The notes under the pieces are model-generated. The model was given only the letters and a program-made list of their open reading frames with translations, was not told the DNA's origin and made no database searches. Made by a program: the position numbers and the translations under genes. This document shows positions 1 through 64,000 of a DNA stretch of 64,000 bases, piece by piece; within the stretch, counting starts at the first letter, position 1, and every line of letters begins with the position of its first letter. This stretch comes from Krasilnikoviella flava (GTDB taxonomy: Bacteria > Actinomycetota > Actinomycetes > Actinomycetales > Cellulomonadaceae), in NCBI RefSeq assembly GCF_900167525.1, contig NZ_FUZQ01000003.1:62001-126000 (forward strand), in the 5' to 3' direction.

Positions 1-1
1 G

Positions 2-253
2 CTCGGCTTCCTCGACGTGCTCACCGAGGCGGGGGTCGACGTGCCGGGCGACGTCGCGCTGACCGGCTTCGACGGCATCGACGCCACGCAGGCGTCGCTC
101 CCCCGGCTCACCACCGTGAGCCAGCCGATGGTCGAGCTGGGGCGGGCGGCCGTGGAGCTGCTGCGGTCGCGGCTGACCGACCCCGCCGCCCCGCCCGCCA
201 CGGTGAACCTGCCCGTGCGGGTGCTGCTCCGCGAGAGCTGCGGCTGCACGTGA
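2..253 (+). CDS. LacI-family transcriptional regulator, C-terminal part
   Basis: Only the last 83 codons are inside the window; the HTH and most of the sugar-binding domain lie upstream. The visible part has the typical end of the periplasmic-binding-like effector domain: 'VALTGFDGIDA', then 'LTTVSQPMVELGRAAVELL', then the usual basic-acidic 'LLRES' tail. LacI-family proteins repress sugar-uptake operons and release DNA when a sugar binds. The gene lies directly upstream of a beta-glucoside-type transport and hydrolase cluster. A palindromic LacI-type operator sits about 70 bases after its stop, so it probably controls that cluster. The ligand cannot be read from this fragment. Confidence 0.9.
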   Translation, partial: LGFLDVLTEAGVDVPGDVALTGFDGIDATQASLPRLTTVSQPMVELGRAAVELLRSRLTDPAAPPATVNLPVRVLLRESCGCT

Positions 254-306
254 CGACCCTCGCGAGCGGGCGCCGCGGACCGCGTCCGGGCCACTGGCCA
301 CGCGGT

Positions 307-336
307 TTGCCGCTCCGAAATGTATGCGCATACACT
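307..336 (+). promoter_or_regulatory. LacI-type operator overlapping the transporter promoter
   Basis: TGTATGCGCATACA at 321-334 is a perfect 14-bp palindrome with the CG-centred symmetry of LacI-family operators. A -35-like TTGCCG (307-312) and a -10-like TACACT (331-336) are 18 bp apart, so the palindrome covers the spacer and -10. A bound regulator would block polymerase. Its place between a lacI-type gene and the transport operon supports this; the promoter call is inferred. Confidence 0.75.
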
Positions 337-413
337 CGCCGGGACGTCGCACGCCGACCCCGGCGTGCGCGGGCCCTCACAGGAGAGGCCTCGACGAAGA
401 GGAGTGGATGTCC

Positions 414-2075
414 ATGACGCGCACAGCGCGCTCGGGGCGGCGCCTGGCCGCCATCGCGGCCACCGTCGCGGTGCTGGCCACTGCGGCCTGCTCGGCACCG
501 GTGCAGAACAAGGGGGACGACAGCGCCGCTGGTGGCGCGACGTCGATGCTCATCGCGGCCGACAACGGCTCGCCGACGTTCGACCGGAACTTCAACCCGT
601 ACTCGTCCGGCAAGCGCAACACGACGACGTACATGTACGAGCCCCTGGTCATCATCAACGAGATGAGCGGCGAGGAGACCCCCTGGCTGGCCACGGGGTA
701 CGAGCAGCCCGACGCGAAGACGGTCGTCTTCACCATCCGTGACGGCGTGAAGTGGTCCGACGGCGAGCCCCTCACCGCCGAGGACGTCAAGTACTCCTTC
801 GACCTCGTCAAGAAGCACCCCGAGATGGACCTCAAGGGCGCGTGGTCGCACCTGAAGTCGGTCGAGGTGGACGGCAAGACCGTCGTCGCGCACCTGCAGG
901 ACGAGGACGTCCCCGCCGCGAAGATCCTCGCGCAGCAGCTCATCGTGCCGGAGCACATCTGGTCCGAGGTCAAGGACCCGGTCACCTTCACCAACGAGGA
1001 GCCCGTCGGGTCCGGCCCCTACACGCTCGACGAGTTCACGCCGAACCAGTACACCCTCACCAAGAACGAGACGTACTGGCAGGCGGACAAGGTGGCCGTC
1101 GAGGAGCTCGTGCAGCCCGCCGCCAACTCCGAGCTGGACATCGTCAACAACGGCTACGACTGGGCCTACGCGTTCATGAGCGACGTCGACGACACCTGGG
1201 TCAAGGCCGACCCCGAGAACAACACGTACTGGTTCCCGGCGGGCGCGGCGATCTCGCTCATCCCGAACATGACCAAGGCGCCGTACGACAACGTCGACTT
1301 CCGCGAGGGCATCGCGCTGGCGCTGGACAAGCAGGTCATCGCCGACAAGGCCGAGCAGGGCTACGTCGACCGGGCCAGCCAGACCGGCCTCATGCTGCCC
1401 AACCAGGAGGCGATCCTCGACACGTCGATCCCGAACCAGGGCTACGTCGACCAGGACACCGACGCCGCCCTCGCGTCGTTCGAGAAGGCCGGGTACACGA
1501 AGAAGGGCGAGAAGCTCGTCGACTCGTCCGGCAAGCCGCTGAAGATCACGATCACCACCCCGAACGGCTGGTCCGACTGGCTGCAGGGCGTGGAGCAGGT
1601 CAAGAGCCAGCTCACCGCGATCGGCATCGACGTCACCGTCGTGCAGCCGCAGGCCGCCGCGTACCAGAAGGAGCTCCGCACGGGCGACTTCGACATGATC
1701 ATGGGCACCGTCGGCGGCACCGGGCAGCCGTTCCAGGACTACAACGGCCTCATGGGGTCGGAGTTCCGCCTGGACATCGGCAAGACGGCCTCCGGCAACT
1801 TCGGCCGCTTCGAGTCCGCCGAGGCCGACGACCTGCTCGCCGAGCTCAAGGTGACCACCGACGAGGCGAAGCAGCTCGAGATCACGCACCAGCTCGAGCA
1901 GATCACGTACGAGCAGCTGCCGATGATCGCCCTGTTCTACGGCGGCTCGTGGGGCCTGTTCTCGAACAAGAACTTCACCGGCTGGCCCAGCGCGGACGAC
2001 CCCTACGCCTCCCCGAAGACGTGGGACTCCACCCCGCTGCTCATCCTCACGCACCTCAAGCCCGCCCAGGGCTGA
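414..2075 (+). CDS. ABC transporter substrate-binding lipoprotein, family 5 (Opp/Dpp type)
   Basis: This is an extracellular binding protein of the SBP_bac_5 family (oligopeptide or oligosaccharide binders), 553 residues. It opens with a twin-Arg-containing basic stretch and hydrophobic segment ending in 'LATAAC' (Cys26), so it is a likely lipoprotein. The family signature is 'TIRDGVKWSDGEPLTAEDVKYSF'-like near residue 115. ATG 414 is preferred because GAGGAG at 399-404 sits nine bases upstream, whereas ATG 408 would be only three bases away. It is the first gene of a run with two permeases, a fused ATPase and two glycosidases. The cargo is therefore more likely an oligo-beta-glucoside than a peptide; that is inference from context. 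Confidence 0.9.
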   Translation: MTRTARSGRRLAAIAATVAVLATAACSAPVQNKGDDSAAGGATSMLIAADNGSPTFDRNFNPYSSGKRNTTTYMYEPLVIINEMSGEETPWLATGYEQPDAKTVVFTIRDGVKWSDGEPLTAEDVKYSFDLVKKHPEMDLKGAWSHLKSVEVDGKTVVAHLQDEDVPAAKILAQQLIVPEHIWSEVKDPVTFTNEEPVGSGPYTLDEFTPNQYTLTKNETYWQADKVAVEELVQPAANSELDIVNNGYDWAYAFMSDVDDTWVKADPENNTYWFPAGAAISLIPNMTKAPYDNVDFREGIALALDKQVIADKAEQGYVDRASQTGLMLPNQEAILDTSIPNQGYVDQDTDAALASFEKAGYTKKGEKLVDSSGKPLKITITTPNGWSDWLQGVEQVKSQLTAIGIDVTVVQPQAAAYQKELRTGDFDMIMGTVGGTGQPFQDYNGLMGSEFRLDIGKTASGNFGRFESAEADDLLAELKVTTDEAKQLEITHQLEQITYEQLPMIALFYGGSWGLFSNKNFTGWPSADDPYASPKTWDSTPLLILTHLKPAQG

Positions 2076-2101
2076 CCTTCCCCTCGCCGGTGGAGCCGGC
2101 T

Positions 2102-2148
2102 CGGTGGTTGAGCTTCTCGAAACCCGGTTTCGACAAGCTCAACCACCG
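2102..2148. repeat. Palindromic repeat, family 1 (copy 1)
   Basis: Two 23-bp arms (2102-2124 and 2126-2148) are near-perfect inverses, carrying TTGAGCTTCTCGAAACC and its complement around one base. It belongs to the dispersed family with core GAGCCTGTCGAGACC. It fills the gap between the binding-protein and permease genes, where an mRNA hairpin could attenuate or protect the upstream message. Confidence 0.9.
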
Positions 2149-2193
2149 AAGCCGACAGGCTCGACCCGCGACCCGACCGACCCGGAGGCTCCG

Positions 2194-3174
2194 TTGCGCT
2201 ACGCGCTCCGCAAGCTCGGCCTGCTGGTCCTCACGCTGTGGGCGGCGGTGACGCTGAACTTCGTCATCCCGCGCCTCATGCCCGGCTCGCCCGCTGACGC
2301 GGCGATCGCCAAGCTCGCCCAGAACGGCCCCGTGACGCCGTCGGTGCAGGCGGCGATCGAGGCTCAGCTCGGCGTGCCCGGCGGCAGCATCTGGGACCAG
2401 TACGTCACGTACCTGAACAACGTCATCCACCTCGACTTCGGGGTGTCATACACCTTCTTCCCGCAGCAGGTCTCCGAGCTCGTCGCCGGCGCCCTGCCCT
2501 GGACGCTGATCATGGTCGGCGCCGTCACGGTCATCGCGTTCGTGCTCGGCACGCTGATCGGCATCGGTGCCGCCTGGAAGCGCGGCACCTGGATGGACTC
2601 CCTGCCCACCGTGGCCGGCAGCTTCCTCTCCGCGTTCCCCTACTTCTGGACCGCGCTGCTCATCGTCTTCTTCCTCGGCTACGTGCTCGGCTGGTTCCCC
2701 ACCTCGGGCGCCTACTCCGCCACCGCGGTGCCGAACCTGTCGTGGGAGTTCCTCGGCGACGTGCTGTACCACGCGGCCCTGCCCGCGATCACGATCCTCA
2801 TCACGAGCCTCGGCGGCTGGATCCTCGGCATGCGCAACACCATGATCAACACGCTCGGCGACGACTACGTGACGTTCGCCGAGGCCAACGGCCTGCGCGG
2901 CCGCACGGTCGCGATCCGTTACGCCGCCCGCAACGCGATCCTGCCCAACCTCACCGGCTTCGGCATGGCGCTCGGCGGCGTCGTCGGCGGCTCGCTGCTC
3001 GTGGAGCAGGTGTTCGCCTACCCCGGCGTCGGCTACCTGCTCTTCAACGCCGTCACCAACCAGGACTTCCCGCTGATGCAGGCGCTCTTCCTCATGATCA
3101 CCGTGAGCGTGCTGCTCGCGAACTTCCTGGTGGAGATCCTCTACGGCGTCCTCGACCCCCGAACGAGGCGGTGA
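2194..3174 (+). CDS. ABC transporter permease, DppB/OppB type
   Basis: An inner-membrane permease of the binding-protein-dependent family, 326 residues from TTG 2194. It starts with the standard 'LRKLGLLVLTLWAAVTLNFVIPRLMPGSP' type N-terminus of DppB proteins and has about six membrane segments. The EAA loop, which docks on the ATPase, falls around 'TFAEANGLRGRTVAIRYAAR'. GGAGG at 2184-2188 lies five bases before the TTG. An earlier in-frame GTG at 2104 would translate the palindromic repeat and is less likely. It pairs with the DppC-type permease immediately downstream. Confidence 0.9.
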   Translation: MRYALRKLGLLVLTLWAAVTLNFVIPRLMPGSPADAAIAKLAQNGPVTPSVQAAIEAQLGVPGGSIWDQYVTYLNNVIHLDFGVSYTFFPQQVSELVAGALPWTLIMVGAVTVIAFVLGTLIGIGAAWKRGTWMDSLPTVAGSFLSAFPYFWTALLIVFFLGYVLGWFPTSGAYSATAVPNLSWEFLGDVLYHAALPAITILITSLGGWILGMRNTMINTLGDDYVTFAEANGLRGRTVAIRYAARNAILPNLTGFGMALGGVVGGSLLVEQVFAYPGVGYLLFNAVTNQDFPLMQALFLMITVSVLLANFLVEILYGVLDPRTRR

Positions 3175-3179
3175 CCCCG

Positions 3180-4163
3180 ATGGCTGACACCACTGCTGAC
3201 CCGACCACCACCGCGACCCCCGCGATCGCCGACCCCGAGTCCGCCCGCGGCGCCGAGTCGGTCAACGGCCCCCGGCGGCCCGCCCGCACGCGCCTCGGCC
3301 GCACCGGCCAGGTGCTCGGCCGCGCGTTCGCGACCGTCTGGGCCAACCCGAAGGCCCGCGTGGGGCTCGTCATCCTGGGGATGTTCGTCCTCATGGCGAT
3401 CTTCGCGCCGCTGCTCGCGCCCTACTCCCCGCACGACGACTCGTTCGGCCGCAACGAGCCCGGAAGCGCCGCGCACTGGCTCGGCACCACCGGCGCCGGC
3501 GAGGACGTGCTGTCCCAGGTGATCTACGGCGCCCGCGTCTCCCTGCTCGTCGGCTTCGTCGCCGGCGGCCTGTCGACCGTGGTCGCCGTCGTCATCGGGC
3601 TGTCGTGGGGCTACCTGCGCGGCTGGGGCAACGACGTCGTCAACTTCCTCGTCAACCTGTTCCTCGTGATGCCGGGCCTGCCGCTGATGATCATCATCGC
3701 GGCGTACCTGCAGAACGGCGGGCTGCCGATGATCATCCTGGTCGTCGTCATCACCGGCTGGGCGTGGGGCGCGCGCGTGCTGCGCTCGCAGACGCAGTCG
3801 CTGCGCTCGCGCGACTTCGTCACCGCGGCGATCTTCTCCGGCGAGAGCTCGGCGCGCGTCGTCTTCCGCGAGATCCTGCCGAACATGACCTCGATGATCG
3901 CGGGGTCGTTCTTCGGCGCGGCGACGTCGGCGGTGCTCGCCGAGTCGGGGCTGTCGTTCCTCGGCCTGGGCGACATGGCCACGGTGAGCTGGGGCTCGAT
4001 GATCTTCTGGGCCCAGAACTCGATGGCGATCCTCACCGGCCAGTGGATCCTCCTGTTCGCCCCGGGTCTGTGCATCGCGCTGCTGGCGACCTCCATGACC
4101 CTCGTGAACTTCGGCGTCGACGGGTTGAGCAACCCGCGCCTGCGGGAAGGGACCGGCCGATGA
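3180..4163 (+). CDS. ABC transporter permease, DppC/OppC type
   Basis: Second permease of the importer, 327 residues. A Thr/Pro/Ala-rich cytoplasmic N-terminus of about 60 residues leads into the first membrane helix ('GLVILGMFVLMAIFAPLLAP'), then the periplasmic segment 'HWLGTTGAGEDVLSQVIYGAR' that marks DppC/OppC proteins, then the five-helix transport core. ATG 3180 lies five bases after the stop of the previous permease. Its stop overlaps the ATPase start as ATGA, implying coupled translation of permease and ATPase. Confidence 0.9.
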   Translation: MADTTADPTTTATPAIADPESARGAESVNGPRRPARTRLGRTGQVLGRAFATVWANPKARVGLVILGMFVLMAIFAPLLAPYSPHDDSFGRNEPGSAAHWLGTTGAGEDVLSQVIYGARVSLLVGFVAGGLSTVVAVVIGLSWGYLRGWGNDVVNFLVNLFLVMPGLPLMIIIAAYLQNGGLPMIILVVVITGWAWGARVLRSQTQSLRSRDFVTAAIFSGESSARVVFREILPNMTSMIAGSFFGAATSAVLAESGLSFLGLGDMATVSWGSMIFWAQNSMAILTGQWILLFAPGLCIALLATSMTLVNFGVDGLSNPRLREGTGR

Positions 4164-5842
4164 GCCTGCTCGAGATCCAGGACCTGTCCGTCGTCTACGA
4201 GCCCCGCGGGGCCGTCCCGACGCACGCCGTCAAGAACGCGAGCCTCTCCCTGGAGCAGGGCGAGTTCGTGGGCCTGGTCGGCGAGTCCGGCTCCGGCAAG
4301 TCGACCCTCGGCTTCGCCGTCACGCGGCTCGCGAAGGCCCCGGCGCGCATCTCCGGCGGGCGCATCGTGTTCGACGGCACCGACATCGCGCACCTGGACG
4401 CCGAGGAGCTGCGCTCCCAGCGCCGCGGCGGGTTCGCGATGGTGCTGCAGTCGGGCATGAACGCGCTCAACCCGGTGCGCAGCATCGCGAACCACTTCGG
4501 CGACATCTTCGCCGCGCACGGCCACGTGCCGAAGGGCAGGCGGCGCCAGCGCGCGATCGAGCTGCTCGACAAGGTGCAGCTGCCGTCCACGGTGCTCGAC
4601 CGGTACCCCGGCGAGCTCTCCGGCGGCATGCGCCAGCGCGTGTCCATCGCGCTCGCCCTGTCGCTCGAGCCGCGGCTCATGGTGTTCGACGAGCCCACCA
4701 CGGCCCTCGACGTGCTGGTGCAGCACGCCGTCATGGACACCGTCCGCGAGCTGCAGGCCGCGGAGGGCTTCACCGCCGTGCTCATCTCGCACGACCTCGG
4801 CGTGGTGCTGGAGTCCGCCGAGCGCGTCGTCGTCATGCACGACGGCGAGATCGTCGAGGACGGCGCGTCGCGGCAGATCTTCTCCGCGCCCGCCCACCCG
4901 TACACGCAGATGCTGCTGAGCCACTACGCCGACCCGCGCGCGGAGGTCGTCGAGCTGCCCGGCTTCGAGCGCAAGGCGTCCGCCGCGGAGCGCGCGGGCG
5001 GGAACGGCGAGGCCCGCCCCGAGCGCGCGGCCGCGCACGACGCGATCGTCGTCGACCACGTGTCGAAGGTGTACCCGCCGCCGCGCCGCGGCGAGAAGGC
5101 GGTCACCGCCGTCGACGACGTCTCGTTCCGGCTGGAGCCCGGCGCCGCGATGGCGCTGGTCGGCCAGTCGGGCTCCGGCAAGTCGACGATCGCCAAGATG
5201 GTCACGGGCGTCGAGCGCCCGACGTCCGGCACGGTGACGTTCGGCGACCTGCGGGTCGACCGGCTGCGCCGCCGCCAGCTCAGGACGCTGCACGCGGACG
5301 TCCAGATGGTCTTCCAGGACCCGTACTCGGCGCTCAACCCGCTGCACACCGTGGAGTACACGCTCACCCGGCCCGTGGAGAACTTCACCGGGCTCAAGGG
5401 CGAGGCCGCGCGCGAGCGCGTGCTGCAGCTCCTGGAGACCGTGGGCCTCACGCCGGTGGAGCAGTACGCGGCCAAGCTGCCGCACCAGCTGTCGGGCGGG
5501 CAGCGCCAGCGCGTCGTCATCGCGCGCGCCCTGGCGTCGGACCCGCAGGTGCTCATCGCCGACGAGCCTGTCTCCATGCTCGACGTGTCGCTGCGGGCCG
5601 GCGTGCTCAGCCTGCTGGAGGACCTGCGGGCCGACCTCGGCGTCTCGCTGCTGTACATCACGCACGACCTGCTCTCGGCACGCGTCGTGACCGACCAGAT
5701 CATGGTGCTGCACCACGGCAAGGTCGTGGAGTCCGGCGGCACCACCCAGGTGCTGCGCTTCCCCGAGGACGCGTACACGACCCAGCTGCTGGACGCGATC
5801 CCGCAGCCCGCGCGCCGGTTCGCCGGCGGGGCGGCGTCGTGA
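4160..5842 (+). CDS. ABC transporter ATPase, fused DppD-DppF type (two nucleotide-binding domains)
   Basis: 560 residues holding two complete ABC ATPase domains in tandem. Domain 1 has Walker A 'GESGSGKST' (Lys47), signature 'LSGGMRQR' and Walker B 'LMVFDEPTTALD'. Domain 2 has Walker A 'GQSGSGKST' (Lys341), signature 'LSGGQRQR' and Walker B 'VLIADEPVSMLD'. Each half ends with the Opp/Dpp C-terminal extension. In classical systems these are separate DppD and DppF subunits. The start overlaps the permease stop (ATGA) and the stop overlaps the next start (GTGA), so the operon is tightly coupled. It energises uptake by the two upstream permeases. Confidence 0.93.
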   Translation: MSLLEIQDLSVVYEPRGAVPTHAVKNASLSLEQGEFVGLVGESGSGKSTLGFAVTRLAKAPARISGGRIVFDGTDIAHLDAEELRSQRRGGFAMVLQSGMNALNPVRSIANHFGDIFAAHGHVPKGRRRQRAIELLDKVQLPSTVLDRYPGELSGGMRQRVSIALALSLEPRLMVFDEPTTALDVLVQHAVMDTVRELQAAEGFTAVLISHDLGVVLESAERVVVMHDGEIVEDGASRQIFSAPAHPYTQMLLSHYADPRAEVVELPGFERKASAAERAGGNGEARPERAAAHDAIVVDHVSKVYPPPRRGEKAVTAVDDVSFRLEPGAAMALVGQSGSGKSTIAKMVTGVERPTSGTVTFGDLRVDRLRRRQLRTLHADVQMVFQDPYSALNPLHTVEYTLTRPVENFTGLKGEAARERVLQLLETVGLTPVEQYAAKLPHQLSGGQRQRVVIARALASDPQVLIADEPVSMLDVSLRAGVLSLLEDLRADLGVSLLYITHDLLSARVVTDQIMVLHHGKVVESGGTTQVLRFPEDAYTTQLLDAIPQPARRFAGGAAS

Positions 5843-6825
5843 CCGCGCCCGCCGGGCCGGTGGTTGAGCCTGTCGAGACCCCGTCCGTGGTCTCGACAGG
5901 CTCGACCACCGGCACGGTCCGGCCGGGCGCGGCGTTCTCGGTGCTGCCGCTGCCGGACGGCGTCGAGCCGCTGGTGCTCGACGTGCCGGTGGGCCCGCTC
6001 ACCGCGCTGCGGTCGGTCGTGCCGGACGGCGTGGAGCGGCGCGCGGTGGCCCTGCTCGTGCCCGGTTTCACCGGGTCGCGGGAGGACCACCGGCTGCTGC
6101 TGCCGCTGCTGGCGGAGCGCGGCGTCGAGGCGTGGACGTATTCCCAGCGCGGGCAGGCCGACTCGGTCGCCCCGCACGGGGTGGACGCCTACCGCCTGGA
6201 CGACTTCACGGGCGACGCGCTGGACGTGGCCGCCGTCGTGACCGAGGCCGCGGGCATCTCGACCGGAACCGAGCCCGGCGACCTGCACCTGCTGGGGCAC
6301 AGCTTCGGCGGCACCGTGGCGGCGGCCACGGTCGTCCGCGCGCCACGCGCGTTCGCCAGCCTGACCATGCTCTGCTCCGGCCCGCACGGCTGGCCCGGGC
6401 GCAAGGACGTCGAGCGTGACCGGCTGCTCGCCGCCGCCGGGCTGGTCGACCTGTGGACGCTCGACAACCCTGCGCTCGCCCGCCGGCTGTCCGAGGACCC
6501 GGCCGCCCTGGCCGGTCTCGACGCCGACGCGCGCTTCCACCGCGACCGCTCGATCGCCACCAGCACCGACAACCTGCTGGGCGCCGTCGACGTCCTCGCC
6601 GACGTCCACGACGTCACGCCCGCCCTGGCCGCCACCGGCCTCCCGGTGCTGGTCGCGCACGGCGCCTGTGACGCCGCCTGGCCGCAGCCGTGGCAGCGCG
6701 CCATGGCCGAGCGGCTCGGCGCCCGCTACGCCGTGATCGACGGCGCGGGGCACCTGCCGAACATCGAGAACCCCGCCGCCACGGCGGACCTCCTGGCCAA
6801 CTTCTGGACCACGACCTCGCGCTGA
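5839..6825 (+). CDS. Alpha/beta-hydrolase fold protein
   Basis: A 328-residue cytoplasmic alpha/beta hydrolase. The oxyanion region is 'LVPGFTGSREDH'; the nucleophile elbow is 'LLGHSFGGTVAA' with Ser155; the triad is completed by Asp278 ('HGACDAAWP') and His305 ('GAGHLPNIENP'). The start GTG 5839 overlaps the ATPase stop by four bases. The first ~25 residues are encoded by a family-1 palindromic repeat ('VVEPVETPSVVSTGSTTG'), so this N-terminal tail is probably repeat-derived and not part of the fold. An esterase removing acyl groups from imported glycosides would suit the operon, but the substrate is not known. Confidence 0.85.
   Translation: MTAPAGPVVEPVETPSVVSTGSTTGTVRPGAAFSVLPLPDGVEPLVLDVPVGPLTALRSVVPDGVERRAVALLVPGFTGSREDHRLLLPLLAERGVEAWTYSQRGQADSVAPHGVDAYRLDDFTGDALDVAAVVTEAAGISTGTEPGDLHLLGHSFGGTVAAATVVRAPRAFASLTMLCSGPHGWPGRKDVERDRLLAAAGLVDLWTLDNPALARRLSEDPAALAGLDADARFHRDRSIATSTDNLLGAVDVLADVHDVTPALAATGLPVLVAHGACDAAWPQPWQRAMAERLGARYAVIDGAGHLPNIENPAATADLLANFWTTTSR
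5857..5912. repeat. Palindromic repeat, family 1 (copy 2), translated
   Basis: Arms 5857-5880 and 5889-5912 are inverse copies (TTGAGCCTGTCGAGACC and complement) around an 8-base loop. The element lies wholly inside the 5' end of the alpha/beta-hydrolase gene and is translated as 'VVEPVET...VVSTGSTTG'. Confidence 0.9.
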
Positions 6826-6871
6826 GCCACCGCGCTCACGCACACCCGCACCGCAACGTAAGGACCACCCC

Positions 6872-8047
6872 GTGCTGCACTTCCCCGAGGGCTTCCGCTG
6901 GGGCGCCGCCACCGCGGCCCACCAGATCGAGGGCAACAACGTCTCCAGCGACTGGTGGGTGCGCGAGCACGCCACCGGCACCTCGATCGTGGAGCCCAGC
7001 GGCGACGCCGCCGACAGCTACCACCGCTACCGCGAGGACATGACGCTCCTGCGCGACGCCGGCCTCGACACGTACCGCTTCTCCATCGAGTGGGCGCGCA
7101 TCGAGCCCGAGGACGGCTTCGTCTCCCGCGCGGAGATCGCGCACTACCGCCGGATGGTGGAGACCTGCCTCGAGCTCGGGATCACCCCGATGGTCACGCT
7201 CATGCACTTCACCGTGCCGCGCTGGTTCTACGACGAGGGCATGTGGCGCTCCCCCAAGGCCGCCGACCGCTTCGCCCGCTTCACCGAGCTCGCGCTGCCG
7301 ATCCTCGGGAACGACGTCGACTACGTCTGCACCATCAACGAGCCGAACATCGCCGCGATGATCGCCGGCGGCGAGGACCCGGCCAACCTGGTCGCCTACG
7401 GCCTGCCCGCCCCCGACCTGCAGGTCGCCGACACGCTGCTGGAGTCCCACCGGCGCTCGCGCGAGATCCTCGCCGGCGTGGGCGGCATCAAGTCGGGCTG
7501 GACCGTCGCCACCCAGGACTTCCAGCCCGAGCCGGGCTGCGAGGACGTGGCCCACGAGTACGGCCACCAGCGCGACGACTGGTACCTCGAGGCCGCCCGC
7601 GGCGACGACTGGGTGGGCGTCCAGGCCTACACCCGCACCATCATCGGCCCCGACGGCCCGCGCCAGGTGCCCGAGGGCGTCGAGACCACCCTCACCGGCT
7701 GGGAGTTCTACCCGCTGGCCCTGGAGCACGGCGTCCGCGCCGCGTGGGAGAAGACCGAGGGTGTGCCGGTGTTCGTCACCGAGAACGGCATGGCCACGCA
7801 GGACGACGCCCGCCGCGTCGACTACACCGAGGGGGCGCTGGCCGGCCTGCACGCGGCCATCGAGGACGGCGTCGACGTGCGGGGCTACCTGCACTGGAGC
7901 CTGCTCGACAACTACGAGTGGGCCTCCGGCTTCCGCCCGACCTTCGGCCTGGTCGAGTTCGACAAGGAGACGTTCGAGCGCCGCCCGAAGCCCTCGCTCG
8001 GCTGGCTCGGCTCGGTCGCGCAGGCGAACGGCCTCACCGTCCGCTGA
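6872..8047 (+). CDS. Beta-glucosidase, glycoside hydrolase family 1
   Basis: A 391-residue GH1 retaining glycosidase. The N-terminus 'FPEGFRWGAATAAHQIEG' is the family hallmark. The acid/base is Glu157 in 'CTINEPN' and the nucleophile Glu304 in 'VFVTENGMA'. The C-terminal 'HWSLLDNYEWASGFRPTFGLVEFD' closes the barrel. No signal peptide is present, so it acts in the cytoplasm on imported beta-glycosides. It is shorter than typical GH1 enzymes of about 450 residues; the missing length is in loops between barrel strands. GTG 6872 is chosen because AAGGAC lies just upstream. It belongs to the transporter operon. Confidence 0.93.
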   Translation: MLHFPEGFRWGAATAAHQIEGNNVSSDWWVREHATGTSIVEPSGDAADSYHRYREDMTLLRDAGLDTYRFSIEWARIEPEDGFVSRAEIAHYRRMVETCLELGITPMVTLMHFTVPRWFYDEGMWRSPKAADRFARFTELALPILGNDVDYVCTINEPNIAAMIAGGEDPANLVAYGLPAPDLQVADTLLESHRRSREILAGVGGIKSGWTVATQDFQPEPGCEDVAHEYGHQRDDWYLEAARGDDWVGVQAYTRTIIGPDGPRQVPEGVETTLTGWEFYPLALEHGVRAAWEKTEGVPVFVTENGMATQDDARRVDYTEGALAGLHAAIEDGVDVRGYLHWSLLDNYEWASGFRPTFGLVEFDKETFERRPKPSLGWLGSVAQANGLTVR

Positions 8048-8050
8048 CCC

Positions 8051-8190
8051 GCCGAGGTAGTTCGATCCTCGCCGAGGTAGTTCGAAGCTCCGCGAGGTAG
8101 TTCGAGACTCGGCGAGGTAGTGGTCTGGTCCACTACCTCGCCGAGGACCGAACTACCTCGCGGGGAGGAGAACTACCTCGGCGAGGCCGG
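8051..8190. repeat. Seven-unit, 20-bp phased inverted array
   Basis: Four direct units start at 8051, 8071, 8091 and 8111, each carrying GCGAGGTAGT or a one-base variant at the same phase. Three inverted units follow at 8131, 8151 and 8171 with ACTACCTCGC at the same phase. The unit length is exactly 20 bp throughout. The centre is a 13-bp perfect stem (8111-8123 with 8130-8142) with a TCTGGT loop. There are no spacers, so it is not a CRISPR array. It occupies the whole gap between the GH1 and GH3 genes and could act as a cruciform, a transcriptional attenuator or a multi-site protein target. Confidence 0.9.
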
Positions 8191-8239
8191 TTCGGCCGGC
8201 CGCCGGCGCACCCCACCTCTCGACGGAAGACTCGGAGCC

Positions 8240-10489
8240 ATGACCCACCTGCCGTACCGCGACCCGTCCCTGTCCCCGGCCGAGCGGGTGGACGACCTGC
8301 TGGCGCGGATGACGCTGCCCGAGAAGGTCGGGCAGATGTTGCAGCTCAACGCGATGGACGACCTCACCGAGATCGTCGTCGACCGGCTGGCCGGGTCGAT
8401 CCTGCACGCGTCGCCGGCACGCGTCGTCGAGGCGATCGAGCTGGCCCGCGGGACGCGGCTGGGGATTCCCCTGCTGGTGGCGGACGACGCCATCCACGGC
8501 CACGGGTTCTTCCCCGGCGCCACGGTCTTCCCCAGCCAGCTGGGGATGGCGGGCACGTGGGACCTCGACCTGGTGGAGCGGGCGGCGCGCGCGACGGCGG
8601 TCGAGGCCGCGGCGACCGGCCTGCACTGGACCTTCTCCCCCGTCCTGTGCCTCACCCGCGACCTGCGCTGGGGCCGCGTGAACGAGACGTTCGGCGAGGA
8701 CCCGCACCTCGTCGGGGAGCTCGGCGCGGCGATGGTGCGCGGCTACCAGGGCGAGGGCCTCACCGATCCGACGGCGGTGCTCGCCACGGCGAAGCACTTC
8801 GCCGGCTACTCCGAGACGCAGGGCGGCCGGGACGCCACCGAGGCGGACCTCTCGCCGCGCAAGCTGCGCTCGTGGTTCCTGCCGCCGTTCGAGCGCGTCG
8901 TCCGCGAGGGCGTGCGCACCGTGATGATCGGCTACCAGGCCATCGACGGCGTGCCCATCACGACGAGCCGCTGGCTGCTGCAGGGCGTGCTCAAGGACGA
9001 GTGGGGCTTCGACGGCACCCTCGTCACCGACTGGGACAACGTGGGCCGCATGGTGTGGGAGCAGTTCGTCAGCCCCGACCACGCGCACGCGTCGGCCGCC
9101 GCCGTCGACGCCGGGAACGACGTGATCATGGCGACGCCGACGTTCTTCGAGGGCGCCCAGGAGGCCGTCGCCGACGGCCGCATCGACGTGGCACGGCTCG
9201 ACGACGCGGTGCGACGCATCCTGCGCCTCAAGGTGGACCTCGGGCTGTTCGAGGACCCGCGCGCGCCCGTGGCCGAGCGGATCGAGGCCGTCGTCGGCTC
9301 GGCGGAGCACCGCGACCTGGCCCTCGACGTCGCGCGCGGCTCGCTCGTGCTGCTCGAGAACGACGGCACGCTGCCGCTGGTCTCGACAGGCTCGACCGAC
9401 GGGCTGCGCGTCGCCGTCGTCGGGCCGAACGCGGACGACCCGCACGCGCAGCTCGGCGACTGGGCCGGCGCCTCCGGGCAGGTGAGCTGGATCCGCGACG
9501 GGCACCCGCGCGAGCTGACCGAGACGGTGCTGGACGGCCTGCGCGCCGTCGCGCCGTCGTCGTGGGAGGTCACGTACGCGCGCGGGGCGAACATCGTGGA
9601 GCTGGGCCCCGACCCGGACGGCACGCACTTCCCCGACGGCCAGCCGCGCCCGCCGGCGGCCCTGCCCGCGCCGTCCGACCCGGTCCTGCTGGACGAGGCG
9701 GAGGAGGCGGCGCGCGCGGCGGACGTCGTCGTCGCCGTCCTGGGCGACGAGGTCGCGCTCGCCGGCGAGGGCAGGTCCACGGCCACGCTGGAGCTGCAGG
9801 GCGGCCAGGTGGAGCTGCTGGAGCGCCTCGTCGCGACGGGCACGCCCGTCGTCGTCGTGCTGGTCGCCTCCAAGCCGCTCGTGCTGCCCGACGCCGCGCG
9901 CCGCGCCGCCGCCCTCGTGCACGCCGCCAACCCCGGCATGCGCGGCGGGCGCGCGGTCGCCGAGCTGCTGCTCGGGCTGATCGAGCCGACGGGCCGCCTG
10001 CCGATCTCCTACGCCCTGCACGCCGGCCAGCAGCCGGTGTTCTACCACCAGGTGCGCGGCCAGCACGGCACCCGGTACGCGGACCTCACGCAGCGGCCGC
10101 CGTACGTGTTCGGCGAGGGTCTCTCGTACACGAGCGTCGAGTACTCCGACCTGGGGCTGGACGCCGAGGACGTCGCCCGCGACGGCGTCGTGCGCGGCCG
10201 CGTCACCGTGACCAACACGGGGAGCCGGCCCGCCGTCGAGACCGTGCAGGTGTACGTGAGCGACAAGGTCACGTCGGTCACGTGGGCCGACCGCGAGCTC
10301 ACGACCTTCCGTCGCGTGCCGCTCGCGCCGGGCGAGAGCGTCGCCGTGGAGGTCGAGGTGCCCGCCGCCGACTGCACGATCGTCGACGCCGGCGGGCGCC
10401 GCGTCGTCGAGCCGGGCGAGTTCGAGCTGCTGGTCGGCCCGAGCTCGCGTCGTGAGGACCTGCTGGTGGCCCCGTTCCGCATCTCCTGA
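8240..10489 (+). CDS. Beta-glucosidase/beta-xylosidase-type glycoside hydrolase family 3
   Basis: A 749-residue GH3 enzyme: N-terminal TIM barrel with the nucleophile Asp264 in 'TLVTDWDN', an alpha/beta sandwich domain ('VAVVGPNADDPHAQLGDW'), and a C-terminal fibronectin-III-like domain ('VTVTNTGSRPAVETVQVYV'). No signal peptide, so it is cytoplasmic. ATG 8240 starts just before 'PYRDPSLSPAERVDDLLARM', the normal GH3 beginning. A family-1 half-repeat is translated as 'VSTGSTDG' near residue 380, in the linker between the first two domains, where it should be tolerated. With the GH1 enzyme it would split imported oligosaccharides to monosaccharides. Confidence 0.93.
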   Translation: MTHLPYRDPSLSPAERVDDLLARMTLPEKVGQMLQLNAMDDLTEIVVDRLAGSILHASPARVVEAIELARGTRLGIPLLVADDAIHGHGFFPGATVFPSQLGMAGTWDLDLVERAARATAVEAAATGLHWTFSPVLCLTRDLRWGRVNETFGEDPHLVGELGAAMVRGYQGEGLTDPTAVLATAKHFAGYSETQGGRDATEADLSPRKLRSWFLPPFERVVREGVRTVMIGYQAIDGVPITTSRWLLQGVLKDEWGFDGTLVTDWDNVGRMVWEQFVSPDHAHASAAAVDAGNDVIMATPTFFEGAQEAVADGRIDVARLDDAVRRILRLKVDLGLFEDPRAPVAERIEAVVGSAEHRDLALDVARGSLVLLENDGTLPLVSTGSTDGLRVAVVGPNADDPHAQLGDWAGASGQVSWIRDGHPRELTETVLDGLRAVAPSSWEVTYARGANIVELGPDPDGTHFPDGQPRPPAALPAPSDPVLLDEAEEAARAADVVVAVLGDEVALAGEGRSTATLELQGGQVELLERLVATGTPVVVVLVASKPLVLPDAARRAAALVHAANPGMRGGRAVAELLLGLIEPTGRLPISYALHAGQQPVFYHQVRGQHGTRYADLTQRPPYVFGEGLSYTSVEYSDLGLDAEDVARDGVVRGRVTVTNTGSRPAVETVQVYVSDKVTSVTWADRELTTFRRVPLAPGESVAVEVEVPAADCTIVDAGGRRVVEPGEFELLVGPSSRREDLLVAPFRIS
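9379..9397. repeat. Family-1 half-repeat inside the GH3 gene
   Basis: GGTCTCGACAGGCTCGACC matches one arm of the dispersed family exactly. The partner arm is absent. It is in frame and encodes 'VSTGST' in the interdomain linker. Confidence 0.85.
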
Positions 10490-10498
10490 CGCCGTCGA

Positions 10499-10548
10499 GG
10501 ACGTGATCGGTCCCGTCATCCGGCCGGATGGCGGGGCCGACCACGTCC
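10499..10548. terminator. 50-nt palindrome after the GH3 gene (repeat family 3; probable terminator)
   Basis: The arms 10499-10523 and 10524-10548 pair over all 25 positions except three, two of which are G-U in the + strand RNA, with no loop. It begins 10 bases after the GH3 stop and lies before the copper operon promoter. No T-run follows, as is usual for actinobacterial hairpin terminators. The left arm shares the core ACGTGATC.GTCCCG with the hairpin at 35087-35142. Confidence 0.75.
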
Positions 10549-10566
10549 ATGGCAGGGGCGGAAGGG

Positions 10567-10594
10567 TTGACGATGTACCCCCTAGGGGTATGGT
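10567..10594 (+). promoter_or_regulatory. CsoR operator within the copper operon promoter
   Basis: TACCCCCTAGGGGTA (10576-10590) is the G/C-tract palindrome typical of CsoR sites. It lies between -35-like TTGACG (10567-10572) and -10-like TATGGT (10589-10594), 16 bp apart. The -10 ends six bases before the csoR ATG, so transcription probably begins at the start codon itself. Copper binding to CsoR would release the site. Confidence 0.85.
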
Positions 10595-10600
10595 GGGGTC

Positions 10601-10945
10601 ATGGCCGACACGACCGCACCCGCCGCCGCCCTCACGCCGGACGCCCAGCACGAGCATGACGGGCCGCACGGCTACGCCTCCGACAAGGAGGCGTACCTCA
10701 AGCGCATGCGCCGCATCGAGGGACAGGTGCGCGGCATCGCGCGCATGATCGACGAGGACGTGTACTGCATCGACATCCTCACCCAGGTGTCCGCGGTGAC
10801 CAAGGCCCTGCAGGCCGTGTCCATCGGACTCGTCGAGGACCACCTGGGGCACTGCGTCGTCGACGCCGCCCGCGCGTCCGAGGCCGAGGGCGCCGCGAAG
10901 GTCAAGGAGGCCGCCGACGCGATCGGCCGCCTCGTCCGGTCCTGA
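10601..10945 (+). CDS. csoR: Copper-sensing transcriptional repressor CsoR
   Basis: A 114-residue all-helical repressor of the CsoR/RcnR family that releases DNA when it binds Cu(I). The three copper ligands of the family are present as Cys56, His81 and Cys85; their spacing (25 and 4) equals that of the Mycobacterium tuberculosis prototype (Cys36, His61, Cys65). The DNA-binding helix 'RMRRIEGQVRGIARMIDED' is intact. The first ~27 residues are a His-containing tail absent from minimal members. It is the first gene of an operon with an HMA chaperone and a copper ATPase and has its own operator. The start is probably leaderless: no ribosome site, and a -10 six bases upstream. Confidence 0.95.
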   Translation: MADTTAPAAALTPDAQHEHDGPHGYASDKEAYLKRMRRIEGQVRGIARMIDEDVYCIDILTQVSAVTKALQAVSIGLVEDHLGHCVVDAARASEAEGAAKVKEAADAIGRLVRS

Positions 10946-10984
10946 TCCACCCGTTGCTGATCCACCCTCGATGAAGGAGCACGC

Positions 10985-11362
10985 ATGAGCACCGTCACCA
11001 CCCTGGGCGTCACCGGCATGACCTGCGGCAACTGCGTCGCGCACGTCACCAAGGACCTCGCCGCCGTCCCCGGCGTCGTCGACGTGAGCGTCGAGCTGCA
11101 CGCCGGCGGCACCTCCGACGTCGCCGTCTTCTCCGACGCCCCGCTCGACGAGGCCGCGCTGCGCGAGGCCGTCGACGAGGCCGGGTACGACGTCGAGTCC
11201 GTCGCCGTCCAGACCGACGCGCTCGCCGCCCAGCAGGCCGCCCAGGCGCCGGCCCGCCAGGAGGCGCACAACTGCGCGTGCGGCTGCGGCGCCGGCGAAG
11301 CCTCCGCCACCGACGAGCCCGCGCAGAAGACCTACGACCTGGCCGTCCCCCCGCGCGCCTGA
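10985..11362 (+). CDS. Heavy-metal-associated (CopZ-like) copper chaperone with Cys-rich tail
   Basis: 125 residues. Residues 1-70 form a ferredoxin-like HMA domain with the metal site 'GMTCGNC' (Cys14, Cys17). It is followed by an Ala/Gln linker and a short cluster 'HNCACGCGAG' with three further cysteines and a histidine. Plain CopZ proteins end near residue 70, so the tail adds a possible second Cu(I) site. AAGGAG about six bases before ATG 10985 supports the start. It lies 39 bases after csoR and would carry Cu(I) to the ATPase downstream or buffer it. Confidence 0.88.
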   Translation: MSTVTTLGVTGMTCGNCVAHVTKDLAAVPGVVDVSVELHAGGTSDVAVFSDAPLDEAALREAVDEAGYDVESVAVQTDALAAQQAAQAPARQEAHNCACGCGAGEASATDEPAQKTYDLAVPPRA

Positions 11363-11568
11363 GTCCTCGCTCGCCCGACGCCGACCGCCGAGCGAGCCAC
11401 CGCCCGCGGTACGCCTGCCGAACCGTCGCCCCGCGCTCCCCCGAGCCCCCGCGACCCAGGCCCTCCGCGCCGCGCCGTCGTCCACCGACACGGCGCCCCC
11501 ACCGCGACCCCGCCACCCCGGGTCGTCGCGGGTGACCTCCGCCCCAGCACCTCAGGGAGTCACCCCCC

Positions 11569-14010
11569 ATGAGCACCCCCACACCCTCGCCGGTCCAGCC
11601 GGCCGGGGCCACGCCACCGGTCCTCGAGATCGACCTCGCCATCGAGGGCATGACCTGCGCGTCGTGCGTGGCCCGCGTCGAGAAGCGGCTCAACCGCGTC
11701 GACGGCGTCACCGCCACCGTGAACCTGCCGCTCGAGAGCGCGCACGTCGAGCTCACCACGCCCGTCGACGACGCCGCGCTGGTCGAGGCCGTCGAGAAGG
11801 CCGGCTACGGCGCCCGCGTCACCGCACGGCGCGGTGTCGCCCCGCGGGCGCCGTCGGCCGAGCCCGTCGAGCACACCCCGCCGGTCGAGCCTGTCGAGAC
11901 CCGGGTCTCGACAGGCTCGTCCACCGACGCGACAGGCTCGACCAGCGAACCGACAGCCCCGACCATCAGCGGTGACGCACGCGGCGCGGACCTGCGCCGC
12001 CGGCTGGTCGCCTCCGCGATCCTCACCGTCCCGGTGGTCGCGCTGTCGATGATCCCCGCGCTGCAGTTCACGGGCTGGCAGTGGGTCGTCGCCGCGGCGG
12101 CGCTGCCGGTCGTCACGTGGGGCGCGTGGCCGTTCCACACGGCGGCGGCACGGGCGGCCAGGCACGGCGCCTCCACGATGGACACGCTGGTCTCGCTCGG
12201 CGTCGTCGCCGCGACCCTGTGGTCGCTGTGGGCGCTCACGCTGGGCGGCACCGGGGAGCTCGGGATGCGGATGCGGCCGTCGCTGATCCCGTCCGAGTCC
12301 GGCGGTGCGCCCGAGCTGTACTTCGAGGTCGCCGCCGTCGTGACGACGTTCCTCCTCGCCGGCCGCTACGCGGAGCACCGCTCCCGCCGTCGGGCGGGCG
12401 ACGCCCTGCGATCCCTGCTGGAGCTGGGCGCCAAGGACGCCGAGCGGGTGCTGCTGGCCCCGGACGGCACGCCCCGGACCCGGCCCGACGGCGGCCGCGT
12501 CACCGAGCGCGTCGCGGTGGCGGACCTCGCCGTCGGCGACGTGTTCGTCGTGCGGCCGGGCGAGAAGGTCGCCACCGACGGTGAGGTGGTCGAGGGAGCC
12601 AGCGCGCTCGACACGTCGCTGCTCACGGGCGAGCCGGTGCCGGTCGACGTCGGTCCCGGGGACGCCGTGACCGGCGCGACCGTCAACACGTCGGGTCACC
12701 TGCTGGTGCGCGCCACCCGCGTGGGCGAGGAGACGACGCTCGCGCAGATCGGGCGCCTGGTGTCGCAGGCGCAGACGGGCAAGGCCCCCGTGGCCCGGCT
12801 CGCCGACCGCATCTCCGCCGTCTTCGTGCCGATCGTCATCGCGCTGTCCGTGCTCACGCTGGTGGGCTGGCTGCTGGCGGGCGCGGACGTGCAGCTCGCG
12901 TTCACCGCCGCCGTGGCCGTGCTGATCATCGCGTGCCCGTGCGCCCTCGGCCTCGCGACGCCCACCGCGCTGCTGGTCGGCACCGGCCGCGGCGCGCAGC
13001 TCGGCATCCTCATCAAGGGACCGGAGATCCTGGAGTCCACGCGCCGCGTCGACACCGTGGTGCTGGACAAGACCGGCACCGTCACCGAGGGCCGCATGCA
13101 GGTCGAGCGCGTGCTCGTCCCGGAGCTGTCAGAGCCACAGGGGGCTATGGCCCCACGTGACTCTGACAACTCGGGCGGGACGGGGGCGGACGGCATCGGG
13201 ATCGGCACGCTGCAGGCGTTCGACTTCCGCGCCACGGCGGGCGGCGGCGTCGAGGCGGTCGTGCGGCGGGCCCACTCGGGCATCGCCGGGCTTGCCGCCG
13301 ACGGCGGGCTCAACGCCCGGCGGGTCCTCGTCGGGCAGCCGTCGTGGCTGACCGGGCAGGGCGTCGCGTTCGACGGCGACCTCGCGGCCGCGTTCGCCGA
13401 CGCCGAGGCGACGGGCGCCAGCGCCGTCGTCGTCGCGTGGGACGGCGCCGCCCGCGGCGTGGTCGTGCTGCGCGACCCGGTCAAGGCGACCTCCGCCGAA
13501 GCCGTGCGCGAGCTGCGCGACCTCGGCCTGCGGCCCGTGCTGCTCACCGGCGACGGCGAGGGCGCGGCCCGCGTCGCCGCCCGGGAGGTCAGCATCGCCG
13601 AGGAGGACGTGATCGCCCGCGTGCTGCCGCAGGACAAGGCCGCCGTCGTGGCCCGGCTGCGCTCGGAGGGACGCGTCGTCGCGATGGTCGGCGACGGCGT
13701 GAACGACGCCGCCGCCCTCGCCACGGCCGACCTGGGGCTCGCGATGGGCACCGGCACGGACGTCGCGATCGAGGCGAGCGACATCACGCTCGTGCGCGGC
13801 GACCTGCGCTCCGCCCCCGCCGCCGTCCGCCTGTCCCGCGGCACGCTGCGGGTCATCAAGCAGAACCTGTTCTGGGCGTTCGCGTACAACGTGGCGGCCA
13901 TCCCGCTCGCCGCGGCGGGCCTGCTCAACCCGATGATCGCCGGGGCAGCCATGGCCGCGTCGTCCGTCATCGTCGTCGGCAACTCGCTGCGCCTGCGCCG
14001 CGCCGGCTGA
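11569..14010 (+). CDS. copA: Copper-exporting P1B-type ATPase, with repeat-altered nucleotide-binding domain
   Basis: 813 residues. An N-terminal HMA domain (Cys30, Cys33 in 'MTCASC') is followed by eight membrane helices, the CPC metal site (Cys456-Pro-Cys458), the phosphorylated Asp500 in 'DKTGT' and the hinge 'GDGVNDAAAL'. Two palindromic repeats are translated. One encodes 'VEPVETRVSTGSSTDATGST' in the linker after the HMA domain. The other (13123-13172) lies about 20 residues after DKTGT, exactly where the helix with the conserved 'SEHP' motif is expected. No HP dipeptide is found between DKTGT and 'AGGGVEAVV', although His-Pro contacts ATP in this family. The enzyme may have altered nucleotide affinity. 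The rest of the protein is complete and in frame. Confidence 0.9.
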   Translation: MSTPTPSPVQPAGATPPVLEIDLAIEGMTCASCVARVEKRLNRVDGVTATVNLPLESAHVELTTPVDDAALVEAVEKAGYGARVTARRGVAPRAPSAEPVEHTPPVEPVETRVSTGSSTDATGSTSEPTAPTISGDARGADLRRRLVASAILTVPVVALSMIPALQFTGWQWVVAAAALPVVTWGAWPFHTAAARAARHGASTMDTLVSLGVVAATLWSLWALTLGGTGELGMRMRPSLIPSESGGAPELYFEVAAVVTTFLLAGRYAEHRSRRRAGDALRSLLELGAKDAERVLLAPDGTPRTRPDGGRVTERVAVADLAVGDVFVVRPGEKVATDGEVVEGASALDTSLLTGEPVPVDVGPGDAVTGATVNTSGHLLVRATRVGEETTLAQIGRLVSQAQTGKAPVARLADRISAVFVPIVIALSVLTLVGWLLAGADVQLAFTAAVAVLIIACPCALGLATPTALLVGTGRGAQLGILIKGPEILESTRRVDTVVLDKTGTVTEGRMQVERVLVPELSEPQGAMAPRDSDNSGGTGADGIGIGTLQAFDFRATAGGGVEAVVRRAHSGIAGLAADGGLNARRVLVGQPSWLTGQGVAFDGDLAAAFADAEATGASAVVVAWDGAARGVVVLRDPVKATSAEAVRELRDLGLRPVLLTGDGEGAARVAAREVSIAEEDVIARVLPQDKAAVVARLRSEGRVVAMVGDGVNDAAALATADLGLAMGTGTDVAIEASDITLVRGDLRSAPAAVRLSRGTLRVIKQNLFWAFAYNVAAIPLAAAGLLNPMIAGAAMAASSVIVVGNSLRLRRAG
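11883..11947. repeat. Family-1 repeat (copy 4) inside copA, one and a half elements
   Basis: GTCGAGCCTGTCGAGACC is followed at once by its inverse GGTCTCGACAGGCTCG, then by another half-arm GCGACAGGCTCGACC (11930-11944). All is read in frame in the linker between the HMA domain and the first membrane helix. Confidence 0.88.
13123..13172. repeat. Palindromic repeat, family 2 (copy 1), inside copA
   Basis: Arms GAGCTGTCAGAGCCAC (13123-13138) and GTGACTCTGACAACTC (13157-13172) pair with two mismatches, around an inner stem GGGGC-TATG-GCCCC. The 50 bases are translated without a stop. Copies 2 and 3 are at 35951-35992 and 36012-36052. Confidence 0.88.
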
Positions 14011-14037
14011 CGCCCGGACCGTTCCCGCGTCCGACCC

Positions 14038-14084
14038 CACGGGCAGGGCCGCCGATCACCCCCCGGTCGGCGGTCCTGCCCGTG
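14038..14084. terminator. Terminator hairpin of the copper operon
   Basis: A 20-bp stem (CACGGGCAGG... 14038-14057 with 14065-14084) has two mismatched positions and a short C-rich loop. It starts 27 bases after the copA stop. No T-run is present. Confidence 0.75.
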
Positions 14085-14168
14085 CATGTGCTCCCTCCCT
14101 CCAGGTATGACGCGCCCCCGATGCGTCCGCACCGAGAGCCACCGTCGCCTCGTCGAGGAGGGAACGTC

Positions 14169-14678
14169 ATGAGCACCACCATGCAGCTCACCGGGATCGG
14201 GGTGGGCGACCTGCAGGACGCCGCCGCACAGGAGGCCGTCCGCATCATCAGACGGGCCAAGGGCGACCGCCGGGCCGCCACCGTCGCGCTGCTGCGCATG
14301 CTCCGGACCTGGGACCTCGTCACCGACGAGGACCTCACGGTGCTGGAGCGCCTCAACGACCTGGGCTTCGACGCCGCCGCGGGGACGACGGACGCGGAGA
14401 CGGCCTACGTCGAGGCCCGCCGCCTGCGCACCGAGCTCGTCGTGAAGCGCGGCTCGCCCGTCGCGCTCGCCCTCGCGTCGGCCGACGTCGGCTCGTACAT
14501 CTCCGCCGAGAGCGACGACGGCCACGTCGTCTACAAGAAGTCGTCCCTCGGCTGGCAGGCCACGCTGGCGTCGGCGGGAGCCGCGATCGGTGGCGTGCTC
14601 GGCGACAGGGACGGAGCGATCCTCGGTGGCGCCATCGGCGGCATCGTCGGCAAGGTCGTGGACGACTGCCTCGCGTGA
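14169..14678 (+). CDS. Hypothetical protein with C-terminal glycine zipper
   Basis: 169 residues, not recognised as a named family. The first ~80 residues look helical and charged. The middle holds 'VGSYISAESDDGHVVYKKSSLGW'. The last 30 residues form a glycine zipper, 'GAAIGGVLGDRDGAILGGAI' and following, with Gly every fourth position, as in membrane-inserting or oligomerising helices of some bacteriocins and outer-envelope proteins. No signal peptide. ATG 14169 follows GAGGAGGGA. It is separated from copA by a terminator and has its own downstream hairpin, so it is likely a single-gene unit. Confidence 0.7.
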   Translation: MSTTMQLTGIGVGDLQDAAAQEAVRIIRRAKGDRRAATVALLRMLRTWDLVTDEDLTVLERLNDLGFDAAAGTTDAETAYVEARRLRTELVVKRGSPVALALASADVGSYISAESDDGHVVYKKSSLGWQATLASAGAAIGGVLGDRDGAILGGAIGGIVGKVVDDCLA

Positions 14679-14694
14679 CGGGTCGGAGACGTGG

Positions 14695-14749
14695 GGGGTG
14701 CGGCCGTGACCCCGTCCCGGGTCGAGACGGGGCCACGGTCGCACACCCC
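14695..14749. terminator. Bidirectional terminator between convergent genes
   Basis: A long stem: GGGGTGCGGCCGTGACCCC on the left pairs with GACGGGGCCACGGTCGCAC and CCCC on the right, with a two-base bulge. It sits between the stop of the glycine-zipper gene (14678) and the stop of the converging ABC-2 permease gene (14755), and can serve both. Confidence 0.8.
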
Positions 14750-14754
14750 GACGC

Positions 14755-15555
14755 TCAGCGGAAGCGTCGGCCCTCGTCGCGGCGGTAGGCGCCGACGGCG
14801 AGGACGGCGAACAGCGCCGTCCACCCGAGCAGCACCAGCCACGCGGCGGGATACGCCGGCTGACCGGTGAGGGCCTGGACCAGCAGGTCACGACCGGCGC
14901 GCGTGGGCGTGGCCTGTGAGATGGCGTCGAGCCAGGACGGGAACGCCTGCGGCGGCAGGAACAGCCCGCCCGCGAACGCCAGCGGGAACAGCACCACCTG
15001 GACGACGGGCAGCGCGGCCTTGGCGGACAGCGAGTAGCCCACCGCCATGCCGAGCAGCACGAACGGCACCGAGACCAGCAGGATCGTGCCCACCCCGGCG
15101 AACAGCTGCCCCACCGTCACCGTCGCGGCCGTGAACAGCCAGCCGATGAGGATCAGCGGCACCAGGCCGAAGAGCGCGAAGATCGCGCCGTTGCCGATCC
15201 GCGCCACCATCCGCGGGCCGGGGCCGGCGGGCAGGGAGCGCAGGAACGGGTCGAACGGGAGCTGCCGGTCCTCGGCCACGCCCAGCCCGTAGGTGAACAG
15301 ACTGGCCGAGCAGACGGCGAACAGGCCGAGGCTCGCCACCGACATCGTGGCCCAGAGCGGGTTCTGGGCGACGTCGCTCTGCGGCACCACGAAGAAGAAC
15401 ATCGCCAGCGCGGGGAACAGCATGTTGCCCAGCACCGCGATCGGCACGCGCACCGTCTCGAGGAACTGGTACCGCAGGTGCAGCCACGTGAGCCGCAGCG
15501 GGCCGGGCCCGGCCGCCACCGTGGGCCCCGTCGCGGGGATCGTCGTCGCGCTCAT
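14755..15555 (-). CDS. ABC-2 type transporter permease
   Basis: 266 residues with about six membrane helices of the ABC2_membrane family. The N-terminus 'LRLTWLHLRYQFLETVRVPIAVLGNMLFPALAMFFF' is the amphipathic helix plus first membrane helix seen in drug/polyketide exporter permeases. Its start overlaps the stop of the ATPase gene by four bases (ATGA). It is the last gene of a four-gene operon (membrane protein, winged-helix regulator, ATPase, permease). The substrate is unknown; DrrB-like antibiotic or lipid export is the usual role of the family. Confidence 0.88.
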   Translation of the reverse strand: MSATTIPATGPTVAAGPGPLRLTWLHLRYQFLETVRVPIAVLGNMLFPALAMFFFVVPQSDVAQNPLWATMSVASLGLFAVCSASLFTYGLGVAEDRQLPFDPFLRSLPAGPGPRMVARIGNGAIFALFGLVPLILIGWLFTAATVTVGQLFAGVGTILLVSVPFVLLGMAVGYSLSAKAALPVVQVVLFPLAFAGGLFLPPQAFPSWLDAISQATPTRAGRDLLVQALTGQPAYPAAWLVLLGWTALFAVLAVGAYRRDEGRRFR

Positions 15556-16496
15556 CGGGTCGCCTCCTGCATCACCATCTCCTCGAAGGCCTCCTCGAGG
15601 CTCGCGCCCCGGATCTGGAGGTCGTGGAAGTCCACGTCGCCGCGCACGAGCTCACGCACGAGGGTGTCGGCGTCCGCGGTGTACAGCTCCTGCGTGCCGT
15701 CGTCTCGGCGTTCGGCACGCACGACGCCGGGCCACGCGGCGAGGTCGGACGCGGAGCGCAGCGCCACGCGGCGCAGCCCCACGCGCCGCAGGATCGCGTC
15801 CAGCGAGTCGTCGGCGCGCACCACCCCGCGGTCGACGACGACGACGCGCTGTGCGAGCGCCTGCACCTCCTCGAGGTAGTGGCTCGTGAGCAGCACCGTG
15901 CCGCCGTCGGCGTGGTACGCGCGGATCGCGTCCCACAGCGCCTGGCGGGCGCCGATGTCGAGCCCGGTCGTCGGCTCGTCGAGCAGGACGACGCGCGGCC
16001 GCCCCACGAGGGACAGCGCGACGGCGAGCCGCCGCTTCTGGCCGCCGGACAGGGCGCCCGTCTGGCGCCGGGCAAGGTCCGTGAGGCCGAACTGCTCCAG
16101 CAGCTCGCCGGTGGGCACCGGGTCGGCGAAGTGCCCGCCGACGAAGTCGACCACCTCGCGCACCCGCAGCGTGGGGGGCAGCCCCGTCTCCTGGGGGGTG
16201 ATGCCGAGCCCGGCGCGGCTGGCGGCGTCGCGCGGGTCGCCGCCGAGCAGGCGCACCGTGCCCGCATCGGGGCGGCGCTGGCCGCTGACCAGCGACAGCA
16301 GCGTGGACTTGCCGGCCCCGTTGGGCCCGAGCAGGCCCACGAGCTCGCCGGCGCCGACGTCGAGCGACACGTCGTCGAGCGCGACGACGTCGCCGAAGCG
16401 GCGCGTCACGCCGCTCACGGCGACGACGGCGGCCGCGGCCTCCGGCGGCGCGGGCGCGACGACGGGGGCACGCTCGGGCGGGTGGGTGCGGGTCAT
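15552..16496 (-). CDS. ABC transporter ATP-binding protein (DrrA-like exporter)
   Basis: 314 residues, one ABC domain with Walker A 'GPNGAGKST', Q-loop 'TPQETGLPPTL', signature 'LSGGQKRRL' and Walker B 'VVLLDEPTTGLD'. The C-terminal ~80 residues form the dimerisation/regulatory extension typical of DrrA/NatA exporter ATPases. It overlaps both neighbours by four bases, so it is co-translated with the permease downstream and the regulator upstream. It drives export through the ABC-2 permease. Confidence 0.92.
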   Translation of the reverse strand: MTRTHPPERAPVVAPAPPEAAAAVVAVSGVTRRFGDVVALDDVSLDVGAGELVGLLGPNGAGKSTLLSLVSGQRRPDAGTVRLLGGDPRDAASRAGLGITPQETGLPPTLRVREVVDFVGGHFADPVPTGELLEQFGLTDLARRQTGALSGGQKRRLAVALSLVGRPRVVLLDEPTTGLDIGARQALWDAIRAYHADGGTVLLTSHYLEEVQALAQRVVVVDRGVVRADDSLDAILRRVGLRRVALRSASDLAAWPGVVRAERRDDGTQELYTADADTLVRELVRGDVDFHDLQIRGASLEEAFEEMVMQEATR

Positions 16497-16795
16497 GATC
16501 CGGCTCCTCTCAGCAGGCCGGTGAGGGCCTCGGTGTAGTCCTCGAACGCGCGGCGCCCCTGCGGGGCGAGCGCGAGGTACGTGGCGGGGGTGCGACCCTC
16601 GTGGGTCTTGGTGACGCGGACGTAGCCCGCGTCCTCGAGCTTGCGCAGGTGGGTGGACAGGTTGCCGGCGGTCATGCCGAGCAGCTTCTGCAGCTTGGGG
16701 AAGCTCAGCTCGTCACCGGCGTCCAGGGCGGCGAGCGTCGCGACGACGCGCAGCCGGGCGGGCGCGTGGATGACGGGGTCGAGGGCGTCAGCCAC
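16493..16795 (-). CDS. Winged-helix transcriptional regulator
   Basis: 100 residues, a single winged-helix domain: 'VIHAPARLRVVATLAALDAGDELSF', recognition region 'LGMTAGNLSTHLRKLEDAGYV', wing 'VRVTKTHEGRTPATYLALAP', and a short C-terminal dimer helix. This small family (ArsR/MarR-like, often called winged-helix DNA-binding domain protein) usually sits beside ABC-2 exporters and represses them. GTG 16795 overlaps the end of the upstream membrane-protein gene by eight bases. A likely target is the inverted repeat at 17478-17490 in the operon promoter. Confidence 0.88.
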   Translation of the reverse strand: MADALDPVIHAPARLRVVATLAALDAGDELSFPKLQKLLGMTAGNLSTHLRKLEDAGYVRVTKTHEGRTPATYLALAPQGRRAFEDYTEALTGLLRGAGS

Positions 16796-17459
16796 GGCCT
16801 ACCGCCCCGTCCGCTCGGCGCCGCCCGCGCAGGAGCCGCAGGTGCTCGACGGCGGCCATCACGAGGAAGCCGCCACCGCCCGCGAGCGCCATGACGAGGT
16901 AGGTCATGGGCAGACCGGCGATGGTCGCAGCCGCGGCGACCAGCAGGATCCACGCGCCGAGCACGAAGAGGCTGCGGTCGCCGAAGGCCGCCGCCCCGCC
17001 GAGGTACAGCAGCCCGACCACCAGGCAGGCGCCGCCGTTGCTGACGAGGGCCATCAGCTCGCCGTCCGCGCCGGCGCGGGCGAGCCCGCCGAGGAAGACG
17101 CTGAAGGTGAGGAAGCCGAGCATCCACGACCAGCCGTACATCGCTCCCGTCCGCGCGGAGACGCCGCGCGTGCCCGAGGTCCGGCTGATGGTGTGCACCA
17201 TCGTGAAGACGACGGCCGCGGCGAGCGCGCCGGCGAACACCCAGTACGCCCACGCCTCGGGTGCGCCGTGGGCCCGGGCGCTGGTCCACAGGACCAGGTA
17301 GCCGGCGAGCCACGCGACCCCCCAGGCGCCGTAGAGCGCGCGGCCGTCCGGCTCGAGGGCGGCGCGGGCACGATCCTGCTGCTCGCGGATGAGCCGCAGC
17401 GAGTCCGCGGCTCCCAGCTCGACGGCGTCGCCGCCGGGTCGGTCTGGGCTGTCGGTCAT
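16788..17459 (-). CDS. Integral membrane protein, first gene of the ABC-2 operon
   Basis: 223 residues with about six hydrophobic helices; a charged N-terminus ('LRLIREQQDRARAALEPDGR') precedes the first. No named family is recognised, but proteins of this layout commonly lead winged-helix/ABC-2 operons in actinobacteria. ATG 17459 is preferred over an upstream in-frame ATG at 17489 because GCGAGG lies about six bases before it. Function unknown; it may be a third membrane subunit or a sensor for the exported compound. Confidence 0.78.
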   Translation of the reverse strand: MTDSPDRPGGDAVELGAADSLRLIREQQDRARAALEPDGRALYGAWGVAWLAGYLVLWTSARAHGAPEAWAYWVFAGALAAAVVFTMVHTISRTSGTRGVSARTGAMYGWSWMLGFLTFSVFLGGLARAGADGELMALVSNGGACLVVGLLYLGGAAAFGDRSLFVLGAWILLVAAAATIAGLPMTYLVMALAGGGGFLVMAAVEHLRLLRGRRRADGAVGRG

Positions 17460-17477
17460 CGCTACCTCGCAGAGAAC

Positions 17478-17502
17478 TTTGCGTTGCAAACTGGTTTGTC
17501 AA
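17478..17502 (-). promoter_or_regulatory. Promoter and inverted repeat of the ABC-2 operon
   Basis: On the minus strand TTGACA (17502-17497) is a consensus -35. Downstream of it lies the inverted repeat TTTGC-AAC-GCAAA (17490-17478), which is where a repressor would overlap the weak -10 region (AAGTTC). The winged-helix protein of the same operon is the obvious candidate ligand. Confidence 0.55.
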
Positions 17503-17633
17503 GCATGGCACGAGCGCCGGTGCGGCGTCAACGCACAGATCGGCCTGCCGCTGCGCCGCGCCCTCGAGGACGTCAGCCGCGGAGGCAGGCGCGCGCGGCC
17601 GAGGTTCCCGGCGGCGCGGCCTACGCTGACCCC

Positions 17634-18473
17634 GTGACCGCCGAGCGACCTGCCGTCCTCTCCCCCGTCGCGCCCGCGACCACCCCCGCCGAGCGCCGCC
17701 GGACCACCGCCGAGATCTGGATCGTGCTCGGCCTCAGCCTGGGCCAGAGCGGCGTGTACGCGCTGGTCAACATCGTCGCGCGGCTCACGGCCGAGACCCC
17801 GCTCGCAGACCAGTCCGCGACGCTCAACGCCAGCCAGTCCGACCGCTCGCTGCTCGACCTCACCTACCAGCTGCTGGGCGTCTTCTTCGCGCTGGTCCCT
17901 GTCGCACTGGCGCTCTACCTGCTGAGCGGGCGAGCAGGCGCCACGTGGCGCGGCACCCGCCGTCGGATCGGGCTCGACTGGGGGCTCGACGGCGCCCGGC
18001 CCGGCCGCGACGTCGCGTGGGGCTTCGGGCTCGCCGCAGCCATCGGGATCCCGGGGCTCGCCTTCTACCTGCTGGGCCGCGCCCTCGGCATCACCGTGTC
18101 CGTGCAGGCCAGCGCCCTGAACGAGCACTGGTGGACGGTGCCCGTGCTCGTCGTGGCCGCCCTGCAGAACGGGCTGCTCGAGGAGGTCGTGGCCGTCGCC
18201 TACCTGCACGAGCGCACCCGCGACCTCGGCTGGTCGCGCCTGTGGTTCATCGTGTGGAGCTCGCTGCTGCGCGGCTCCTACCACCTGTACCAGGGCATCG
18301 GGCCGTTCTTCGGCAACGTCGTCATGGGCATCGTCTTCTCGTGGTTCTACACGAGCCGGTGGGGGCGGCAGCGGGTGGTGCCGCTCGTCGTCGCGCACAC
18401 CCTGCTCGACGTCGTCGCCTTCGTCGGGTACGCCCTGCTGCCCCAGGAGTGGAAGGACGCGCTCGGGCTGTAG
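17634..18473 (+). CDS. CPBP-family intramembrane metalloprotease
   Basis: 279 residues with about seven membrane helices. The CPBP/CAAX-protease signature is present: Glu183-Glu184 in 'LLEEVVAVAYLHER', the second motif 'RGSYHLYQG' with His, and the third 'VVAHTLLD' with His. These residues form the active site of Rce1-type intramembrane proteases. Bacterial members are linked to bacteriocin immunity or processing, and roles are often unknown. GTG 17634 lacks a ribosome site; TACGCT (17622-17627) ends six bases upstream, so the message is probably leaderless. It is divergent from the ABC-2 operon. Confidence 0.88.
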   Translation: MTAERPAVLSPVAPATTPAERRRTTAEIWIVLGLSLGQSGVYALVNIVARLTAETPLADQSATLNASQSDRSLLDLTYQLLGVFFALVPVALALYLLSGRAGATWRGTRRRIGLDWGLDGARPGRDVAWGFGLAAAIGIPGLAFYLLGRALGITVSVQASALNEHWWTVPVLVVAALQNGLLEEVVAVAYLHERTRDLGWSRLWFIVWSSLLRGSYHLYQGIGPFFGNVVMGIVFSWFYTSRWGRQRVVPLVVAHTLLDVVAFVGYALLPQEWKDALGL

Positions 18474-18511
18474 CCGGCCGACCCCGCCCGCCCGGCACCG
18501 CTACCGACGGC

Positions 18512-19084
18512 TCAGGCGCGCGGGCCGGCGCCGCGCAGCAGGGTGTCGACGATGCGCGCGGCGAGGGCGTCCGGGTCGCCGTCGGCGTCACCGCGCAGGG
18601 TCTCGCCGAGGAGGGCGTAGTAGACCCGGCGGACCCAGTCCAGGTCGGCCCCCGCGTCGATGAGCCCCTCGGCCCTGGCCCGCTCGAGCACGGCGACGCA
18701 GCGCCGGTCGATGTCCTGCTGGAGCGCGGCGGCCTCGCTGCCGGGCTCCGGCGTCAGCTCCAGGGCGAACGCCCAGGCACCCTTGACCTGGAGCACGTTG
18801 GCCGTGATCCGGTGCATCGCGACCAGCGGCGGCGCGGTGTCCGGCCGGCCGTCGTCGACCGCGTCGGCGAGCTGCCGGGCGGCCGTGGACGCCAGCGCCT
18901 CGATCAGCGCCTGGCGGTTGGCGAACCGCCGGTGGACGGTCGTCCGCGCCACGCCTGCCGCGGCCGCGATCGCATCCATGGACGCGCCCGGGTCCTCGGC
19001 GAGCACCCGCACGGCCGCCTCGAGTATCGCGCGCACGCTGCGCTCCGCGTCCGCCCTCAGGGGCCGCACCGTCGCCTCACCCAT
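18512..19084 (-). CDS. TetR-family transcriptional regulator
   Basis: 190 residues. The N-terminal HTH reads 'AILEAAVRVLAEDPGASMDAIAAAAGVARTTVHRRFANRQALIEAL', a standard TetR domain; the C-terminal ligand domain is helical with no clear assignment. ATG 19084 is preferred to ATG 19099 because GGAGG lies four bases upstream. It is transcribed away from the SDR gene, and the 140-bp gap between them holds the SDR promoter and a possible operator, so it most likely represses the SDR/EamA pair as well as itself. Confidence 0.9.
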   Translation of the reverse strand: MGEATVRPLRADAERSVRAILEAAVRVLAEDPGASMDAIAAAAGVARTTVHRRFANRQALIEALASTAARQLADAVDDGRPDTAPPLVAMHRITANVLQVKGAWAFALELTPEPGSEAAALQQDIDRRCVAVLERARAEGLIDAGADLDWVRRVYYALLGETLRGDADGDPDALAARIVDTLLRGAGPRA

Positions 19085-19131
19085 CACGCCTCCGCTCATC
19101 CGTGGACTGACGCCAACCGTACACGCCGGAT

Positions 19132-19189
19132 GCAGTATTTCAGCTAACTGCGTCACAACTGTTGCATATTGTGTATTTCCCGGTACTGT
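19132..19189 (+). promoter_or_regulatory. SDR-gene promoter with possible TetR operator
   Basis: TTGCAT (19162-19167) and TACTGT (19184-19189) are 16 bp apart and point toward the SDR gene. Upstream, GCAGT (19132-19136) and ACTGC (19147-19151) form a 20-bp inverted repeat that could bind the divergent TetR protein. The local sequence is AT-rich against the rest of the window, as promoters are. Confidence 0.55.
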
Positions 19190-19223
19190 CATGACTCAGT
19201 TGTCGTCGACCGAAGGAGCAGTC

Positions 19224-20033
19224 GTGCACCCCACCGCCCTCATCACCGGAGCGTCGTCGGGCCTCGGCGCAGAGTTCGCCGCCCAGCTCGCCGCCACCGG
19301 GCACGACGTGATCCTGGTGGCCCGCTCGCGCGACCGCCTCGTCGCGCTCGCCGAGCGGCTCGCCACCGAGCACGGCGTGGCCACCCACGTGCTGGTCCAG
19401 GACCTCGCCGCGCCGGACGCAGCCCGCCGCGTCGCCGACGAGGTGGCCGCCCGTGGGCTGCACGTCGACCTGCTGGTCAACAACGCCGGCTTCGGCACCT
19501 GCGGACGGTTCGAGGAGATCGCCCCCGAGCGCGACCACGACCTGCTGATGGTCGACGTGGTCGCGCTGGTCGACCTCACCCACGAGCTCCTGCCGGGCAT
19601 GCTGGACCGCGGCCACGGCGCCGTCGTGAACGTCGCGTCCAACGCCGCCTTCCAGCCCGACCCGTACTTCGCCGTCTACGGCGCCGCCAAGGCGTTCGTG
19701 CTGAGCTTCGGCCTCGCCCTGCGCCAGGAATACCGCCACCGGGGCGTCCGCGTGCTCACCCTGTGCCCCGGCCCCGTCGAGACCGCGTTCTTCGACACCA
19801 TCGGCACCCGCCGGGCGGCCGTCACCGGCGCCATGACCACCCCGCCGCCCGTCGTGCGCGCCGCCCTGCGCGCCCTGGACCGCGACCGCGGCTACCTGGC
19901 GCCCGGCCTCGGCAACGCCCTCACCGCGCACCTCGTGCCCCGCCGTCCCCGCGCCCTGGTCGCGGCCCTCGCCGAGCGCGTCACCCGCACGGTCCTGTCC
20001 GCTCCCGCCACCACGCGGGAGCGGGTCGCATGA
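19224..20033 (+). CDS. Short-chain dehydrogenase/reductase
   Basis: 269 residues with a Rossmann fold. The cofactor loop is 'TGASSGLG' near the N-terminus, 'NNAGFG' follows, and the catalytic Tyr and Lys lie in 'YFAVYGAAKAF'. The form matches the classical SDR group related to DltE/YqjQ. GTG 19224 is chosen because AAGGAG (19213-19218) lies five bases before it; ATG 19191 would overlap the promoter. Its stop overlaps the EamA start (ATGA). The substrate is unknown. The divergent TetR gene is the probable regulator. Confidence 0.9.
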   Translation: MHPTALITGASSGLGAEFAAQLAATGHDVILVARSRDRLVALAERLATEHGVATHVLVQDLAAPDAARRVADEVAARGLHVDLLVNNAGFGTCGRFEEIAPERDHDLLMVDVVALVDLTHELLPGMLDRGHGAVVNVASNAAFQPDPYFAVYGAAKAFVLSFGLALRQEYRHRGVRVLTLCPGPVETAFFDTIGTRRAAVTGAMTTPPPVVRAALRALDRDRGYLAPGLGNALTAHLVPRRPRALVAALAERVTRTVLSAPATTRERVA

Positions 20034-21013
20034 GGTCCGTCGGCGCGCCCCGCGGCACGACCGTCCGCGCCTCCGTCGGGGCGGGTGCGGCGATGCTGCT
20101 CGTCGGCACGTCGACGGCGGTCTCCGCGACCGTCGCGGACTACCCGGTCCTGGTCGGGCAGGCCCTGCGCTACGCGCTCGCCGCGGCGATCCTGCTCGCC
20201 GTCCTGCGGCACCGGCGGCCGCCCCGTGTCCGTCTGACGCCGCGCGACGTCCTGCTGGTGGCCGCGCTCGCCGCCACCGGCCTGGCCGGCTTCAACCTGT
20301 GCCTCGTCGAGGCGACCCGGCACGCGGGTCCCGCCATGATCGGCGCCGTCATCGGGGGCGTGCCCGTGGTCCTCGCCCTCGCCGGCCCGCTGCTGGAGCG
20401 ACGGCGCCCCGCCCCGCGCACCGTGACGGCCGCCGTCGTCGTCGCGCTCGGCACCGCCGTCGCCGCCGGGCTGGGCTCGGGCAGCCTCACCGGCCTCCTG
20501 CTGTCCGTCGGCGCGCTCGCCGGCGAGGTCGCCTTCTCCCTGCTCGCCGTCCCGCTGCTGCCGAAGCTCGGCCCCCTGCGGGTGGCCGCGTACCCCGCCG
20601 CGCTCGCCGCCCCCCTGCTGCTGGTGGCGGGCCTCGCCCTGGACGGCCCGGCGGCGCTGCGCCTGCCCACCCCCGGCGAGGCGGCGGCGTTCGTATACCT
20701 CGGCGCGGTCGTCACCGCGGCCGCCTTCTTCCTCTGGTACGACGCGCTGGGCCGGCTCGGCGCCGACCGCGCGGGCCTCTTCGCCGGCCTCGTCCCCGTC
20801 GGCGCCCTGCTCACCACCGTCGTGCTCGGGCTCGGCCACGTCGGCACGGCGGACGTCGCCGGCGCACTGGTCGTCGGCGCGGGCGTCGTGCTCGGCACGA
20901 CCCGTCGGTCGGACCTGCCACGCCCGTCGGGCCTGTCGGGACCCGGGTCTCGACAGGCCCGACCGGCGGGTCAGCCCGCGGACGCCCGCAGCGCGCGGAG
21001 CCCCTCCCGGTGA
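20030..21013 (+). CDS. EamA/DMT-family membrane transporter
   Basis: 327 residues with ten hydrophobic helices in two EamA repeats ('LVGQALRYALAAAILLAVL' in the first, 'GALAGEVAFSLLAVPLLPKL' opening the second), typical of drug/metabolite exporters such as RhtA or YdcZ relatives. It is translationally coupled to the SDR gene. After the last helix the reading frame runs through a family-1 palindromic repeat ('LSGPGSRQARPAG') and ends 43 bases inside the converging ATPase gene. The natural end of the protein was probably earlier, with the repeat having removed the original stop. Confidence 0.85.
   Translation: MRSVGAPRGTTVRASVGAGAAMLLVGTSTAVSATVADYPVLVGQALRYALAAAILLAVLRHRRPPRVRLTPRDVLLVAALAATGLAGFNLCLVEATRHAGPAMIGAVIGGVPVVLALAGPLLERRRPAPRTVTAAVVVALGTAVAAGLGSGSLTGLLLSVGALAGEVAFSLLAVPLLPKLGPLRVAAYPAALAAPLLLVAGLALDGPAALRLPTPGEAAAFVYLGAVVTAAAFFLWYDALGRLGADRAGLFAGLVPVGALLTTVVLGLGHVGTADVAGALVVGAGVVLGTTRRSDLPRPSGLSGPGSRQARPAGQPADARSARSPSR
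20929..20966. repeat. Palindromic repeat, family 1 (copy 5)
   Basis: GGGCCTGTCGGGACC and its inverse GGTCTCGACAGGCCC are separated by one or two bases. The element encodes the tail of the EamA protein and lies at the 3' ends of two converging genes, where a hairpin could end both transcripts. Confidence 0.85.
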
Positions 21014-22659
21014 TCGGCCTGCGCCTCCGGGTCGGGCACCGGCAGGGAGGCCAGCAGCTGCTTGGTGTAGGTCTCGCGGGGAGCGCCCAGCACCTCCGCG
21101 CCCGTGCCCTCCTCGACCAGCTGGCCGCGGTAGAGCACCGCGATCCGGTCGGCGAGGAGGTCCACGACCGCCAGGTCGTGCGACACGAACAGGCAGGCGA
21201 AGCCCAGCTCCTTCTGCAGCTCGGCGAAGAGCTCCAGCACGCGGGCCTGCACCGACACGTCGAGGGCCGACGTCGGCTCGTCCGCGACGAGCAGCTCCGG
21301 GTCGAGCGCCAGCCCGCGCGCGAGCGACGCCCGCTGGCGCTGCCCGCCGGACAGCTCGTGCGGGAAGCGGTCGCCGTAGCTGCGCGGCAGCTGCACCGCC
21401 TCGAGGAGCTCGTCGACCCGCTGGCGCGCGGCCTCGGGGTTCCGTGCCCGCCCGTGCACCACCAGCGGCTCGGCCACGCACTCGGCGATGGTCAGCAACG
21501 GGTTGAACGACGTGGCCGGGTCCTGGAAGACGAACCCCAGCCGCGGCCGCATCGCCTTGAGGTCGCGACCCTTTGCGCCGTGCATCTCGGTGCCGAGCAC
21601 GCGCAGCGACCCGCCGCTGACGGGCGTGAGGCCCGCGATGGCACGGGCGATCGTCGTCTTGCCGGACCCCGACTCCCCCACGAGCCCCAGCACCTCGCCG
21701 GGACGGATCGCCAGCGACACGCCGTTCACGGCCGTGAACGCCGGCTGCCGGAACCGGCCGGGATAGGTGATCGTGAGGCCCTCGGCCCGCACGACCGGCT
21801 CGGACGCCTCCCACCCCTCGGGCCGGGCGGCCGCCCGCTCGAGGGCGCGGGCGGTGCCCTCCCCGACGCGCGGCACGGCCTTGAGCAGGGCCTTCGTGTA
21901 GTCGGCCTGCGGGTCCCCGAACAGGTCCTTGACGGGCGCCTGCTCCACGACCTTGCCCTGGTACATCACGGCGACCCGGTCGGCCAGGTCGGCCACCACG
22001 CCCATGTTGTGGGTGATGAGCACGATGGCGGTGCCCGTCTCGTCGCGCAGGTGGCGCAGCAGGTCGAGGATCTCGGCCTGCACCGTGACGTCGAGCGCCG
22101 TCGTCGGCTCGTCCGCGACGATGAGGCTCGGCCCCAGCACCAGCGCCATCGCGATGACGATGCGCTGCTTCTGCCCGCCCGAGAACTGGTGCGGGTAGTG
22201 GTCCACCCGGTGCTCGGGGTCGGGGATGCCGACCGTGCCGAGCACCTCGATCGCCCGGCGCCGCGCCACCTTCTTCGACACGTCGCCGTGCGCCCGGATG
22301 CCCTCGGCGATCTGCCACCCCACGGTGTACACGGGGTTGAGCACGCTGGAGGGCTCCTGGAACACCATCGCCACGTCCCGGCCGCGCACCTGCCGCAGCC
22401 GCGCCGCCGAGACCGAGATGACGTCGGTCGTCGCGCCGTCGCGCCCGGTGAGCACGACGGCGCCGCTGGTGGTCGCCGTCTCCGGCAGCAGGCCGAGGAT
22501 GGTCTTGGCCGTGACGGTCTTGCCCGACCCCGACTCCCCGACGACGGCGAGCACCTCGCCCGGCTGGACGTCGAGGCTCACGCCGTCGACGGCCCGCACC
22601 GGGCCGGCATCCGTGGCGAACGAGACCGCGAGGTCCGTGATCGATGCGACGGCGCTCAT
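20971..22659 (-). CDS. ABC transporter ATPase, fused DppD-DppF type (second system)
   Basis: 562 residues with two ABC domains. Domain 1: Walker A 'GESGSGKTV' (Lys47), signature 'FSGGQKQR', Walker B 'LIVADEPTTALD'. Domain 2: Walker A 'GESGSGKTT', signature 'LSGGQRQR', Walker B 'LLVADEPTSALD'. 'AVPRVGEGT' in the middle is the Opp-type extension at the end of the first domain. It is the last gene of a four-gene operon for an Opp/Dpp importer and overlaps the upstream permease by four bases. Peptides are the default cargo of the family; nothing nearby points to sugar. Confidence 0.93.
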   Translation of the reverse strand: MSAVASITDLAVSFATDAGPVRAVDGVSLDVQPGEVLAVVGESGSGKTVTAKTILGLLPETATTSGAVVLTGRDGATTDVISVSAARLRQVRGRDVAMVFQEPSSVLNPVYTVGWQIAEGIRAHGDVSKKVARRRAIEVLGTVGIPDPEHRVDHYPHQFSGGQKQRIVIAMALVLGPSLIVADEPTTALDVTVQAEILDLLRHLRDETGTAIVLITHNMGVVADLADRVAVMYQGKVVEQAPVKDLFGDPQADYTKALLKAVPRVGEGTARALERAAARPEGWEASEPVVRAEGLTITYPGRFRQPAFTAVNGVSLAIRPGEVLGLVGESGSGKTTIARAIAGLTPVSGGSLRVLGTEMHGAKGRDLKAMRPRLGFVFQDPATSFNPLLTIAECVAEPLVVHGRARNPEAARQRVDELLEAVQLPRSYGDRFPHELSGGQRQRASLARGLALDPELLVADEPTSALDVSVQARVLELFAELQKELGFACLFVSHDLAVVDLLADRIAVLYRGQLVEEGTGAEVLGAPRETYTKQLLASLPVPDPEAQADHREGLRALRASAG

Positions 22660-23696
22660 GCGTCGTCTCCCTTCGGGTTCGGCTCGACGGCCGTCGCCGC
22701 CACGGCGCCGGACACCTGGCCGGAGCGGGCGCGGGAACGCAGCCGCGGGTCGGCCAGGTCGTTCAGCGACTCACCCATGAGCGTCATGCCCATCGCCGCC
22801 AGCACGATGGCCAGGCCGGGGAAGAGCGCCGTCCACCAGATGCCGGAGGTGACGTCGGCGAGCGAGCGCTGCAGGTCGTACCCCCACTCCGCCGCGGCCG
22901 TCGGCTCGATGCCGAAGCCGAGGAAGCCGAGCCCGGCGAGCGTGAGGATCGCCTCCGACGCGTTGAGCGTGACGATGAGCGGCAGCGTGCGCGTGGAGTT
23001 GCGCAGCACGTGGCGCGTCATGATGCGCCAGTGCCCGGTGCCGAGCACGCGCGCCGAGTCGACGAACGCCTCCGCCTTGATGCGCACCACCTCGGCGCGC
23101 ACCACCCGGAAGTACTGCGGCACGAACACCACCGTGATCGACAGCGCGGCGGCGAGGATGCCGCCCCACATGCTCGACTGCCCGCCGGAGATGACGATGG
23201 CGAGCAGGATGGCGAGCAGCAGGGACGGGAACGCGTAGATCGCGTCGGCGACGACCACGAGCAACCGGTCGAGCCAGCCGCCGAAGTACCCGGACACCAG
23301 GCCCAGCAGCACGCCCACGACGATCGACGAGGCCACGGCGACCAGCACGACCAGCAGCGCCGTACGGGCACCCCAGATCACGCGGGACAGCACGTCGTAC
23401 CCGCCCACCGTGGTGCCGAACCAGTGCTCCGCCGACGGCGGCTGCTGGGCGCCGAACGCGCCGTCGAGGTCGCGCAGCTGCGACCAGCCGTACGGGGCCA
23501 GCAGCGGCGCGAACACCGCGACCAGCACGAACACGGCCGTCAGGACGAGACCGGCGATGAGCATGCCCCGCTGGAGCCCGACGCTCTGGCGCACCTGGTG
23601 CACCACGGGCAGCTTCTTGAACCAGGCTCCCCGGCCTCCGACGTGCTCCGGGGCCGCGCCGGCGGTGCCGACGCTGGTGATCTCTCCGCTGGTCAT
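22656..23696 (-). CDS. ABC transporter permease, DppC type (second system)
   Basis: 346 residues. A cytoplasmic tail precedes the first membrane helix, followed by 'EHWFGTTVGGYDVLSRVIWGAR', the DppC-specific segment, then five core helices. The EAA loop is near 'FVDSARVLGTGHWRIMTRHVLRN'. The last ~30 residues are a hydrophilic tail. ATG 23696 shares one base with the stop of the upstream permease (TGATG), and its own stop overlaps the ATPase start, so the three are co-translated. Confidence 0.92.
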   Translation of the reverse strand: MTSGEITSVGTAGAAPEHVGGRGAWFKKLPVVHQVRQSVGLQRGMLIAGLVLTAVFVLVAVFAPLLAPYGWSQLRDLDGAFGAQQPPSAEHWFGTTVGGYDVLSRVIWGARTALLVVLVAVASSIVVGVLLGLVSGYFGGWLDRLLVVVADAIYAFPSLLLAILLAIVISGGQSSMWGGILAAALSITVVFVPQYFRVVRAEVVRIKAEAFVDSARVLGTGHWRIMTRHVLRNSTRTLPLIVTLNASEAILTLAGLGFLGFGIEPTAAAEWGYDLQRSLADVTSGIWWTALFPGLAIVLAAMGMTLMGESLNDLADPRLRSRARSGQVSGAVAATAVEPNPKGDDA

Positions 23697-24739
23697 CAGT
23701 ACCTCACCCTCGGGTCGATCAGGGCGGCGATGACGTCGACGAGGAAGTTCGTCACCGCCACGACCACGGCCATCAGCACGACGATGCCCTGCACGGCCAC
23801 GAAGTCGCGCGCCTGCAGGTACTCCGACAGCTGGAAGCCGAGGCCGCGCCACTCGAACGTGGTCTCGGTCAGCACGGCCCCCACGAGCAGCATCGCGACC
23901 TGCATGCCGGCCACGGTGATGATCGGGATGAGCGCCGGGCGCCACGCGTGCTTGCGCACCAGACGCCCCTCCTTGACGCCCCGCGACCGGGCGGCGTCGA
24001 TGTAGCCCGTGCCGAGGGTGCCGATCATGTTGGTGCGCACGAGGCGCAGGAACACACCGGCGGTGAGGAGGCCCAGCGCGATGGCCGGCAGGGCGGCGTG
24101 GGACAGCACGTCGAGCACGACGGCCGGGTCCCCGGTCTTGAAGGCGTCGATGAGCATGAACCCGGAGTCCGCCCCGGCGAGCTGCATCGCGATCTCCCCG
24201 TCGGTGGACACGCGGCCCGCCACGGGGAACCAGCCCAGCCAGACGGAGAACACGAGCTTGAGGATGAGGCCGGCGAAGAAGACGGGCGTCGCGTAGGCCA
24301 GGATCGCGAGGATGCGGAGCACCGCGTCCGGCAGCCGGTCGCGGAAGTAGCCGCTGACCATGCCGAACGGGACGCCCAGGACGAGCGCCACGAGGACCGC
24401 GTAGCACGCGAGCTCGAGCGTCGCGGCACCGTAGGTGGTCAGCACCTCGGTGACGGGGCGGTTGTCGCTGATCGTGGTGCCGAAGTCGCCCGAGAAGATG
24501 TTGGTGAGGTACTCCCAGTACTGGACCAGGATCGGGCGGTCGTAGCCCGCCGCGTGGATCAGCTGCTGGAGCTGGTCGGGCGGCAGCTTGCCGCCCAGCG
24601 CGGCGGTGATGGGGTCACCGGTCGCGCGCATGAGCGCGAAGACGGTGGTGACCAGGATGAACACGGTGGGGATGATGAGCAGGAAGCGCACCAGGATGTA
24701 GCGTCCCAGTGCGCTTCCTGCCGTACTACGCGAGGCCAC
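23696..24739 (-). CDS. ABC transporter permease, DppB type (second system)
   Basis: 347 residues. It begins 'GRYILVRFLLIIPTVFILVTTVFALMRATGDP', the DppB-type first helix and periplasmic start, and has about six membrane segments with the EAA loop near 'YIDAARSRGVKEGRLVRKHAWRP'. The segment 'FPVAGRVSTDGEIAMQLAGADSGFMLIDAF' is a periplasmic loop. It follows the binding-protein gene by about 20 bases and pairs with the DppC protein encoded next. Confidence 0.92.
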   Translation of the reverse strand: MASRSTAGSALGRYILVRFLLIIPTVFILVTTVFALMRATGDPITAALGGKLPPDQLQQLIHAAGYDRPILVQYWEYLTNIFSGDFGTTISDNRPVTEVLTTYGAATLELACYAVLVALVLGVPFGMVSGYFRDRLPDAVLRILAILAYATPVFFAGLILKLVFSVWLGWFPVAGRVSTDGEIAMQLAGADSGFMLIDAFKTGDPAVVLDVLSHAALPAIALGLLTAGVFLRLVRTNMIGTLGTGYIDAARSRGVKEGRLVRKHAWRPALIPIITVAGMQVAMLLVGAVLTETTFEWRGLGFQLSEYLQARDFVAVQGIVVLMAVVVAVTNFLVDVIAALIDPRVRY

Positions 24740-24760
24740 GGGAAGAGCTCAGTCCGTCTC

Positions 24761-26413
24761 TCAGCCCTTGGCCAGCGCGGCGTAGCGGAACTTGAACGAC
24801 GCGTCGAGCGTGTCCTCCGTGCCCGTGACGTCGGCCCCGGTGACCGCGACCTGCGCACCCTGCAGGTACGGGACGGTCGACAGGTCCTTGGCCTCGGCCT
24901 CCTGGATCTGGCCCAGCAGCTCGGTGCGCTTCGCCTCGTCGGCCGTGACGGCCTGCTCGAGGATCATGTCCTCCACGTCCTGGTTCACGTAGTGGTTGGC
25001 CAGGAAGTTCTCCTTGAGGAAGAACGGCGTGAGGTAGTTGTCCGCGTCGGAGTAGTCCGGGAACCAGCCGAGCTGGTAGGCCGGGTAGACGTCGGCCGTG
25101 CGGTCCTTCGAGTACTGCACCCACTCGGTGGTCTGCAGGTTCACCTTGAACAGGCCGCTCTCCTCGAGCTGGTCCTTGATGAGCGCGTACTCGTCGCCCG
25201 ACGACGGGCCGTAGTGGTCGTTCGAGTACTGCAGGTTCAGCTCGACCGGCGTGGTGACGCCCGCGTCCTCGAGCGTCTTCTTCGCCTTGTCGGTGTCGGG
25301 GCCGCCCTGGCCGTCGCCGTACATCTCCTTGAGCGGCTCCGTGGCGCCGGTCAGGCCGTCGGGCACGAAGGAGTACAGCGGCGTGTAGGTGCCCTTGTAG
25401 ACCTGGTCGGCCAGCGCCTGACGGTCGATGAGGTCGGCCACCGCCTGGCGCACCGCGGTCGCCTTCTTCGGGTCGGCGTCCGACTGCTTCTCGCCGTACG
25501 GCTGGGTGTTGAAGTTGAACGTGATGTAGCGGATCTCGCCGCCGGGGCCGTCCACGACCTTGACCGAGTCGTCGCCGCGCAGGTCCTCGATGTCGGTGGG
25601 CGACAGCGACCGGAACGCGACGTCCACGGAGCCGTCCTGCGCCTCGAGCTTGAGGTTGGAGGCGTCGGTGAAGTACTTGGCGGCGATCTTCGGCGTCTTG
25701 GCCGCGCCGAGGACGCCCTGGTAGCCGTCGTACGCCTCGTAGCTGATGAGCTCGTTGGCCTTGTAGCTCGTGATCGAGTACTGGCCGGCGAACGCCTTAC
25801 CGTCCACGATGGCCTGGTCGTCGGTGACGGCGTCGGCCGAGAAGACGTCCTCGTCCACGATCGGGCCCACCGGCGACGACAGGATCTGCGGGAAGATCTG
25901 GTCGTTCTCGCTCTTGAGCTTGAACACGACGGTGGTGTCGTCCGGCGTCTCGACCGAGTCCAGGTTGTACAGCAGCGACGACGGGCCGTTCTCGTCCGCG
26001 ATCGCGAGCTGGCGGTCGAAGGTGAACTTCACGTCCGAGGAGGTGAGGTCGTTGCCGTTGGCCCACTTGAGGCCCGGCTTGAGCTTCACCGTGTACTCGG
26101 TGGGCGACGTGAACTCCGCCGACTCCGCGATGTCCGGCTCGACGTCCGGGCTGCCGTACGGGGTGTTCATGAGGAACGGGTAGATCTGGTTCATCACCGC
26201 GAACGACCCGTTGTCGTACGACCCGGCCGGGTCGAGCGACGTGATCTTGTCCGTGGTACCGATGACCATCGACTCGGCGCTGCCCCCGCCGCCGTCACCG
26301 CTGCCGCCGTCGTCGGAGCCGCCGCCGCACGCGGTCAGCACCAGCGCGAGCGCTGCGGTCCCTGCGGCGCCGGCGATCAGCCGTCGCGAGCCTCTGATGG
26401 CACTCATGGTCAT
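24761..26413 (-). CDS. ABC transporter substrate-binding lipoprotein, family 5 (second system)
   Basis: 550 residues with a lipoprotein signal ('ALALVLTACGGGSDD', lipobox LTAC), then a Gly/Ser/Asp-rich linker and a full SBP_bac_5 domain ('TVKLKPGLKWANGNDLTSSDVKFTFDR'). It is the first gene of the second importer operon. Two in-frame ATGs (26413 and 26407) follow an AAGGGG ribosome site, and either may be used. Unlike the first importer it has no hydrolase or sugar regulator beside it, so a peptide or other small ligand is the more likely cargo. Confidence 0.92.
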   Translation of the reverse strand: MTMSAIRGSRRLIAGAAGTAALALVLTACGGGSDDGGSGDGGGGSAESMVIGTTDKITSLDPAGSYDNGSFAVMNQIYPFLMNTPYGSPDVEPDIAESAEFTSPTEYTVKLKPGLKWANGNDLTSSDVKFTFDRQLAIADENGPSSLLYNLDSVETPDDTTVVFKLKSENDQIFPQILSSPVGPIVDEDVFSADAVTDDQAIVDGKAFAGQYSITSYKANELISYEAYDGYQGVLGAAKTPKIAAKYFTDASNLKLEAQDGSVDVAFRSLSPTDIEDLRGDDSVKVVDGPGGEIRYITFNFNTQPYGEKQSDADPKKATAVRQAVADLIDRQALADQVYKGTYTPLYSFVPDGLTGATEPLKEMYGDGQGGPDTDKAKKTLEDAGVTTPVELNLQYSNDHYGPSSGDEYALIKDQLEESGLFKVNLQTTEWVQYSKDRTADVYPAYQLGWFPDYSDADNYLTPFFLKENFLANHYVNQDVEDMILEQAVTADEAKRTELLGQIQEAEAKDLSTVPYLQGAQVAVTGADVTGTEDTLDASFKFRYAALAKG

Positions 26414-26614
26414 GGTCCCCTTCGTCCTGGCCGGCCGCGGCGGGTGGCCGCGGGCTCGTCACGATGCGGGCGTTTCTAGCACGCCGGTGTGTCGCCCCCG
26501 TCACGGGTGTGGGTCACTCCCGGGCCGGTGATGGCATCGTGGTCCGGGAACCTACCACCGCTCTCTGCCTCGTGTCACAGGCCGTGAGGCCTCGCAACAC
26601 CTAGACTTCCCGAC

Positions 26615-29296
26615 ATGTCCGGAGCGAGCACCGCGGGTCCCGCCCGGGAGCCGTCGCACCGGAACCCGGCCGAGGAACCGGCGCCGCCCACCGGCCCGCT
26701 GCAGGCCCTGCTGGGCGGCGACACCTCTGACCAGCGGACGGGCTCCGACCTGGTGCGCGTCGTCGATACCCCCGAGGCCCGGGTCCGGCACCCCTCGGAC
26801 ATGCTCGGCATGGTGGTCAGCGCGCTGGCCGTGGCGCTCGTGCTGGTGCTGTCGGTGGTCGCGCACGCCACCACCGAGGGCGTCACCCAGGACGTGCGCG
26901 GCTTCAGCACGCTGCTGGCCCGCATCCTCTTCGTGCCGGTCGCCCTGCTCGAGGGCCTCATCACCTTGTTCGTGCCGGCCGCCGTGCTGATCGAGCTGGG
27001 CTGGCGCCGGCTGGGACGACAGGTGGTCGAGTCGATCTGCGCAGCCGCGCTCGGCCTGGTGCTGGGCGTCGTCACCACCCTGACGATCGCCAGCTTCGGC
27101 AGCGACGAGCTGGTGCGCGGGCTGTCCGTGTACTCCGACGGCGCCTGGCAGCTCACCGTCCCCGGGTACGTCGCCGCGATCGCCGGCCTGCTCACGACGG
27201 CCGGGCCGCGCACCCGCCGGCGCACCGTGCGCTGGTCGTGGAACGTGCTGTACCTGGCCCTGTTCATCGTGCTCATCACCGGGCAGGTGTCGCTGCCGGG
27301 GGTGCTCGTCGCCCTGCTGCTCGGCCGCCTCGCCGGGCAGGCCGTGCAGTACGTCTCGGGCGTGCGCAGCGAGCGTGCGTACGGCGCGGACCTCGTGGCC
27401 GCGGTGCGGCGCGCCGGCTTCCACCCCACGGCGCTGGTGCGGGTGCGCGACGTCTCCGCCGTCGTCGACGACGTGGACGCCGACGGCGCGCCCGCGCTGC
27501 CCGAGGATCCGGTCGCCTCCTACGACGCCGACGGCGACGCCGTGGACGCGCCGGAGGACGACGGCCAGACGCTCCCGCCGGACCCCACGACCGCCGACGC
27601 GGCAGCCGTGGCCCTCACCCGGTCCGGCGACAACCGGGTGTACGCGCTGTTCACGGACGACGAGCCCCGCCGCGACGTCGTCGTGCTCGACGGCGACCGC
27701 CAGGTGCTGACCACCGTGCAGCGGCTGTGGCGCGCGCTGCGGCTGCGCGGCCTCGAGGGCCGGGCGTCGATCTCGCTGCGCGCCGCGGCCGAGCGCACCG
27801 CCCTGCTCGCGTACGCGGCGACCGCCGCCGGCGTGCGCACCCCGCGGCTGGAGGGCATCGGCGTCGCGGACGACTCCGTGGTGCTGGTCCAGGAGCACGC
27901 GCGCGGCGCCGTCTCCCTCCGCGACATGGACGACGCCGAGCTCGAGGGGCCGCGCGGCGACGCGGTGCTCGCCGAGGCGTGGGAGCAGCTGCGCCGCGCG
28001 CACGACGCCGGCCTCACCCATCACGCGCTGACCCCCGACGTCGTGCTGGTGCACCACGACACCGGCGACGAGCCGCACGTCTGGCTCACCGGGTGGGAGC
28101 AGGGCGAGATCGCGTCGGGCACGCTGTCGCGACGGCTCGACCTCACGCAGATGCTCGCGCTGCTGGCCCTGCGCGTCGGCGCCCGCCGCGCGCTCGCCTC
28201 CGCCGTGCGCGCCCTGCCCGACGACGACATCGCCGCCATCGGGCCGCTGCTGCAGTCGATCGCCCTGCCCAGCCCGACGCGCGAGGAGGTGCGCAAGGCC
28301 AAGGGCCTGCTGAACGAGCTGCGCGACGCCCTCGTGGAGCGGCTGCCCCAGGCGGACGTGCAGCCGCAGAACATCACGCGCTTCGGCGCGCGCACGGTCA
28401 TCATGCTGACGCTCACGATCGTCGCCGTCACGGTGATCGTCACGACGATGAACTTCGAGGAGATCGCCTCGGCGATCACCGAGGCGAACCCGTGGTGGGT
28501 GGCGGCATCCTTCGCGTTCGGCGCGATCACCTGGTTCGGCGCTGCCCTGACGTTCAGCGCGTTCGCGCCCGAGAAGCTGCCGCTGTGGCGGGCCACGCTC
28601 ACCCAGATGGCAGGGTCGTTCGTCGCGCTCGCCGCCCCCGCCGGCATCGGTCCCGCGGCACTCAACCTGCGGATGCTCACCCGCCGTGGCGTCTCCACCC
28701 CGATGGCGGTCGCGACCGTCGCCCTGGTGCAGCTGTCGCAGTTCGTCGTCACGGTGCTGCTGCTCGTCGTGCTGTCGGTGTCCACCGGCTCCGGCGGCCT
28801 CATCGACCTGCCCTCGACCACGGTGCTGCTCGCCATCACGGGAGTCGCCGTCGCCGTCGTCGCGACCCTCCTGGTGCCGTCGGTGCGCCGGTGGGCGTGG
28901 GAGAAGGCCCGCCCCACGCTCGAGCAGGTGTGGCCGCGGCTGTCGCAGATGCTCGGTCAGCCCACCCGCCTCGCGCTCGGACTGGGCGGCAACGTCATCA
29001 TGACGCTGGGCTACGTGCTCGCGTTCGACGCCGCCCTCGCCGCGTTCGGGCAGTCGCTCAAGCTCGTCGACGTGGCCGTGATCTACCTGGTCGGCAACTC
29101 CGTCGGCGCCCTGGTGCCCACCCCCGGCGGCCTGGGCGGCGTGGAGGGCGCGCTCATCGCCGGGCTCACGGCCGCCGGAATCCCCCCGTCCCTCGCGTTC
29201 TCCGTGACCATCCTCTACCGCGTCGTCACCTACTGGGCGCGCGTGCCGATCGGCTGGGTGGCGATGCGGCGTCTGGAGAAGACGGGCGACCTCTGA
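26615..29296 (+). CDS. Pseudokinase fused to a lysylphosphatidylglycerol-synthase-type membrane (flippase-like) domain
   Basis: 893 residues in three blocks. Residues ~65-250 hold several membrane helices. Residues ~340-560 resemble a kinase/aminoglycoside-phosphotransferase fold: 'VYALFTDDEP', 'VVLVQEHARGAVSLRDM', then 'HHALTPDVVLV' near residue 470 in place of HRDLKPxNVLV, and 'VWLTGWEQGE' in place of the DFG region. The catalytic Asp, Lys and Asn positions are lost, so it looks like a pseudokinase. Residues ~590-880 form the UPF0104/LPG_synthase_TM domain ('LVPTPGGLGGVEGALIAGLTA'), shared with MprF flippases. Probable role: lipid or polyprenyl-linked glycan translocation gated by a ligand-binding domain. 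TAGACT ends seven bases before ATG 26615, so it is probably leaderless. Confidence 0.82.
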   Translation: MSGASTAGPAREPSHRNPAEEPAPPTGPLQALLGGDTSDQRTGSDLVRVVDTPEARVRHPSDMLGMVVSALAVALVLVLSVVAHATTEGVTQDVRGFSTLLARILFVPVALLEGLITLFVPAAVLIELGWRRLGRQVVESICAAALGLVLGVVTTLTIASFGSDELVRGLSVYSDGAWQLTVPGYVAAIAGLLTTAGPRTRRRTVRWSWNVLYLALFIVLITGQVSLPGVLVALLLGRLAGQAVQYVSGVRSERAYGADLVAAVRRAGFHPTALVRVRDVSAVVDDVDADGAPALPEDPVASYDADGDAVDAPEDDGQTLPPDPTTADAAAVALTRSGDNRVYALFTDDEPRRDVVVLDGDRQVLTTVQRLWRALRLRGLEGRASISLRAAAERTALLAYAATAAGVRTPRLEGIGVADDSVVLVQEHARGAVSLRDMDDAELEGPRGDAVLAEAWEQLRRAHDAGLTHHALTPDVVLVHHDTGDEPHVWLTGWEQGEIASGTLSRRLDLTQMLALLALRVGARRALASAVRALPDDDIAAIGPLLQSIALPSPTREEVRKAKGLLNELRDALVERLPQADVQPQNITRFGARTVIMLTLTIVAVTVIVTTMNFEEIASAITEANPWWVAASFAFGAITWFGAALTFSAFAPEKLPLWRATLTQMAGSFVALAAPAGIGPAALNLRMLTRRGVSTPMAVATVALVQLSQFVVTVLLLVVLSVSTGSGGLIDLPSTTVLLAITGVAVAVVATLLVPSVRRWAWEKARPTLEQVWPRLSQMLGQPTRLALGLGGNVIMTLGYVLAFDAALAAFGQSLKLVDVAVIYLVGNSVGALVPTPGGLGGVEGALIAGLTAAGIPPSLAFSVTILYRVVTYWARVPIGWVAMRRLEKTGDL

Positions 29297-29356
29297 GTCG
29301 CCTCAGGGCGCCCCGCCCGCCGCGCGCTCAAGACAGCCGTCTCATAGCGTGGCCCC

Positions 29357-31438
29357 GTGAACCGTGCCAGGGGGATGTTCAGCGCGCTCGCGGCGCTCTC
29401 GATCGCCGCACTGTCCGCCGTCGTGACACCCACGACGGCCACCGCGGCCACCACCGCGGGCTGGGCCGAGTGGGACCCGCTCACCGGGTCGGCCGGCGAC
29501 TGGTCCACGACGATGCAGCTGCCCGCGGGCGACTTTCCCGCCGCGACGGTGACCAGCAACTCGCGCGGCGGCGGCGTCGGCGTCATCTCGGGGGCCTCGT
29601 CGTGGCTGGCCGCCTCGACGCCGCCCGGTGAGACGTTCGGCTCCAGCCGCAACCAGCCCTACCTCAACCTGCGCCCGCAGGCCGACCGGCCGACGACGCC
29701 GTCCACCACCACCTACACGTTCGAGCGCCCGACACCGGCCGGCGGCTGGGCGTTCGTGCTCGGCGACATCGACGCCGACCGGGTCCGCGTCTCCGCGCTC
29801 GGCGAGGACGGGCAGCCCCTGAGCGCCGACGAGCTCGGCTGGCAGGAGGCCTTCAACTACTGCCAGGGCGCGGGCACCCCGTCGTGCACCGACGTCGACG
29901 TCCCCACCTCGGACCCGGCCACCGGCACGCTGACGGGCAACGCGACCGCCACCGACACCAACGGCGCCAGCGGCTGGTTCCAGCCCTCCGTGCCGGTCAC
30001 GAGCCTCACGATCGAGTTCGCCTGGCGGTCCGGGTTCCCCGTCTACCAGACGTGGTTCGCCTCGCTCGCGCGCGACATCACCGGCACCGTCACGCTCGAC
30101 GACGGGAGCCCGCTCGAGGGCTCGACCGTCACGCTGCTCGGACCCGACGGCACCGCGCTCGCCACCACGACCTCGGCCGCCGACGGCGCGTACGCCTTCG
30201 AGGGCTACACCGCCGCGCCGGGCTACCGGGTGGAGCTGACCGAGCTGCCCGGTCCGTCGGACGACCACCCGTTCGGACTCGTCGCGGTGGGCTCGTCCGT
30301 CGTCGACGACGTCGACCTCACCGACACGGACGGCGTCGCCGACTTCCAGGCCCGCGACATCGAGCCCGTCGCCGTCAGCGGCACCGTGCTCGACGACGAC
30401 GGCGAACCCGTGCCGGGCGCCACCGTGACGCTCACGCCGGTGGGTGGCGGAGAGCCGATCACGGCCGTCACGAACTCGCGCGGCGAGTACCTCGTGGACG
30501 ACGTCGCGTGGGACGTGGAGAACGAGCAGCCGCAGGAGTACGAGTTCACCCTGAGCGACCTGCCGGAGGGCCACGTCGTCACCGGCGCACCGCCGAACCT
30601 CACGGTCGACGTGGGGCAGGAGGAGGCCAGCACCGGCAACGACTTCATCGTCCAAGGGCCGCCGGCCGTCTCCGGCTCCGTCACGGCGGGCGGGGAGCCC
30701 GTGGCGGGGGTCGTCGTGACGCTCGGCGACCGCAGCACCACCACGGGCGCGGACGGCACCTACACGTTCGAGGACGTGCTGCCCGGCGACCTCACCGTGA
30801 CCGTCGAGGCGCCGGACGGCTACACCGTGGACGGCCCGGCCACGCAGGACGTCAATGTGGGCACCGACGACGTGACGGGGATCGACTTCGCCCTGGAGCG
30901 CGAGGTCGTCGCGCCGCCGGCCCAGCCGGTCGGCGGCACCGTCACCGACACCGACGGCGGCCCGGTCCCCGACGCCGAGGTGACCGTCACCGACGCGGAC
31001 GGCGCGGAGGTCGCCACGGCCACCACCGACGAGGACGGCGCGTGGACCGCCGACCTGCCGGACGGCGGGTACACGGCGACGGTCACCCCGCCCGACGGCT
31101 ACGTCGTCGAGGGCGAGGCGTCGCTGCCGTTCGACGTCGTCGGGGGCGAGGTGACCGGGCTCGACTTCGTGCTCGCCGCGCAGGACGCCACCCCGGCGCC
31201 GAGCCCGTCGCCCGACCCGTCCGCGAGCCCGACCGCGCCGCTGCCCGACCCCGGTTCGCCGGGCGACGGACCCGCGGCGTCGGGCGACGGACCCGCCACG
31301 ACGGACGGCACGGGGAGCCTCCCGGCGACAGGCGCCGACGTCGGCGCGGCCGCGCTGGGGGCGCTGCTGCTGGTCACCGCGGGAGGGCTGCTGCTGCGCG
31401 CGTCGCGCCGGCGGGGCACGGGCGCGGCCGAGAGCTGA
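29357..31438 (+). CDS. Sortase-anchored surface protein with carboxypeptidase-regulatory-like repeats, LPATG signal
   Basis: 693 residues. A signal peptide of about 31 residues ends near 'TTATAATTAG'. A ~220-residue N-terminal domain of unknown type is followed by four prealbumin/SdrD-B-like repeats, each with the pattern 'GTV.DDG.P..GATVTL...G....T.T...G.Y.F' (starting near residues 236, 338, 435 and 520). A Pro/Ser/Asp-rich wall-spanning stretch leads to 'LPATG', a hydrophobic helix and 'RASRRR'. It is therefore attached to peptidoglycan by a housekeeping-type sortase. GTG 29357 is preceded by TAGCGT at six bases and no ribosome site, suggesting a leaderless message. Confidence 0.88.
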   Translation: MNRARGMFSALAALSIAALSAVVTPTTATAATTAGWAEWDPLTGSAGDWSTTMQLPAGDFPAATVTSNSRGGGVGVISGASSWLAASTPPGETFGSSRNQPYLNLRPQADRPTTPSTTTYTFERPTPAGGWAFVLGDIDADRVRVSALGEDGQPLSADELGWQEAFNYCQGAGTPSCTDVDVPTSDPATGTLTGNATATDTNGASGWFQPSVPVTSLTIEFAWRSGFPVYQTWFASLARDITGTVTLDDGSPLEGSTVTLLGPDGTALATTTSAADGAYAFEGYTAAPGYRVELTELPGPSDDHPFGLVAVGSSVVDDVDLTDTDGVADFQARDIEPVAVSGTVLDDDGEPVPGATVTLTPVGGGEPITAVTNSRGEYLVDDVAWDVENEQPQEYEFTLSDLPEGHVVTGAPPNLTVDVGQEEASTGNDFIVQGPPAVSGSVTAGGEPVAGVVVTLGDRSTTTGADGTYTFEDVLPGDLTVTVEAPDGYTVDGPATQDVNVGTDDVTGIDFALEREVVAPPAQPVGGTVTDTDGGPVPDAEVTVTDADGAEVATATTDEDGAWTADLPDGGYTATVTPPDGYVVEGEASLPFDVVGGEVTGLDFVLAAQDATPAPSPSPDPSASPTAPLPDPGSPGDGPAASGDGPATTDGTGSLPATGADVGAAALGALLLVTAGGLLLRASRRRGTGAAES

Positions 31439-31463
31439 CGTCGGTCCGGGGGGACGGCGTCAC

Positions 31464-31510
31464 GCTCGCCGCCTGACCGCCGGGGGCGACCCCGCGGTCA
31501 GGCGGCGAGC
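31464..31510. terminator. Bidirectional terminator, perfect 17-bp stem
   Basis: GCTCGCCGCCTGACCGC (31464-31480) is exactly inverted at 31494-31510, around a 13-base loop. It lies between the converging surface-protein and TetR genes. The right arm includes the stop and last codons of the TetR gene. Confidence 0.88.
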
Positions 31511-32163
31511 ATCCCCGTGGCGGACCGCACCAGCTGGTCGGCGAGGACGTCGAGCGGCGGGACGTCGAGGTCGCCCCGCTCGTCGTCCGCCTCCCACGCG
31601 GCGACGGCCGCGACCACCGCGCGCGAGACCATCGCGACGCGCAGCGCGGCCACGGGCTCGACGCCGTCGCACGTCACCGCGCGCATCCGGTCGAGCAGGT
31701 CGAGGGTGCCGACCACGGGCACGTCGACCCCCTCGTAGCGCTTCACGTCGCGCCGCACCCAGTCCATGAAGACCAGCGGCCGGTGCTGCAGCACGGCCTG
31801 CGTGTAGCGGGCCCACGCGCTGGGCCGCAGCCCCTCGACGGCCGTGACCAACGGGACCACGTACGCCCGCACCAGGGCCTCCGGGTCCTGTTCCCTGCCC
31901 TCGGCGACGAGCTCGGCGACCAGGTGCGAGCGATGGGCCTCGATCGGCTTGCTGCGCCAGTGGTACAGCGCGTCGAGCATGGTCTCGCGAGAGCCGAAGT
32001 GGTACGTCACCGCGGAGTGGTTCCGGTGCCCCGCCTCGCGGACGATGGCCCGCGAGCTCGCCCCCTGGAGGCCGTGGCGCGCCACGAGACGCTCCGTGGC
32101 GGTCAGCAGGGCGAGCTGCGACGGGTTCGGGTCGAGAACGTTCTCCAGGTCGTCGCGGGGCAT
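31498..32163 (-). CDS. TetR-family transcriptional regulator
   Basis: 221 residues. The HTH region reads 'LLTATERLVARHGLQGASSRAIVREAGHRNHSAVTYHFGSRETMLDAL', with the TetR 'YHFGSRE' turn. The C-terminal domain is helical and long, with 'LRPSAWARYTQAVLQHRPLVFMDW' as in regulators of lipid or xenobiotic genes. ATG 32163 is preceded on its strand by TACGCT at seven bases with no ribosome site, so it is probably leaderless. It is divergent from the AraC gene across 160 bp, which contains CGTCCCGGGACG (32234-32245), a 12-bp palindrome that could be an operator. Confidence 0.88.
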   Translation of the reverse strand: MPRDDLENVLDPNPSQLALLTATERLVARHGLQGASSRAIVREAGHRNHSAVTYHFGSRETMLDALYHWRSKPIEAHRSHLVAELVAEGREQDPEALVRAYVVPLVTAVEGLRPSAWARYTQAVLQHRPLVFMDWVRRDVKRYEGVDVPVVGTLDLLDRMRAVTCDGVEPVAALRVAMVSRAVVAAVAAWEADDERGDLDVPPLDVLADQLVRSATGMLAA

Positions 32164-32326
32164 CCCCCGGAGCGTAGTCACGACCGCCCGCCGGCCGCGA
32201 GACGCCGGCCGACCGTGGACCGCCCCGGGTGCGCGTCCCGGGACGGTCGCGCGGGCGGTCAGCGCGCGTGGGATGCTCCTGGAGGGCCCGGGCCGGACGC
32301 GCCGGTCGTCGCCCCCGGGAGGCGCG

Positions 32327-33271
32327 ATGACCGTGACGGACCTGCGGACGCCGTCGTGCGACGTCAGCCCCGACGGCCCCGGCTCGATGACGTCGTCGAC
32401 CTCCGCGTCGGCCGCCGCGGAGGAGCTCGACCGCGTGCTCGCCGGGCTGCAGTGGCGGTTCGTGGCCCGGGCGCGGCACACGCTCGCCGCGGGCGAGTGG
32501 GCGGAGCACACCTCCGGGGACGCGGCGCTCCTGCTCGTCACCGACGGTCTGGTGCGCGTGCGCGCCGGGGGCGACATCGCCGACCTCGCCCCCGGCGACT
32601 TCCTGTTCCTGCCGCACGGCCCGCGGTTCGAGGTGCACGCGCTGTCGGACGCGGCCGTCCAGTGCGTGCGGGTGGCGCCGGTCGGGGCGGACAGCGGCGC
32701 GGGCGTGCTGCCCGCCGTCGTGCTCCTCACCGAGCTGCCGCAGACGGAGCCGACGGCCGCGACGATGCTGCGCTCGCTGGTGGAGGACTACCGCGCCCCG
32801 CGCAGCGTGCTGGGCGACCGCGTCGTCACGCTGGTGGCGTCCATGGCGATCAGCGCCTGGTACGCACGCGGGTGCGCCCCGGCGCGCTGGCTGATGCAGC
32901 GCGAGGACCCGGGGCTGGCGAGCGCCGTCGCGGCCATCCACGCCGACCCGGGCCGCGAGTGGACGGTGGACGACCTGGCCCGCGTGGCGCTCGCCTCCCG
33001 CTCCGGGTTCGCCGCCCGGTTCCGCGGCGCCACGGGGCTGACCCCCGGCCGCTACCTGACGCAGGTGCGCGTGTCGCACGCCCGCTGCCTCCTGACGGCA
33101 GGCGACCTCCCGGTCGCGACGATCGCCCGCCGCCTGGGCTACGGATCGGACACGGCGTTCGGCCGCGCCTTCCGCCGTCACACCGGCGCGACGCCGTCCG
33201 AGTACCGCCGCGACAGCGTGCTGCGCACCAGGACCCCGCCCGCGACGGCGGCCACCGCGGCCACGAGATAG
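32327..33271 (+). CDS. AraC-family transcriptional regulator
   Basis: 314 residues. The N-terminal cupin-type sensor includes 'AGEWAEHTSGDAALLLVTDGLVRV' and 'LAPGDFLFLPHGPRFEVHAL'. The C-terminal double HTH has 'WTVDDLARVALASRSGFAARFRGATGLTPGRYL' and 'IARRLGYGSDTAFGRAFRRHTGATPSEYR'. This is the Cupin_6 group (PF12852-like) common near MFS exporters. ATG 32327 follows GGGAGG. The last ~20 residues ('VLRTRTPPATAATAATR') run past the AraC domain into the converging MFS gene for 94 bases and look like run-on. The adjacent MFS gene is the likely target. Confidence 0.9.
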   Translation: MTVTDLRTPSCDVSPDGPGSMTSSTSASAAAEELDRVLAGLQWRFVARARHTLAAGEWAEHTSGDAALLLVTDGLVRVRAGGDIADLAPGDFLFLPHGPRFEVHALSDAAVQCVRVAPVGADSGAGVLPAVVLLTELPQTEPTAATMLRSLVEDYRAPRSVLGDRVVTLVASMAISAWYARGCAPARWLMQREDPGLASAVAAIHADPGREWTVDDLARVALASRSGFAARFRGATGLTPGRYLTQVRVSHARCLLTAGDLPVATIARRLGYGSDTAFGRAFRRHTGATPSEYRRDSVLRTRTPPATAATAATR

Positions 33272-34467
33272 GTCCAGCCGACCCCGACCGAGTCGACGCC
33301 GAGGCCGCCGACGGCGGAGCCGAGGATGATCGCCGTCTGGAACGCCGCCACGACGAGCCCGCTGCCCGCCTCGACCTGGCCCGGCATCATCCGCGTGATC
33401 CACACCTGCACCACGTTGAGCACACCGCCGAACGCCGCGCCCCACACCACGACCGCGGGGTACACGAGCAGGGGAACGGCCGCGGACAGCCCCACGGCGG
33501 CGACGCCCGCACCGATGGCCACGGGCACCGTGAGCAGCAGCACGGACAGGTGCCGGTCGACGAGCGCCCCGATCGCGAAGTTGCCGACCAGCCCGCCCAC
33601 GCCGAACAGCGCGAGCAGCACGGCGATCGTCCCGACGTCCGAGCCCGGCAGCAGCGACAGCGCGGGCCGCACGTACGTGTAGCCGGCGAAGTGCCCGCCG
33701 ATCACCGCGACGATCGCCACCAGGCCCAGCCCGACGCCCGGCGACCGCAGCGCCCGACCCGTCGCCGACCAGCCGATGCCGGGCGTCGGGGCCACGGGCG
33801 GGAGCGCGACGCGCATCGCCACCGCCGTCACCACCGTGACCACCGCGGCCGCCACGAACACGACCCGCCAGCCGGCGGCGGCGCTGAGGATCACGCCGAG
33901 CGGCACGCCCGCCACCGTCGCGACCGTGGTGCCCGCGTTGACGACCATCATGGCCCGGCCCACCCGGTCGGCCGGGACGAGCTGCGTCGCGATGACCAGC
34001 GACATCGACCAGTAGCCGCCCAGGGCGGCGCCGAGCAGCAGGCGGGCCGCCATGAGCACGCCGATGCTGGGCGCCACCGCCACCAGCACGTTGGAGACGA
34101 CCGCCCCCAGCGCGAGCACCACCAGCAGCGTGCGGCGGTCGGTCCGCGGGAACAGGGCGCCCAGGCCGAGCGCGGTGAGCAGCGCCGTGAGGGCCGTGAC
34201 GCTCACCGAGAGGCCCACCACCCCCTCGGAGACCTCGAGGTCGAGGGCCACGGGCGTGAGCACCCCGGGCGGCAGGAACTCCGCCGTCACGAGCGAGAAG
34301 CTGCCCAGGAACATCGTGGCGAGCGCGAACCCCGCGCGGCGCGGCGGGAGCGGGCGGGGCGCCGTCGCGGCGCCGGCCGTCGTGCTGGTCGTCGGGCTGG
34401 TCGTCGTCGTGCTGGTCGTGGGGGCCGCCGCGGTGCTCGCGGCGGCGTCGATCGGGTTCGTCGTCAT
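33178..34467 (-). CDS. MFS transporter, DHA1-type exporter
   Basis: 429 residues. After a Thr-rich cytoplasmic tail of ~45 residues come 12 membrane helices. 'FALATMFLGSFSLVTAEFLPPGVLTPVALDLEVSEG' and 'GLGALFPRTDRRTLLV' (motif A position) match the arabinose/chloramphenicol-efflux group of MFS exporters. The start at ATG 34467 is the first that keeps the family N-terminus; no strong ribosome site is visible. The gene converges on, and overlaps, the AraC regulator by 94 bp. The substrate is unknown. Confidence 0.88.
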   Translation of the reverse strand: MTTNPIDAAASTAAAPTTSTTTTSPTTSTTAGAATAPRPLPPRRAGFALATMFLGSFSLVTAEFLPPGVLTPVALDLEVSEGVVGLSVSVTALTALLTALGLGALFPRTDRRTLLVVLALGAVVSNVLVAVAPSIGVLMAARLLLGAALGGYWSMSLVIATQLVPADRVGRAMMVVNAGTTVATVAGVPLGVILSAAAGWRVVFVAAAVVTVVTAVAMRVALPPVAPTPGIGWSATGRALRSPGVGLGLVAIVAVIGGHFAGYTYVRPALSLLPGSDVGTIAVLLALFGVGGLVGNFAIGALVDRHLSVLLLTVPVAIGAGVAAVGLSAAVPLLVYPAVVVWGAAFGGVLNVVQVWITRMMPGQVEAGSGLVVAAFQTAIILGSAVGGLGVDSVGVGWTYLVAAVAAVAGGVLVRSTLSRRYSDGVAPV

Positions 34468-34561
34468 GCTGGTCGCAACAACGGGCGCCCACGCCCGGGC
34501 CGACCGGGACGCCGACGGACTCGATCCAGACGCCACGCCGTGCCGTCGTCGTCCGGAGACG

Positions 34562-34604
34562 CCGGAGGCCCGCCGCTCGCGGGTGGCGAGCGGCGGGCCT
34601 CCGG
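34562..34604. terminator. Terminator of the HU gene
   Basis: A perfect 19-bp stem (CCGGAGGCCCGCCGCTCGC, 34562-34580, with 34586-34604) has a GGGTG loop. It lies about 38 bases after the HU stop on the minus strand. No T-run. Confidence 0.88.
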
Positions 34605-34641
34605 GGTGCCGACACGACGCGGACGTCGTGTCAGCGAAGGA

Positions 34642-34923
34642 TCACTTCGCGACGGCCTTCTTCAGCAGCGAGCCGGCGCTGATCTTCACACCGAAGCCGG
34701 CCGGGATCTGGATCTCCTCGCCGGTGCGCGGGTTGCGACCGGTGCGGGCCGCGCGCTCGACGCGCTCGACCGAGAGCAGACCCGTGACCTTGACAGCCTC
34801 ACCCTTGGCGAGCGACTCCTCGAGCACCGCCTGGAAGGCGTTGAGGAACTTCTCCGCCTCCGCCTTGCTGAGCTCAGCCTTGCCGGCGATGGCCGAGACC
34901 AGCTCGGACTTGTTCAGCGACAT
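34642..34923 (-). CDS. hup: DNA-binding protein HU
   Basis: 93 residues, the standard length of the bacterial HU/IHF family. It starts 'MSLNKSELVSAIAGKAELSKAEAEKFLNAF', carries the 'GLLSVERVERAARTGRNPRTGEEI' beta-arm region with the DNA-intercalating 'RNPRTG', and ends 'SAGSLLKKAVAK'. It lacks the long Lys/Ala-rich tail of mycobacterial HupB. It packs and bends the nucleoid DNA. The ribosome site AAGGGA lies five bases before ATG 34923. The codon use is less GC-extreme than its neighbours, as for a highly expressed gene. Confidence 0.97.
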   Translation of the reverse strand: MSLNKSELVSAIAGKAELSKAEAEKFLNAFQAVLEESLAKGEAVKVTGLLSVERVERAARTGRNPRTGEEIQIPAGFGVKISAGSLLKKAVAK

Positions 34924-35011
34924 GTGAATCCCTTCTCCGGTTCACGACGCACGCGACCCGCGCGTCGTCACGTTCGACGCCAACCCGGCTCGCGCCGGGA
35001 GGACGGGGAAC

Positions 35012-35036
35012 ACACTAGGGAACATCCGCGGATTCC
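35012..35036 (-). promoter_or_regulatory. HU promoter -10 with upstream palindrome
   Basis: On the minus strand TAGTGT (35017-35012) is a good -10. Just upstream, ATCCGCGGAT (35033-35024) is a perfect 10-bp palindrome extended by GGAA/TTCC flanks to 18 bases (35019-35036), in the -35 region. It could be an operator or a self-binding HU site. The leader to the ATG would be about 80 nt. Confidence 0.5.
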
Positions 35037-35086
35037 TGCGACTTTTCCGCGCGTGGCGTGCCGTACACCTCGATCCGGGAACCTTT

Positions 35087-35142
35087 CGAGCACGTGATCT
35101 GTCCCGGTATCTGCCGTCATGACGGGACAGATCGCGTGCTCG
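35087..35142. repeat. Palindromic repeat, family 3 (copy 2)
   Basis: CGAGCACGTGATCTGTCCCG (35087-35106) pairs with 35123-35142 with one mismatch around a 16-base loop. The left arm shares ACGTGATC.GTCCCG with the palindrome at 10499. It lies just beyond the stop of the minus-strand CopC-type gene (35154) and can act as its terminator. The remaining bases between HU and this gene hold only the HU leader and promoter. Confidence 0.8.
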
Positions 35143-35153
35143 ACGGCAGTCGC

Positions 35154-35924
35154 TCAGAGCGTCGGACGGCCCCCGTCGTCGGGCGTGTCGCCCGGTTCGC
35201 GGTTTTCGCCCGACTCGCCCGGCTCGCCCGGCTCGTCCATACCGTCGGCGCCGTCGACGGCGTCGTGCCGCTCGCCGGCGCCGGCGTGACGGCGGCGCTG
35301 CAGCAGGACGGCCGCCGCCACGCCCACGGCCGCCAGCACGACCACCGGGAACAGCCACGCCGTGGCCCACCCGGCCTCGCCGTCGGAGTTCAGGTCCACA
35401 CCCGGGGTGCCACCGCTCTCGTGCACGTGCCCGGCCGTCGCCGCAGCGTCCGGGGACGTCGTCGCGCTCGGCGTCGGGCTGGCCGACGGGCTCGGCGTCG
35501 GGCTCGACGTCGGGCTCGGGCTGGGCGACGGCGTCGCGACGCCCGCCACCCTGAACGCGAGCTCGCCCTCGATGGGGTGCCCGTCGGAGGAGACGACGCG
35601 CCACGACACGTCCCAGTCGCCGCCGGGCAGGTCGTCGGGCAGCGTCGCGGTGGCCTCGTCGCCGTCGACGCTCACCTGCGCGGCCACGGTGCCGTCCGGC
35701 GTGGTGACGGCGACCTGGGCCCCCGCCTCCAGCACCTCGGCGCTGAACACCAACGCGATCTCGGTGGGCGCCCCGTCCACGGAGGCGCCGTCCGCCGGGT
35801 CGGACGAGAGGAGCCGGTCGTGCGCGCTGGCGGGCTGTGCCACGGCGACGCCGAGCACGGGCGCCAGCGCGACGGCGAGCAGGGCGACGAGGGCGCGACG
35901 GCGGCGCGCGGTCTGGGGGTGCAC
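35154..35924 (-). CDS. CopC-domain copper-resistance/copper-binding protein
   Basis: 256 residues. A signal peptide ends at 'ASA', so the mature protein starts with His ('HDRLLSSDPADGA'), the copper ligand position of CopC/YcnJ proteins. The ~95-residue CopC domain holds 'WDVSWRVVSSDGHPIEGELAF', with the second His motif. A Pro/Ser linker, a 'HVH' element, one membrane helix and an acidic tail follow, so the protein is anchored with its CopC domain outside. GTG 35924 is preceded by TAGGGT at six bases; probably leaderless. It may supply copper to the cell or the envelope. Confidence 0.88.
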   Translation of the reverse strand: MHPQTARRRRALVALLAVALAPVLGVAVAQPASAHDRLLSSDPADGASVDGAPTEIALVFSAEVLEAGAQVAVTTPDGTVAAQVSVDGDEATATLPDDLPGGDWDVSWRVVSSDGHPIEGELAFRVAGVATPSPSPSPTSSPTPSPSASPTPSATTSPDAAATAGHVHESGGTPGVDLNSDGEAGWATAWLFPVVVLAAVGVAAAVLLQRRRHAGAGERHDAVDGADGMDEPGEPGESGENREPGDTPDDGGRPTL

Positions 35925-35950
35925 GGCCCGACCCTAGCGACCCGCCGACC

Positions 35951-35992
35951 TGTCAGAGCCACGTGGGGGTATGCCCCGCCCTGGCTCGGACA
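35951..35992. repeat. Palindromic repeat, family 2 (copy 2)
   Basis: TGTCAGAGCCA and CTGGCTCGGACA are inverse with one or two mismatches, flanking GGGGGTATGCCCC. It lies in the divergent gap between the CopC-type gene and nadE, about 20 bases before copy 3. Confidence 0.85.
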
Positions 35993-36011
35993 ACTCCTGG
36001 GGCTCGCGACC

Positions 36012-36052
36012 TGTCAGAGCCACAGAGGGTATGGACCGTCCTGGGTCTGACA
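36012..36052. repeat. Palindromic repeat, family 2 (copy 3)
   Basis: TGTCAGAGCCA (36012-36022) and TGGGTCTGACA (36042-36052) form the arms, with GAGGGTATGGACC between them. It is in direct orientation with copy 2 and about 27 bases upstream of the nadE -10. Confidence 0.85.
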
Positions 36053-36090
36053 AGTCTCGCGGGCACGGGCAGCGTTCCTACACTCGGGGG

Positions 36091-38136
36091 GTGGACTTCA
36101 CCTCGGCCTATGCCCACGGCTTCGCCCGCGTGGCGGCCTGCACCGTCCCCGTCACCGTCGCCGACCCCCGCGCGAACGCGGCCGCGGTCCTCGCCGAGGC
36201 GCGCGCGTGCCACGACGACGGCGTCGCGGTCGCCGTCTTCCCGGAGCTCTGCGTCTCGGGGTACGCGATCGACGACCTGCACCTGGCCGACACGCTCCTG
36301 GAGGCGACGTCGGACGCCCTAGCGACGATCGTCGAGGCCAGCGCGGACCTGCGCCCGCTGCTCGTCGTGGGCGCCCCGCTCGAGGTCGGGAACCGGCTGC
36401 TGAACTGCGCCGTCGTCGTGCAGGGCGGCCGGGTGCTCGGCGTCGCGCCCAAGTCGTACCTGCCGAACTACCGCGAGTTCTACGAGAAGCGCTGGTTCGC
36501 CCCCGGCGACGACCGCCGCGGCGCCACCGTGACGCTGCCGTTCGTGGACGGACCCGTGCCGTTCGGCCCCGACCTGCTGTTCGCCGCCGACGACGTGGCC
36601 GGTCTCGTGGTGCACGTCGAGGTGTGCGAGGACCTGTGGGTGCCGGTGCCCCCGTCGGCCGAGGCGGCGCTGGCGGGCGCGACGGTGCTGCTCAACCTGT
36701 CCGCGAGCCCCATCACCGTGGCGCGGGCGGAGGACCGGCGGCTCATGGTCCGCTCGGCGTCGCACCGCGGGCTGGCCGCCTACGCGTACGCGGCGGCGCA
36801 GGGCGAGTCGAGCACCGACCTGTCGTGGGACGGCCAGACGATGGTCTACGAGGTGGGCGACCTGCTCGCCGAGACCGAGCGCTTCCCGGACGGCGCACGA
36901 CGCTCCGTGGCCGACGTCGACCTCGACAGGCTGCGCCAGGAGCGTCTGCGGCAGGGCAGCTTCGACGACAACCGCCGCGCGCTCGGCTCCCGCGTGGAGG
37001 GCTTCCGCACCGTGTCGTGGACCGTCGACCCGCCGTCCGGCGACGTCGGCCTGCGCCGCAAGGTGGACCGGTTCCCGTTCGTCCCCGACGACCCGGAGCG
37101 CCTCGCCCAGGACTGCTACGAGGCCTACTCGATCCAGGTGGCCGGGCTGGAGCAGCGGCTGCGGTCGATCGGCCAGCCGAAGATCGTCATCGGCGTCTCG
37201 GGCGGCCTGGACTCGACGCACGCGCTGATCGTCGCGGCCCGCGCGATGGACCGGCTCGGCCGGCCGCGCACCGACATCCACGCGATCACGATGCCCGGCT
37301 TCGCGACGTCGTCCGAGACGAAGGACCGCGCCACCCGGCTCGCGACGTCGCTCGGCGTGCACTTCGAGGAGCTCGACATCCGCCCGGCCGCCGAGCAGAT
37401 GCTGCGCGACCTCGGCCACCCTTACGGGTCCGGCGAGAAGGTCTACGACGTCACGTTCGAGAACGTCCAGGCCGGACTGCGCTACGACTACCTGTTCCGC
37501 CTCGCCAACCACCGCGGCGGCATCGTGCTCGGTACCGGCGACCTGTCGGAGCTCGCGCTGGGCTGGTGCACGTACGGCGTGGGCGACCAGATGTCGCACT
37601 ACGCCGTGAACTCCGGCGTGCCGAAGACGCTCATCCAGCACCTCATCCGCTGGGTGGCGGACTCGGGACGGTTCGAGGCGGAGACCAACACCCTGCTCCT
37701 CGAGATCCTGGGGCAGGAGATCTCCCCGGAGCTCGTGCCCGCGGAGGAGGGCGAGGCGCCGCAGTCCACCGAGGCGACGATCGGCCCCTACGCGCTGCAG
37801 GACCTCACCCTGTTCTGGACGCTGCGGCACGGGCTGCGGCCGTCGAAGATCGCGTTCCTCGCCTGGCACGCCTGGCGTGACGCCGACGCCGGCGAGTGGC
37901 CGCCGAACTTCCCCCACGACGAGCGGTCCACCTACGACCTGGCGACCATCCGGAAGTGGGAGACGGTGTTCTTCCGCCGCTACTTCTCGTCGCAGTTCAA
38001 GCGCTCCGCCATCCCGAACGGCCCCAAGGTCGCCGCCGGCGGCTCGCTGTCACCGCGCGGGGACTGGCGGATGCCGTCCGACGCCTCCGCCGCCGCCTGG
38101 CTCGCCGAGCTGGAGGAGAACGTGCCGACCGCCTGA
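36091..38136 (+). CDS. nadE: Glutamine-dependent NAD+ synthetase
   Basis: 681 residues, a cytoplasmic two-domain enzyme making NAD+ from deamido-NAD+, ATP and glutamine. The N-terminal nitrilase-type glutaminase has the triad Glu52 ('FPELCVSGY'), Lys121 ('KSYLPNYREF') and Cys179 ('EVCEDLW'). The C-terminal synthetase has the PPi loop 'GVSGGLDSTHA' (around residue 370) and 'GTGDLSELALGWCTYG'. The length fits the actinobacterial glutamine-dependent form. GTG 36091 has TACACT (36079-36084) six bases upstream and no ribosome site, so it is probably leaderless. Confidence 0.96.
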   Translation: MDFTSAYAHGFARVAACTVPVTVADPRANAAAVLAEARACHDDGVAVAVFPELCVSGYAIDDLHLADTLLEATSDALATIVEASADLRPLLVVGAPLEVGNRLLNCAVVVQGGRVLGVAPKSYLPNYREFYEKRWFAPGDDRRGATVTLPFVDGPVPFGPDLLFAADDVAGLVVHVEVCEDLWVPVPPSAEAALAGATVLLNLSASPITVARAEDRRLMVRSASHRGLAAYAYAAAQGESSTDLSWDGQTMVYEVGDLLAETERFPDGARRSVADVDLDRLRQERLRQGSFDDNRRALGSRVEGFRTVSWTVDPPSGDVGLRRKVDRFPFVPDDPERLAQDCYEAYSIQVAGLEQRLRSIGQPKIVIGVSGGLDSTHALIVAARAMDRLGRPRTDIHAITMPGFATSSETKDRATRLATSLGVHFEELDIRPAAEQMLRDLGHPYGSGEKVYDVTFENVQAGLRYDYLFRLANHRGGIVLGTGDLSELALGWCTYGVGDQMSHYAVNSGVPKTLIQHLIRWVADSGRFEAETNTLLLEILGQEISPELVPAEEGEAPQSTEATIGPYALQDLTLFWTLRHGLRPSKIAFLAWHAWRDADAGEWPPNFPHDERSTYDLATIRKWETVFFRRYFSSQFKRSAIPNGPKVAAGGSLSPRGDWRMPSDASAAAWLAELEENVPTA

Positions 38137-38137
38137 G

Positions 38138-38218
38138 CTGCACCGTCAGCTCGCCGTGGAGGCTGCGGAACAGCACGTGTCGCTCAACCGGCTGGTGCCC
38201 CTCCGCCTGGCGGGCTGA
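38138..38218 (+). pseudogene. Remnant of a HicB/Arc-type antitoxin C-terminus
   Basis: After the nadE stop, one frame reads 27 codons, 'LHRQLAVEAAEQHVSLNRLV' then 'PLRLAG' and stop. This matches the ribbon-helix-helix end of HicB-type antitoxins (LHr.La..Ae..gvSLNqlv...La). No start, no upstream HicB domain and no HicA toxin are present, so it is a decayed fragment. It sits in the 90-bp gap before the converging phosphatase gene. Confidence 0.55.
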
Positions 38219-38226
38219 CACTGCGG

Positions 38227-38814
38227 TCAGGGGCGCGCGGCCGGCCCGAACCCGGTCCAGCGCAGCTCGGGCGGCAGGTGGCCCATGTCGTTGTAGACGA
38301 TCAGCGACGCCGAGCGGTCGTCGCGGTACTCGAGGGTCGTGAGGGCGGCATTGCCGTACGGCAGCCCCAGCCAGCTCGCGGGCGGGGCGGCGAGCGCGTC
38401 GCGCACCAGCCACGCGACCTGGAACGCGTGCGTGACCAGCACCTCGTGCGTCTCGGTCTCGGCCGGGCACGCGAACCGGGCCGTGAGGGCCGCGGCCAGC
38501 CGTTCGCCCTCGGCCGCCTCGGCCCGGTCCTCGCCGTCGAAGAACCCGGCCCAGGCCGGCGGGAGCGGGTCCGGGATGAACGGCACGTGGTCCACCAGCT
38601 CGGCCGCCTCCGCGACGGGAACGCCGGGCAGCTGCGCCCCCAGGACCTGAGCGGACCGCACCGCGCGCGGCAGGGGTGAGTGCCAGACGGCGTCGACGGG
38701 CAGCGCCGCCAGGCGGCGGCCGGCCAGCTCGGCCTGCCGCTCCCCCACCCCGGTCAGCTCGCCGAACGGGTCCGCGGCGCCGTGGCGCAGCACGTGCAGG
38801 TGTCGGGTCGGCAT
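38227..38814 (-). CDS. Histidine phosphatase family protein
   Basis: 195 residues of the phosphoglycerate-mutase-like superfamily. The phosphohistidine motif 'VLRHGAAD' has His11; 'WHSPLPRAVRSAQVLG' supplies the second Arg; the later His is in 'VLVTHAFQVAWLVRDAL'. A short insert around 'PDPLPPAWAGFFDGEDRAEAAEG' forms the substrate lid. The substrate is unknown. TAGCGT ends seven bases before ATG 38814 and there is no ribosome site, suggesting a leaderless message. Confidence 0.9.
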   Translation of the reverse strand: MPTRHLHVLRHGAADPFGELTGVGERQAELAGRRLAALPVDAVWHSPLPRAVRSAQVLGAQLPGVPVAEAAELVDHVPFIPDPLPPAWAGFFDGEDRAEAAEGERLAAALTARFACPAETETHEVLVTHAFQVAWLVRDALAAPPASWLGLPYGNAALTTLEYRDDRSASLIVYNDMGHLPPELRWTGFGPAARP

Positions 38815-38912
38815 GCGACCGACGCTATCGGGCCCCGAAGGCGTCGGTGCAGGCAGATAAGGTGCTTCGGGCCGTTCCGCCGGGGACGGCGGCAGGGAGC
38901 GCGGGGAGCGAC

Positions 38913-40274
38913 ATGAGCGAGCGGCAGCCTTCGGGGACGACCACGGACGGCGTCGCGACGCCGGAGCGGCAGCAGGACACGCTGCTGTGGCCCAAGCTCG
39001 GCCCGTACCCCACCGAGGTCCGCGAGACGATCCGCGTGCTCGCGGAGATCCTCGGCGCGCCGCGCAAGAAGAAGTCGAAGCCGACGTCGAGCTCCGGCTG
39101 GGCCGCGCGCAAGCTGGGGGTGAAGAAGGCCGCCCTGTCGGAGGTCAAGCGGGAGCTCTCCGACTCGCAGCTGCTGCTGCACGGGCATGTCCTGGCCCGC
39201 TGGATGACGGAGCACCAGGCCGCGGTCAAGATCCTCGGGCCCCACGGCAGCACGCCGGAGTGGCGTCCGCTGAGCCTCGGCGAGGACCACACCGTGTCGG
39301 TGCCCTTCCACCTGTCGGTGTTCTTCCCCGCGGGCACCCTGCGCGACGAGCCGGTCGCGATCCACATCTGCGGCGGGCATCCCGCCGACATCACCGTCTA
39401 CGCCGGCAAGGGCCGGCGCGACCTCGCCGAGGCCGTCCTCGACGACTTCCTCACCGCGCTCAAGGGCGAGGGCAACCCGTACCGGGGCCGGATCCTCCAG
39501 GTGTCGGTGAGCAGCTACGGCAACCAGGTGGCGTTCGAGCCGGTGCCCGCGACGCACGAGACGCGCGCGGACCTCGTGCTCGCCGACGCCGTCTGGGGCG
39601 AGGTGGACCTGTTCCTGTCGTCCGGCACGACGCGCCGCGCCGACCTGCTCTCCCTCGGCCTGCCGACGACGCGCGGCCTGCTGCTGGCGGGCAAGCCCGG
39701 CGTGGGCAAGACGAAGCTCGGCCGGATCCTCGCGGCGGAGGTCGCGGGCGCGATGACGGTGATGATCGTGGAGCCGGACGTGCTGCGGCAGGCGTCGGAG
39801 AACCTCTACAAGGAGGTCGAGCGGCTCGGCCCCACCCTCGTCGTCATGGAGGACATCGACGGCGTCGCGAACGCCGACATGCGCAGCTCGTCGGGGTTCT
39901 CGGAGTTCCTCAACGCGCTCGACGGCGCGCGGGTGCGCAACGACGTCCTCACGCTCGCGACCACGAACGACCCGGGCTCCCTCGACCCGGCCGTGAAGCG
40001 GCCCGGTCGGTTCGACACGATCCTCGAGGTGCCGCTGCCGAGCCACGAGGGGCGTGTCTCCATCCTGAAGATCTACCTGCCGCGGCAGGGCGAGGGCCTC
40101 GACCTCGCGGCGATCGCCGGGAGCCTCGACGGTGCGACGGGCGCAGAGATCCGCGAGGTCGCGCGCCGCGCCGTCCTCGAGCACGGCATCGAGGGTCTGA
40201 CGACGCGCCGCATCCTCGACATCACCGCGACCGGCCGCTGGAAGCCGTCCCCCGCCGTCGGTCACTACCTGTAG
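38913..40274 (+). CDS. AAA+ ATPase with N-terminal domain of DUF5925 type
   Basis: 453 residues. The C-terminal AAA+ module has Walker A 'GKPGVGKTK' (Lys266), Walker B 'LVVMEDID', sensor-1 'LATTND' and the arginine finger 'KRPGRFD', with a small lid domain after it. The N-terminal ~240 residues contain a basic patch ('RKKKSKPTSSSGWAARK') and a region, 'VSVPFHLSVFFP...HICGGHPADITVYAGKG', typical of actinobacterial DUF5925/AAA proteins. The single AAA domain resembles the Bcs1/ClpX-adaptor class of remodelling ATPases. ATG 38913 follows GGGGAG at five bases. No partner gene is adjacent; function unknown. Confidence 0.82.
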   Translation: MSERQPSGTTTDGVATPERQQDTLLWPKLGPYPTEVRETIRVLAEILGAPRKKKSKPTSSSGWAARKLGVKKAALSEVKRELSDSQLLLHGHVLARWMTEHQAAVKILGPHGSTPEWRPLSLGEDHTVSVPFHLSVFFPAGTLRDEPVAIHICGGHPADITVYAGKGRRDLAEAVLDDFLTALKGEGNPYRGRILQVSVSSYGNQVAFEPVPATHETRADLVLADAVWGEVDLFLSSGTTRRADLLSLGLPTTRGLLLAGKPGVGKTKLGRILAAEVAGAMTVMIVEPDVLRQASENLYKEVERLGPTLVVMEDIDGVANADMRSSSGFSEFLNALDGARVRNDVLTLATTNDPGSLDPAVKRPGRFDTILEVPLPSHEGRVSILKIYLPRQGEGLDLAAIAGSLDGATGAEIREVARRAVLEHGIEGLTTRRILDITATGRWKPSPAVGHYL

Positions 40275-40304
40275 GGACCACGGGTCGGCGGCATGATGGC
40301 GGGC

Positions 40305-41558
40305 ATGACCACACCGATCCGCACCGCTCGCTCCTCCGTCGCGATCACGAACGGCTACGTCGTCCCCGTGGACGGCCTGCCCGTCGACGGCGGCACCGTC
40401 CTGGTCACCGACGGCGTGATCACCGCCGTCGGGCCGGACGTCGAGGTGCCCGAGGGGGTGCCGACGCTCGACGCGGGCGGCCGGTGGGTGCTGCCGGGCT
40501 TCGTGGAGTCGCACGGGCACGTGGGCGTGCACGAGGAGGCCGAGGGGTGGGCCGGCGACGACACCAACGAGAAGACCGGGCCCGACGGCGCGCACCTGCG
40601 CGCGCTGGACGCGATCAACGTGGAGGACGAGGGCTTCCGCGACGCCCTCGCGGGCGGTGTGACGTCCGTCGTCGTGAAGCCCGGCTCGGCCAACCCGATC
40701 GGCGGCCAGACGGTCGCGATCAAGACGTGGGGCGGGCGCACCGTCGACGAGCAGGTCATCAGCGACGCCGTGTCGGTGAAGTCGGCGCTCGGCGAGAACC
40801 CCAAGCGCGTGTACGGCGAGCAGAAGAAGCAGCCGTCCACCCGCCTGGGCGTGGCGGCCGTCATCCGCCAGGCTTTCCTGGACGCCCAGCACTACGCCGC
40901 CCAGCGCGACGCGGCGGAGTTGAAGGGCGAGCCGTTCGCCCGCGACCTCGGCAAGGAGACCCTCGCCCGCGTGCTCGCCGGCGAGCTGGCGTGGGACCAG
41001 CACACCCACCGAGCCGACGACATCGCCACCGCGCTGCGCCTCGCCGACGAGTTCGGCTACCGGCTCGTGGTGAACCACGGCACGGACGGCGCCGCGATCG
41101 CCGACGTGCTCGCCGAGCGGGACGTGCCGGTCATCTACGGCCCCATGCTCACGTCGCGCTCCAAGGTGGAGCTGCGCGACCGGGACGTCGCCAACCTCGC
41201 CCGCCTGGCAGAGGCCGGGGTGCGGGTCGCCATCACGACCGACCACCCGGTGGTGCCGATCAACTTCCTCGTGCACCAGGCGTCGTTCGCCGTGAAGGAG
41301 GGCCTGGACCCGCAGGTCGCGCTCGAGGCGCTCACGGTGAACCCGGCGTCGTTCCTCGGCCTCGACGACCGGGTGGGCGCGCTGACGCCCGGGCTGGACG
41401 GCGACGTCGTCGTCTGGTCGGGCGACCCGCTCGACGTCGGGTCGCGCGCCGAGCACGTCTTCGTCACGGGCACGGAGGTCTACACGTGGGACCGCACCGC
41501 GGACGACGGCCGCGGCGCCGGCCGCGTGCGCGAGCGGTCACAGCGGTTCGCCCGCTGA
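40305..41558 (+). CDS. Amidohydrolase family protein (imidazolonepropionase-like)
   Basis: 417 residues of the metal-dependent amidohydrolase superfamily. The HxH metal motif is in 'VESHGHVGVHEE'; later metal-binding His residues are in 'DQHTHRADD' and 'VVNHGTDG', and the catalytic Asp in 'ITTDHPVVP'. A beta-sandwich composite domain comes from the N- and C-termini ('LDGDVVVWSGDPLD'). ATG 40305 is preferred over ATG 40293 because CATGAT lies seven bases upstream, matching the window's leaderless pattern. The substrate is unknown. Confidence 0.87.
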   Translation: MTTPIRTARSSVAITNGYVVPVDGLPVDGGTVLVTDGVITAVGPDVEVPEGVPTLDAGGRWVLPGFVESHGHVGVHEEAEGWAGDDTNEKTGPDGAHLRALDAINVEDEGFRDALAGGVTSVVVKPGSANPIGGQTVAIKTWGGRTVDEQVISDAVSVKSALGENPKRVYGEQKKQPSTRLGVAAVIRQAFLDAQHYAAQRDAAELKGEPFARDLGKETLARVLAGELAWDQHTHRADDIATALRLADEFGYRLVVNHGTDGAAIADVLAERDVPVIYGPMLTSRSKVELRDRDVANLARLAEAGVRVAITTDHPVVPINFLVHQASFAVKEGLDPQVALEALTVNPASFLGLDDRVGALTPGLDGDVVVWSGDPLDVGSRAEHVFVTGTEVYTWDRTADDGRGAGRVRERSQRFAR

Positions 41559-41572
41559 CCCGTCACCGGCCG

Positions 41573-43600
41573 TCACAGGTCGTCGAGGAAGTCCTCCATG
41601 AGCGGGCCGGCGGTGTCCGACCCGCGGTGGCCGTCCTCGACGAAGACCGCCACCGCGAGGTCGTCCACGATCGCGAGCATCCACACGTGCTGCTGCGACC
41701 CGTCGCCGTACTGCGCGGTGCCCGTCTTGGCCCCGACGATGCCGGGCACGTCCTGCAGCATGTCGGCGCTGCCGTCGGTGACGACGCCGTGCATGAGGTC
41801 GCGCAGCACCTGCGCCTCGCCGTCCGACACCCCGGGCGTCGCGGGCTCCTTCTCGGCCTCCGCCGACGGCGACGCGGACGCGTCGCTGCCCTCCTCGGCC
41901 GCGTCGTCCTGCACCAGCACGGGCTCCACCCGGTGGCCCGCGGCGACGCTCGCGGCGACCGTCGCCATCCCGAGCGGCGACGCCTGCACCTTGCCCTGAC
42001 CGATCATCGACGCCGCGTGCTCGGTGCCGTCCGCCTTGGCGGGCACCGAGCCGAGGAACGCCGGCACGCCCATCGCCGCCGCCGCCGCCTCGTCGTCCAG
42101 CAGGCCCAGGTCGGACCCCGCGGTCGCGAGGTCGGCCTGCGCCACCTTGTCGCGCTGCGCGATCATCGCGGTGTTGCACGAGTGCGCGAACGCCGTGCGC
42201 AGCGGCACGTCGCCCGTGGCGGACGACGGGTAGCCGGGCACGTTGCCGAACGTCCGGCCGTCGACGGTGATGGTGTCCGTGCAGGCCACCTCGGTGTCCG
42301 GGGTGAGGCCGGCGCGCTGCATCGCCAGCGCGTCCACCACCTTGAACGTGGACCCCGGCGGGTACTGCCCGAGCGTCGCGGTGGACCAGCCCTCGCTGCC
42401 CGGGCCGCTCGCCGCGGCGAGGACCGCGCCGTCGGACGGGCGGACCGCGACGATCGCGCTGGCCGGGTCGACGTCGTCGAGCACGTTCTCGGCGAGCTTC
42501 TGCAGGTGCTGGTCCAGGGTGGTCGCCACGGGGGTGCCGTCCACGGCGTCCACGCGGTACAGCTCGCGGCCCTCGTCCTCGTCCTCGTCGGGCTCGCCGT
42601 CCAGGCCGACGTCGCCGTCCGCCCCGCTGGCCGCCACGACGCTCACGAGGACGCCCGGCGAGCCGGTGAGCCGGTCGTCGTAGGCGCGCTGCACGCCGGA
42701 CAGCCCCACGACGTCGCCGGCCTGCACGGCCCCGTCGGACTCCTCGACGACCTCCTCGGTCGCCTCCCCGACCCGTCCCAGGATCGGCTTGGCGAAGTCG
42801 CCGGTGGGCCCCAGCTCCAGGGAGTCCTCGACCGCCCGGACCCCGATGATGTCCAGGGCGTCCTCCAGCGAGAAGTCCGTGCCCGGGTTCTCCTTGCGGA
42901 TCGTGATCGCCTCGACGAACGCCTTCTCCCCGGCCGCGTCGACCTGCGCGAAGAACTCGTTCGGCTCGAGCCCGACGAGCTGCGCGAGGTCGCGGGCCGC
43001 CGACTCCTGCCCGAGGCCCTCGACCGCCGTCTTGTCCACCCCGATGTGCCACACGCCCCGCTCGGTGACCATCGGCTCGCCGTCGCCGTCGAGCAGGTCA
43101 CCCCGGTCCGCGTCGAGCGTCGTGACCTTCAGCCGCTCGCCCGGCGCCAGGTCGGGCACCAGCACGTCCGGGCTCCACACCGGCCGCCAGGTGCCGGTGC
43201 CGTCCTCGCTCTCCGGCACCGCGTACGTGAGGTCGACGTCGGTGGAGTACGCCCAGGTGACGTCGCGCCCCACGGGCCACGACCAGTCCAGCGTGGCCAC
43301 GGCGGTCGTCGCCCCGTCCTTGGTGACGGGCTTGCCGACGTCCGCCACGGTCACGGTGTGCTCCCGGGTCCCGGCCGCGTCCACGAGCGGTTCCAGCACC
43401 TCGGACAGCTGCGTCTGCACGTCGACGGATCCGGGAGCCTGCAGCGGCACGTCGCCCACCTTGCCGGCACGGAGCGCCGCGGCGAGCGCCGCGGCGGCCT
43501 CGTCGGCGGGCGGTACGTCGGTCCCGGTGCAGGCCACCAGGGGCAGGCCCACGACCGGTGTCAGGAGGACGGCGAGGGCGAGGCGGTAGCGACGGTGCAC
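41573..43600 (-). CDS. Penicillin-binding protein, class B-like transpeptidase lipoprotein
   Basis: 675 residues. The N-terminus is a lipoprotein signal with Cys24 (LVAC), so the enzyme is anchored outside the membrane. An NTF2-like MecA-type domain (~30-155) and a dimerisation domain follow. The transpeptidase domain has SxxK 'STFK' (Ser417, Lys420), SxN 'SCN' and KTG 'AKTGTAQ'. The Glu/Ala/Ser insert near 'EEGSDASASPSAEAEKEP' is a low-complexity loop. It builds cross-links in peptidoglycan and resembles low-affinity PBP2a-like forms, so it may add beta-lactam tolerance. Its GTG is divergent from the carboxypeptidase gene by 38 bases, with TAATCT seven bases upstream. Confidence 0.92.
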   Translation of the reverse strand: MHRRYRLALAVLLTPVVGLPLVACTGTDVPPADEAAAALAAALRAGKVGDVPLQAPGSVDVQTQLSEVLEPLVDAAGTREHTVTVADVGKPVTKDGATTAVATLDWSWPVGRDVTWAYSTDVDLTYAVPESEDGTGTWRPVWSPDVLVPDLAPGERLKVTTLDADRGDLLDGDGEPMVTERGVWHIGVDKTAVEGLGQESAARDLAQLVGLEPNEFFAQVDAAGEKAFVEAITIRKENPGTDFSLEDALDIIGVRAVEDSLELGPTGDFAKPILGRVGEATEEVVEESDGAVQAGDVVGLSGVQRAYDDRLTGSPGVLVSVVAASGADGDVGLDGEPDEDEDEGRELYRVDAVDGTPVATTLDQHLQKLAENVLDDVDPASAIVAVRPSDGAVLAAASGPGSEGWSTATLGQYPPGSTFKVVDALAMQRAGLTPDTEVACTDTITVDGRTFGNVPGYPSSATGDVPLRTAFAHSCNTAMIAQRDKVAQADLATAGSDLGLLDDEAAAAAMGVPAFLGSVPAKADGTEHAASMIGQGKVQASPLGMATVAASVAAGHRVEPVLVQDDAAEEGSDASASPSAEAEKEPATPGVSDGEAQVLRDLMHGVVTDGSADMLQDVPGIVGAKTGTAQYGDGSQQHVWMLAIVDDLAVAVFVEDGHRGSDTAGPLMEDFLDDL

Positions 43601-43607
43601 CTTGGCG

Positions 43608-43631
43608 AGATTATCGGCTTCCTGGCATTCT
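43608..43631. promoter_or_regulatory. Back-to-back -10 elements between PBP and carboxypeptidase genes
   Basis: The 38-bp gap holds TAATCT on the minus strand (43613-43608), seven bases before the PBP GTG, and CATTCT on the plus strand (43626-43631), seven bases before the carboxypeptidase ATG. There is no room for leaders or ribosome sites. The two promoters would share the same -35 space and compete. Confidence 0.55.
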
Positions 43632-43638
43632 GGTCGGC

Positions 43639-44397
43639 ATGCCCCCCCGTGTCCCGGTCACGGTCCTGCAAAGATTTCGCGGCGCTGCCGTCGTGGGCGC
43701 CCTGGCGATCGCGGGGACCGTCGCGCCGGGAGCCGTCGCGCACGCCGCGCTCCCCGACCCACGGCCGGGCGGCGAGTCCGTCCTGAGCCGGACATGGACG
43801 CCGGCCCTCGACCCCGCCGATCCCCTGGTCCTGGTGAACAAGGCGCACCCCGTCTCGCCGGCGGGCTGGGCGCCGGACGACCTCGTGCGCCCCGACGTGA
43901 CGGCTCTCGGGGAGCACGACCGTCTGCGCGCCGACGCCGCGCGGGCCCTCGAGCGGCTGGCCGCCGCGGCCGAGGACGCCACCGGTCACGAGCTCGTCCT
44001 CGCCTCCGGCTACCGCTCCGCCGACTACCAGCGCCGGCTGTACGCCCGCTACGTCGACGCCCACGGCCGCCGCGCCGCCGACACCTTCTCCGCCCGTCCC
44101 GGGTTCTCCGAGCACCAGACCGGCCTCGCCGCCGACGTCGCCGAGGCGGGCACCTCGTACACGCGGTTCGGGCGCACCGAGACCGGGCGGTGGGTGGCCG
44201 ACCAGGCCTGGCGCTACGGGTTCGTCGTGCGGTACCCGAAGGGCGAGCAGGCGGTGACGGGATACAGCCCCGAGCCCTGGCACCTGCGCTACGTGGGCAC
44301 CGCGCTGACCACCTTCATGCACCTCGCCGACACCCCCACGCTGGAGGAGGCGTTCGGCGCCGCCCCGGCCCCCGACTACGCGCCGACCGGCGGGTGA
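43639..44397 (+). CDS. D-alanyl-D-alanine carboxypeptidase, VanY/DacB (M15) family
   Basis: 252 residues. A signal peptide ends near 'AVAHAALP'. The M15B peptidase domain has 'LVLASGYRSADYQRRLY', then the zinc ligands His159 and Asp166 in 'SEHQTGLAADVAE', and His215 in 'PEPWHLRYV'. It trims the terminal D-Ala from peptidoglycan stem peptides outside the cell. It is divergent from a penicillin-binding protein gene acting on the same peptide, and both probably start from overlapping promoters. The start is at ATG 43639, which has no ribosome site. Confidence 0.92.
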   Translation: MPPRVPVTVLQRFRGAAVVGALAIAGTVAPGAVAHAALPDPRPGGESVLSRTWTPALDPADPLVLVNKAHPVSPAGWAPDDLVRPDVTALGEHDRLRADAARALERLAAAAEDATGHELVLASGYRSADYQRRLYARYVDAHGRRAADTFSARPGFSEHQTGLAADVAEAGTSYTRFGRTETGRWVADQAWRYGFVVRYPKGEQAVTGYSPEPWHLRYVGTALTTFMHLADTPTLEEAFGAAPAPDYAPTGG

Positions 44398-44441
44398 GCC
44401 TGTCGAAACCCACCGACCGGGCCCCGACGGGCTCGACCAGC
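44394..44441. repeat. Palindromic repeat, family 1 (copy 6), intergenic
   Basis: GAGCCTGTCGAAACC and GGGCCCCGACGGGCTCGACC are imperfect inverses around a short loop. It lies between the converging carboxypeptidase and PatB-type genes and can terminate both. Confidence 0.75.
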
Positions 44442-44445
44442 GGGG

Positions 44446-45651
44446 TCAGGCGGCCAGCGCGCGGCCCAGCCGCTCCACGGCCTCGGTGAGGACCGCCGTC
44501 GACGTCGCGAGGTTGAGCCGCAGCCACCCCGCGCCGCCCGCGCCGAAGCGCACACCGTCCTCGAGGGCGAGGCGCCCGTGCTCCAGGACGTGCCCGGCCG
44601 CGTCGGCCGCGGGGACCCCGCCGGGCAGGGCGGCACGCAGGTCCAGCCAGGCCAGGTAGGTGGCGTCGGCGGGCTGCAGCCGGACGGCCGGGGCGTGCTC
44701 GGCGAGCAGGCGGGCGAGCAGTCGCCGGTTCTCCTGGACGCCGGCGAGGAGCGCGTCGAGCCACGGCCCGCCGTCGCGGTAGGCGGCGGCGTGCGCCAGC
44801 ACCGCCAGGTGGTTGACGGCGTGGCCCGCCTCCTCGGGGATGCGGCGCAGGTCGTCGGCGGCGCCCGGGCCGCCCAGCGCGACCGCCGCGCGCAGCCCCG
44901 CGAGGTGGAAGGCCTTGGACGCCGACTGCACGGCGACGGCCCGCTCGGACCCCGTCACCGACAGCAGCGGCACGAACGCGGGCGCGGCGTCGTCGAGGTG
45001 CGCGAACGTGAGCGGGGCGTGGATCTCGTCCGCCACCACCCGCACCCCGTACCGGTCCGCGAGCGCCAGCACGGCCTCCAGCTCGGCCCGCGTGTGCACG
45101 GTGCCCGTCGGGTTGTGCGGGTTGCACAGCAGCAGCACGGCGCGCCGCCCGGAGCCCGGCCCGACGCCGTGGGCGGCCGCGCCCGTGGCGCGCGCGAGGG
45201 CCGCCTCGAGCGTGCCGAGGTCGAGCCGCAGCTCGGCGTCCAGCGGCGCCTCCACGACCTGCCGGCCCTCGTTGCCGGGGAAGCCGTAGAACGGCGGGTA
45301 CACCGGCGGCGTGACGACGACGGCGTCGCCCGGGGCGGTCAGGACGCGCAGCACCTCGACGACCGCCACCATGACGTCCGGCATCGTGCGGCTGGACGCG
45401 ACGTCCGGCGTCCACCCCCAGCGGCGCTCCGCGAACGGCGCGAGCGCCTCGGCGTACGCGGTGCCGACGTCGTACCCGGTGTCGCCGAGGGTCAGCGCCC
45501 GCTGCACCGCGTCCACCACGGGTGGCGCGACGGGCGTGTCCATCTCCGCCACGAACAGCGGCAGCACGTCCGGCGGGTACGCCCGCCACTTCACGGACGT
45601 CCGGCGGCGCAGGTCGTCGAGGGTGAGCTGCTCCAGCGGGTTGTCGGTCAC
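44446..45651 (-). CDS. PLP-dependent aminotransferase, MalY/PatB cystathionine beta-lyase type
   Basis: 401 residues, fold-type I PLP enzyme. 'RRTSVKWRAYPPDVLPLFVAEMD' is the MalY/PatB N-terminal signature; 'CNPHNPTGTVHT' binds cofactor and 'VADEIHAPLTF' holds the PLP-contacting Asp. The Schiff-base lysine is in 'SASKAFHLAGLR'. Such enzymes release homocysteine from cystathionine, pyruvate and ammonia as co-products. GTG 45651 has TAGACC six bases upstream. A family-1 repeat lies behind it. Confidence 0.92.
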   Translation of the reverse strand: MTDNPLEQLTLDDLRRRTSVKWRAYPPDVLPLFVAEMDTPVAPPVVDAVQRALTLGDTGYDVGTAYAEALAPFAERRWGWTPDVASSRTMPDVMVAVVEVLRVLTAPGDAVVVTPPVYPPFYGFPGNEGRQVVEAPLDAELRLDLGTLEAALARATGAAAHGVGPGSGRRAVLLLCNPHNPTGTVHTRAELEAVLALADRYGVRVVADEIHAPLTFAHLDDAAPAFVPLLSVTGSERAVAVQSASKAFHLAGLRAAVALGGPGAADDLRRIPEEAGHAVNHLAVLAHAAAYRDGGPWLDALLAGVQENRRLLARLLAEHAPAVRLQPADATYLAWLDLRAALPGGVPAADAAGHVLEHGRLALEDGVRFGAGGAGWLRLNLATSTAVLTEAVERLGRALAA

Positions 45652-45681
45652 GGCTCCGGTCTACCAGACCGTCGCACCCAC

Positions 45682-45729
45682 GGCTGAGCCTGCCGAGACC
45701 GGTCCTGGTCCCGACAGGCTCGACCGTAC
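45682..45729. repeat. Palindromic repeat, family 1 (copy 7)
   Basis: GGCTGAGCCTGCCGAGACC and its imperfect inverse GGTCCCGACAGGCTCGACC flank TCCT. It lies between the stop of the 235-residue hypothetical gene and the PatB-type gene, both on the minus strand. Confidence 0.8.
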
Positions 45730-45736
45730 GCGGGGC

Positions 45737-46444
45737 TCAGCCAGCCGCGGCCGCCCGCTTCACGACGGGCTCCCACTCGTCCGGGGCGAGCACCGGGCGG
45801 TCGTCGTCGGTGCGCCCGGCCCAGCGCCGGGCGTCCTCGATGGTGGCCGCGAGAAGGCCGCGCAGCCGGGCGTCGGTGTCGGGCACGAAGGCCTCGCTGA
45901 TGCCCTGCACCGCCGTCGACACGACGGACGGCGCGGCGTCCCGCACGAACCGCTTGGGCCGCACGCGCGTGCCCTCGCAGAACCGGTACGCCCACTCGGC
46001 CGTCCGCGGCGACGCGGCGAGCGCGTCGGCGCTGGCGGGGTCGAGGGTGCCCTCGGGGCGCCCGTCGAGCACGTCGAGCATCCGCTCCGCGCCGATGATC
46101 GCGACGGCCAAGGTCTGCTGCCGGTCGGCGGGCGCGACGGGCAGCGCCGTCTGCGCGGCGCGCAGCGCGATCTGCACGTCCCACCGCGGGTCGGGGCTCG
46201 TGAGCCCGATCACGGACGGGATGAGCGGCGCCAGCTGCGGCCGGTTCCCGTCGGAGGTCAGGTCGTTCACGGCCCGGGCCAGCATCGCGAGCAGCGGGTG
46301 CGTGCACTGGGGATGGTCGCTCCAGCGCTCGCCGGCGAGGAACGACGCGAGCTCCATGAAGCACGCGCCCTTCTTCGGGTTGCGGTGCTTCCCCCGCCCC
46401 AGCATCGGCAGCGCGTCGAAAGCGCCTGAAACAGATCCAGCCAC
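45737..46444 (-). CDS. Conserved hypothetical protein
   Basis: 235 residues, no signal peptide or membrane helix. The sequence is helical, with a conserved-looking core 'MELASFLAGERWSDHPQCTHPLLAMLARAVND' and 'AIIGAERMLDVLDG'. A His-Pro-x-Cys-x-His cluster ('HPQCTHP') near residue 44 could bind a metal. No family name is recognised. GTG 46444 is the farthest start in the frame and follows GGGGGTGG; internal ATGs near residue 14 or 30 are possible. It lies downstream of a strong hairpin and is probably a single-gene unit. Confidence 0.7.
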   Translation of the reverse strand: MAGSVSGAFDALPMLGRGKHRNPKKGACFMELASFLAGERWSDHPQCTHPLLAMLARAVNDLTSDGNRPQLAPLIPSVIGLTSPDPRWDVQIALRAAQTALPVAPADRQQTLAVAIIGAERMLDVLDGRPEGTLDPASADALAASPRTAEWAYRFCEGTRVRPKRFVRDAAPSVVSTAVQGISEAFVPDTDARLRGLLAATIEDARRWAGRTDDDRPVLAPDEWEPVVKRAAAAG

Positions 46445-46550
46445 GAGTCCACCCCCGTATCGGTCCGGTCACCCCCAGTGTGCGACGGGTGTGACCCAGG
46501 TCGCAACGGATAGGGCGGGCGAAGGCTGCCCGACCGGCGCGCCCGGCGCT

Positions 46551-46610
46551 CCCGGGGGCACCTCAGACGGGCCGACGCCCTGGTGACGGCCCCGTCTGAG
46601 GTACCCCGGG
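46551..46610. terminator. Long hairpin in the 307-bp gap before the small gene at 46752
   Basis: CACCTCAGACGGG (46559-46571) pairs with CCCGTCTGAGGT (46591-46602), and outer CCCGGGG with CCCCGGG, with one bulged base and a 19-base loop. It is distinct from families 1-3. The rest of the gap (46445-46751) holds no open gene; a run of G-rich leader precedes the next start. Confidence 0.7.
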
Positions 46611-46751
46611 GCCGAAGACGGGGCGGTTGACCGATCCACGGTCGGGGGCCTCAGGACGAACGTCGTCACCACGAGATCGACGAGAAGCCGGCGGTGGCCG
46701 GCAGGCAGCAGACACAGGGCCGGGCACCCCGGCCGGTGAGGGGACGAGGAC

Positions 46752-47072
46752 ATGAACCGGATGACGTCGCGAGACCTGACCGTCCTGGCGGAGCTGGACT
46801 ACCGGCAGGCACGGCTGGCCGAGACCTACCAGCGTGGGACGCCCGCGTGGGTGCGGGCCGCCGGCCGCTGGGCGAAGGGCCTGGTGCGGCGGGTGCGCGC
46901 CCGGGCCGTGGCCCGCGACGCGGTGCAGCGGCTGGGGGCGACGATCGACGCGGTGGCGGCGCGCACCGACGCCGACGCGTGGGAGATCCAGGTGACCCGC
47001 CGGGCCGACCAGATCTCGCACGGCCTGGAGGCGCTGCGCCCTCAGGACGGCGCCGCGCGCCGGGCCGCCTGA
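46752..47072 (+). CDS. Small basic hypothetical protein
   Basis: 106 residues with many Arg and Ala residues, no membrane helix and no signal. A helical core 'TVLAELDYRQARLAETYQRGTPAWVRAAGRWAKGLVRRVRARAVARDAVQRL' is followed by 'VAARTDADAWEIQVTRRADQISHGLEALR'. No family is recognised. ATG 46752 follows GACGAGG at four bases. It lies between a hairpin and a family-1 repeat, so it is likely transcribed alone. Confidence 0.6.
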   Translation: MNRMTSRDLTVLAELDYRQARLAETYQRGTPAWVRAAGRWAKGLVRRVRARAVARDAVQRLGATIDAVAARTDADAWEIQVTRRADQISHGLEALRPQDGAARRAA

Positions 47073-47097
47073 CCGTGGTGGGGACGAGCGCCCTCTC

Positions 47098-47144
47098 GGT
47101 CGAGCCCGTCGGGACCAGGATCCCGGCGGGCTCGGCCACCGTGG
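47098..47144. repeat. Palindromic repeat, family 1 (copy 8)
   Basis: GGTCGAGCCCGTCGGGACC and GATCCCGGCGGGCTCGGCC are diverged inverse arms. It lies in the 107-bp gap before the LuxR-type regulator gene. The regulator's frame stays open through it, but the start is placed after it. Confidence 0.75.
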
Positions 47145-47179
47145 CGGCGGGTGTGGGCGCCCGGTGGGACGATCACCTC

Positions 47180-50140
47180 GTGCGTCGTTCCAGCGAGGTC
47201 CCCCTGATCGCCCGCCAGGCGGAGGTCACCGCCTTCCGCGGTGCGCTGGAGCACGCCGCCGAGGGCGAGCCCGGCGTGCTGCTGCTCGGCGGCGACGCCG
47301 GGGTGGGCAAGACGCGCCTGGTCACGCACCTCGCTGACGTCGCCCGCGACGCCGGGGCGCGCGTCGTCGTCGCGCACTGCGTGGACCTCGGTGACGTCGG
47401 CATCCCGTACCTGCCGTTCACGGAGGCGCTGACGCAGCTGCGGGGCGTCCCCGCGGTCGCCGAGGTGGTCGCCGAGCGCCCCGCCCTCGCCCGCCTGCTC
47501 GACCCGGCCGGGGGCGACGGCGGCTCCGACGGCAACGAGCACGGCGAGCGCCTGCAGCTGCTGGACGGCGTGGCGGGCAGCCTCGCCGCCGCCGGGCACG
47601 CGGGCTCGCCCCTGGTCCTGGTGGTGGAGGACGTGCACTGGGCGGACGAGTCCACGCGCGACGTGCTGCGGTTCGTCGTCGCCCGGCTGCGCTCGGAGCA
47701 CCTGCTGCTCGTCGTGACGTACCGCAGCGACGACGTGCACCGCCGCCACCCGCTGCGCCCCGTCCTCGCGGAGCTGCACCGTCAGCGGCCCGTGGAGCAC
47801 GTCGAGCTGTCCCCGTTCACCCCCGACGAGCTGCGCGAGTTCACCACGGCCACCCGCGGCGAGCCGCTCGACGAGCAGGAGTTCGACGCGGTGCGCTCCC
47901 GGTCCGACGGGAACGCGTTCTTCGCGGAGGAGCTGCTCGACGCGGGGCAGCCGTCGGCCGGGCTGCCCTGGTCGCTGACGGACGTGCTGCACACGCGGCT
48001 GCAACGGCTCGACCCGGGGGTCCAGCAGCTGGTGCGCCTGGCCGCGGTGGCCGGGCGCCAGGTGGACGAGGCGCTGCTGCGCGCCACCGCGCCCCGTCTG
48101 CCGGGCCTCGACGCTCCCGGTGCCGCGGACGCCGCGCTGCGCGAGGCCGTCACCCAGCAGGTGCTGGGCGTCGAGGGCCAGCACGTCGCGTTCCGGCACG
48201 CTCTCGTGGCCGAGGCGCTCGTGCTCGACCTGCTGCCGGGCGAGCGCACCACCATGCACCGCGCCTACCTGGAGGCGCTGACGGCGGACCCGGCCCTCGG
48301 CTCGTCGGCGAAGCGCGCCCACCACGCCCTGCAGGGTCATGACCTGCCGGCCGCCCTCGTCGCGTCCCGCGACGCCGCCCTCGCCGCGGCCGAGCTGCTC
48401 GCCCCGGCCGAGGAGCTGCGCCACCTGGAGCAGGTGCTGTCGCTGTGGGAGTCCGTGTCCGACGCCGAGGACCTGCTGGGCACCGACCGGGTCGCCGTCG
48501 CCCTCGACACCGCGGCCGCGGCCAGCTCCGCGGGCCAGGCGACCCGGGCGGAGCAGCTCGCGCGGCGGGCCGTCGACGGGCTGGGCGACGACCCGGAGAG
48601 ACAGGCCCGCCTGCGGCACGTGCTCGTGCGCTACCTGCTGAACGTCGAGGCGACGAACGACGCGCTGCAGCAGACGGCGCTCGCGCTCGACGTCCTCCTG
48701 CCGGGCGCCACCGGCCCGGACGGGCCGGGCGGGGCGGAGATCGACGAAGCCGCGGCCACGGCAGACCTGGCGTGGACCCTCGCCGCTCGGGCGCGGGCGC
48801 TGCTCAGCGTGGACCGGGACGACGAGGCCGGCACCCACGCACAGCTGGCGGTCGACGTCGCGCGGCGTGCCGGGGCCGCCGGCGCGGAGGCGGACGCCCA
48901 GACGACGCTCGCCATCCTCGAGGTCGCCGAGCCGGACGCGGCGGCCGGCCGGCTGGAGGCGGCGCGGGACCGGGCCGCCGACGCGGGCGACCTCCCCACC
49001 GAGCTGCGCTCCTGGTACAACCTGTCCGCGACCCACTTCTACGCCGGCCGGCTCGACGCCGCCGGCGCCACCCTCGACGAGGGGCTCGCCCGGGCGCGCG
49101 CCACCGGCATGGTGTGGTCCACGTACGGCGTGGAGATGGTCGACCTCACCCAGATCCTGCCCTACCTCAGAGGCGACCTGACCGAGCGCGAGGTCCCGCC
49201 CGGCACCCCCGCCTGGGTGCTCCCCTATCTCGACGCGGGCCGCCTGTACGCGGCCGTAGCCCGGGACGGCGCCGACGCGTCCGCCCGCGCGGAGGCTCTA
49301 CGCCCGCACTGGGACTCCGACGGCCAGGTCGCCCTGATCGCCGGCGGCACCCTGGTGGACGCCATGACGTGGGCCGGTCGGTACGAGGACGCGGTCGCGC
49401 TCGCCGAGGAGGTCGCCGCCCACCTGGGGGCCGCCTGGTCCGAGTTCTTCCTGGGCCGCATCTGGATCACCGCCCTGGCCCTCGCGGCCCTCGCCGAGAG
49501 CGCCGAGACGCGCCCGGTGGCGGAGGGTCGGGCCGCCGATCTCCTCCAGCGCGGCGACACCCTGCTCGCGGTGGCGCACGAGACCGCGGAGCGGGGCCGC
49601 CCCCGCGGCGGGCGACTGGGACCGGAGGGCCGCGCCTGGCTGCGGCGCGCCGACGCCGAGCACGCGCGGCTGCGCGCGGCGCTCACCGACGACCCGGCCG
49701 ACCCGGCGCTGTGGGAGGCGACCGTGCGCGAGTTCGACTTCGGCTACCGCTACGAGGTGGCCCGCTCCCGGTTCCGCTGGGCGCAGGCGCTGCGGGCGAC
49801 GGGCGACGTGCCCGCGGCCGAGGTGGAGGCGGCCGAGGCCCTCGGCGAGGCCGTGTCCATGGGGGCCGCGCCGCTGACGGCCGCGATCCACGCGTGGGGC
49901 CGGCGGGCCCGGGTGCCGCTGCCGGGCACCCGACGCACGACGTCGGTCCTCACCGAGCGCGAGGAGGAGGTGCTGATCCTCGTCGCGCAGGGTCTGAGCA
50001 ACCGGCAGATCGGCGAGCGCCTGTACATCTCCACCAAGACGGTCAGCGTGCACGTGTCGAACCTGCTCGCGAAGCTCGGCGTCTCGGGGCGGGCGGAGGC
50101 GGTCGCCGTCGCGCACCGGCGCGGGCTGATCGGCGTCTGA
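47180..50140 (+). CDS. LuxR-family regulator with AAA/STAND ATPase domain (LAL/MalT type)
   Basis: 986 residues. The N-terminal NTPase has Walker A 'GGDAGVGKTRL' (Lys44) and Walker B 'LVLVVEDVHWADEST'. A long helical TPR-like region (~400-900) follows. The C-terminal LuxR HTH is 'LTEREEEVLILVAQGLSNRQIGERLYISTKTVSVHVSNLLAKLG'. Such LAL regulators bind an inducer and ATP, then activate nearby genes. GTG 47180 has GACGAT six bases upstream and no ribosome site; it is chosen because it begins at 'SEVPLIARQAEV', the usual family start. The target is unknown; the gene downstream is a signalling phosphatase. Confidence 0.9.
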   Translation: MRRSSEVPLIARQAEVTAFRGALEHAAEGEPGVLLLGGDAGVGKTRLVTHLADVARDAGARVVVAHCVDLGDVGIPYLPFTEALTQLRGVPAVAEVVAERPALARLLDPAGGDGGSDGNEHGERLQLLDGVAGSLAAAGHAGSPLVLVVEDVHWADESTRDVLRFVVARLRSEHLLLVVTYRSDDVHRRHPLRPVLAELHRQRPVEHVELSPFTPDELREFTTATRGEPLDEQEFDAVRSRSDGNAFFAEELLDAGQPSAGLPWSLTDVLHTRLQRLDPGVQQLVRLAAVAGRQVDEALLRATAPRLPGLDAPGAADAALREAVTQQVLGVEGQHVAFRHALVAEALVLDLLPGERTTMHRAYLEALTADPALGSSAKRAHHALQGHDLPAALVASRDAALAAAELLAPAEELRHLEQVLSLWESVSDAEDLLGTDRVAVALDTAAAASSAGQATRAEQLARRAVDGLGDDPERQARLRHVLVRYLLNVEATNDALQQTALALDVLLPGATGPDGPGGAEIDEAAATADLAWTLAARARALLSVDRDDEAGTHAQLAVDVARRAGAAGAEADAQTTLAILEVAEPDAAAGRLEAARDRAADAGDLPTELRSWYNLSATHFYAGRLDAAGATLDEGLARARATGMVWSTYGVEMVDLTQILPYLRGDLTEREVPPGTPAWVLPYLDAGRLYAAVARDGADASARAEALRPHWDSDGQVALIAGGTLVDAMTWAGRYEDAVALAEEVAAHLGAAWSEFFLGRIWITALALAALAESAETRPVAEGRAADLLQRGDTLLAVAHETAERGRPRGGRLGPEGRAWLRRADAEHARLRAALTDDPADPALWEATVREFDFGYRYEVARSRFRWAQALRATGDVPAAEVEAAEALGEAVSMGAAPLTAAIHAWGRRARVPLPGTRRTTSVLTEREEEVLILVAQGLSNRQIGERLYISTKTVSVHVSNLLAKLGVSGRAEAVAVAHRRGLIGV

Positions 50141-50164
50141 CCGCCCAAGGTCCATACTGGGCGC

Positions 50165-52567
50165 GTGCCGGAAGCTCAGGCTGTCGGCTCCCTGTCCGGT
50201 CCGTCGCCCGGTCCCGTACCCGGTCCCGCGTCCGATCGCGTGGCCGGTCCGCCGCCCGGTCCGGCCCACGGTGAGCCCGTCGCAGACGAGGTGTTCGACC
50301 GCATCGCGCGGCTCGTGCACCGTCAGCTCGGCGTGCCCGCGGCGGCCGTGGTCATGGTCACGGACGACGGCGACGTCAAGACGCTCCCCGGCGCGGTCGG
50401 CTTCCCCGACGACGCCCAGCGCAGCCGCCGCCTCGAGCTCCCCCGGCCGCTGACGACGATCGTCGCCCGCACGCGCACCCCGCTGGTCGTGCCCGACGCG
50501 GAGGACGACCCGCGCGTGTCGGGGCGGCACACGATCGGCGACCTGGTGCTGGCCGCGTACGCGGGCTACCCGATCGAGGACGCCCGCGGCCACGTCGTGG
50601 GGGCGCTGTGGGCGGTGTCGTCCGTGCCGCGCACCTGGACCGAGACGGACCTCGCCACCCTCGCGGACCTGTCCGCCGCGGCGTCGGGCGAGCTGCGGCT
50701 GCGTGCCGAGCGGGAGCGCGCGCGGCTGGCCGAGCAGGTGGCGTTCCGCGCGCACCGCCGGTCGCGCTTCCTGCTGGGCCTGTCCGAACGGTTCGCCCGC
50801 GTCACCACCCTGGACGAGGTCGAGGACGCCATCGCGCACGTCATCGGCACGGGCACGGGCGCCCGGTGGGTGTCGCTGGCGCTGGTGGACGCCGACCGGC
50901 GGCACCTGTCGTTCTTCACCGTCGGGCACCACCACCCCGGCGAGCCGGCGCTGCGCAGCACGCGGCTCGACGCGCCCCGGCCGGACACGCACGTCGTGCG
51001 CAGCCGTGCGCCCCTGCGGTTCCGCGACCACGCGGAGATGGTGGCGACCTACCCGGAGATGGGCCCGGTGGGGTCGGTATCGGAGGGGGCCCGGTCGTTC
51101 CTGCCCGTGATGTCGAACGGGACGGTCGTGGGCGTCATCGCCTGCGTGTGGGACCAGGCGCGCGAGCACGACGCCGACACGGCCGCCCTGGAGTCCACGA
51201 TCAGCCGGTACGTGGCCCTCGCCCTGGAGCGGGTGGCGCTGCTGGAGGCGCGGCGCCGCGTGGCGACCACGCTGCAGGAGTCGATGCTCACCGCGCCGCC
51301 CACGGTGGCGCACCTCGACATCGCGACCACCTACTCCCCCGCGGCCCGCACCGACCAGGTGGGCGGCGACTGGTACGACGCGGTGGTGCGCGACGACGGC
51401 ACCGCGATCGTCATGATCGGCGACGTCGCGGGCCACGACGTGCACGCCGCGGCGCAGATGGGCCAGCTGCGCTCGATGCTGCGGGCGCTCGCGTGGAGCC
51501 ACGACGAGTCGCCGGCCGGGCTGCTGACCCGCCTCGACAAGGCGAACGCGCGGCTCGGCCCGCGCGCGATGGCGACCGCCGTCGTCGCGCGCCTGGACCG
51601 CGACCCGGCGCCGTGCCCGCAGGACGTGCCGGAGGGCGGCGGCACGGCGGCGAACCCGCCCGAGCGCGCGTTCACGCTGACCTGGTCCGTGGCCGGACAC
51701 CCGCCGCCGATGGTGCTGCGCCGCGACGGCCGGGTGGAGCGGCTGTCGGAGACCCCCGACCTGCTGCTGGGCGTCGTCCCGACCACCCCCCGCCAGGACC
51801 GCACCGTCCGCCTGCTGCCGGGCGACACCCTCGTGCTCTACACGGACGGGCTGGTCGAGCGCCGCGGCGTGCCCAGCGACCAGCGGCTGTCCGACCTCGA
51901 GCAGGTGCTGCGCTCCGCGCACGGCGAGGCCACGTCCGCCGTCCCGCGCGCGCTGGTGCGCGGCCTCGTGGGCGACACGCAGCGCGACGACGTCGCCGTG
52001 CTGGCGCTGCGGGTGCGGGTGCCCGCGCCGTCCGGCCCGCCGACGTCGGCCGGGCCCGCGAAGGCGGAGCGCCGCGTCGCGGACGACGACCTGAGCGACC
52101 TCGGGCCCGCGCGCCGGTGGGTGGACGACGTGCTCGAGTCGTGCGACGTGTCCGACGAGCAGCGACGGACCGCGATGCTGCTCACCAGCGAGGTGCTGAC
52201 CAACGCGCTGGAGCACGGCGAGGGGCCGATCACCGCGACGGTCGAGGTGGACGGCCGTCGCCTGCGGGTGGGCGTCCGCGACGGCAGCACGGCCGAGCCC
52301 GAGCTGCAGTCCCCGCAGCCGCAGGACCTGTCGGGCCGCGGGGTGCTGTTCCTCGACCGCCTCGCGTCGCGGTGGGGCGTGCTGCGGCACGACGGCTCCG
52401 ACGCGGTCGGGCGGCACTCCGGCGTGGTGGAGGGCAAGACGGTGTGGTTCGAGATCGACCGGGGGGCGCGGCCGCTGACCGGCACCGTCTCGCGGGTGCG
52501 GCCGCCGACCCCGGCGACCGGCGCCGTCCCCCTGGTCGAGCGCGTGCTGCGCGGGAACCGCGGCTGA
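50165..52567 (+). CDS. GAF-PP2C (SpoIIE-type) phosphatase with C-terminal anti-sigma-type ATPase domain
   Basis: 800 residues. A Pro/Gly-rich N-tail is followed by two GAF-like sensor domains (~40-180 and ~210-370). The PP2C/SpoIIE domain has 'GGDWYDAVV', 'GDVAGHDVHAAAQMG' and 'YTDGLVERR', with the metal-binding Asp residues intact. The HATPase_c domain at the end has 'SEVLTNALEHG' and 'SGRGVLFLDRLASRWG', as in anti-sigma kinases such as RsbW. Joining phosphatase and kinase in one chain suggests partner switching on an anti-sigma antagonist, though none is encoded nearby. GTG 50165 has CATACT six bases upstream. Confidence 0.9.
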   Translation: MPEAQAVGSLSGPSPGPVPGPASDRVAGPPPGPAHGEPVADEVFDRIARLVHRQLGVPAAAVVMVTDDGDVKTLPGAVGFPDDAQRSRRLELPRPLTTIVARTRTPLVVPDAEDDPRVSGRHTIGDLVLAAYAGYPIEDARGHVVGALWAVSSVPRTWTETDLATLADLSAAASGELRLRAERERARLAEQVAFRAHRRSRFLLGLSERFARVTTLDEVEDAIAHVIGTGTGARWVSLALVDADRRHLSFFTVGHHHPGEPALRSTRLDAPRPDTHVVRSRAPLRFRDHAEMVATYPEMGPVGSVSEGARSFLPVMSNGTVVGVIACVWDQAREHDADTAALESTISRYVALALERVALLEARRRVATTLQESMLTAPPTVAHLDIATTYSPAARTDQVGGDWYDAVVRDDGTAIVMIGDVAGHDVHAAAQMGQLRSMLRALAWSHDESPAGLLTRLDKANARLGPRAMATAVVARLDRDPAPCPQDVPEGGGTAANPPERAFTLTWSVAGHPPPMVLRRDGRVERLSETPDLLLGVVPTTPRQDRTVRLLPGDTLVLYTDGLVERRGVPSDQRLSDLEQVLRSAHGEATSAVPRALVRGLVGDTQRDDVAVLALRVRVPAPSGPPTSAGPAKAERRVADDDLSDLGPARRWVDDVLESCDVSDEQRRTAMLLTSEVLTNALEHGEGPITATVEVDGRRLRVGVRDGSTAEPELQSPQPQDLSGRGVLFLDRLASRWGVLRHDGSDAVGRHSGVVEGKTVWFEIDRGARPLTGTVSRVRPPTPATGAVPLVERVLRGNRG

Positions 52568-52675
52568 TCGTCCCGCGCTGGTCCCGGGTCGGACGGGTTG
52601 CCGATGCCGCGCGGTCAGCGCACGATTCTTCACAAGCGGCCCGTGGTCGCGCGCCACGGACTGCCGGAGGTCGGG

Positions 52676-55600
52676 ATGAGACGCAGGCGCAACGGTTCCA
52701 CCCGGGCGCCCCGCGGCGGCGCGCGCGCCGCAGCACTCGGCATCGCCGCATTGTCGCTCGCCGCCGCGATGCTGCCTGCCGCGCCGTCGCCGGCCGTCGC
52801 GGCGTCGCCGCCCGACACCACCGAGACCGGCGATCCGCCTCCCCCGGCCGACCCGACGACGCCCGACGGGCTCGACGAGCCCTCCCCCCTGCCCGACGAC
52901 AGCATCGTCGAGATGCCTCCGCCCGCGTCCCCCGACATCGTGCCGAACGCCAACACGATCCGGATGGCGTGGGTCGGCACGCCGGGCGAGCGCCCGGACG
53001 ACGACGCCCTGCTCACCCTCCAGGCGGCGATCAACGCCGCACCGTCGGAAGGCACTGTCTCGTTCGACCCGAACGACTACGCCTTCACGGGCGCGCTGAC
53101 GATCCCCAGGGCGATGACCCTCGACAGCAGTGCCGCCTCGATGCTCTACAGCCGGTTCACCGTCAGCGGAGGCGGTGCGACCTTCGCCGACGACGTCAGC
53201 ATCGGCGCCGCCAACACCGGCGCGATCGTCACCGTGACCGCCTCGGGCGCCACCCTCACCGGCGTCACCATCCGCAACCCGACCCCCGTCCTGCGACCCA
53301 CCGGCGTCCAGCTCGGAGCGGGAGTCACCGGCGTGGTCCTTGTCGGCCTCGACGTCGACGGCGCAGGCGAACCGTCGTCGTTCGGCGTCAACCTCACCAC
53401 GGGCTCGGCGACCCTCACCGACCCCACCATCGCCGGAGTCGCGACCGGCGTCGTCGCCACGGCGGCCTCCACCGCGAGCGGTATCGCGGTCGAGGGAGGA
53501 ACCGTCGCGGCGGCAACCTCCGGAGTCTCCCTCGGCACCTCGACCGCACCGCAGGTCTCGGACGTCGACGTCACGGGCACGTCCGGCGCGGGCACCGGCA
53601 TCGACCTGGCGAACTCGACCGGCGCCGTCGTCGACTCGGTCACCGTGCACGGCTTCGCCCGCGGCATCGGTGCCTCCCCCACCAGTGCCGGGGCCGGGCC
53701 GACCGTCAGCGACGCGGTCATCGACGGGAGCAGCCGCGAGGGCATCGCGCTCGGCTCGACCACGGGCGCAAGCGTGACCGATGCCCGGATCACCTTGGCC
53801 GGCGCCGCCCAGTCCACCGGCATCCTCACCTTGCTGGCCACCGCGGTGACGATCGAACGGCCGGTGATCACCGAGGCGATGTACGGCATCACGACGAGCG
53901 CCGTCAACACCGGCGCCGGGCCGACGATCACCGATCCCCGGATCACCGCCTTCGGCGGCATCACCCTCGGCTCCACGCAGGGCGCCTCCGTCACCGGCGC
54001 CGTCCTCGACAACGGGCCGTGGACAGGTGGGACCGGGATCAACACCGTCAACGCCGGCCGCGTCTCGATCTCGGACATGACCGCCACGGGCTTCCTCTAC
54101 GGGATCGGCGCCCAGTCCAACCTCGATGCGAGCTCCGACCGCGCGAACATCGCGATCTCCGACATCCGCGTGACGGGTGCTCCGAACGCCTCGAGCGGCG
54201 TGTATCTCCTCGGTGCGGTGGACGCGACGATCTCCCGCGTCACGGCTGAGCTCACCGGCGCGGCGCTCGTGATCCACCAGTCGACCGGGGTGCTCGCGCA
54301 GGACGTCGAGGTCACCGGGCGCGAGGGCCCGACCTCGGTGACCGGCGGCGCCATCCTGCGCGCCTACGGCTCGCAGGACGTCGACGTCACGCGCTCGTCG
54401 ATCGACGGCGGCTCCTACGGGTTCTTCTACTCGGACACCGACGGATCCACGGTGACCGACGCGAGCGTGAATGGCCTCGCCGAGTACGGCGTGTACGGGC
54501 GCAGTGTCTCGAACGTCGATGTCAGCGAGGCCACGTTCACCGGCAACTCGGCGGTCGGGCTCTTCGTCGTGACCAACCCCGACGACGGGATCAGCCACGA
54601 CGTCGCCGTGCACGACAGCACCATGACCGACAACGACGGCGGCATCCACGTGCTCCAGGGCACCACCGGCGTGTCGATCACCGACAACACCGTGAGCGGC
54701 CAGCCCGACATGGTCACCGCCGGCTCTGCGCACGACCTCACCATCGCGGGTAACAGCGTCGAGCAGACCGGCGCCGCCGGCCTCGCGGCGATCACCGTCG
54801 CCCCTCTGTGGCAGGACGGCGCGCTCCCGGGCTCGTACTCCTCGTCCGACGTGGAGATCACCGGGAACGAGTTCGCCGGGGGTGGCACGTGGATTCAGGT
54901 CGGCACCGCTGATCCGGACGCGCACCCCGACGAGGCCCTGCGCCGTGCCCTCCGCGACGACGTGCTCGCCACCGGCAACATCTTTCCGGCGGGCTCCGCG
55001 GCGATCCGCACCTACGCCAACGCCGTCGTCGGCGAGGACACGGCCCCGGCCCTCGCCCGAGCCCTGCCCGTGGACGGCCCGGTCGCCGTCGACGCGCGTG
55101 ACCACGACGACCCGAACGACTGGGACTCGACGTGCAAGGCGACGGGTCTTCTCGACGACGCCTCCTACTACGACGGCGGCGGCGCCGAGGTGCACGAGGT
55201 GACCGAGGCTCCCGTGCTGTACCCGATGAACTGCATCGACCTGTCACTGACCGAGGTCATCGATGCCGACGACGGCACCGTCTTCCACGCGGGCGACCTG
55301 GTGACCTGGAGGCTCACGCCCCATAACGACGGTCCCCGCGCCGCACCGGCCGGCTGGACGATCACACAGCTGCTGCCCGACGGCGTCGAGCTCGTCTCCA
55401 TGGAGGGCGAGGGGTACTCCGTCGACGGCACCACCGCGACGGCCGCCGCCGACCTGGCGGTCGGCGCCGACGGCCCGCTGCTGACCGTCACGGCTCAGGT
55501 GCTCGTGCCCCCGGCGGGCGAGTCGACGATGCGCAACGTCGCCTACGTCGCGCCCGCTCCGGACATCGACCTCGACGAGGACGGCAGCGTCGACGCGATC

Positions 55601-55966
55601 ATCGAGCAGCTCAGCCCGCTGGTCGTCCCGACGATCTCGACCGACACCGAAGCCACTGCCACCGACAACGACGCGCAGGCCGTCTGGGCCGTCGAAGGAG
55701 CGCCCGCGCCGGAGCCGCCAGGGCCGGACGACGGTGGCGCGGATCCGGTCCCGGTCCCCGACGGCAACGACCCGGGCCCTGGAATCGACGCGGACGGGTT
55801 CCCTGGCGGTGAGGGCACGGTTCCCGTGGACGGCGGCGGCTCCGACACCGCACAGCTGGCCGCCACCGGCAGGCCCGTCGCGCCGCTCGCCGTCGTCGCG
55901 CTCCTGCTTCTCGGGGCGGGGGCGGCCGCCACGACATGGGCGCGCCGCAAGAAGGCCACCGGCTGA
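52676..55966 (+). CDS. Secreted right-handed beta-helix surface protein with DUF11 domain and LAATG sorting signal
   Basis: 1096 residues. A signal peptide ends near 'SPAVAASPPD'. A Pro/Asp-rich stretch leads to a ~650-residue beta-helix of parallel coils with repeated 'SVTDA.I', 'G.GPTITDP.ITA' and 'VEITGNEF' turns, as in pectate-lyase-like proteins. A DUF11/CARDB-like domain ('VTWRLTPHNDGPRAAPAGWTITQLLPDG') follows. The C-terminus is 'LAATGRP', a hydrophobic helix and 'RRKKATG'. LAxTG is the class-E sortase signal. GGAGG five bases before ATG 52676 sets the start. The substrate or binding role is unknown; no pectinase catalytic residues could be confirmed. Confidence 0.85.
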   Translation: MRRRRNGSTRAPRGGARAAALGIAALSLAAAMLPAAPSPAVAASPPDTTETGDPPPPADPTTPDGLDEPSPLPDDSIVEMPPPASPDIVPNANTIRMAWVGTPGERPDDDALLTLQAAINAAPSEGTVSFDPNDYAFTGALTIPRAMTLDSSAASMLYSRFTVSGGGATFADDVSIGAANTGAIVTVTASGATLTGVTIRNPTPVLRPTGVQLGAGVTGVVLVGLDVDGAGEPSSFGVNLTTGSATLTDPTIAGVATGVVATAASTASGIAVEGGTVAAATSGVSLGTSTAPQVSDVDVTGTSGAGTGIDLANSTGAVVDSVTVHGFARGIGASPTSAGAGPTVSDAVIDGSSREGIALGSTTGASVTDARITLAGAAQSTGILTLLATAVTIERPVITEAMYGITTSAVNTGAGPTITDPRITAFGGITLGSTQGASVTGAVLDNGPWTGGTGINTVNAGRVSISDMTATGFLYGIGAQSNLDASSDRANIAISDIRVTGAPNASSGVYLLGAVDATISRVTAELTGAALVIHQSTGVLAQDVEVTGREGPTSVTGGAILRAYGSQDVDVTRSSIDGGSYGFFYSDTDGSTVTDASVNGLAEYGVYGRSVSNVDVSEATFTGNSAVGLFVVTNPDDGISHDVAVHDSTMTDNDGGIHVLQGTTGVSITDNTVSGQPDMVTAGSAHDLTIAGNSVEQTGAAGLAAITVAPLWQDGALPGSYSSSDVEITGNEFAGGGTWIQVGTADPDAHPDEALRRALRDDVLATGNIFPAGSAAIRTYANAVVGEDTAPALARALPVDGPVAVDARDHDDPNDWDSTCKATGLLDDASYYDGGGAEVHEVTEAPVLYPMNCIDLSLTEVIDADDGTVFHAGDLVTWRLTPHNDGPRAAPAGWTITQLLPDGVELVSMEGEGYSVDGTTATAAADLAVGADGPLLTVTAQVLVPPAGESTMRNVAYVAPAPDIDLDEDGSVDAIIEQLSPLVVPTISTDTEATATDNDAQAVWAVEGAPAPEPPGPDDGGADPVPVPDGNDPGPGIDADGFPGGEGTVPVDGGGSDTAQLAATGRPVAPLAVVALLLLGAGAAATTWARRKKATG

Positions 55967-56098
55967 CGCCCCGGTGGGCGGGTCTTGGCATTCCAGGGAT
56001 CCGCCTCCCTTCTGAGCGAGCAGGAACCCTGCTGAGTGCGGCGGCACGGAGGACTCGTCCGGCGGGGCCCAGAAGCGTGGCAGCGCCGTCGCCCCGGG

Positions 56099-56136
56099 CG
56101 ACACCCCTCCCGGGTGTCGGCGGTCCGTCGTACGGT
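56099..56136 (+). promoter_or_regulatory. Sigma-factor gene promoter with inverted repeat
   Basis: TACGGT (56131-56136) ends seven bases before GTG 56144. Upstream, CGACACCC (56099-56106) and GGGTGTCG (56112-56119) form an 8-bp inverted repeat in the -35 region. It may be an operator for autoregulation. The rest of the 177-bp gap after the beta-helix gene holds only a small AGCAGG-CCTGCT stem. Confidence 0.5.
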
Positions 56137-56143
56137 GTGAGAC

Positions 56144-57202
56144 GTGACACACACCGCCCAGCGCACCGCCGCGCCGTCGACCTCACCCTCGACGACGGCC
56201 GCCACCGGTGCCCCCGACGACATCGGCGCCCTGCTCGAGCCGTACCGGCGCGAGCTCACCGGCTACTGCTACCGGATGCTCGGCGGCGCGTTCGAGGCCG
56301 ACGACGCGGTGCAGGAGACGCTGCTGCGCGCCTGGCGGTCCTACGACAAGTTCGAGGGACGCTCGTCGCTGCGGTCGTGGCTGTACCGCATCGCGACCAA
56401 CGTCTGCTTCGACCACCTCGGGTCGTCGAAGCGACGCGAGCGCCCCATGGGGCTCGGCGGGCCGCAGCCCGCGGAGGAGCAGTACTTCGGCGACGTGCTC
56501 GCCGAGGACCGGTGGCTCGAGCCCGTGCCCGACGACGCCGTCCTGCCGCGCGAGGGCGACCCGGCGGACGTCGCGGTGGGCCGGGAGTCGATCCGTCTCG
56601 CGTTCGTGGCCGCGCTCCAGCACCTGCCGGCCCGGCAGCGCGCCGTGCTGGTGCTGCGCGAGGTGCTGCGCTGGTCGGCCGCCGAGGTCGCGGCGCTGCT
56701 GGACACCACGGTCGCGTCCGTGAACAGCGCCCTCCAGCGCGCCCGCGCCACCCTCGGGAGCAAGGGGCTGCGCCGGGCGGGGGGCGACGACGCCGCGGAC
56801 GCGCCGGAGCCGCAGTGGTCCGAGATCGACCACCATCTGCTCGAGCGGTACCTGGACGCCTTCGAGCGCTACGACATGGACGCCCTGGTGGCGCTGCTGC
56901 ACGAGGACGCCGTGCTCAACATGCCGCCGTACACGATGTGGGTGCGCGGCCGCTCCGAGGTGATCCGCTGGATGACCGGCGCCGGCGCCGGCTGTCGCGG
57001 GTCGCGGTGCCTGCCCGTGCAGGCGAACGGGTCCATGGCGTACGGGCAGTACCGCCGGGACCCGGCCGGCGGCTGGTCGCCGTGGGGGCTGGCCGTGCTC
57101 GAGGACGACGGCAGCGGCCGCATCACCGGCATCACGACGTTCCTCGACACCGCCACCTGGTTCCCCCGCTTCGGGCTGCCGGACCGCCTGCCCGCCCTCT
57201 GA
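56144..57202 (+). CDS. ECF sigma factor with C-terminal SnoaL-like domain
   Basis: 352 residues. Sigma region 2 is 'LEPYRRELTGYCYRMLGGAFEADDAVQETLLRAW' and 'SLRSWLYRIATNVCFDHL'; region 4 is 'LPARQRAVLVLREVLRWSAAEVAALLDTTVASVNSALQRAR'. A long insert lies between them. The last ~130 residues form a SnoaL/NTF2-like domain ('ERYLDAFERYDMDALVALLHEDAVLNMPPY'), as in the TIGR02960/SigG-like ECF group where it replaces an anti-sigma factor as the control module. No anti-sigma gene is adjacent, which fits. The start is probably leaderless. Confidence 0.92.
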   Translation: MTHTAQRTAAPSTSPSTTAATGAPDDIGALLEPYRRELTGYCYRMLGGAFEADDAVQETLLRAWRSYDKFEGRSSLRSWLYRIATNVCFDHLGSSKRRERPMGLGGPQPAEEQYFGDVLAEDRWLEPVPDDAVLPREGDPADVAVGRESIRLAFVAALQHLPARQRAVLVLREVLRWSAAEVAALLDTTVASVNSALQRARATLGSKGLRRAGGDDAADAPEPQWSEIDHHLLERYLDAFERYDMDALVALLHEDAVLNMPPYTMWVRGRSEVIRWMTGAGAGCRGSRCLPVQANGSMAYGQYRRDPAGGWSPWGLAVLEDDGSGRITGITTFLDTATWFPRFGLPDRLPAL

Positions 57203-57252
57203 CCTGCGCGCCCGCCGCGCCCGCCGGACGTCGCTGGGCTACGTTTTCCCGC

Positions 57253-58539
57253 ATGACCACGGACGCCCCGCAGCCCGAGGGCGTGCCCCCCACCGGGACA
57301 CCCGCGCCCGCGCCGGACGAGGAGATCGACGACTCCGTCCGCCCGGTCCAGCACGACAGCCGCAACCCGCCGCGATGGCTGCCGCGGGCGCTCGCGATGG
57401 CGGTCGTGGCCATCTTCGTCGCCACGTTCCTGTCGTACGCGTTCGGCCAGCTCGGCGGGCTCGCCGTCAACGTCCTCCTGTCCTTCTTCGTCGCGCTCGC
57501 CCTCGAGCCGATCGTCGTGTGGCTGGTGCGGCACGGGTGGCGGCGGGGCGCGGCCGCCGGGGCAGCCCTGGGCGGGTCGCTCGTGGTGGTCGCGGGCGTG
57601 CTGGCCCTGTTCGGCAACCTGTTCGTGCAGCAGCTGATCCAGCTCGTGTCCTCGCTGCCCGCGCTCTACACGAGCGTCCAGACCGACATCGAGGCCCGCT
57701 GGGACGTCACCGTCCCGGACTCCGACGACCTGATCGCGCAGGCCCTCGACCAGTGGGGGCAGGACGTCGCCACGGGCGCGATCAGCGTCGGCGTGTCCAT
57801 CGTCGGGGTGCTCTTCGCGATCACCACGATCCTGCTCATCACGTACTACCTCATGGCGGCGGGGCCAAAGTTCCGCGCGGCCATCTGTGCCTGGCTCCGG
57901 CCCGACCGGCAGCAGGAGGTCCTGACCCTGTGGGAGATCACGCAGGTGAAGGTCTCCGACTTCATCAGCTCGCGCGTCGTGCTCGCGGCCCTGTCGAGCG
58001 TGTTCACGTTCGTGTTCCTGCTGATCGTGCAGACTCCGTACGCCCTGCCGCTGGCGGTGTTCACGGGCGTCGTCTCGCAGTTCGTGCCCACCATCGGCAC
58101 ATACATCGGCGGCGCGCTGCCGGTGGCCGTCGCGCTCGCCGCGCAGGGGCTGCCGCAGGCGATCGCCGTCCTCGTCTTCATCGTGGCGTACCAGCAGGTG
58201 GAGAACCTGATCTTCTCCCCCAAGGTCAGCGCCCGGGCCCTGGAGATGAACCCTGCCGTGTCGTTCGTCGGCGTGCTCGGCTTCGGCGCCGTGTTCGGCG
58301 CGCTCGGCGCCTTCCTCGCCCTGCCGATCCTCGCGACCGTGCAGGCCCTCGGGAACACCTACCTCCAGCGGCACGAGCTCGTCGAGTCCCGACTGCTGCA
58401 CGACCCGGACGCGCCGGGCGCCAGGACGACGGGCCGGGGCGAGGGGTCCTGGTCGTCGCGGCGCCGCCGCAACCTCGAGGCGGGCGAGCGTGCCGCACGC
58501 GAGGCGGAGGCCCGGCGCCGCGACGGCGCAGAGGACTGA
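57253..58539 (+). CDS. AI-2E family transporter
   Basis: 428 residues with about eight membrane helices of the AI-2E_transport (TqsA/YdiK) family. The core 'ALSSVFTFVFLLIVQTPYALPLAVFTGVVSQFVPTIGTYIGGALPVAVAL' is characteristic, as is 'FSPKVSARALEMNPAVSF'. A ~45-residue acidic tail precedes and a ~50-residue Arg/Glu-rich tail follows. Despite the name, many members export other solutes or ions. TACGTT ends seven bases before ATG 57253 and no ribosome site is seen, so it is probably leaderless. The CPA1 antiporter gene follows within 16 bases. Confidence 0.92.
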   Translation: MTTDAPQPEGVPPTGTPAPAPDEEIDDSVRPVQHDSRNPPRWLPRALAMAVVAIFVATFLSYAFGQLGGLAVNVLLSFFVALALEPIVVWLVRHGWRRGAAAGAALGGSLVVVAGVLALFGNLFVQQLIQLVSSLPALYTSVQTDIEARWDVTVPDSDDLIAQALDQWGQDVATGAISVGVSIVGVLFAITTILLITYYLMAAGPKFRAAICAWLRPDRQQEVLTLWEITQVKVSDFISSRVVLAALSSVFTFVFLLIVQTPYALPLAVFTGVVSQFVPTIGTYIGGALPVAVALAAQGLPQAIAVLVFIVAYQQVENLIFSPKVSARALEMNPAVSFVGVLGFGAVFGALGAFLALPILATVQALGNTYLQRHELVESRLLHDPDAPGARTTGRGEGSWSSRRRRNLEAGERAAREAEARRRDGAED

Positions 58540-58554
58540 GCACAGGGAGTGAGC

Positions 58555-59769
58555 ATGGATCTCGTCGGAGGTATCGCCCTCGTCGTGGCGGTCGGCGTGG
58601 CAGGGCAGGTCGCGGCGCGGGCGCTGCGCGTGCCGTCCATCCTGCTGCTGCTCGTGCTGGGCCTCCTCGTCGGCCCCGTCCTCGGGTGGCTCGACCCGGA
58701 CGAGGTGTTCGGCGACGCGCTCTTCCCCCTCGTGTCCATGGCGGTCGGCCTGCTGCTGTTCGAGGAGTCGCTCAAGCTGGACTTCCGGCGCCTGCGCGGC
58801 GGCGCGCGACGTCCCGTGCTCGGACTGGTCACCACCGGAGCGCTGGTCACCGGCCTCGGCGCCACCGCGATCGCGTACCTGTTCCTCGACGTGACGTGGG
58901 GGCGGGCCGCCGTGATCGGCGCGATCCTCATCGTCTCCGGCCCCACCGTCGTCGGGCCGCTGCTCGCGATCATCCGGCCCCGCCAGCCCGTGGAGTCGGT
59001 GCTCGCCTTCGAGGGCATCTTCATCGACCCGATCGGGGCCACCGTGGCGCTCGCGGTGGCGAACGTCGTGCTGCACGCCGAGCCGGTCAGCCTCTTCGAG
59101 ACCGGCGGCTGGGGCCTGCTGGTGGGCGTCGTCGCCGCCGCCCTGCTCGTGATCCTCATCCGCTTCGGCCGGGTACCGCGGGAGACGGAGGTGGTGCTCG
59201 CGTTCGCGTTCGCCCTCGGGGCCTACGCGATCGCCGAGGGCGTGCACGACGAGGCGGGCCTGTTCGCCACGACCGCGCTCGGCGCCGTCCTGGCGAACCA
59301 GCGGGTGGCGCGCACCGAGCCGCTGCACGAGTTCGGCACCCACATCGGACTGCTCCTGATCGGCGCGCTGTTCGTGGTCCTGTCCGCGCGCATCGACCTG
59401 GACGCGCTGGCCCGCTACGCCCTGCCCACCATCGGGATCGTCGCCCTCCTCGTGCTGGTGCTGCGCCCTGTGGTGGCCGCCGTCTCCACCCTCGGCACCG
59501 AGCTGCGCTGGTCGGACCGCGCGATGATCGGGTGGATGGCCCCGCGCGGCATCGTCGCCGCCTCGACCGCGTCCGTCTTCGCGCTGCGGTTCGAAGATGC
59601 CGGCGAGCCGTTCCCCCAGCTGGTGCCGGTGGTCTTCGGCGTCGTGCTGCTCACTGCGATCGTCTACGGGTTCACCGGAGGGCCCGCCGCGACGCTGTTC
59701 GGCGTGCGCTCGTCCGAGCGGGAGCGCCTGGACGACGACGGCCTGCCGATCCTCGACCGGTCGACGTGA
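58555..59769 (+). CDS. Cation:proton antiporter, CPA1/NhaP type
   Basis: 404 residues with about 11-12 membrane helices. 'ILIVSGPTVVGPLLAIIRP' and 'FEGIFIDPIGATVALAVAN' are the unwound crossing helices of the family; the Asp of 'FIDPIGA' is the ion-binding site. 'SDRAMIGWMAPRGIVAASTASVFAL' is the conserved Arg-bearing helix. No C-terminal TrkA domain. ATG 58555 follows AGGGAG at five bases; GTG 58549 is inside that ribosome site. It exchanges Na+ or K+ for protons, and is co-transcribed with the AI-2E-type gene. Confidence 0.92.
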   Translation: MDLVGGIALVVAVGVAGQVAARALRVPSILLLLVLGLLVGPVLGWLDPDEVFGDALFPLVSMAVGLLLFEESLKLDFRRLRGGARRPVLGLVTTGALVTGLGATAIAYLFLDVTWGRAAVIGAILIVSGPTVVGPLLAIIRPRQPVESVLAFEGIFIDPIGATVALAVANVVLHAEPVSLFETGGWGLLVGVVAAALLVILIRFGRVPRETEVVLAFAFALGAYAIAEGVHDEAGLFATTALGAVLANQRVARTEPLHEFGTHIGLLLIGALFVVLSARIDLDALARYALPTIGIVALLVLVLRPVVAAVSTLGTELRWSDRAMIGWMAPRGIVAASTASVFALRFEDAGEPFPQLVPVVFGVVLLTAIVYGFTGGPAATLFGVRSSERERLDDDGLPILDRST

Positions 59770-59809
59770 CCGGTCGGCCTGATGAGGGCCCGCTGCCTAC
59801 GATGACGGC

Positions 59810-60265
59810 ATGACCGGTCCGGTGCTGGTGGGCGTGCCGCACGACCACCGCCCGAGCGTGCCCCGCCGGGCGGCGGACCTGGCGGCCGCGCTCGGCGCCG
59901 AGCTGCTGTGCGTAACGGTGGACGAAGCGTCGGTGCGCGTGTCCTCCGGTGGCGTCGCGCCCGTGGACCCCGACGCCGGCTCGCCCGCCGCCGACGACGG
60001 CGACGCGCACGACGCCCTCGCCGCCGCCCTCGCGGGAAGCCCGGTCCCGTGGCGGCTGGAGCGCACCGCCGGCGACCCGGCTGCCGAGCTGGCCCGCCTC
60101 GCGGCCGCCCACGACGCCGTCCTCATCGTGGTGGGGGCGCGGCGACCCGGCGTGCTGGGCTGGGCGACGCACCTCGTCGGCGGCACCGTCGCGGGCCGCC
60201 TGGTCCACGACCAACCACGACCCGTCGTCGTGCTGCCCGACGAGCACGCGGACGACGCCTCGTGA
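59810..60265 (+). CDS. Universal stress protein (UspA domain)
   Basis: 151 residues, one Usp domain. 'VLVGVPHDHRPSVPRRAADLAAALGAELLCVTVDE' forms the first beta-alpha units, and 'VLIVVGARRPGVLGWATHLVGGTVAGRLVHDQPRPVVVLP' the nucleotide-binding end, though the G-x2-G-x9-G spacing is imperfect. It may bind ATP and act as a stress adaptor. TACGAT (59798-59803) ends six bases before ATG 59810; probably leaderless. Its stop overlaps the fluoride-channel gene start (GTGA). Confidence 0.88.
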   Translation: MTGPVLVGVPHDHRPSVPRRAADLAAALGAELLCVTVDEASVRVSSGGVAPVDPDAGSPAADDGDAHDALAAALAGSPVPWRLERTAGDPAAELARLAAAHDAVLIVVGARRPGVLGWATHLVGGTVAGRLVHDQPRPVVVLPDEHADDAS

Positions 60266-60711
60266 CGGCGGGCAGCCCGCCCGCGCGAGTGCCGTCCGGC
60301 CGGGCCCGGCCCGCCCATCGCCGGCCCGGCCTGGTCGCGCTGGTCGCGGCCGGCGGCGCCGTCGGCACCGCGGGCCGGTACGGGCTGGCGCAGGCCTGGC
60401 CCGCCGTGGAGGGATGGCCCGTCGCGACGTTCGCCGCCAACGTGCTCGGCGCCTTCGTGCTGGGCTGGCTGCTGGAGTCGCTCGCCGCCCGCGGGCCCGA
60501 GACGCGGGCGGTGCAGCGGGTGCGGCTCGCCGTCGGCACCGGCGTGCTGGGCGGGTTCACGACGTTCTCGTCGCTCGCGCTGGAGACGGAGCGGCTGCTC
60601 GCGGTGGGGGCGGTGTGGCAGGCGCTCGCCTACGCGGGCGGCACCCTCGTGCTCGGCTACCTGGCCTGCCTCGCGGGCGTGCTGCTCGGCTCCGGGCGGA
60701 GGTCGCGATGA
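60262..60711 (+). CDS. crcB: Fluoride channel subunit Fluc/CrcB (first copy)
   Basis: 149 residues with four membrane helices. 'GGAVGTAGRYGLAQAW', 'TFAANVLGAFVLGWLLE' (Asn at the pore) and 'VLGGFTTFSSLALETERLL' are the Fluc motifs; the Phe pair in GFTTFSS lines the fluoride path. About 27 extra N-terminal residues precede the fold. It would form a heterodimer with the second subunit encoded 13 bases downstream, each membrane-inverted relative to the other. GTG 60262 overlaps the UspA stop. Confidence 0.92.
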   Translation: MTAGSPPARVPSGRARPAHRRPGLVALVAAGGAVGTAGRYGLAQAWPAVEGWPVATFAANVLGAFVLGWLLESLAARGPETRAVQRVRLAVGTGVLGGFTTFSSLALETERLLAVGAVWQALAYAGGTLVLGYLACLAGVLLGSGRRSR

Positions 60712-60724
60712 CCCGGAGATCACG

Positions 60725-61129
60725 ATGAGCGCCGCGACGGCGCTGCTGCTCGTGGCCGTGGCGGGCGGGCTGGGTGCCGCCGCCCGGTTCGTCGTCGACG
60801 GCGCGGTGCGGGCGCGCACACCCTGCGCCGCGTTCCCGTGGGCCACGGTCGTGGTGAACGTGTCCGGTTCGCTCGTGATCGGCCTCGTCACCGGTGTGCT
60901 GCTCGGCGCGGGCGACCCCGCCTCGCTCGAGCCGTGGCGGATCGGCGTCGCGACCGGTTTCTGCGGCGGCTACACCACCTTCTCGACGGCGATGGTCGAG
61001 GCGGTGCGTCTCGCCCGCTCCGGCCGGCGACGGCTCGCGGTGGCCAACGCGCTCGGCACGATGGCCCTCACGCTGATTGCCGTCGTCGTCGGCATCGGCC
61101 TCGGAGTCCTCGTGGGCCGGCTGCTCTGA
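60725..61129 (+). CDS. crcB: Fluoride channel subunit Fluc/CrcB (second copy)
   Basis: 134 residues with four membrane helices: 'GGLGAAARFVVDGAVR', 'VVVNVSGSLVIGLVTGVLLG' with the pore Asn, and 'GFCGGYTTFSTAMVEAVRLA' with the Phe/Thr motif. Paired crcB genes make a heterodimeric channel that exports fluoride passively. ATG 60725 lies 13 bases after the first copy with GGAG before it, so the two are co-transcribed. No fluoride riboswitch was seen upstream of the run. Confidence 0.92.
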   Translation: MSAATALLLVAVAGGLGAAARFVVDGAVRARTPCAAFPWATVVVNVSGSLVIGLVTGVLLGAGDPASLEPWRIGVATGFCGGYTTFSTAMVEAVRLARSGRRRLAVANALGTMALTLIAVVVGIGLGVLVGRLL

Positions 61130-61181
61130 GCCGTCGTCGCCCGCGCTGGCCCTCCTCCGCGCGCCGCCACATGATGGTGCC

Positions 61182-61409
61182 GTGCTGGCACTCAACCCTG
61201 GCGAGGTCCTCGTGCTCACCGTGTGGGCCGTCGGTCTGGCCTGCGCCGTCTACGCGGCCGGCGACCGGCGGACGAGTCCGGCACGCCGGGTCGTGACGGT
61301 GCTCATGGCATTCCTGCTCCCGGTCCTGGGCTCGTTCCTGGCCGCGGTCCTTGCCGTCCAGCGCCTGCGTTCCCGGCGGCGGGCCGGTCCGGACGCCGCG
61401 ACGCCGTAG
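61182..61409 (+). CDS. Small membrane protein of PLDc_N-like type
   Basis: 75 residues with two membrane helices ('VLVLTVWAVGLACAVYAA' and 'VVTVLMAFLLPVLGSFLAAVLAVQ') and a basic C-terminal tail ('RLRSRRRAG'). The layout matches PLDc_N-type short membrane proteins common in actinobacteria. CATGAT ends six bases before GTG 61182. Function unknown. Confidence 0.7.
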   Translation: MLALNPGEVLVLTVWAVGLACAVYAAGDRRTSPARRVVTVLMAFLLPVLGSFLAAVLAVQRLRSRRRAGPDAATP

Positions 61410-61472
61410 ACGCTCGCGCCCCGGCCAGGACTTCGGCCGACCACGTCGGAGCCGCTGTGGCACGCTGACCCG

Positions 61473-62456
61473 GTGAGCCTCATGCTGCTGGACTCCGCGA
61501 GCCTGTACTTCCGCGCCTTCTACGGCCTGCCCGACTCGCTGCGCTCCCCGGACGGGAGGCCCGTCAACGCGGTGCGCGGCCTGCTCGACATGATCGCGTT
61601 CCTCGTCACGGAGCACGGGCCGGACCGGCTCGTGGCGTGCTGGGACGAGGACTGGCGGCCTGCGTTCCGGGTCGAGGCGATCGGGTCGTACAAGGGGCAC
61701 CGGGTCGCGGCGGTCACGCCGGCGGGCGAGCCCGACGTCGAGGAGGTGCCCGACGCGCTCACCCCGCAGGTGCCGGTGATCGTGGACGTGCTGGCCGCGC
61801 TCGGTATCGCCCGCGTCGGGGCGCCGGGGTTCGAGGCGGACGACGTCATCGGCACGCTCGTGACGCGCGAGGTGGCGCGCAGCGCCGCGACCGCGCTGCC
61901 GGTCCCCGGTGCCGTCGGGATCGTGATGCCGGCCAGCGTCGACATCGTGACCGGCGACCGGGACCTGTTCCAGCTCGTCGACGACGCGGCGGGCGTGCGC
62001 GTGCTCTACCCGGCGCGCGGGGTGCGCGACCCGGACGTCGTCGACCAGGCCCGGCTCGCCGAGAAGTACGGCGTCCCCGGCGGCCAGGCGTATGCCGACA
62101 TGGCGACGCTGCGCGGCGACCCCTCCGACGGGCTGCCCGGCGTGCCCGGCATCGGCGAGAAGACGGCGGCCAAGCTGCTCGCCGCGTTCGGCGACCTGGC
62201 GGGCCTCCGCGCGGCCGCGGAGTCCGGGGCGAAGGGCCTCACGGCCACGCAGCGCCAGAAGCTGCTCGACGCCGCGGCCTACCTCGACGTCGCCCCCACC
62301 GTGGTGCAGGTCGCGCGCGACGCCCCCGTCGGCGAGGTCGACGACGCGCTGCCCCGGGCCCCGAAGGACCCCGAGGCGCTGGACACCCTCGCCGAGCGGT
62401 GGGGCATCCGCAGCAGCGTGGACCGGGTGCTCACGGCCCTTGCCGCACGTCCCTGA
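61473..62456 (+). CDS. 5'-3' exonuclease (FEN/PIN fold, Pol I N-terminal-like)
   Basis: 327 residues, a stand-alone 5'-nuclease related to the N-terminal domain of DNA polymerase I. Metal-binding motifs are 'LDSASLYFRAFYGLP', 'PGFEADDVIGTLVTREV' and 'DIVTGDRDLFQLVDD'; the helix-hairpin-helix is 'GLPGVPGIGEKTAAKLLAAFG'. It removes flaps and RNA primers. GTG 61473 has CACGCT six bases upstream and no ribosome site. The gene stands alone. Confidence 0.93.
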   Translation: MSLMLLDSASLYFRAFYGLPDSLRSPDGRPVNAVRGLLDMIAFLVTEHGPDRLVACWDEDWRPAFRVEAIGSYKGHRVAAVTPAGEPDVEEVPDALTPQVPVIVDVLAALGIARVGAPGFEADDVIGTLVTREVARSAATALPVPGAVGIVMPASVDIVTGDRDLFQLVDDAAGVRVLYPARGVRDPDVVDQARLAEKYGVPGGQAYADMATLRGDPSDGLPGVPGIGEKTAAKLLAAFGDLAGLRAAAESGAKGLTATQRQKLLDAAAYLDVAPTVVQVARDAPVGEVDDALPRAPKDPEALDTLAERWGIRSSVDRVLTALAARP

Positions 62457-63146
62457 TCAGGGCTGGAAGACGCAGAACTCGTTGCCCTCCGGGTCGGCCA
62501 TGACGGTCCAGCCGATCTCGTCGTCCTGCGCGCGCAGCACCCGCGCGCCGCGGGCGACGAGGTCGTCGAGGCTGACGCCGTCGTCCAGCGTGACGTCCCA
62601 GTGCCAGCGGTTCTTGACCGTCTTCGGCTCCGGCACGGGGACGAAGTCGAACGACTCGAACGGGACGCCGGCACCCTCGTCGAGGTAGGCGTAGTCCATG
62701 TCGTCGTCCTGGGTGAGCGTGCCGCCCAGCAGCCCGTGCCAGAACGCGGCGACGGTCCGGTAGTCCGCGCAGTCGACGACGATGTCCTTGAGCCGGTAGG
62801 ACGGCACGTCGTCGACCGTGAAGACGCAGAGCTCACCGCCCTCGGGGTCGGCCAGCGTCGTGTAGTGGAACTGCCCTGGCTCGGTCAGGCGCGGCCGGTC
62901 GGGGAACTCGTCGAGCGACCGGGCGCGCACGTCGGGGTGCACGCGGTGCTTCACCGTCTTCACCTCGGGCACGGTGTTCACCCAGACCGTCCGCTCGGGC
63001 ACGGGGTCGGGGCCCGGGTCGCGCAGCACGACGTCACCGTCGTCCAGCCGCTCGACCCGCAGCCCCAGCGTGCGGGCCCAGAACTCGCCCAGCGCGGCCG
63101 CGTCCGTGGCGTCGACGCACAGGTCCTTGAACGTCACCAGGCTCAT
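62457..63146 (-). CDS. VOC/glyoxalase-fold protein, two domains
   Basis: 229 residues with two vicinal-oxygen-chelate modules. Each has the 'ALGEFWARTLGLRVERLDDGDVVLRDPG' and 'VAAFWHGLLGGTLTQDDDMDYAYLDEG' pattern and ends with 'ADPEGGELCVF' or 'ADPEGNEFCVF', the family sign-off. Metal ligands (His/Glu) cannot be assigned with confidence, so it may be a binding protein and not an enzyme. TACCCT ends seven bases before ATG 63146 on its strand; probably leaderless. Confidence 0.88.
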   Translation of the reverse strand: MSLVTFKDLCVDATDAAALGEFWARTLGLRVERLDDGDVVLRDPGPDPVPERTVWVNTVPEVKTVKHRVHPDVRARSLDEFPDRPRLTEPGQFHYTTLADPEGGELCVFTVDDVPSYRLKDIVVDCADYRTVAAFWHGLLGGTLTQDDDMDYAYLDEGAGVPFESFDFVPVPEPKTVKNRWHWDVTLDDGVSLDDLVARGARVLRAQDDEIGWTVMADPEGNEFCVFQP

Positions 63147-63172
63147 GACCGGAAGGGTACCCACGGCCGCCG

Positions 63173-64000
63173 TCAGGCGAGCGCGGCCTCGACGAGGTCG
63201 GCAGCCCGCCGGGTCCCGCCCTCCGCCAGCGCCTCCGTCTGCAGCGCGGCGGAGCGGCGCGCGACCTCGGGGTCGGTGGTGAGCTCGAGCAGGGCGGTGC
63301 GCAGCTCGTCGGCGGTCGAGACGTCGCTGCTGAGGCGGCGCGCGACGCCGAGCTCGACCAGCCGGTCCGCGTTCATGAACTGGTCGACCGCCTGCGGCAC
63401 CGCGATCATCGGCACGCCGGCGAGGAGCCCCTCGCTGCTGCCGCCCATCCCGGCGTGGGTCACGAAGGCGTCGGCCTGCTCCAGGATCGCGCGCTGCGGC
63501 ACCCAGGCGTGCACCTCGACGTTCGAGGGGAGCTCGCCGAGCTCGCTCGCGTCGACGTACTTGCCGACCTGGAGCACGACGTGCCAGCCGGGCAGGTCGC
63601 CGAAGGCCTCCACGCACCGCCGGTAGAACTCCGGCTGCCGCGTGTACGCGGAGCCGAGGGAGATCAGCAGCACCTTCTCCGCGCCGGCCGGGCGGCTCCA
63701 GTCCGTGGCGCTGCGGATGTCGAAGCAGGGGCCGACGAACGTCACCACGTCGGTGTCGACCCGGTCGGCCTCCGGCTGCATCGCCCGCGGGATCGCCGCC
63801 AGCACCGTGCCGGGCGCCCCCGGGAAGGCGTCGACGTCGGTGGTGGTGGCGCCGTTCGTCGCGAGCCAGCGGGCGAACTTCTCCCGGTAGGCGTCGGCGC
63901 CGGGGAGCTGCCACAGCGGTGCCGCGACCTCCTCGGCGTAGCCGTCCCACGCGACGAACGTGGGCGACAGCTGGATCACGGGCCGTCCCTGGGACTCGCC
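63173..64000 (-). CDS. Glycosyltransferase, GT1/UGT (macrolide-type), N-terminus outside window
   Basis: The gene enters from the right edge; 275 codons are visible. The C-terminal nucleotide-sugar domain is complete: '[19 protein letters not shown]', then '[42 protein letters not shown]', the UGT donor-binding motif, and '[19 protein letters not shown]'. This is the GT1 group of macrolide and secondary-metabolite glycosyltransferases, which may also glycosylate (inactivate) antibiotics. The acceptor domain is mostly missing, so the substrate cannot be judged. Confidence 0.88.

Follow-up and report, generated by a model that had tools for sequence, protein, structure and literature searches.

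The available sections of PMC10969869 describe Rickettsia palindromic elements as short palindromes that are inserted in open reading frames and translated in frame, and those of PMC3733652 describe the REP/RAYT palindromes (GTAG and CGTC families) as small dispersed hairpins, some of which are intragenic. For the ATPases considered here, the available portion of PMC5089723 places the histidine of the HP motif, and a glutamate five residues before it, in contact with the nucleotide in related structures. As summarized in part of PMC3203118, the H1069Q change in the isolated N-domain of ATP7B had no effect on ATP binding in one study, and weaker binding was reported in two other studies cited there.

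In the 64,000-nucleotide stretch of Krasilnikoviella flava DNA that was analyzed (hereafter, the window), a 50-bp palindromic element that resembles both kinds of palindrome in these respects is translated within copA, which encodes a copper ATPase of P1B-1 type that lacks the HP helical hairpin. We consider it probable that a deletion between two hairpin copies removed the HP helices of CopA in frame, leaving a pump that is probably strongly impaired, with copper tolerance resting elsewhere. If so, nature has here deleted a motif that almost every other heavy-metal P-type ATPase carries, and relatives show a plausible route to it. Two questions become open to experiment: whether a P1B ATPase can function in the absence of the HP hairpin, and whether short hairpin repeats read in frame reshape proteins by excising entire segments as well as by adding peptides.

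The copA locus and its palindromic element

The copA open reading frame (11569..14010, forward strand, 813 amino acids) follows two other forward-strand genes. The first of these (10601..10945) we take from its sequence to encode a CsoR-type copper-sensing repressor, a gene that also adjoins copA in relatives, and the second (10985..11362) presumably encodes a CopZ-like HMA chaperone with a Cys-rich tail. The initial annotation had suggested that this chaperone compensates for impaired copper export. That role was rejected, as CopZ proteins with the same or a similar tail stand beside SEHP-bearing CopA in six relatives (G003, G004, G005, G008, G009 and G013; the CopZ of G010 was not recovered).

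The window CopA scores 478 bits against TIGR01511 (cut-off 397) and 518 bits against TIGR01525 (cut-off 346). Alignment shows the CPC of TM6, the DKTGT phosphorylation motif (residues 500-504, codons 13066..13080 on the forward strand, upstream of the scar), TGD and GDGVND, and Pfam identifies the N-terminal CxxC HMA domain. As first reported in the initial annotation, no HP occurs between DKTGT and AGGGVEAVV, either in the translated reading frame or in the alignment with relatives. From LDKTGT to GGGVE there are 64 codons in the window copA versus 83-133 in 17 relatives, a set made up of 16 same-genus relatives and G019 (an eighteenth, G034, for which another motif served as the end point, was left out). 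The window protein is an HP-less descendant of CopA, with a putative assignment as a Cu+ ATPase. A transfer of the HP segment to another place in the genome was considered and rejected, as a search of the assembly for the missing segment returned as its best match a different ATPase (56% identity, E 0.014).

SEHP is retained in all 17 same-genus CopA proteins examined. In a wider set of homologues, 79 of 80 loci yielded a CopA segment (L104 was not found), and HP, scored as present anywhere within 110 residues after DKTGT, was found in 77 of the 79; the first HP reads VGHP, INHP, KGHP or SGHP in four of these 77. The two exceptions, SEHF (L122) and SEHS (L132), belong to distant P1B ATPases, so that the earlier description of SEHP as invariant was slightly too strong. 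One locus, L055 of Isoptericola halalbus, is the same as that of G014, with an identical DKTGT region, and is counted in both the same-genus and the wider sets. A 60-sequence set comprised 59 of the 79 homologues together with the window CopA.

The element lies at 13123..13172 on the forward strand (GAGCTGTCAG...CTGACAACTC) and marks the deletion scar. It is translated as ELSEPQGAMAPRDSDNS, residues 519-535 of CopA, beginning 19 residues past the D of DKTGT (residue 500), in agreement with the position first proposed for it, about 20 residues after that motif. A search with the palindrome consensus yields a single match in the window, with one mismatch, and none in 100 shuffles. The strand at 13115-13180 has a folding energy of -39.6 kcal/mol (z -5.49), a stability equaled in 0 of 200 shuffles. 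A search of 13000-13300 against Rfam returned only sub-threshold matches to mir-770 on the hairpin (32.6 and 20.4 bits, gathering threshold 83), which we took as chance.

In AlphaFold2 predictions of the ATP-binding domain, the control protein from Isoptericola halalbus has two confident helices (36-47 and 53-68) with SEHP at 50-53. Both helices are gone from the predicted window protein, with which the structure comparison was run, and the element forms a low-confidence loop (pLDDT <50 at residues 37-55). The claim that the repeat stands in place of the HP helix without breaking the frame holds, as the frame is kept and alignment and prediction alike show the helix to be gone and not displaced; the best account of the replacement is a deletion between copies, not an overwriting insertion.

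A second palindrome, of a different family (GTCGAGCCTGTCGAGACC / GGTCTCGACAGGCTCG), lies at 11876..11922 on the forward strand, in frame in the linker between the HMA domain and the membrane region of CopA. It is absent from the CopA linkers of G005, G010 and G003, and copies resembling it lie at 20918-20964 and 47091-47137.

Function of the HP-less CopA

Selection on copA and the copA tree were estimated from alignments that omitted the linker and variable columns and used G005 without its 3' part. Pairwise dN/dS was 0.07 for window-G005, 0.11 for window-G010 and 0.07 for G005-G010. Of the changes that could be polarized on the window branch, 9 are replacements and 35 are silent, a ratio not significantly above the 5 and 48 of G010 (Fisher p 0.15). 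Neutrality over the whole window branch was rejected (p 4e-12), and with a replacement-to-silent ratio far below neutral there was no significant sign of long decay in copA. On these counts the window copA does not look like an old pseudogene. Purifying selection on the gene implies either that the loss is recent or that the product is still useful, or the loss partly tolerated.

If the product is still useful, the HP-less CopA would remain an exporter, binding ATP with the P-domain and the glycine loop, though perhaps less tightly. We think this unlikely, since both ATP-contacting residues and the whole helical hairpin are gone. The share of the window branch that is free of constraint is at most ~0.18 at the 95% bound, which would allow all of the selection signal to have arisen before a recent deletion. 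Replacements in what remains of the N-domain are, moreover, enriched when G005 and G010 serve as reference (4:4 versus 5:31, one-sided p 0.04), an effect that two other reference sets do not show (p 0.36 and 0.46).

An impaired pump is the reading we prefer. The CopA that resulted from the deletion would have kept the HMA, membrane, phosphorylation and glycine-loop motifs and would have lost the two residues, a glutamate and a histidine, through which related pumps contact ATP. Because two helices and two ATP contacts are lost, we favor strong impairment in the use of ATP, and on the evidence of sequence and model, copper export by the window CopA is likely impaired. The selection on the gene, and the study in which H1069Q left ATP binding by the ATP7B N-domain unchanged, speak against this reading. 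A CPH-type (CopB-like) P1B ATPase with an intact SEHP is encoded outside the window in the same genome (G000:C6:264330-266270) and may carry copper export there; copper tolerance would then probably depend on this ATPase together with other systems. The joint proposition that undescribed, single-phase 50-bp mobile hairpins generate always-in-frame deletions when paired, and that the HP-less CopA still pumps copper, so that at least one natural P1B ATPase can do without the HP hairpin, is in our judgment quite doubtful.

The 50-bp element family

Members of the family were collected with a pattern of TGTCAG and CTGACA separated by a gap of 24 to 31. The gap is exactly 30 in 13 of 14 copies in the window's own genome, in 20 of 21 in G005 and in all 48 in G013, and the pattern has no match in G010. 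A backwards-read control pattern found none in the own genome or G005 and one per strand in G013. The 50-bp form is present in 21 of 121 genomes of the actinobacterial family, in 10 of 25 genera, and between its fixed 10-bp ends the interior 30 bp differ from species to species.

Pairing in the stem was analyzed in a selected set of 35 copies from 19 genomes; as the search pattern dictates how long these copies are and how they end, only the inner stem is informative. In this set, 83.1% of stem cells are paired, compared with 31.3-39.9% when the arms are slid; compared with shuffles, there are 155 versus 73.5 cells with two-sided changes and a covariation score of 0.380 versus 0.137, neither value being reached in 500 shuffles. 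Two other measures did not discriminate: all 14 variable pairs have two-sided changes, as do 13.7 on average after shuffling, and there are 39 pair types versus 35.7, a number reached in 60 of 500 shuffles. From this covariation we conclude that the hairpin is kept by compensatory change while its inner sequence varies.

A coding test was applied to 13 of the 14 own copies (a 41-bp copy misfits the fixed-length pattern) and to the 48 copies of G013. Every copy that passed has the same phase (4 of 4 own copies, 8 of 8 in G013), the latter number being an undercount in that a second copA copy there failed the coding threshold. The test is blind to the strand of a palindrome, and the lyase locus was scored on the strand opposite to its Pfam-supported gene, with phase 0 on both. 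Phase 2 meets a stop in CTGACA; since phase 1 is open, the phase preference looks like more than stop avoidance, on a sequence argument from small numbers. Four own copies have a Pfam-supported gene: copA, a helicase named HrpA-like from its domains, an aromatic amino-acid lyase, in which the copy lies just behind the domain, and an AMP-binding enzyme. The last of these failed the coding test, and the fourth passing copy is L184.

A tandem pair of the same TGTCAG family lies at 35947..36056, its members ~61 bp apart, and such pairs recur in G004 and G013. Among the matches listed, most other tandem pairs of G004 are also 61 bp apart, and one on contig C1 (33838/33898; L152, L160 and L168) is spaced by 60 bp, with both members reading ELS and high third-position GC on the left; a frame constraint on tandem copies is a possible explanation of this spacing. 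Four element pairs in G013 (L192-L195), 181-287 bp apart, bracket a different inverted repeat (GCGGGTTCAAGCGGTCGTCGCAACAC ...), and three of the four have a run of N inside.

No mobilizer was found for the family in the searches of G013 and of the own genome. When an autonomous partner with the same ends was sought at all GAGTTGTCAG sites in G013, 55 of 56 proved to be ends of known copies and one stood alone (718536). A RAYT-type mobilizer was rejected for the own genome, which has no match to the Y1 transposase profile PF01797; the control found this profile in 5 of 14 genomes.

Probable route of the helix loss and likeness to known systems

When slippage or recombination deletes the sequence between two short direct repeats, one repeat copy is left at the scar. 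In G004, G005 and G013, all among the five relatives nearest to the window in the copA tree, two elements in the same frame bracket the HP helices, the upstream one shortly after VERV and the downstream one just before the GADG segment. These paired copies translate as ELS...D(N/S)S, except for the downstream copy of G005, which ends in ERS. Copies within the same gene are identical at 33-37 of 42 bp, and their spacings of 147 bp (G004), 138 bp (G005) and 138 bp (G013) are all multiples of three. As both copies are read in the same phase, a deletion between them is necessarily in frame.

In the window, copA keeps a single element. To its right, 22 bases (GGGCGGGACGGGGGCGGACGGC, 13173..13194, forward strand) are identical to the flank right of the G005 downstream element, and its left end is no more than one codon away from the upstream site in G005 and G013. 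Since the element is bordered on one side by the downstream-site flank and on the other by a flank at the upstream site, a deletion between two copies is the most likely way in which the segment was lost. The ancestor of the window gene would have carried the hairpin repeat on both sides of the HP helical hairpin, as the three relatives do, and recombination or replication slippage between the copies would have removed one element along with the helices. A recombinant (hybrid) element was sought through arm mismatches; the window copy has 4, inside the range of 3-7 in 12 other own copies, which is uninformative.

Several observations stand against this route. The two ancestral copies are not directly seen in the window's own lineage, and G010, which is as close as G005, has a degenerate downstream element only, with G003 of the same clade having none. 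In the copA tree the window, G005 and G010 group together (support 1.0) in an order that is unsettled (0.54), and the element-free G003 stands next to them (support 0.78), which implies that copies were also independently lost or gained. The downstream site is also occupied in G001, G007 and G014, giving an occupancy among the 17 same-genus relatives of 7 for the downstream site, 3 for the upstream site and 10 for neither. The CopA of G016 (L043) has a repetitive Ala/Gly-rich insertion at the downstream site in place of the element, indicating that this loop of CopA tolerates insertions generally.

The stem sequences also stand against this route. The stem of the window copA element matches own-genome copies at a mean of 21.3 of 30 positions, versus 12.3-13.4 for the copies compared from other species and 10-13 for the copA elements of G004, G005, G010 and G013. 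This comparison took 12 of 14 own copies (the copA copy was the query and the 41-bp copy was omitted), 20 of 21 G005 copies (a 43-bp copy omitted), 13 selected from 49 forward matches in G004 and 12 selected from 48 in G013. The copA stems of G013, G004 and the window each best match their own genome, and that of G005 is slightly nearer the G004 type. Given stems of the own-genome type, the window copy is not a letter-for-letter inheritance from the pairs seen, and conversion or separate or repeated insertions must be assumed.

Alternatively, the ancestor could have had a downstream element only, as G010, one of the two nearest relatives, still does, with a deletion running from its left edge leftwards through the helices and staying in frame by chance or selection. 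Deletions occur beside mobile elements in this manner, and the left junction in the window is identical to no relative's upstream junction. The location of the left end within a codon of an occupied upstream site would then be a coincidence, however, and the frame would be kept by chance one time in three, which makes this course of events rather improbable in our view. An assembly or sequencing artefact, in which two elements had collapsed and the true gene still had SEHP, would yield the same picture and is very unlikely: at 50 bp the element falls below the usual read length, the two members of a pair in relatives differ at 5-9 of 42 positions, the contig extends over 657 kb, the missing segment is absent from the rest of the assembly, and neither the frame nor third-position GC is disturbed across the scar. 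That the palindrome is a regulatory hairpin selected within copA, such as a terminator or mRNA processing site, and not a mobile repeat, would suit its high stability and the failure of most members in the coding test (9 of 13 own copies, 40 of 48 in G013), but is hardly credible for an element whose copies lie in unrelated genes and whose presence at the same copA sites varies between species.

A deletion between paired copies, the route we prefer, would set this locus apart from the systems that it resembles. The window CopA shares the HMA domain, CPC, DKTGT, TGD, GDGVND and glycine loop with CopA P1B-1 ATPases (Archaeoglobus fulgidus 2b8e/3a1c/3a1e; 3rfu, presumably from Legionella; human ATP7B), and the remainder of its ATP-binding domain is predicted to share their fold, but it lacks the HP motif along with both of its helices. 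Set against deletions between direct repeats in general, the repeats here are hairpins that lie in genes in a single phase, with the consequence that loss between them would always be in frame. The hairpin family itself may be undescribed, and a listing of open-licence literature returned no papers on such elements in Isoptericola or Cellulomonas. Its nearest described kinds are Rickettsia palindromic elements and REPs, neither of which is a full fit. REP/RAYT palindromes have a GTAG or CGTC end tag, whereas the element here ends in GAGNTGTCAG/CTGACANCTC, and the IS200/RAYT-like transposase that accompanies such palindromes is the one for which the own genome gave no match. Rickettsia palindromic elements share the in-frame insertion in coding genes, but are ~150 bp long with conserved encoded peptides, compared with 50 bp and an interior that varies between species here, and in this case a catalytic segment seems to have been lost through paired copies.
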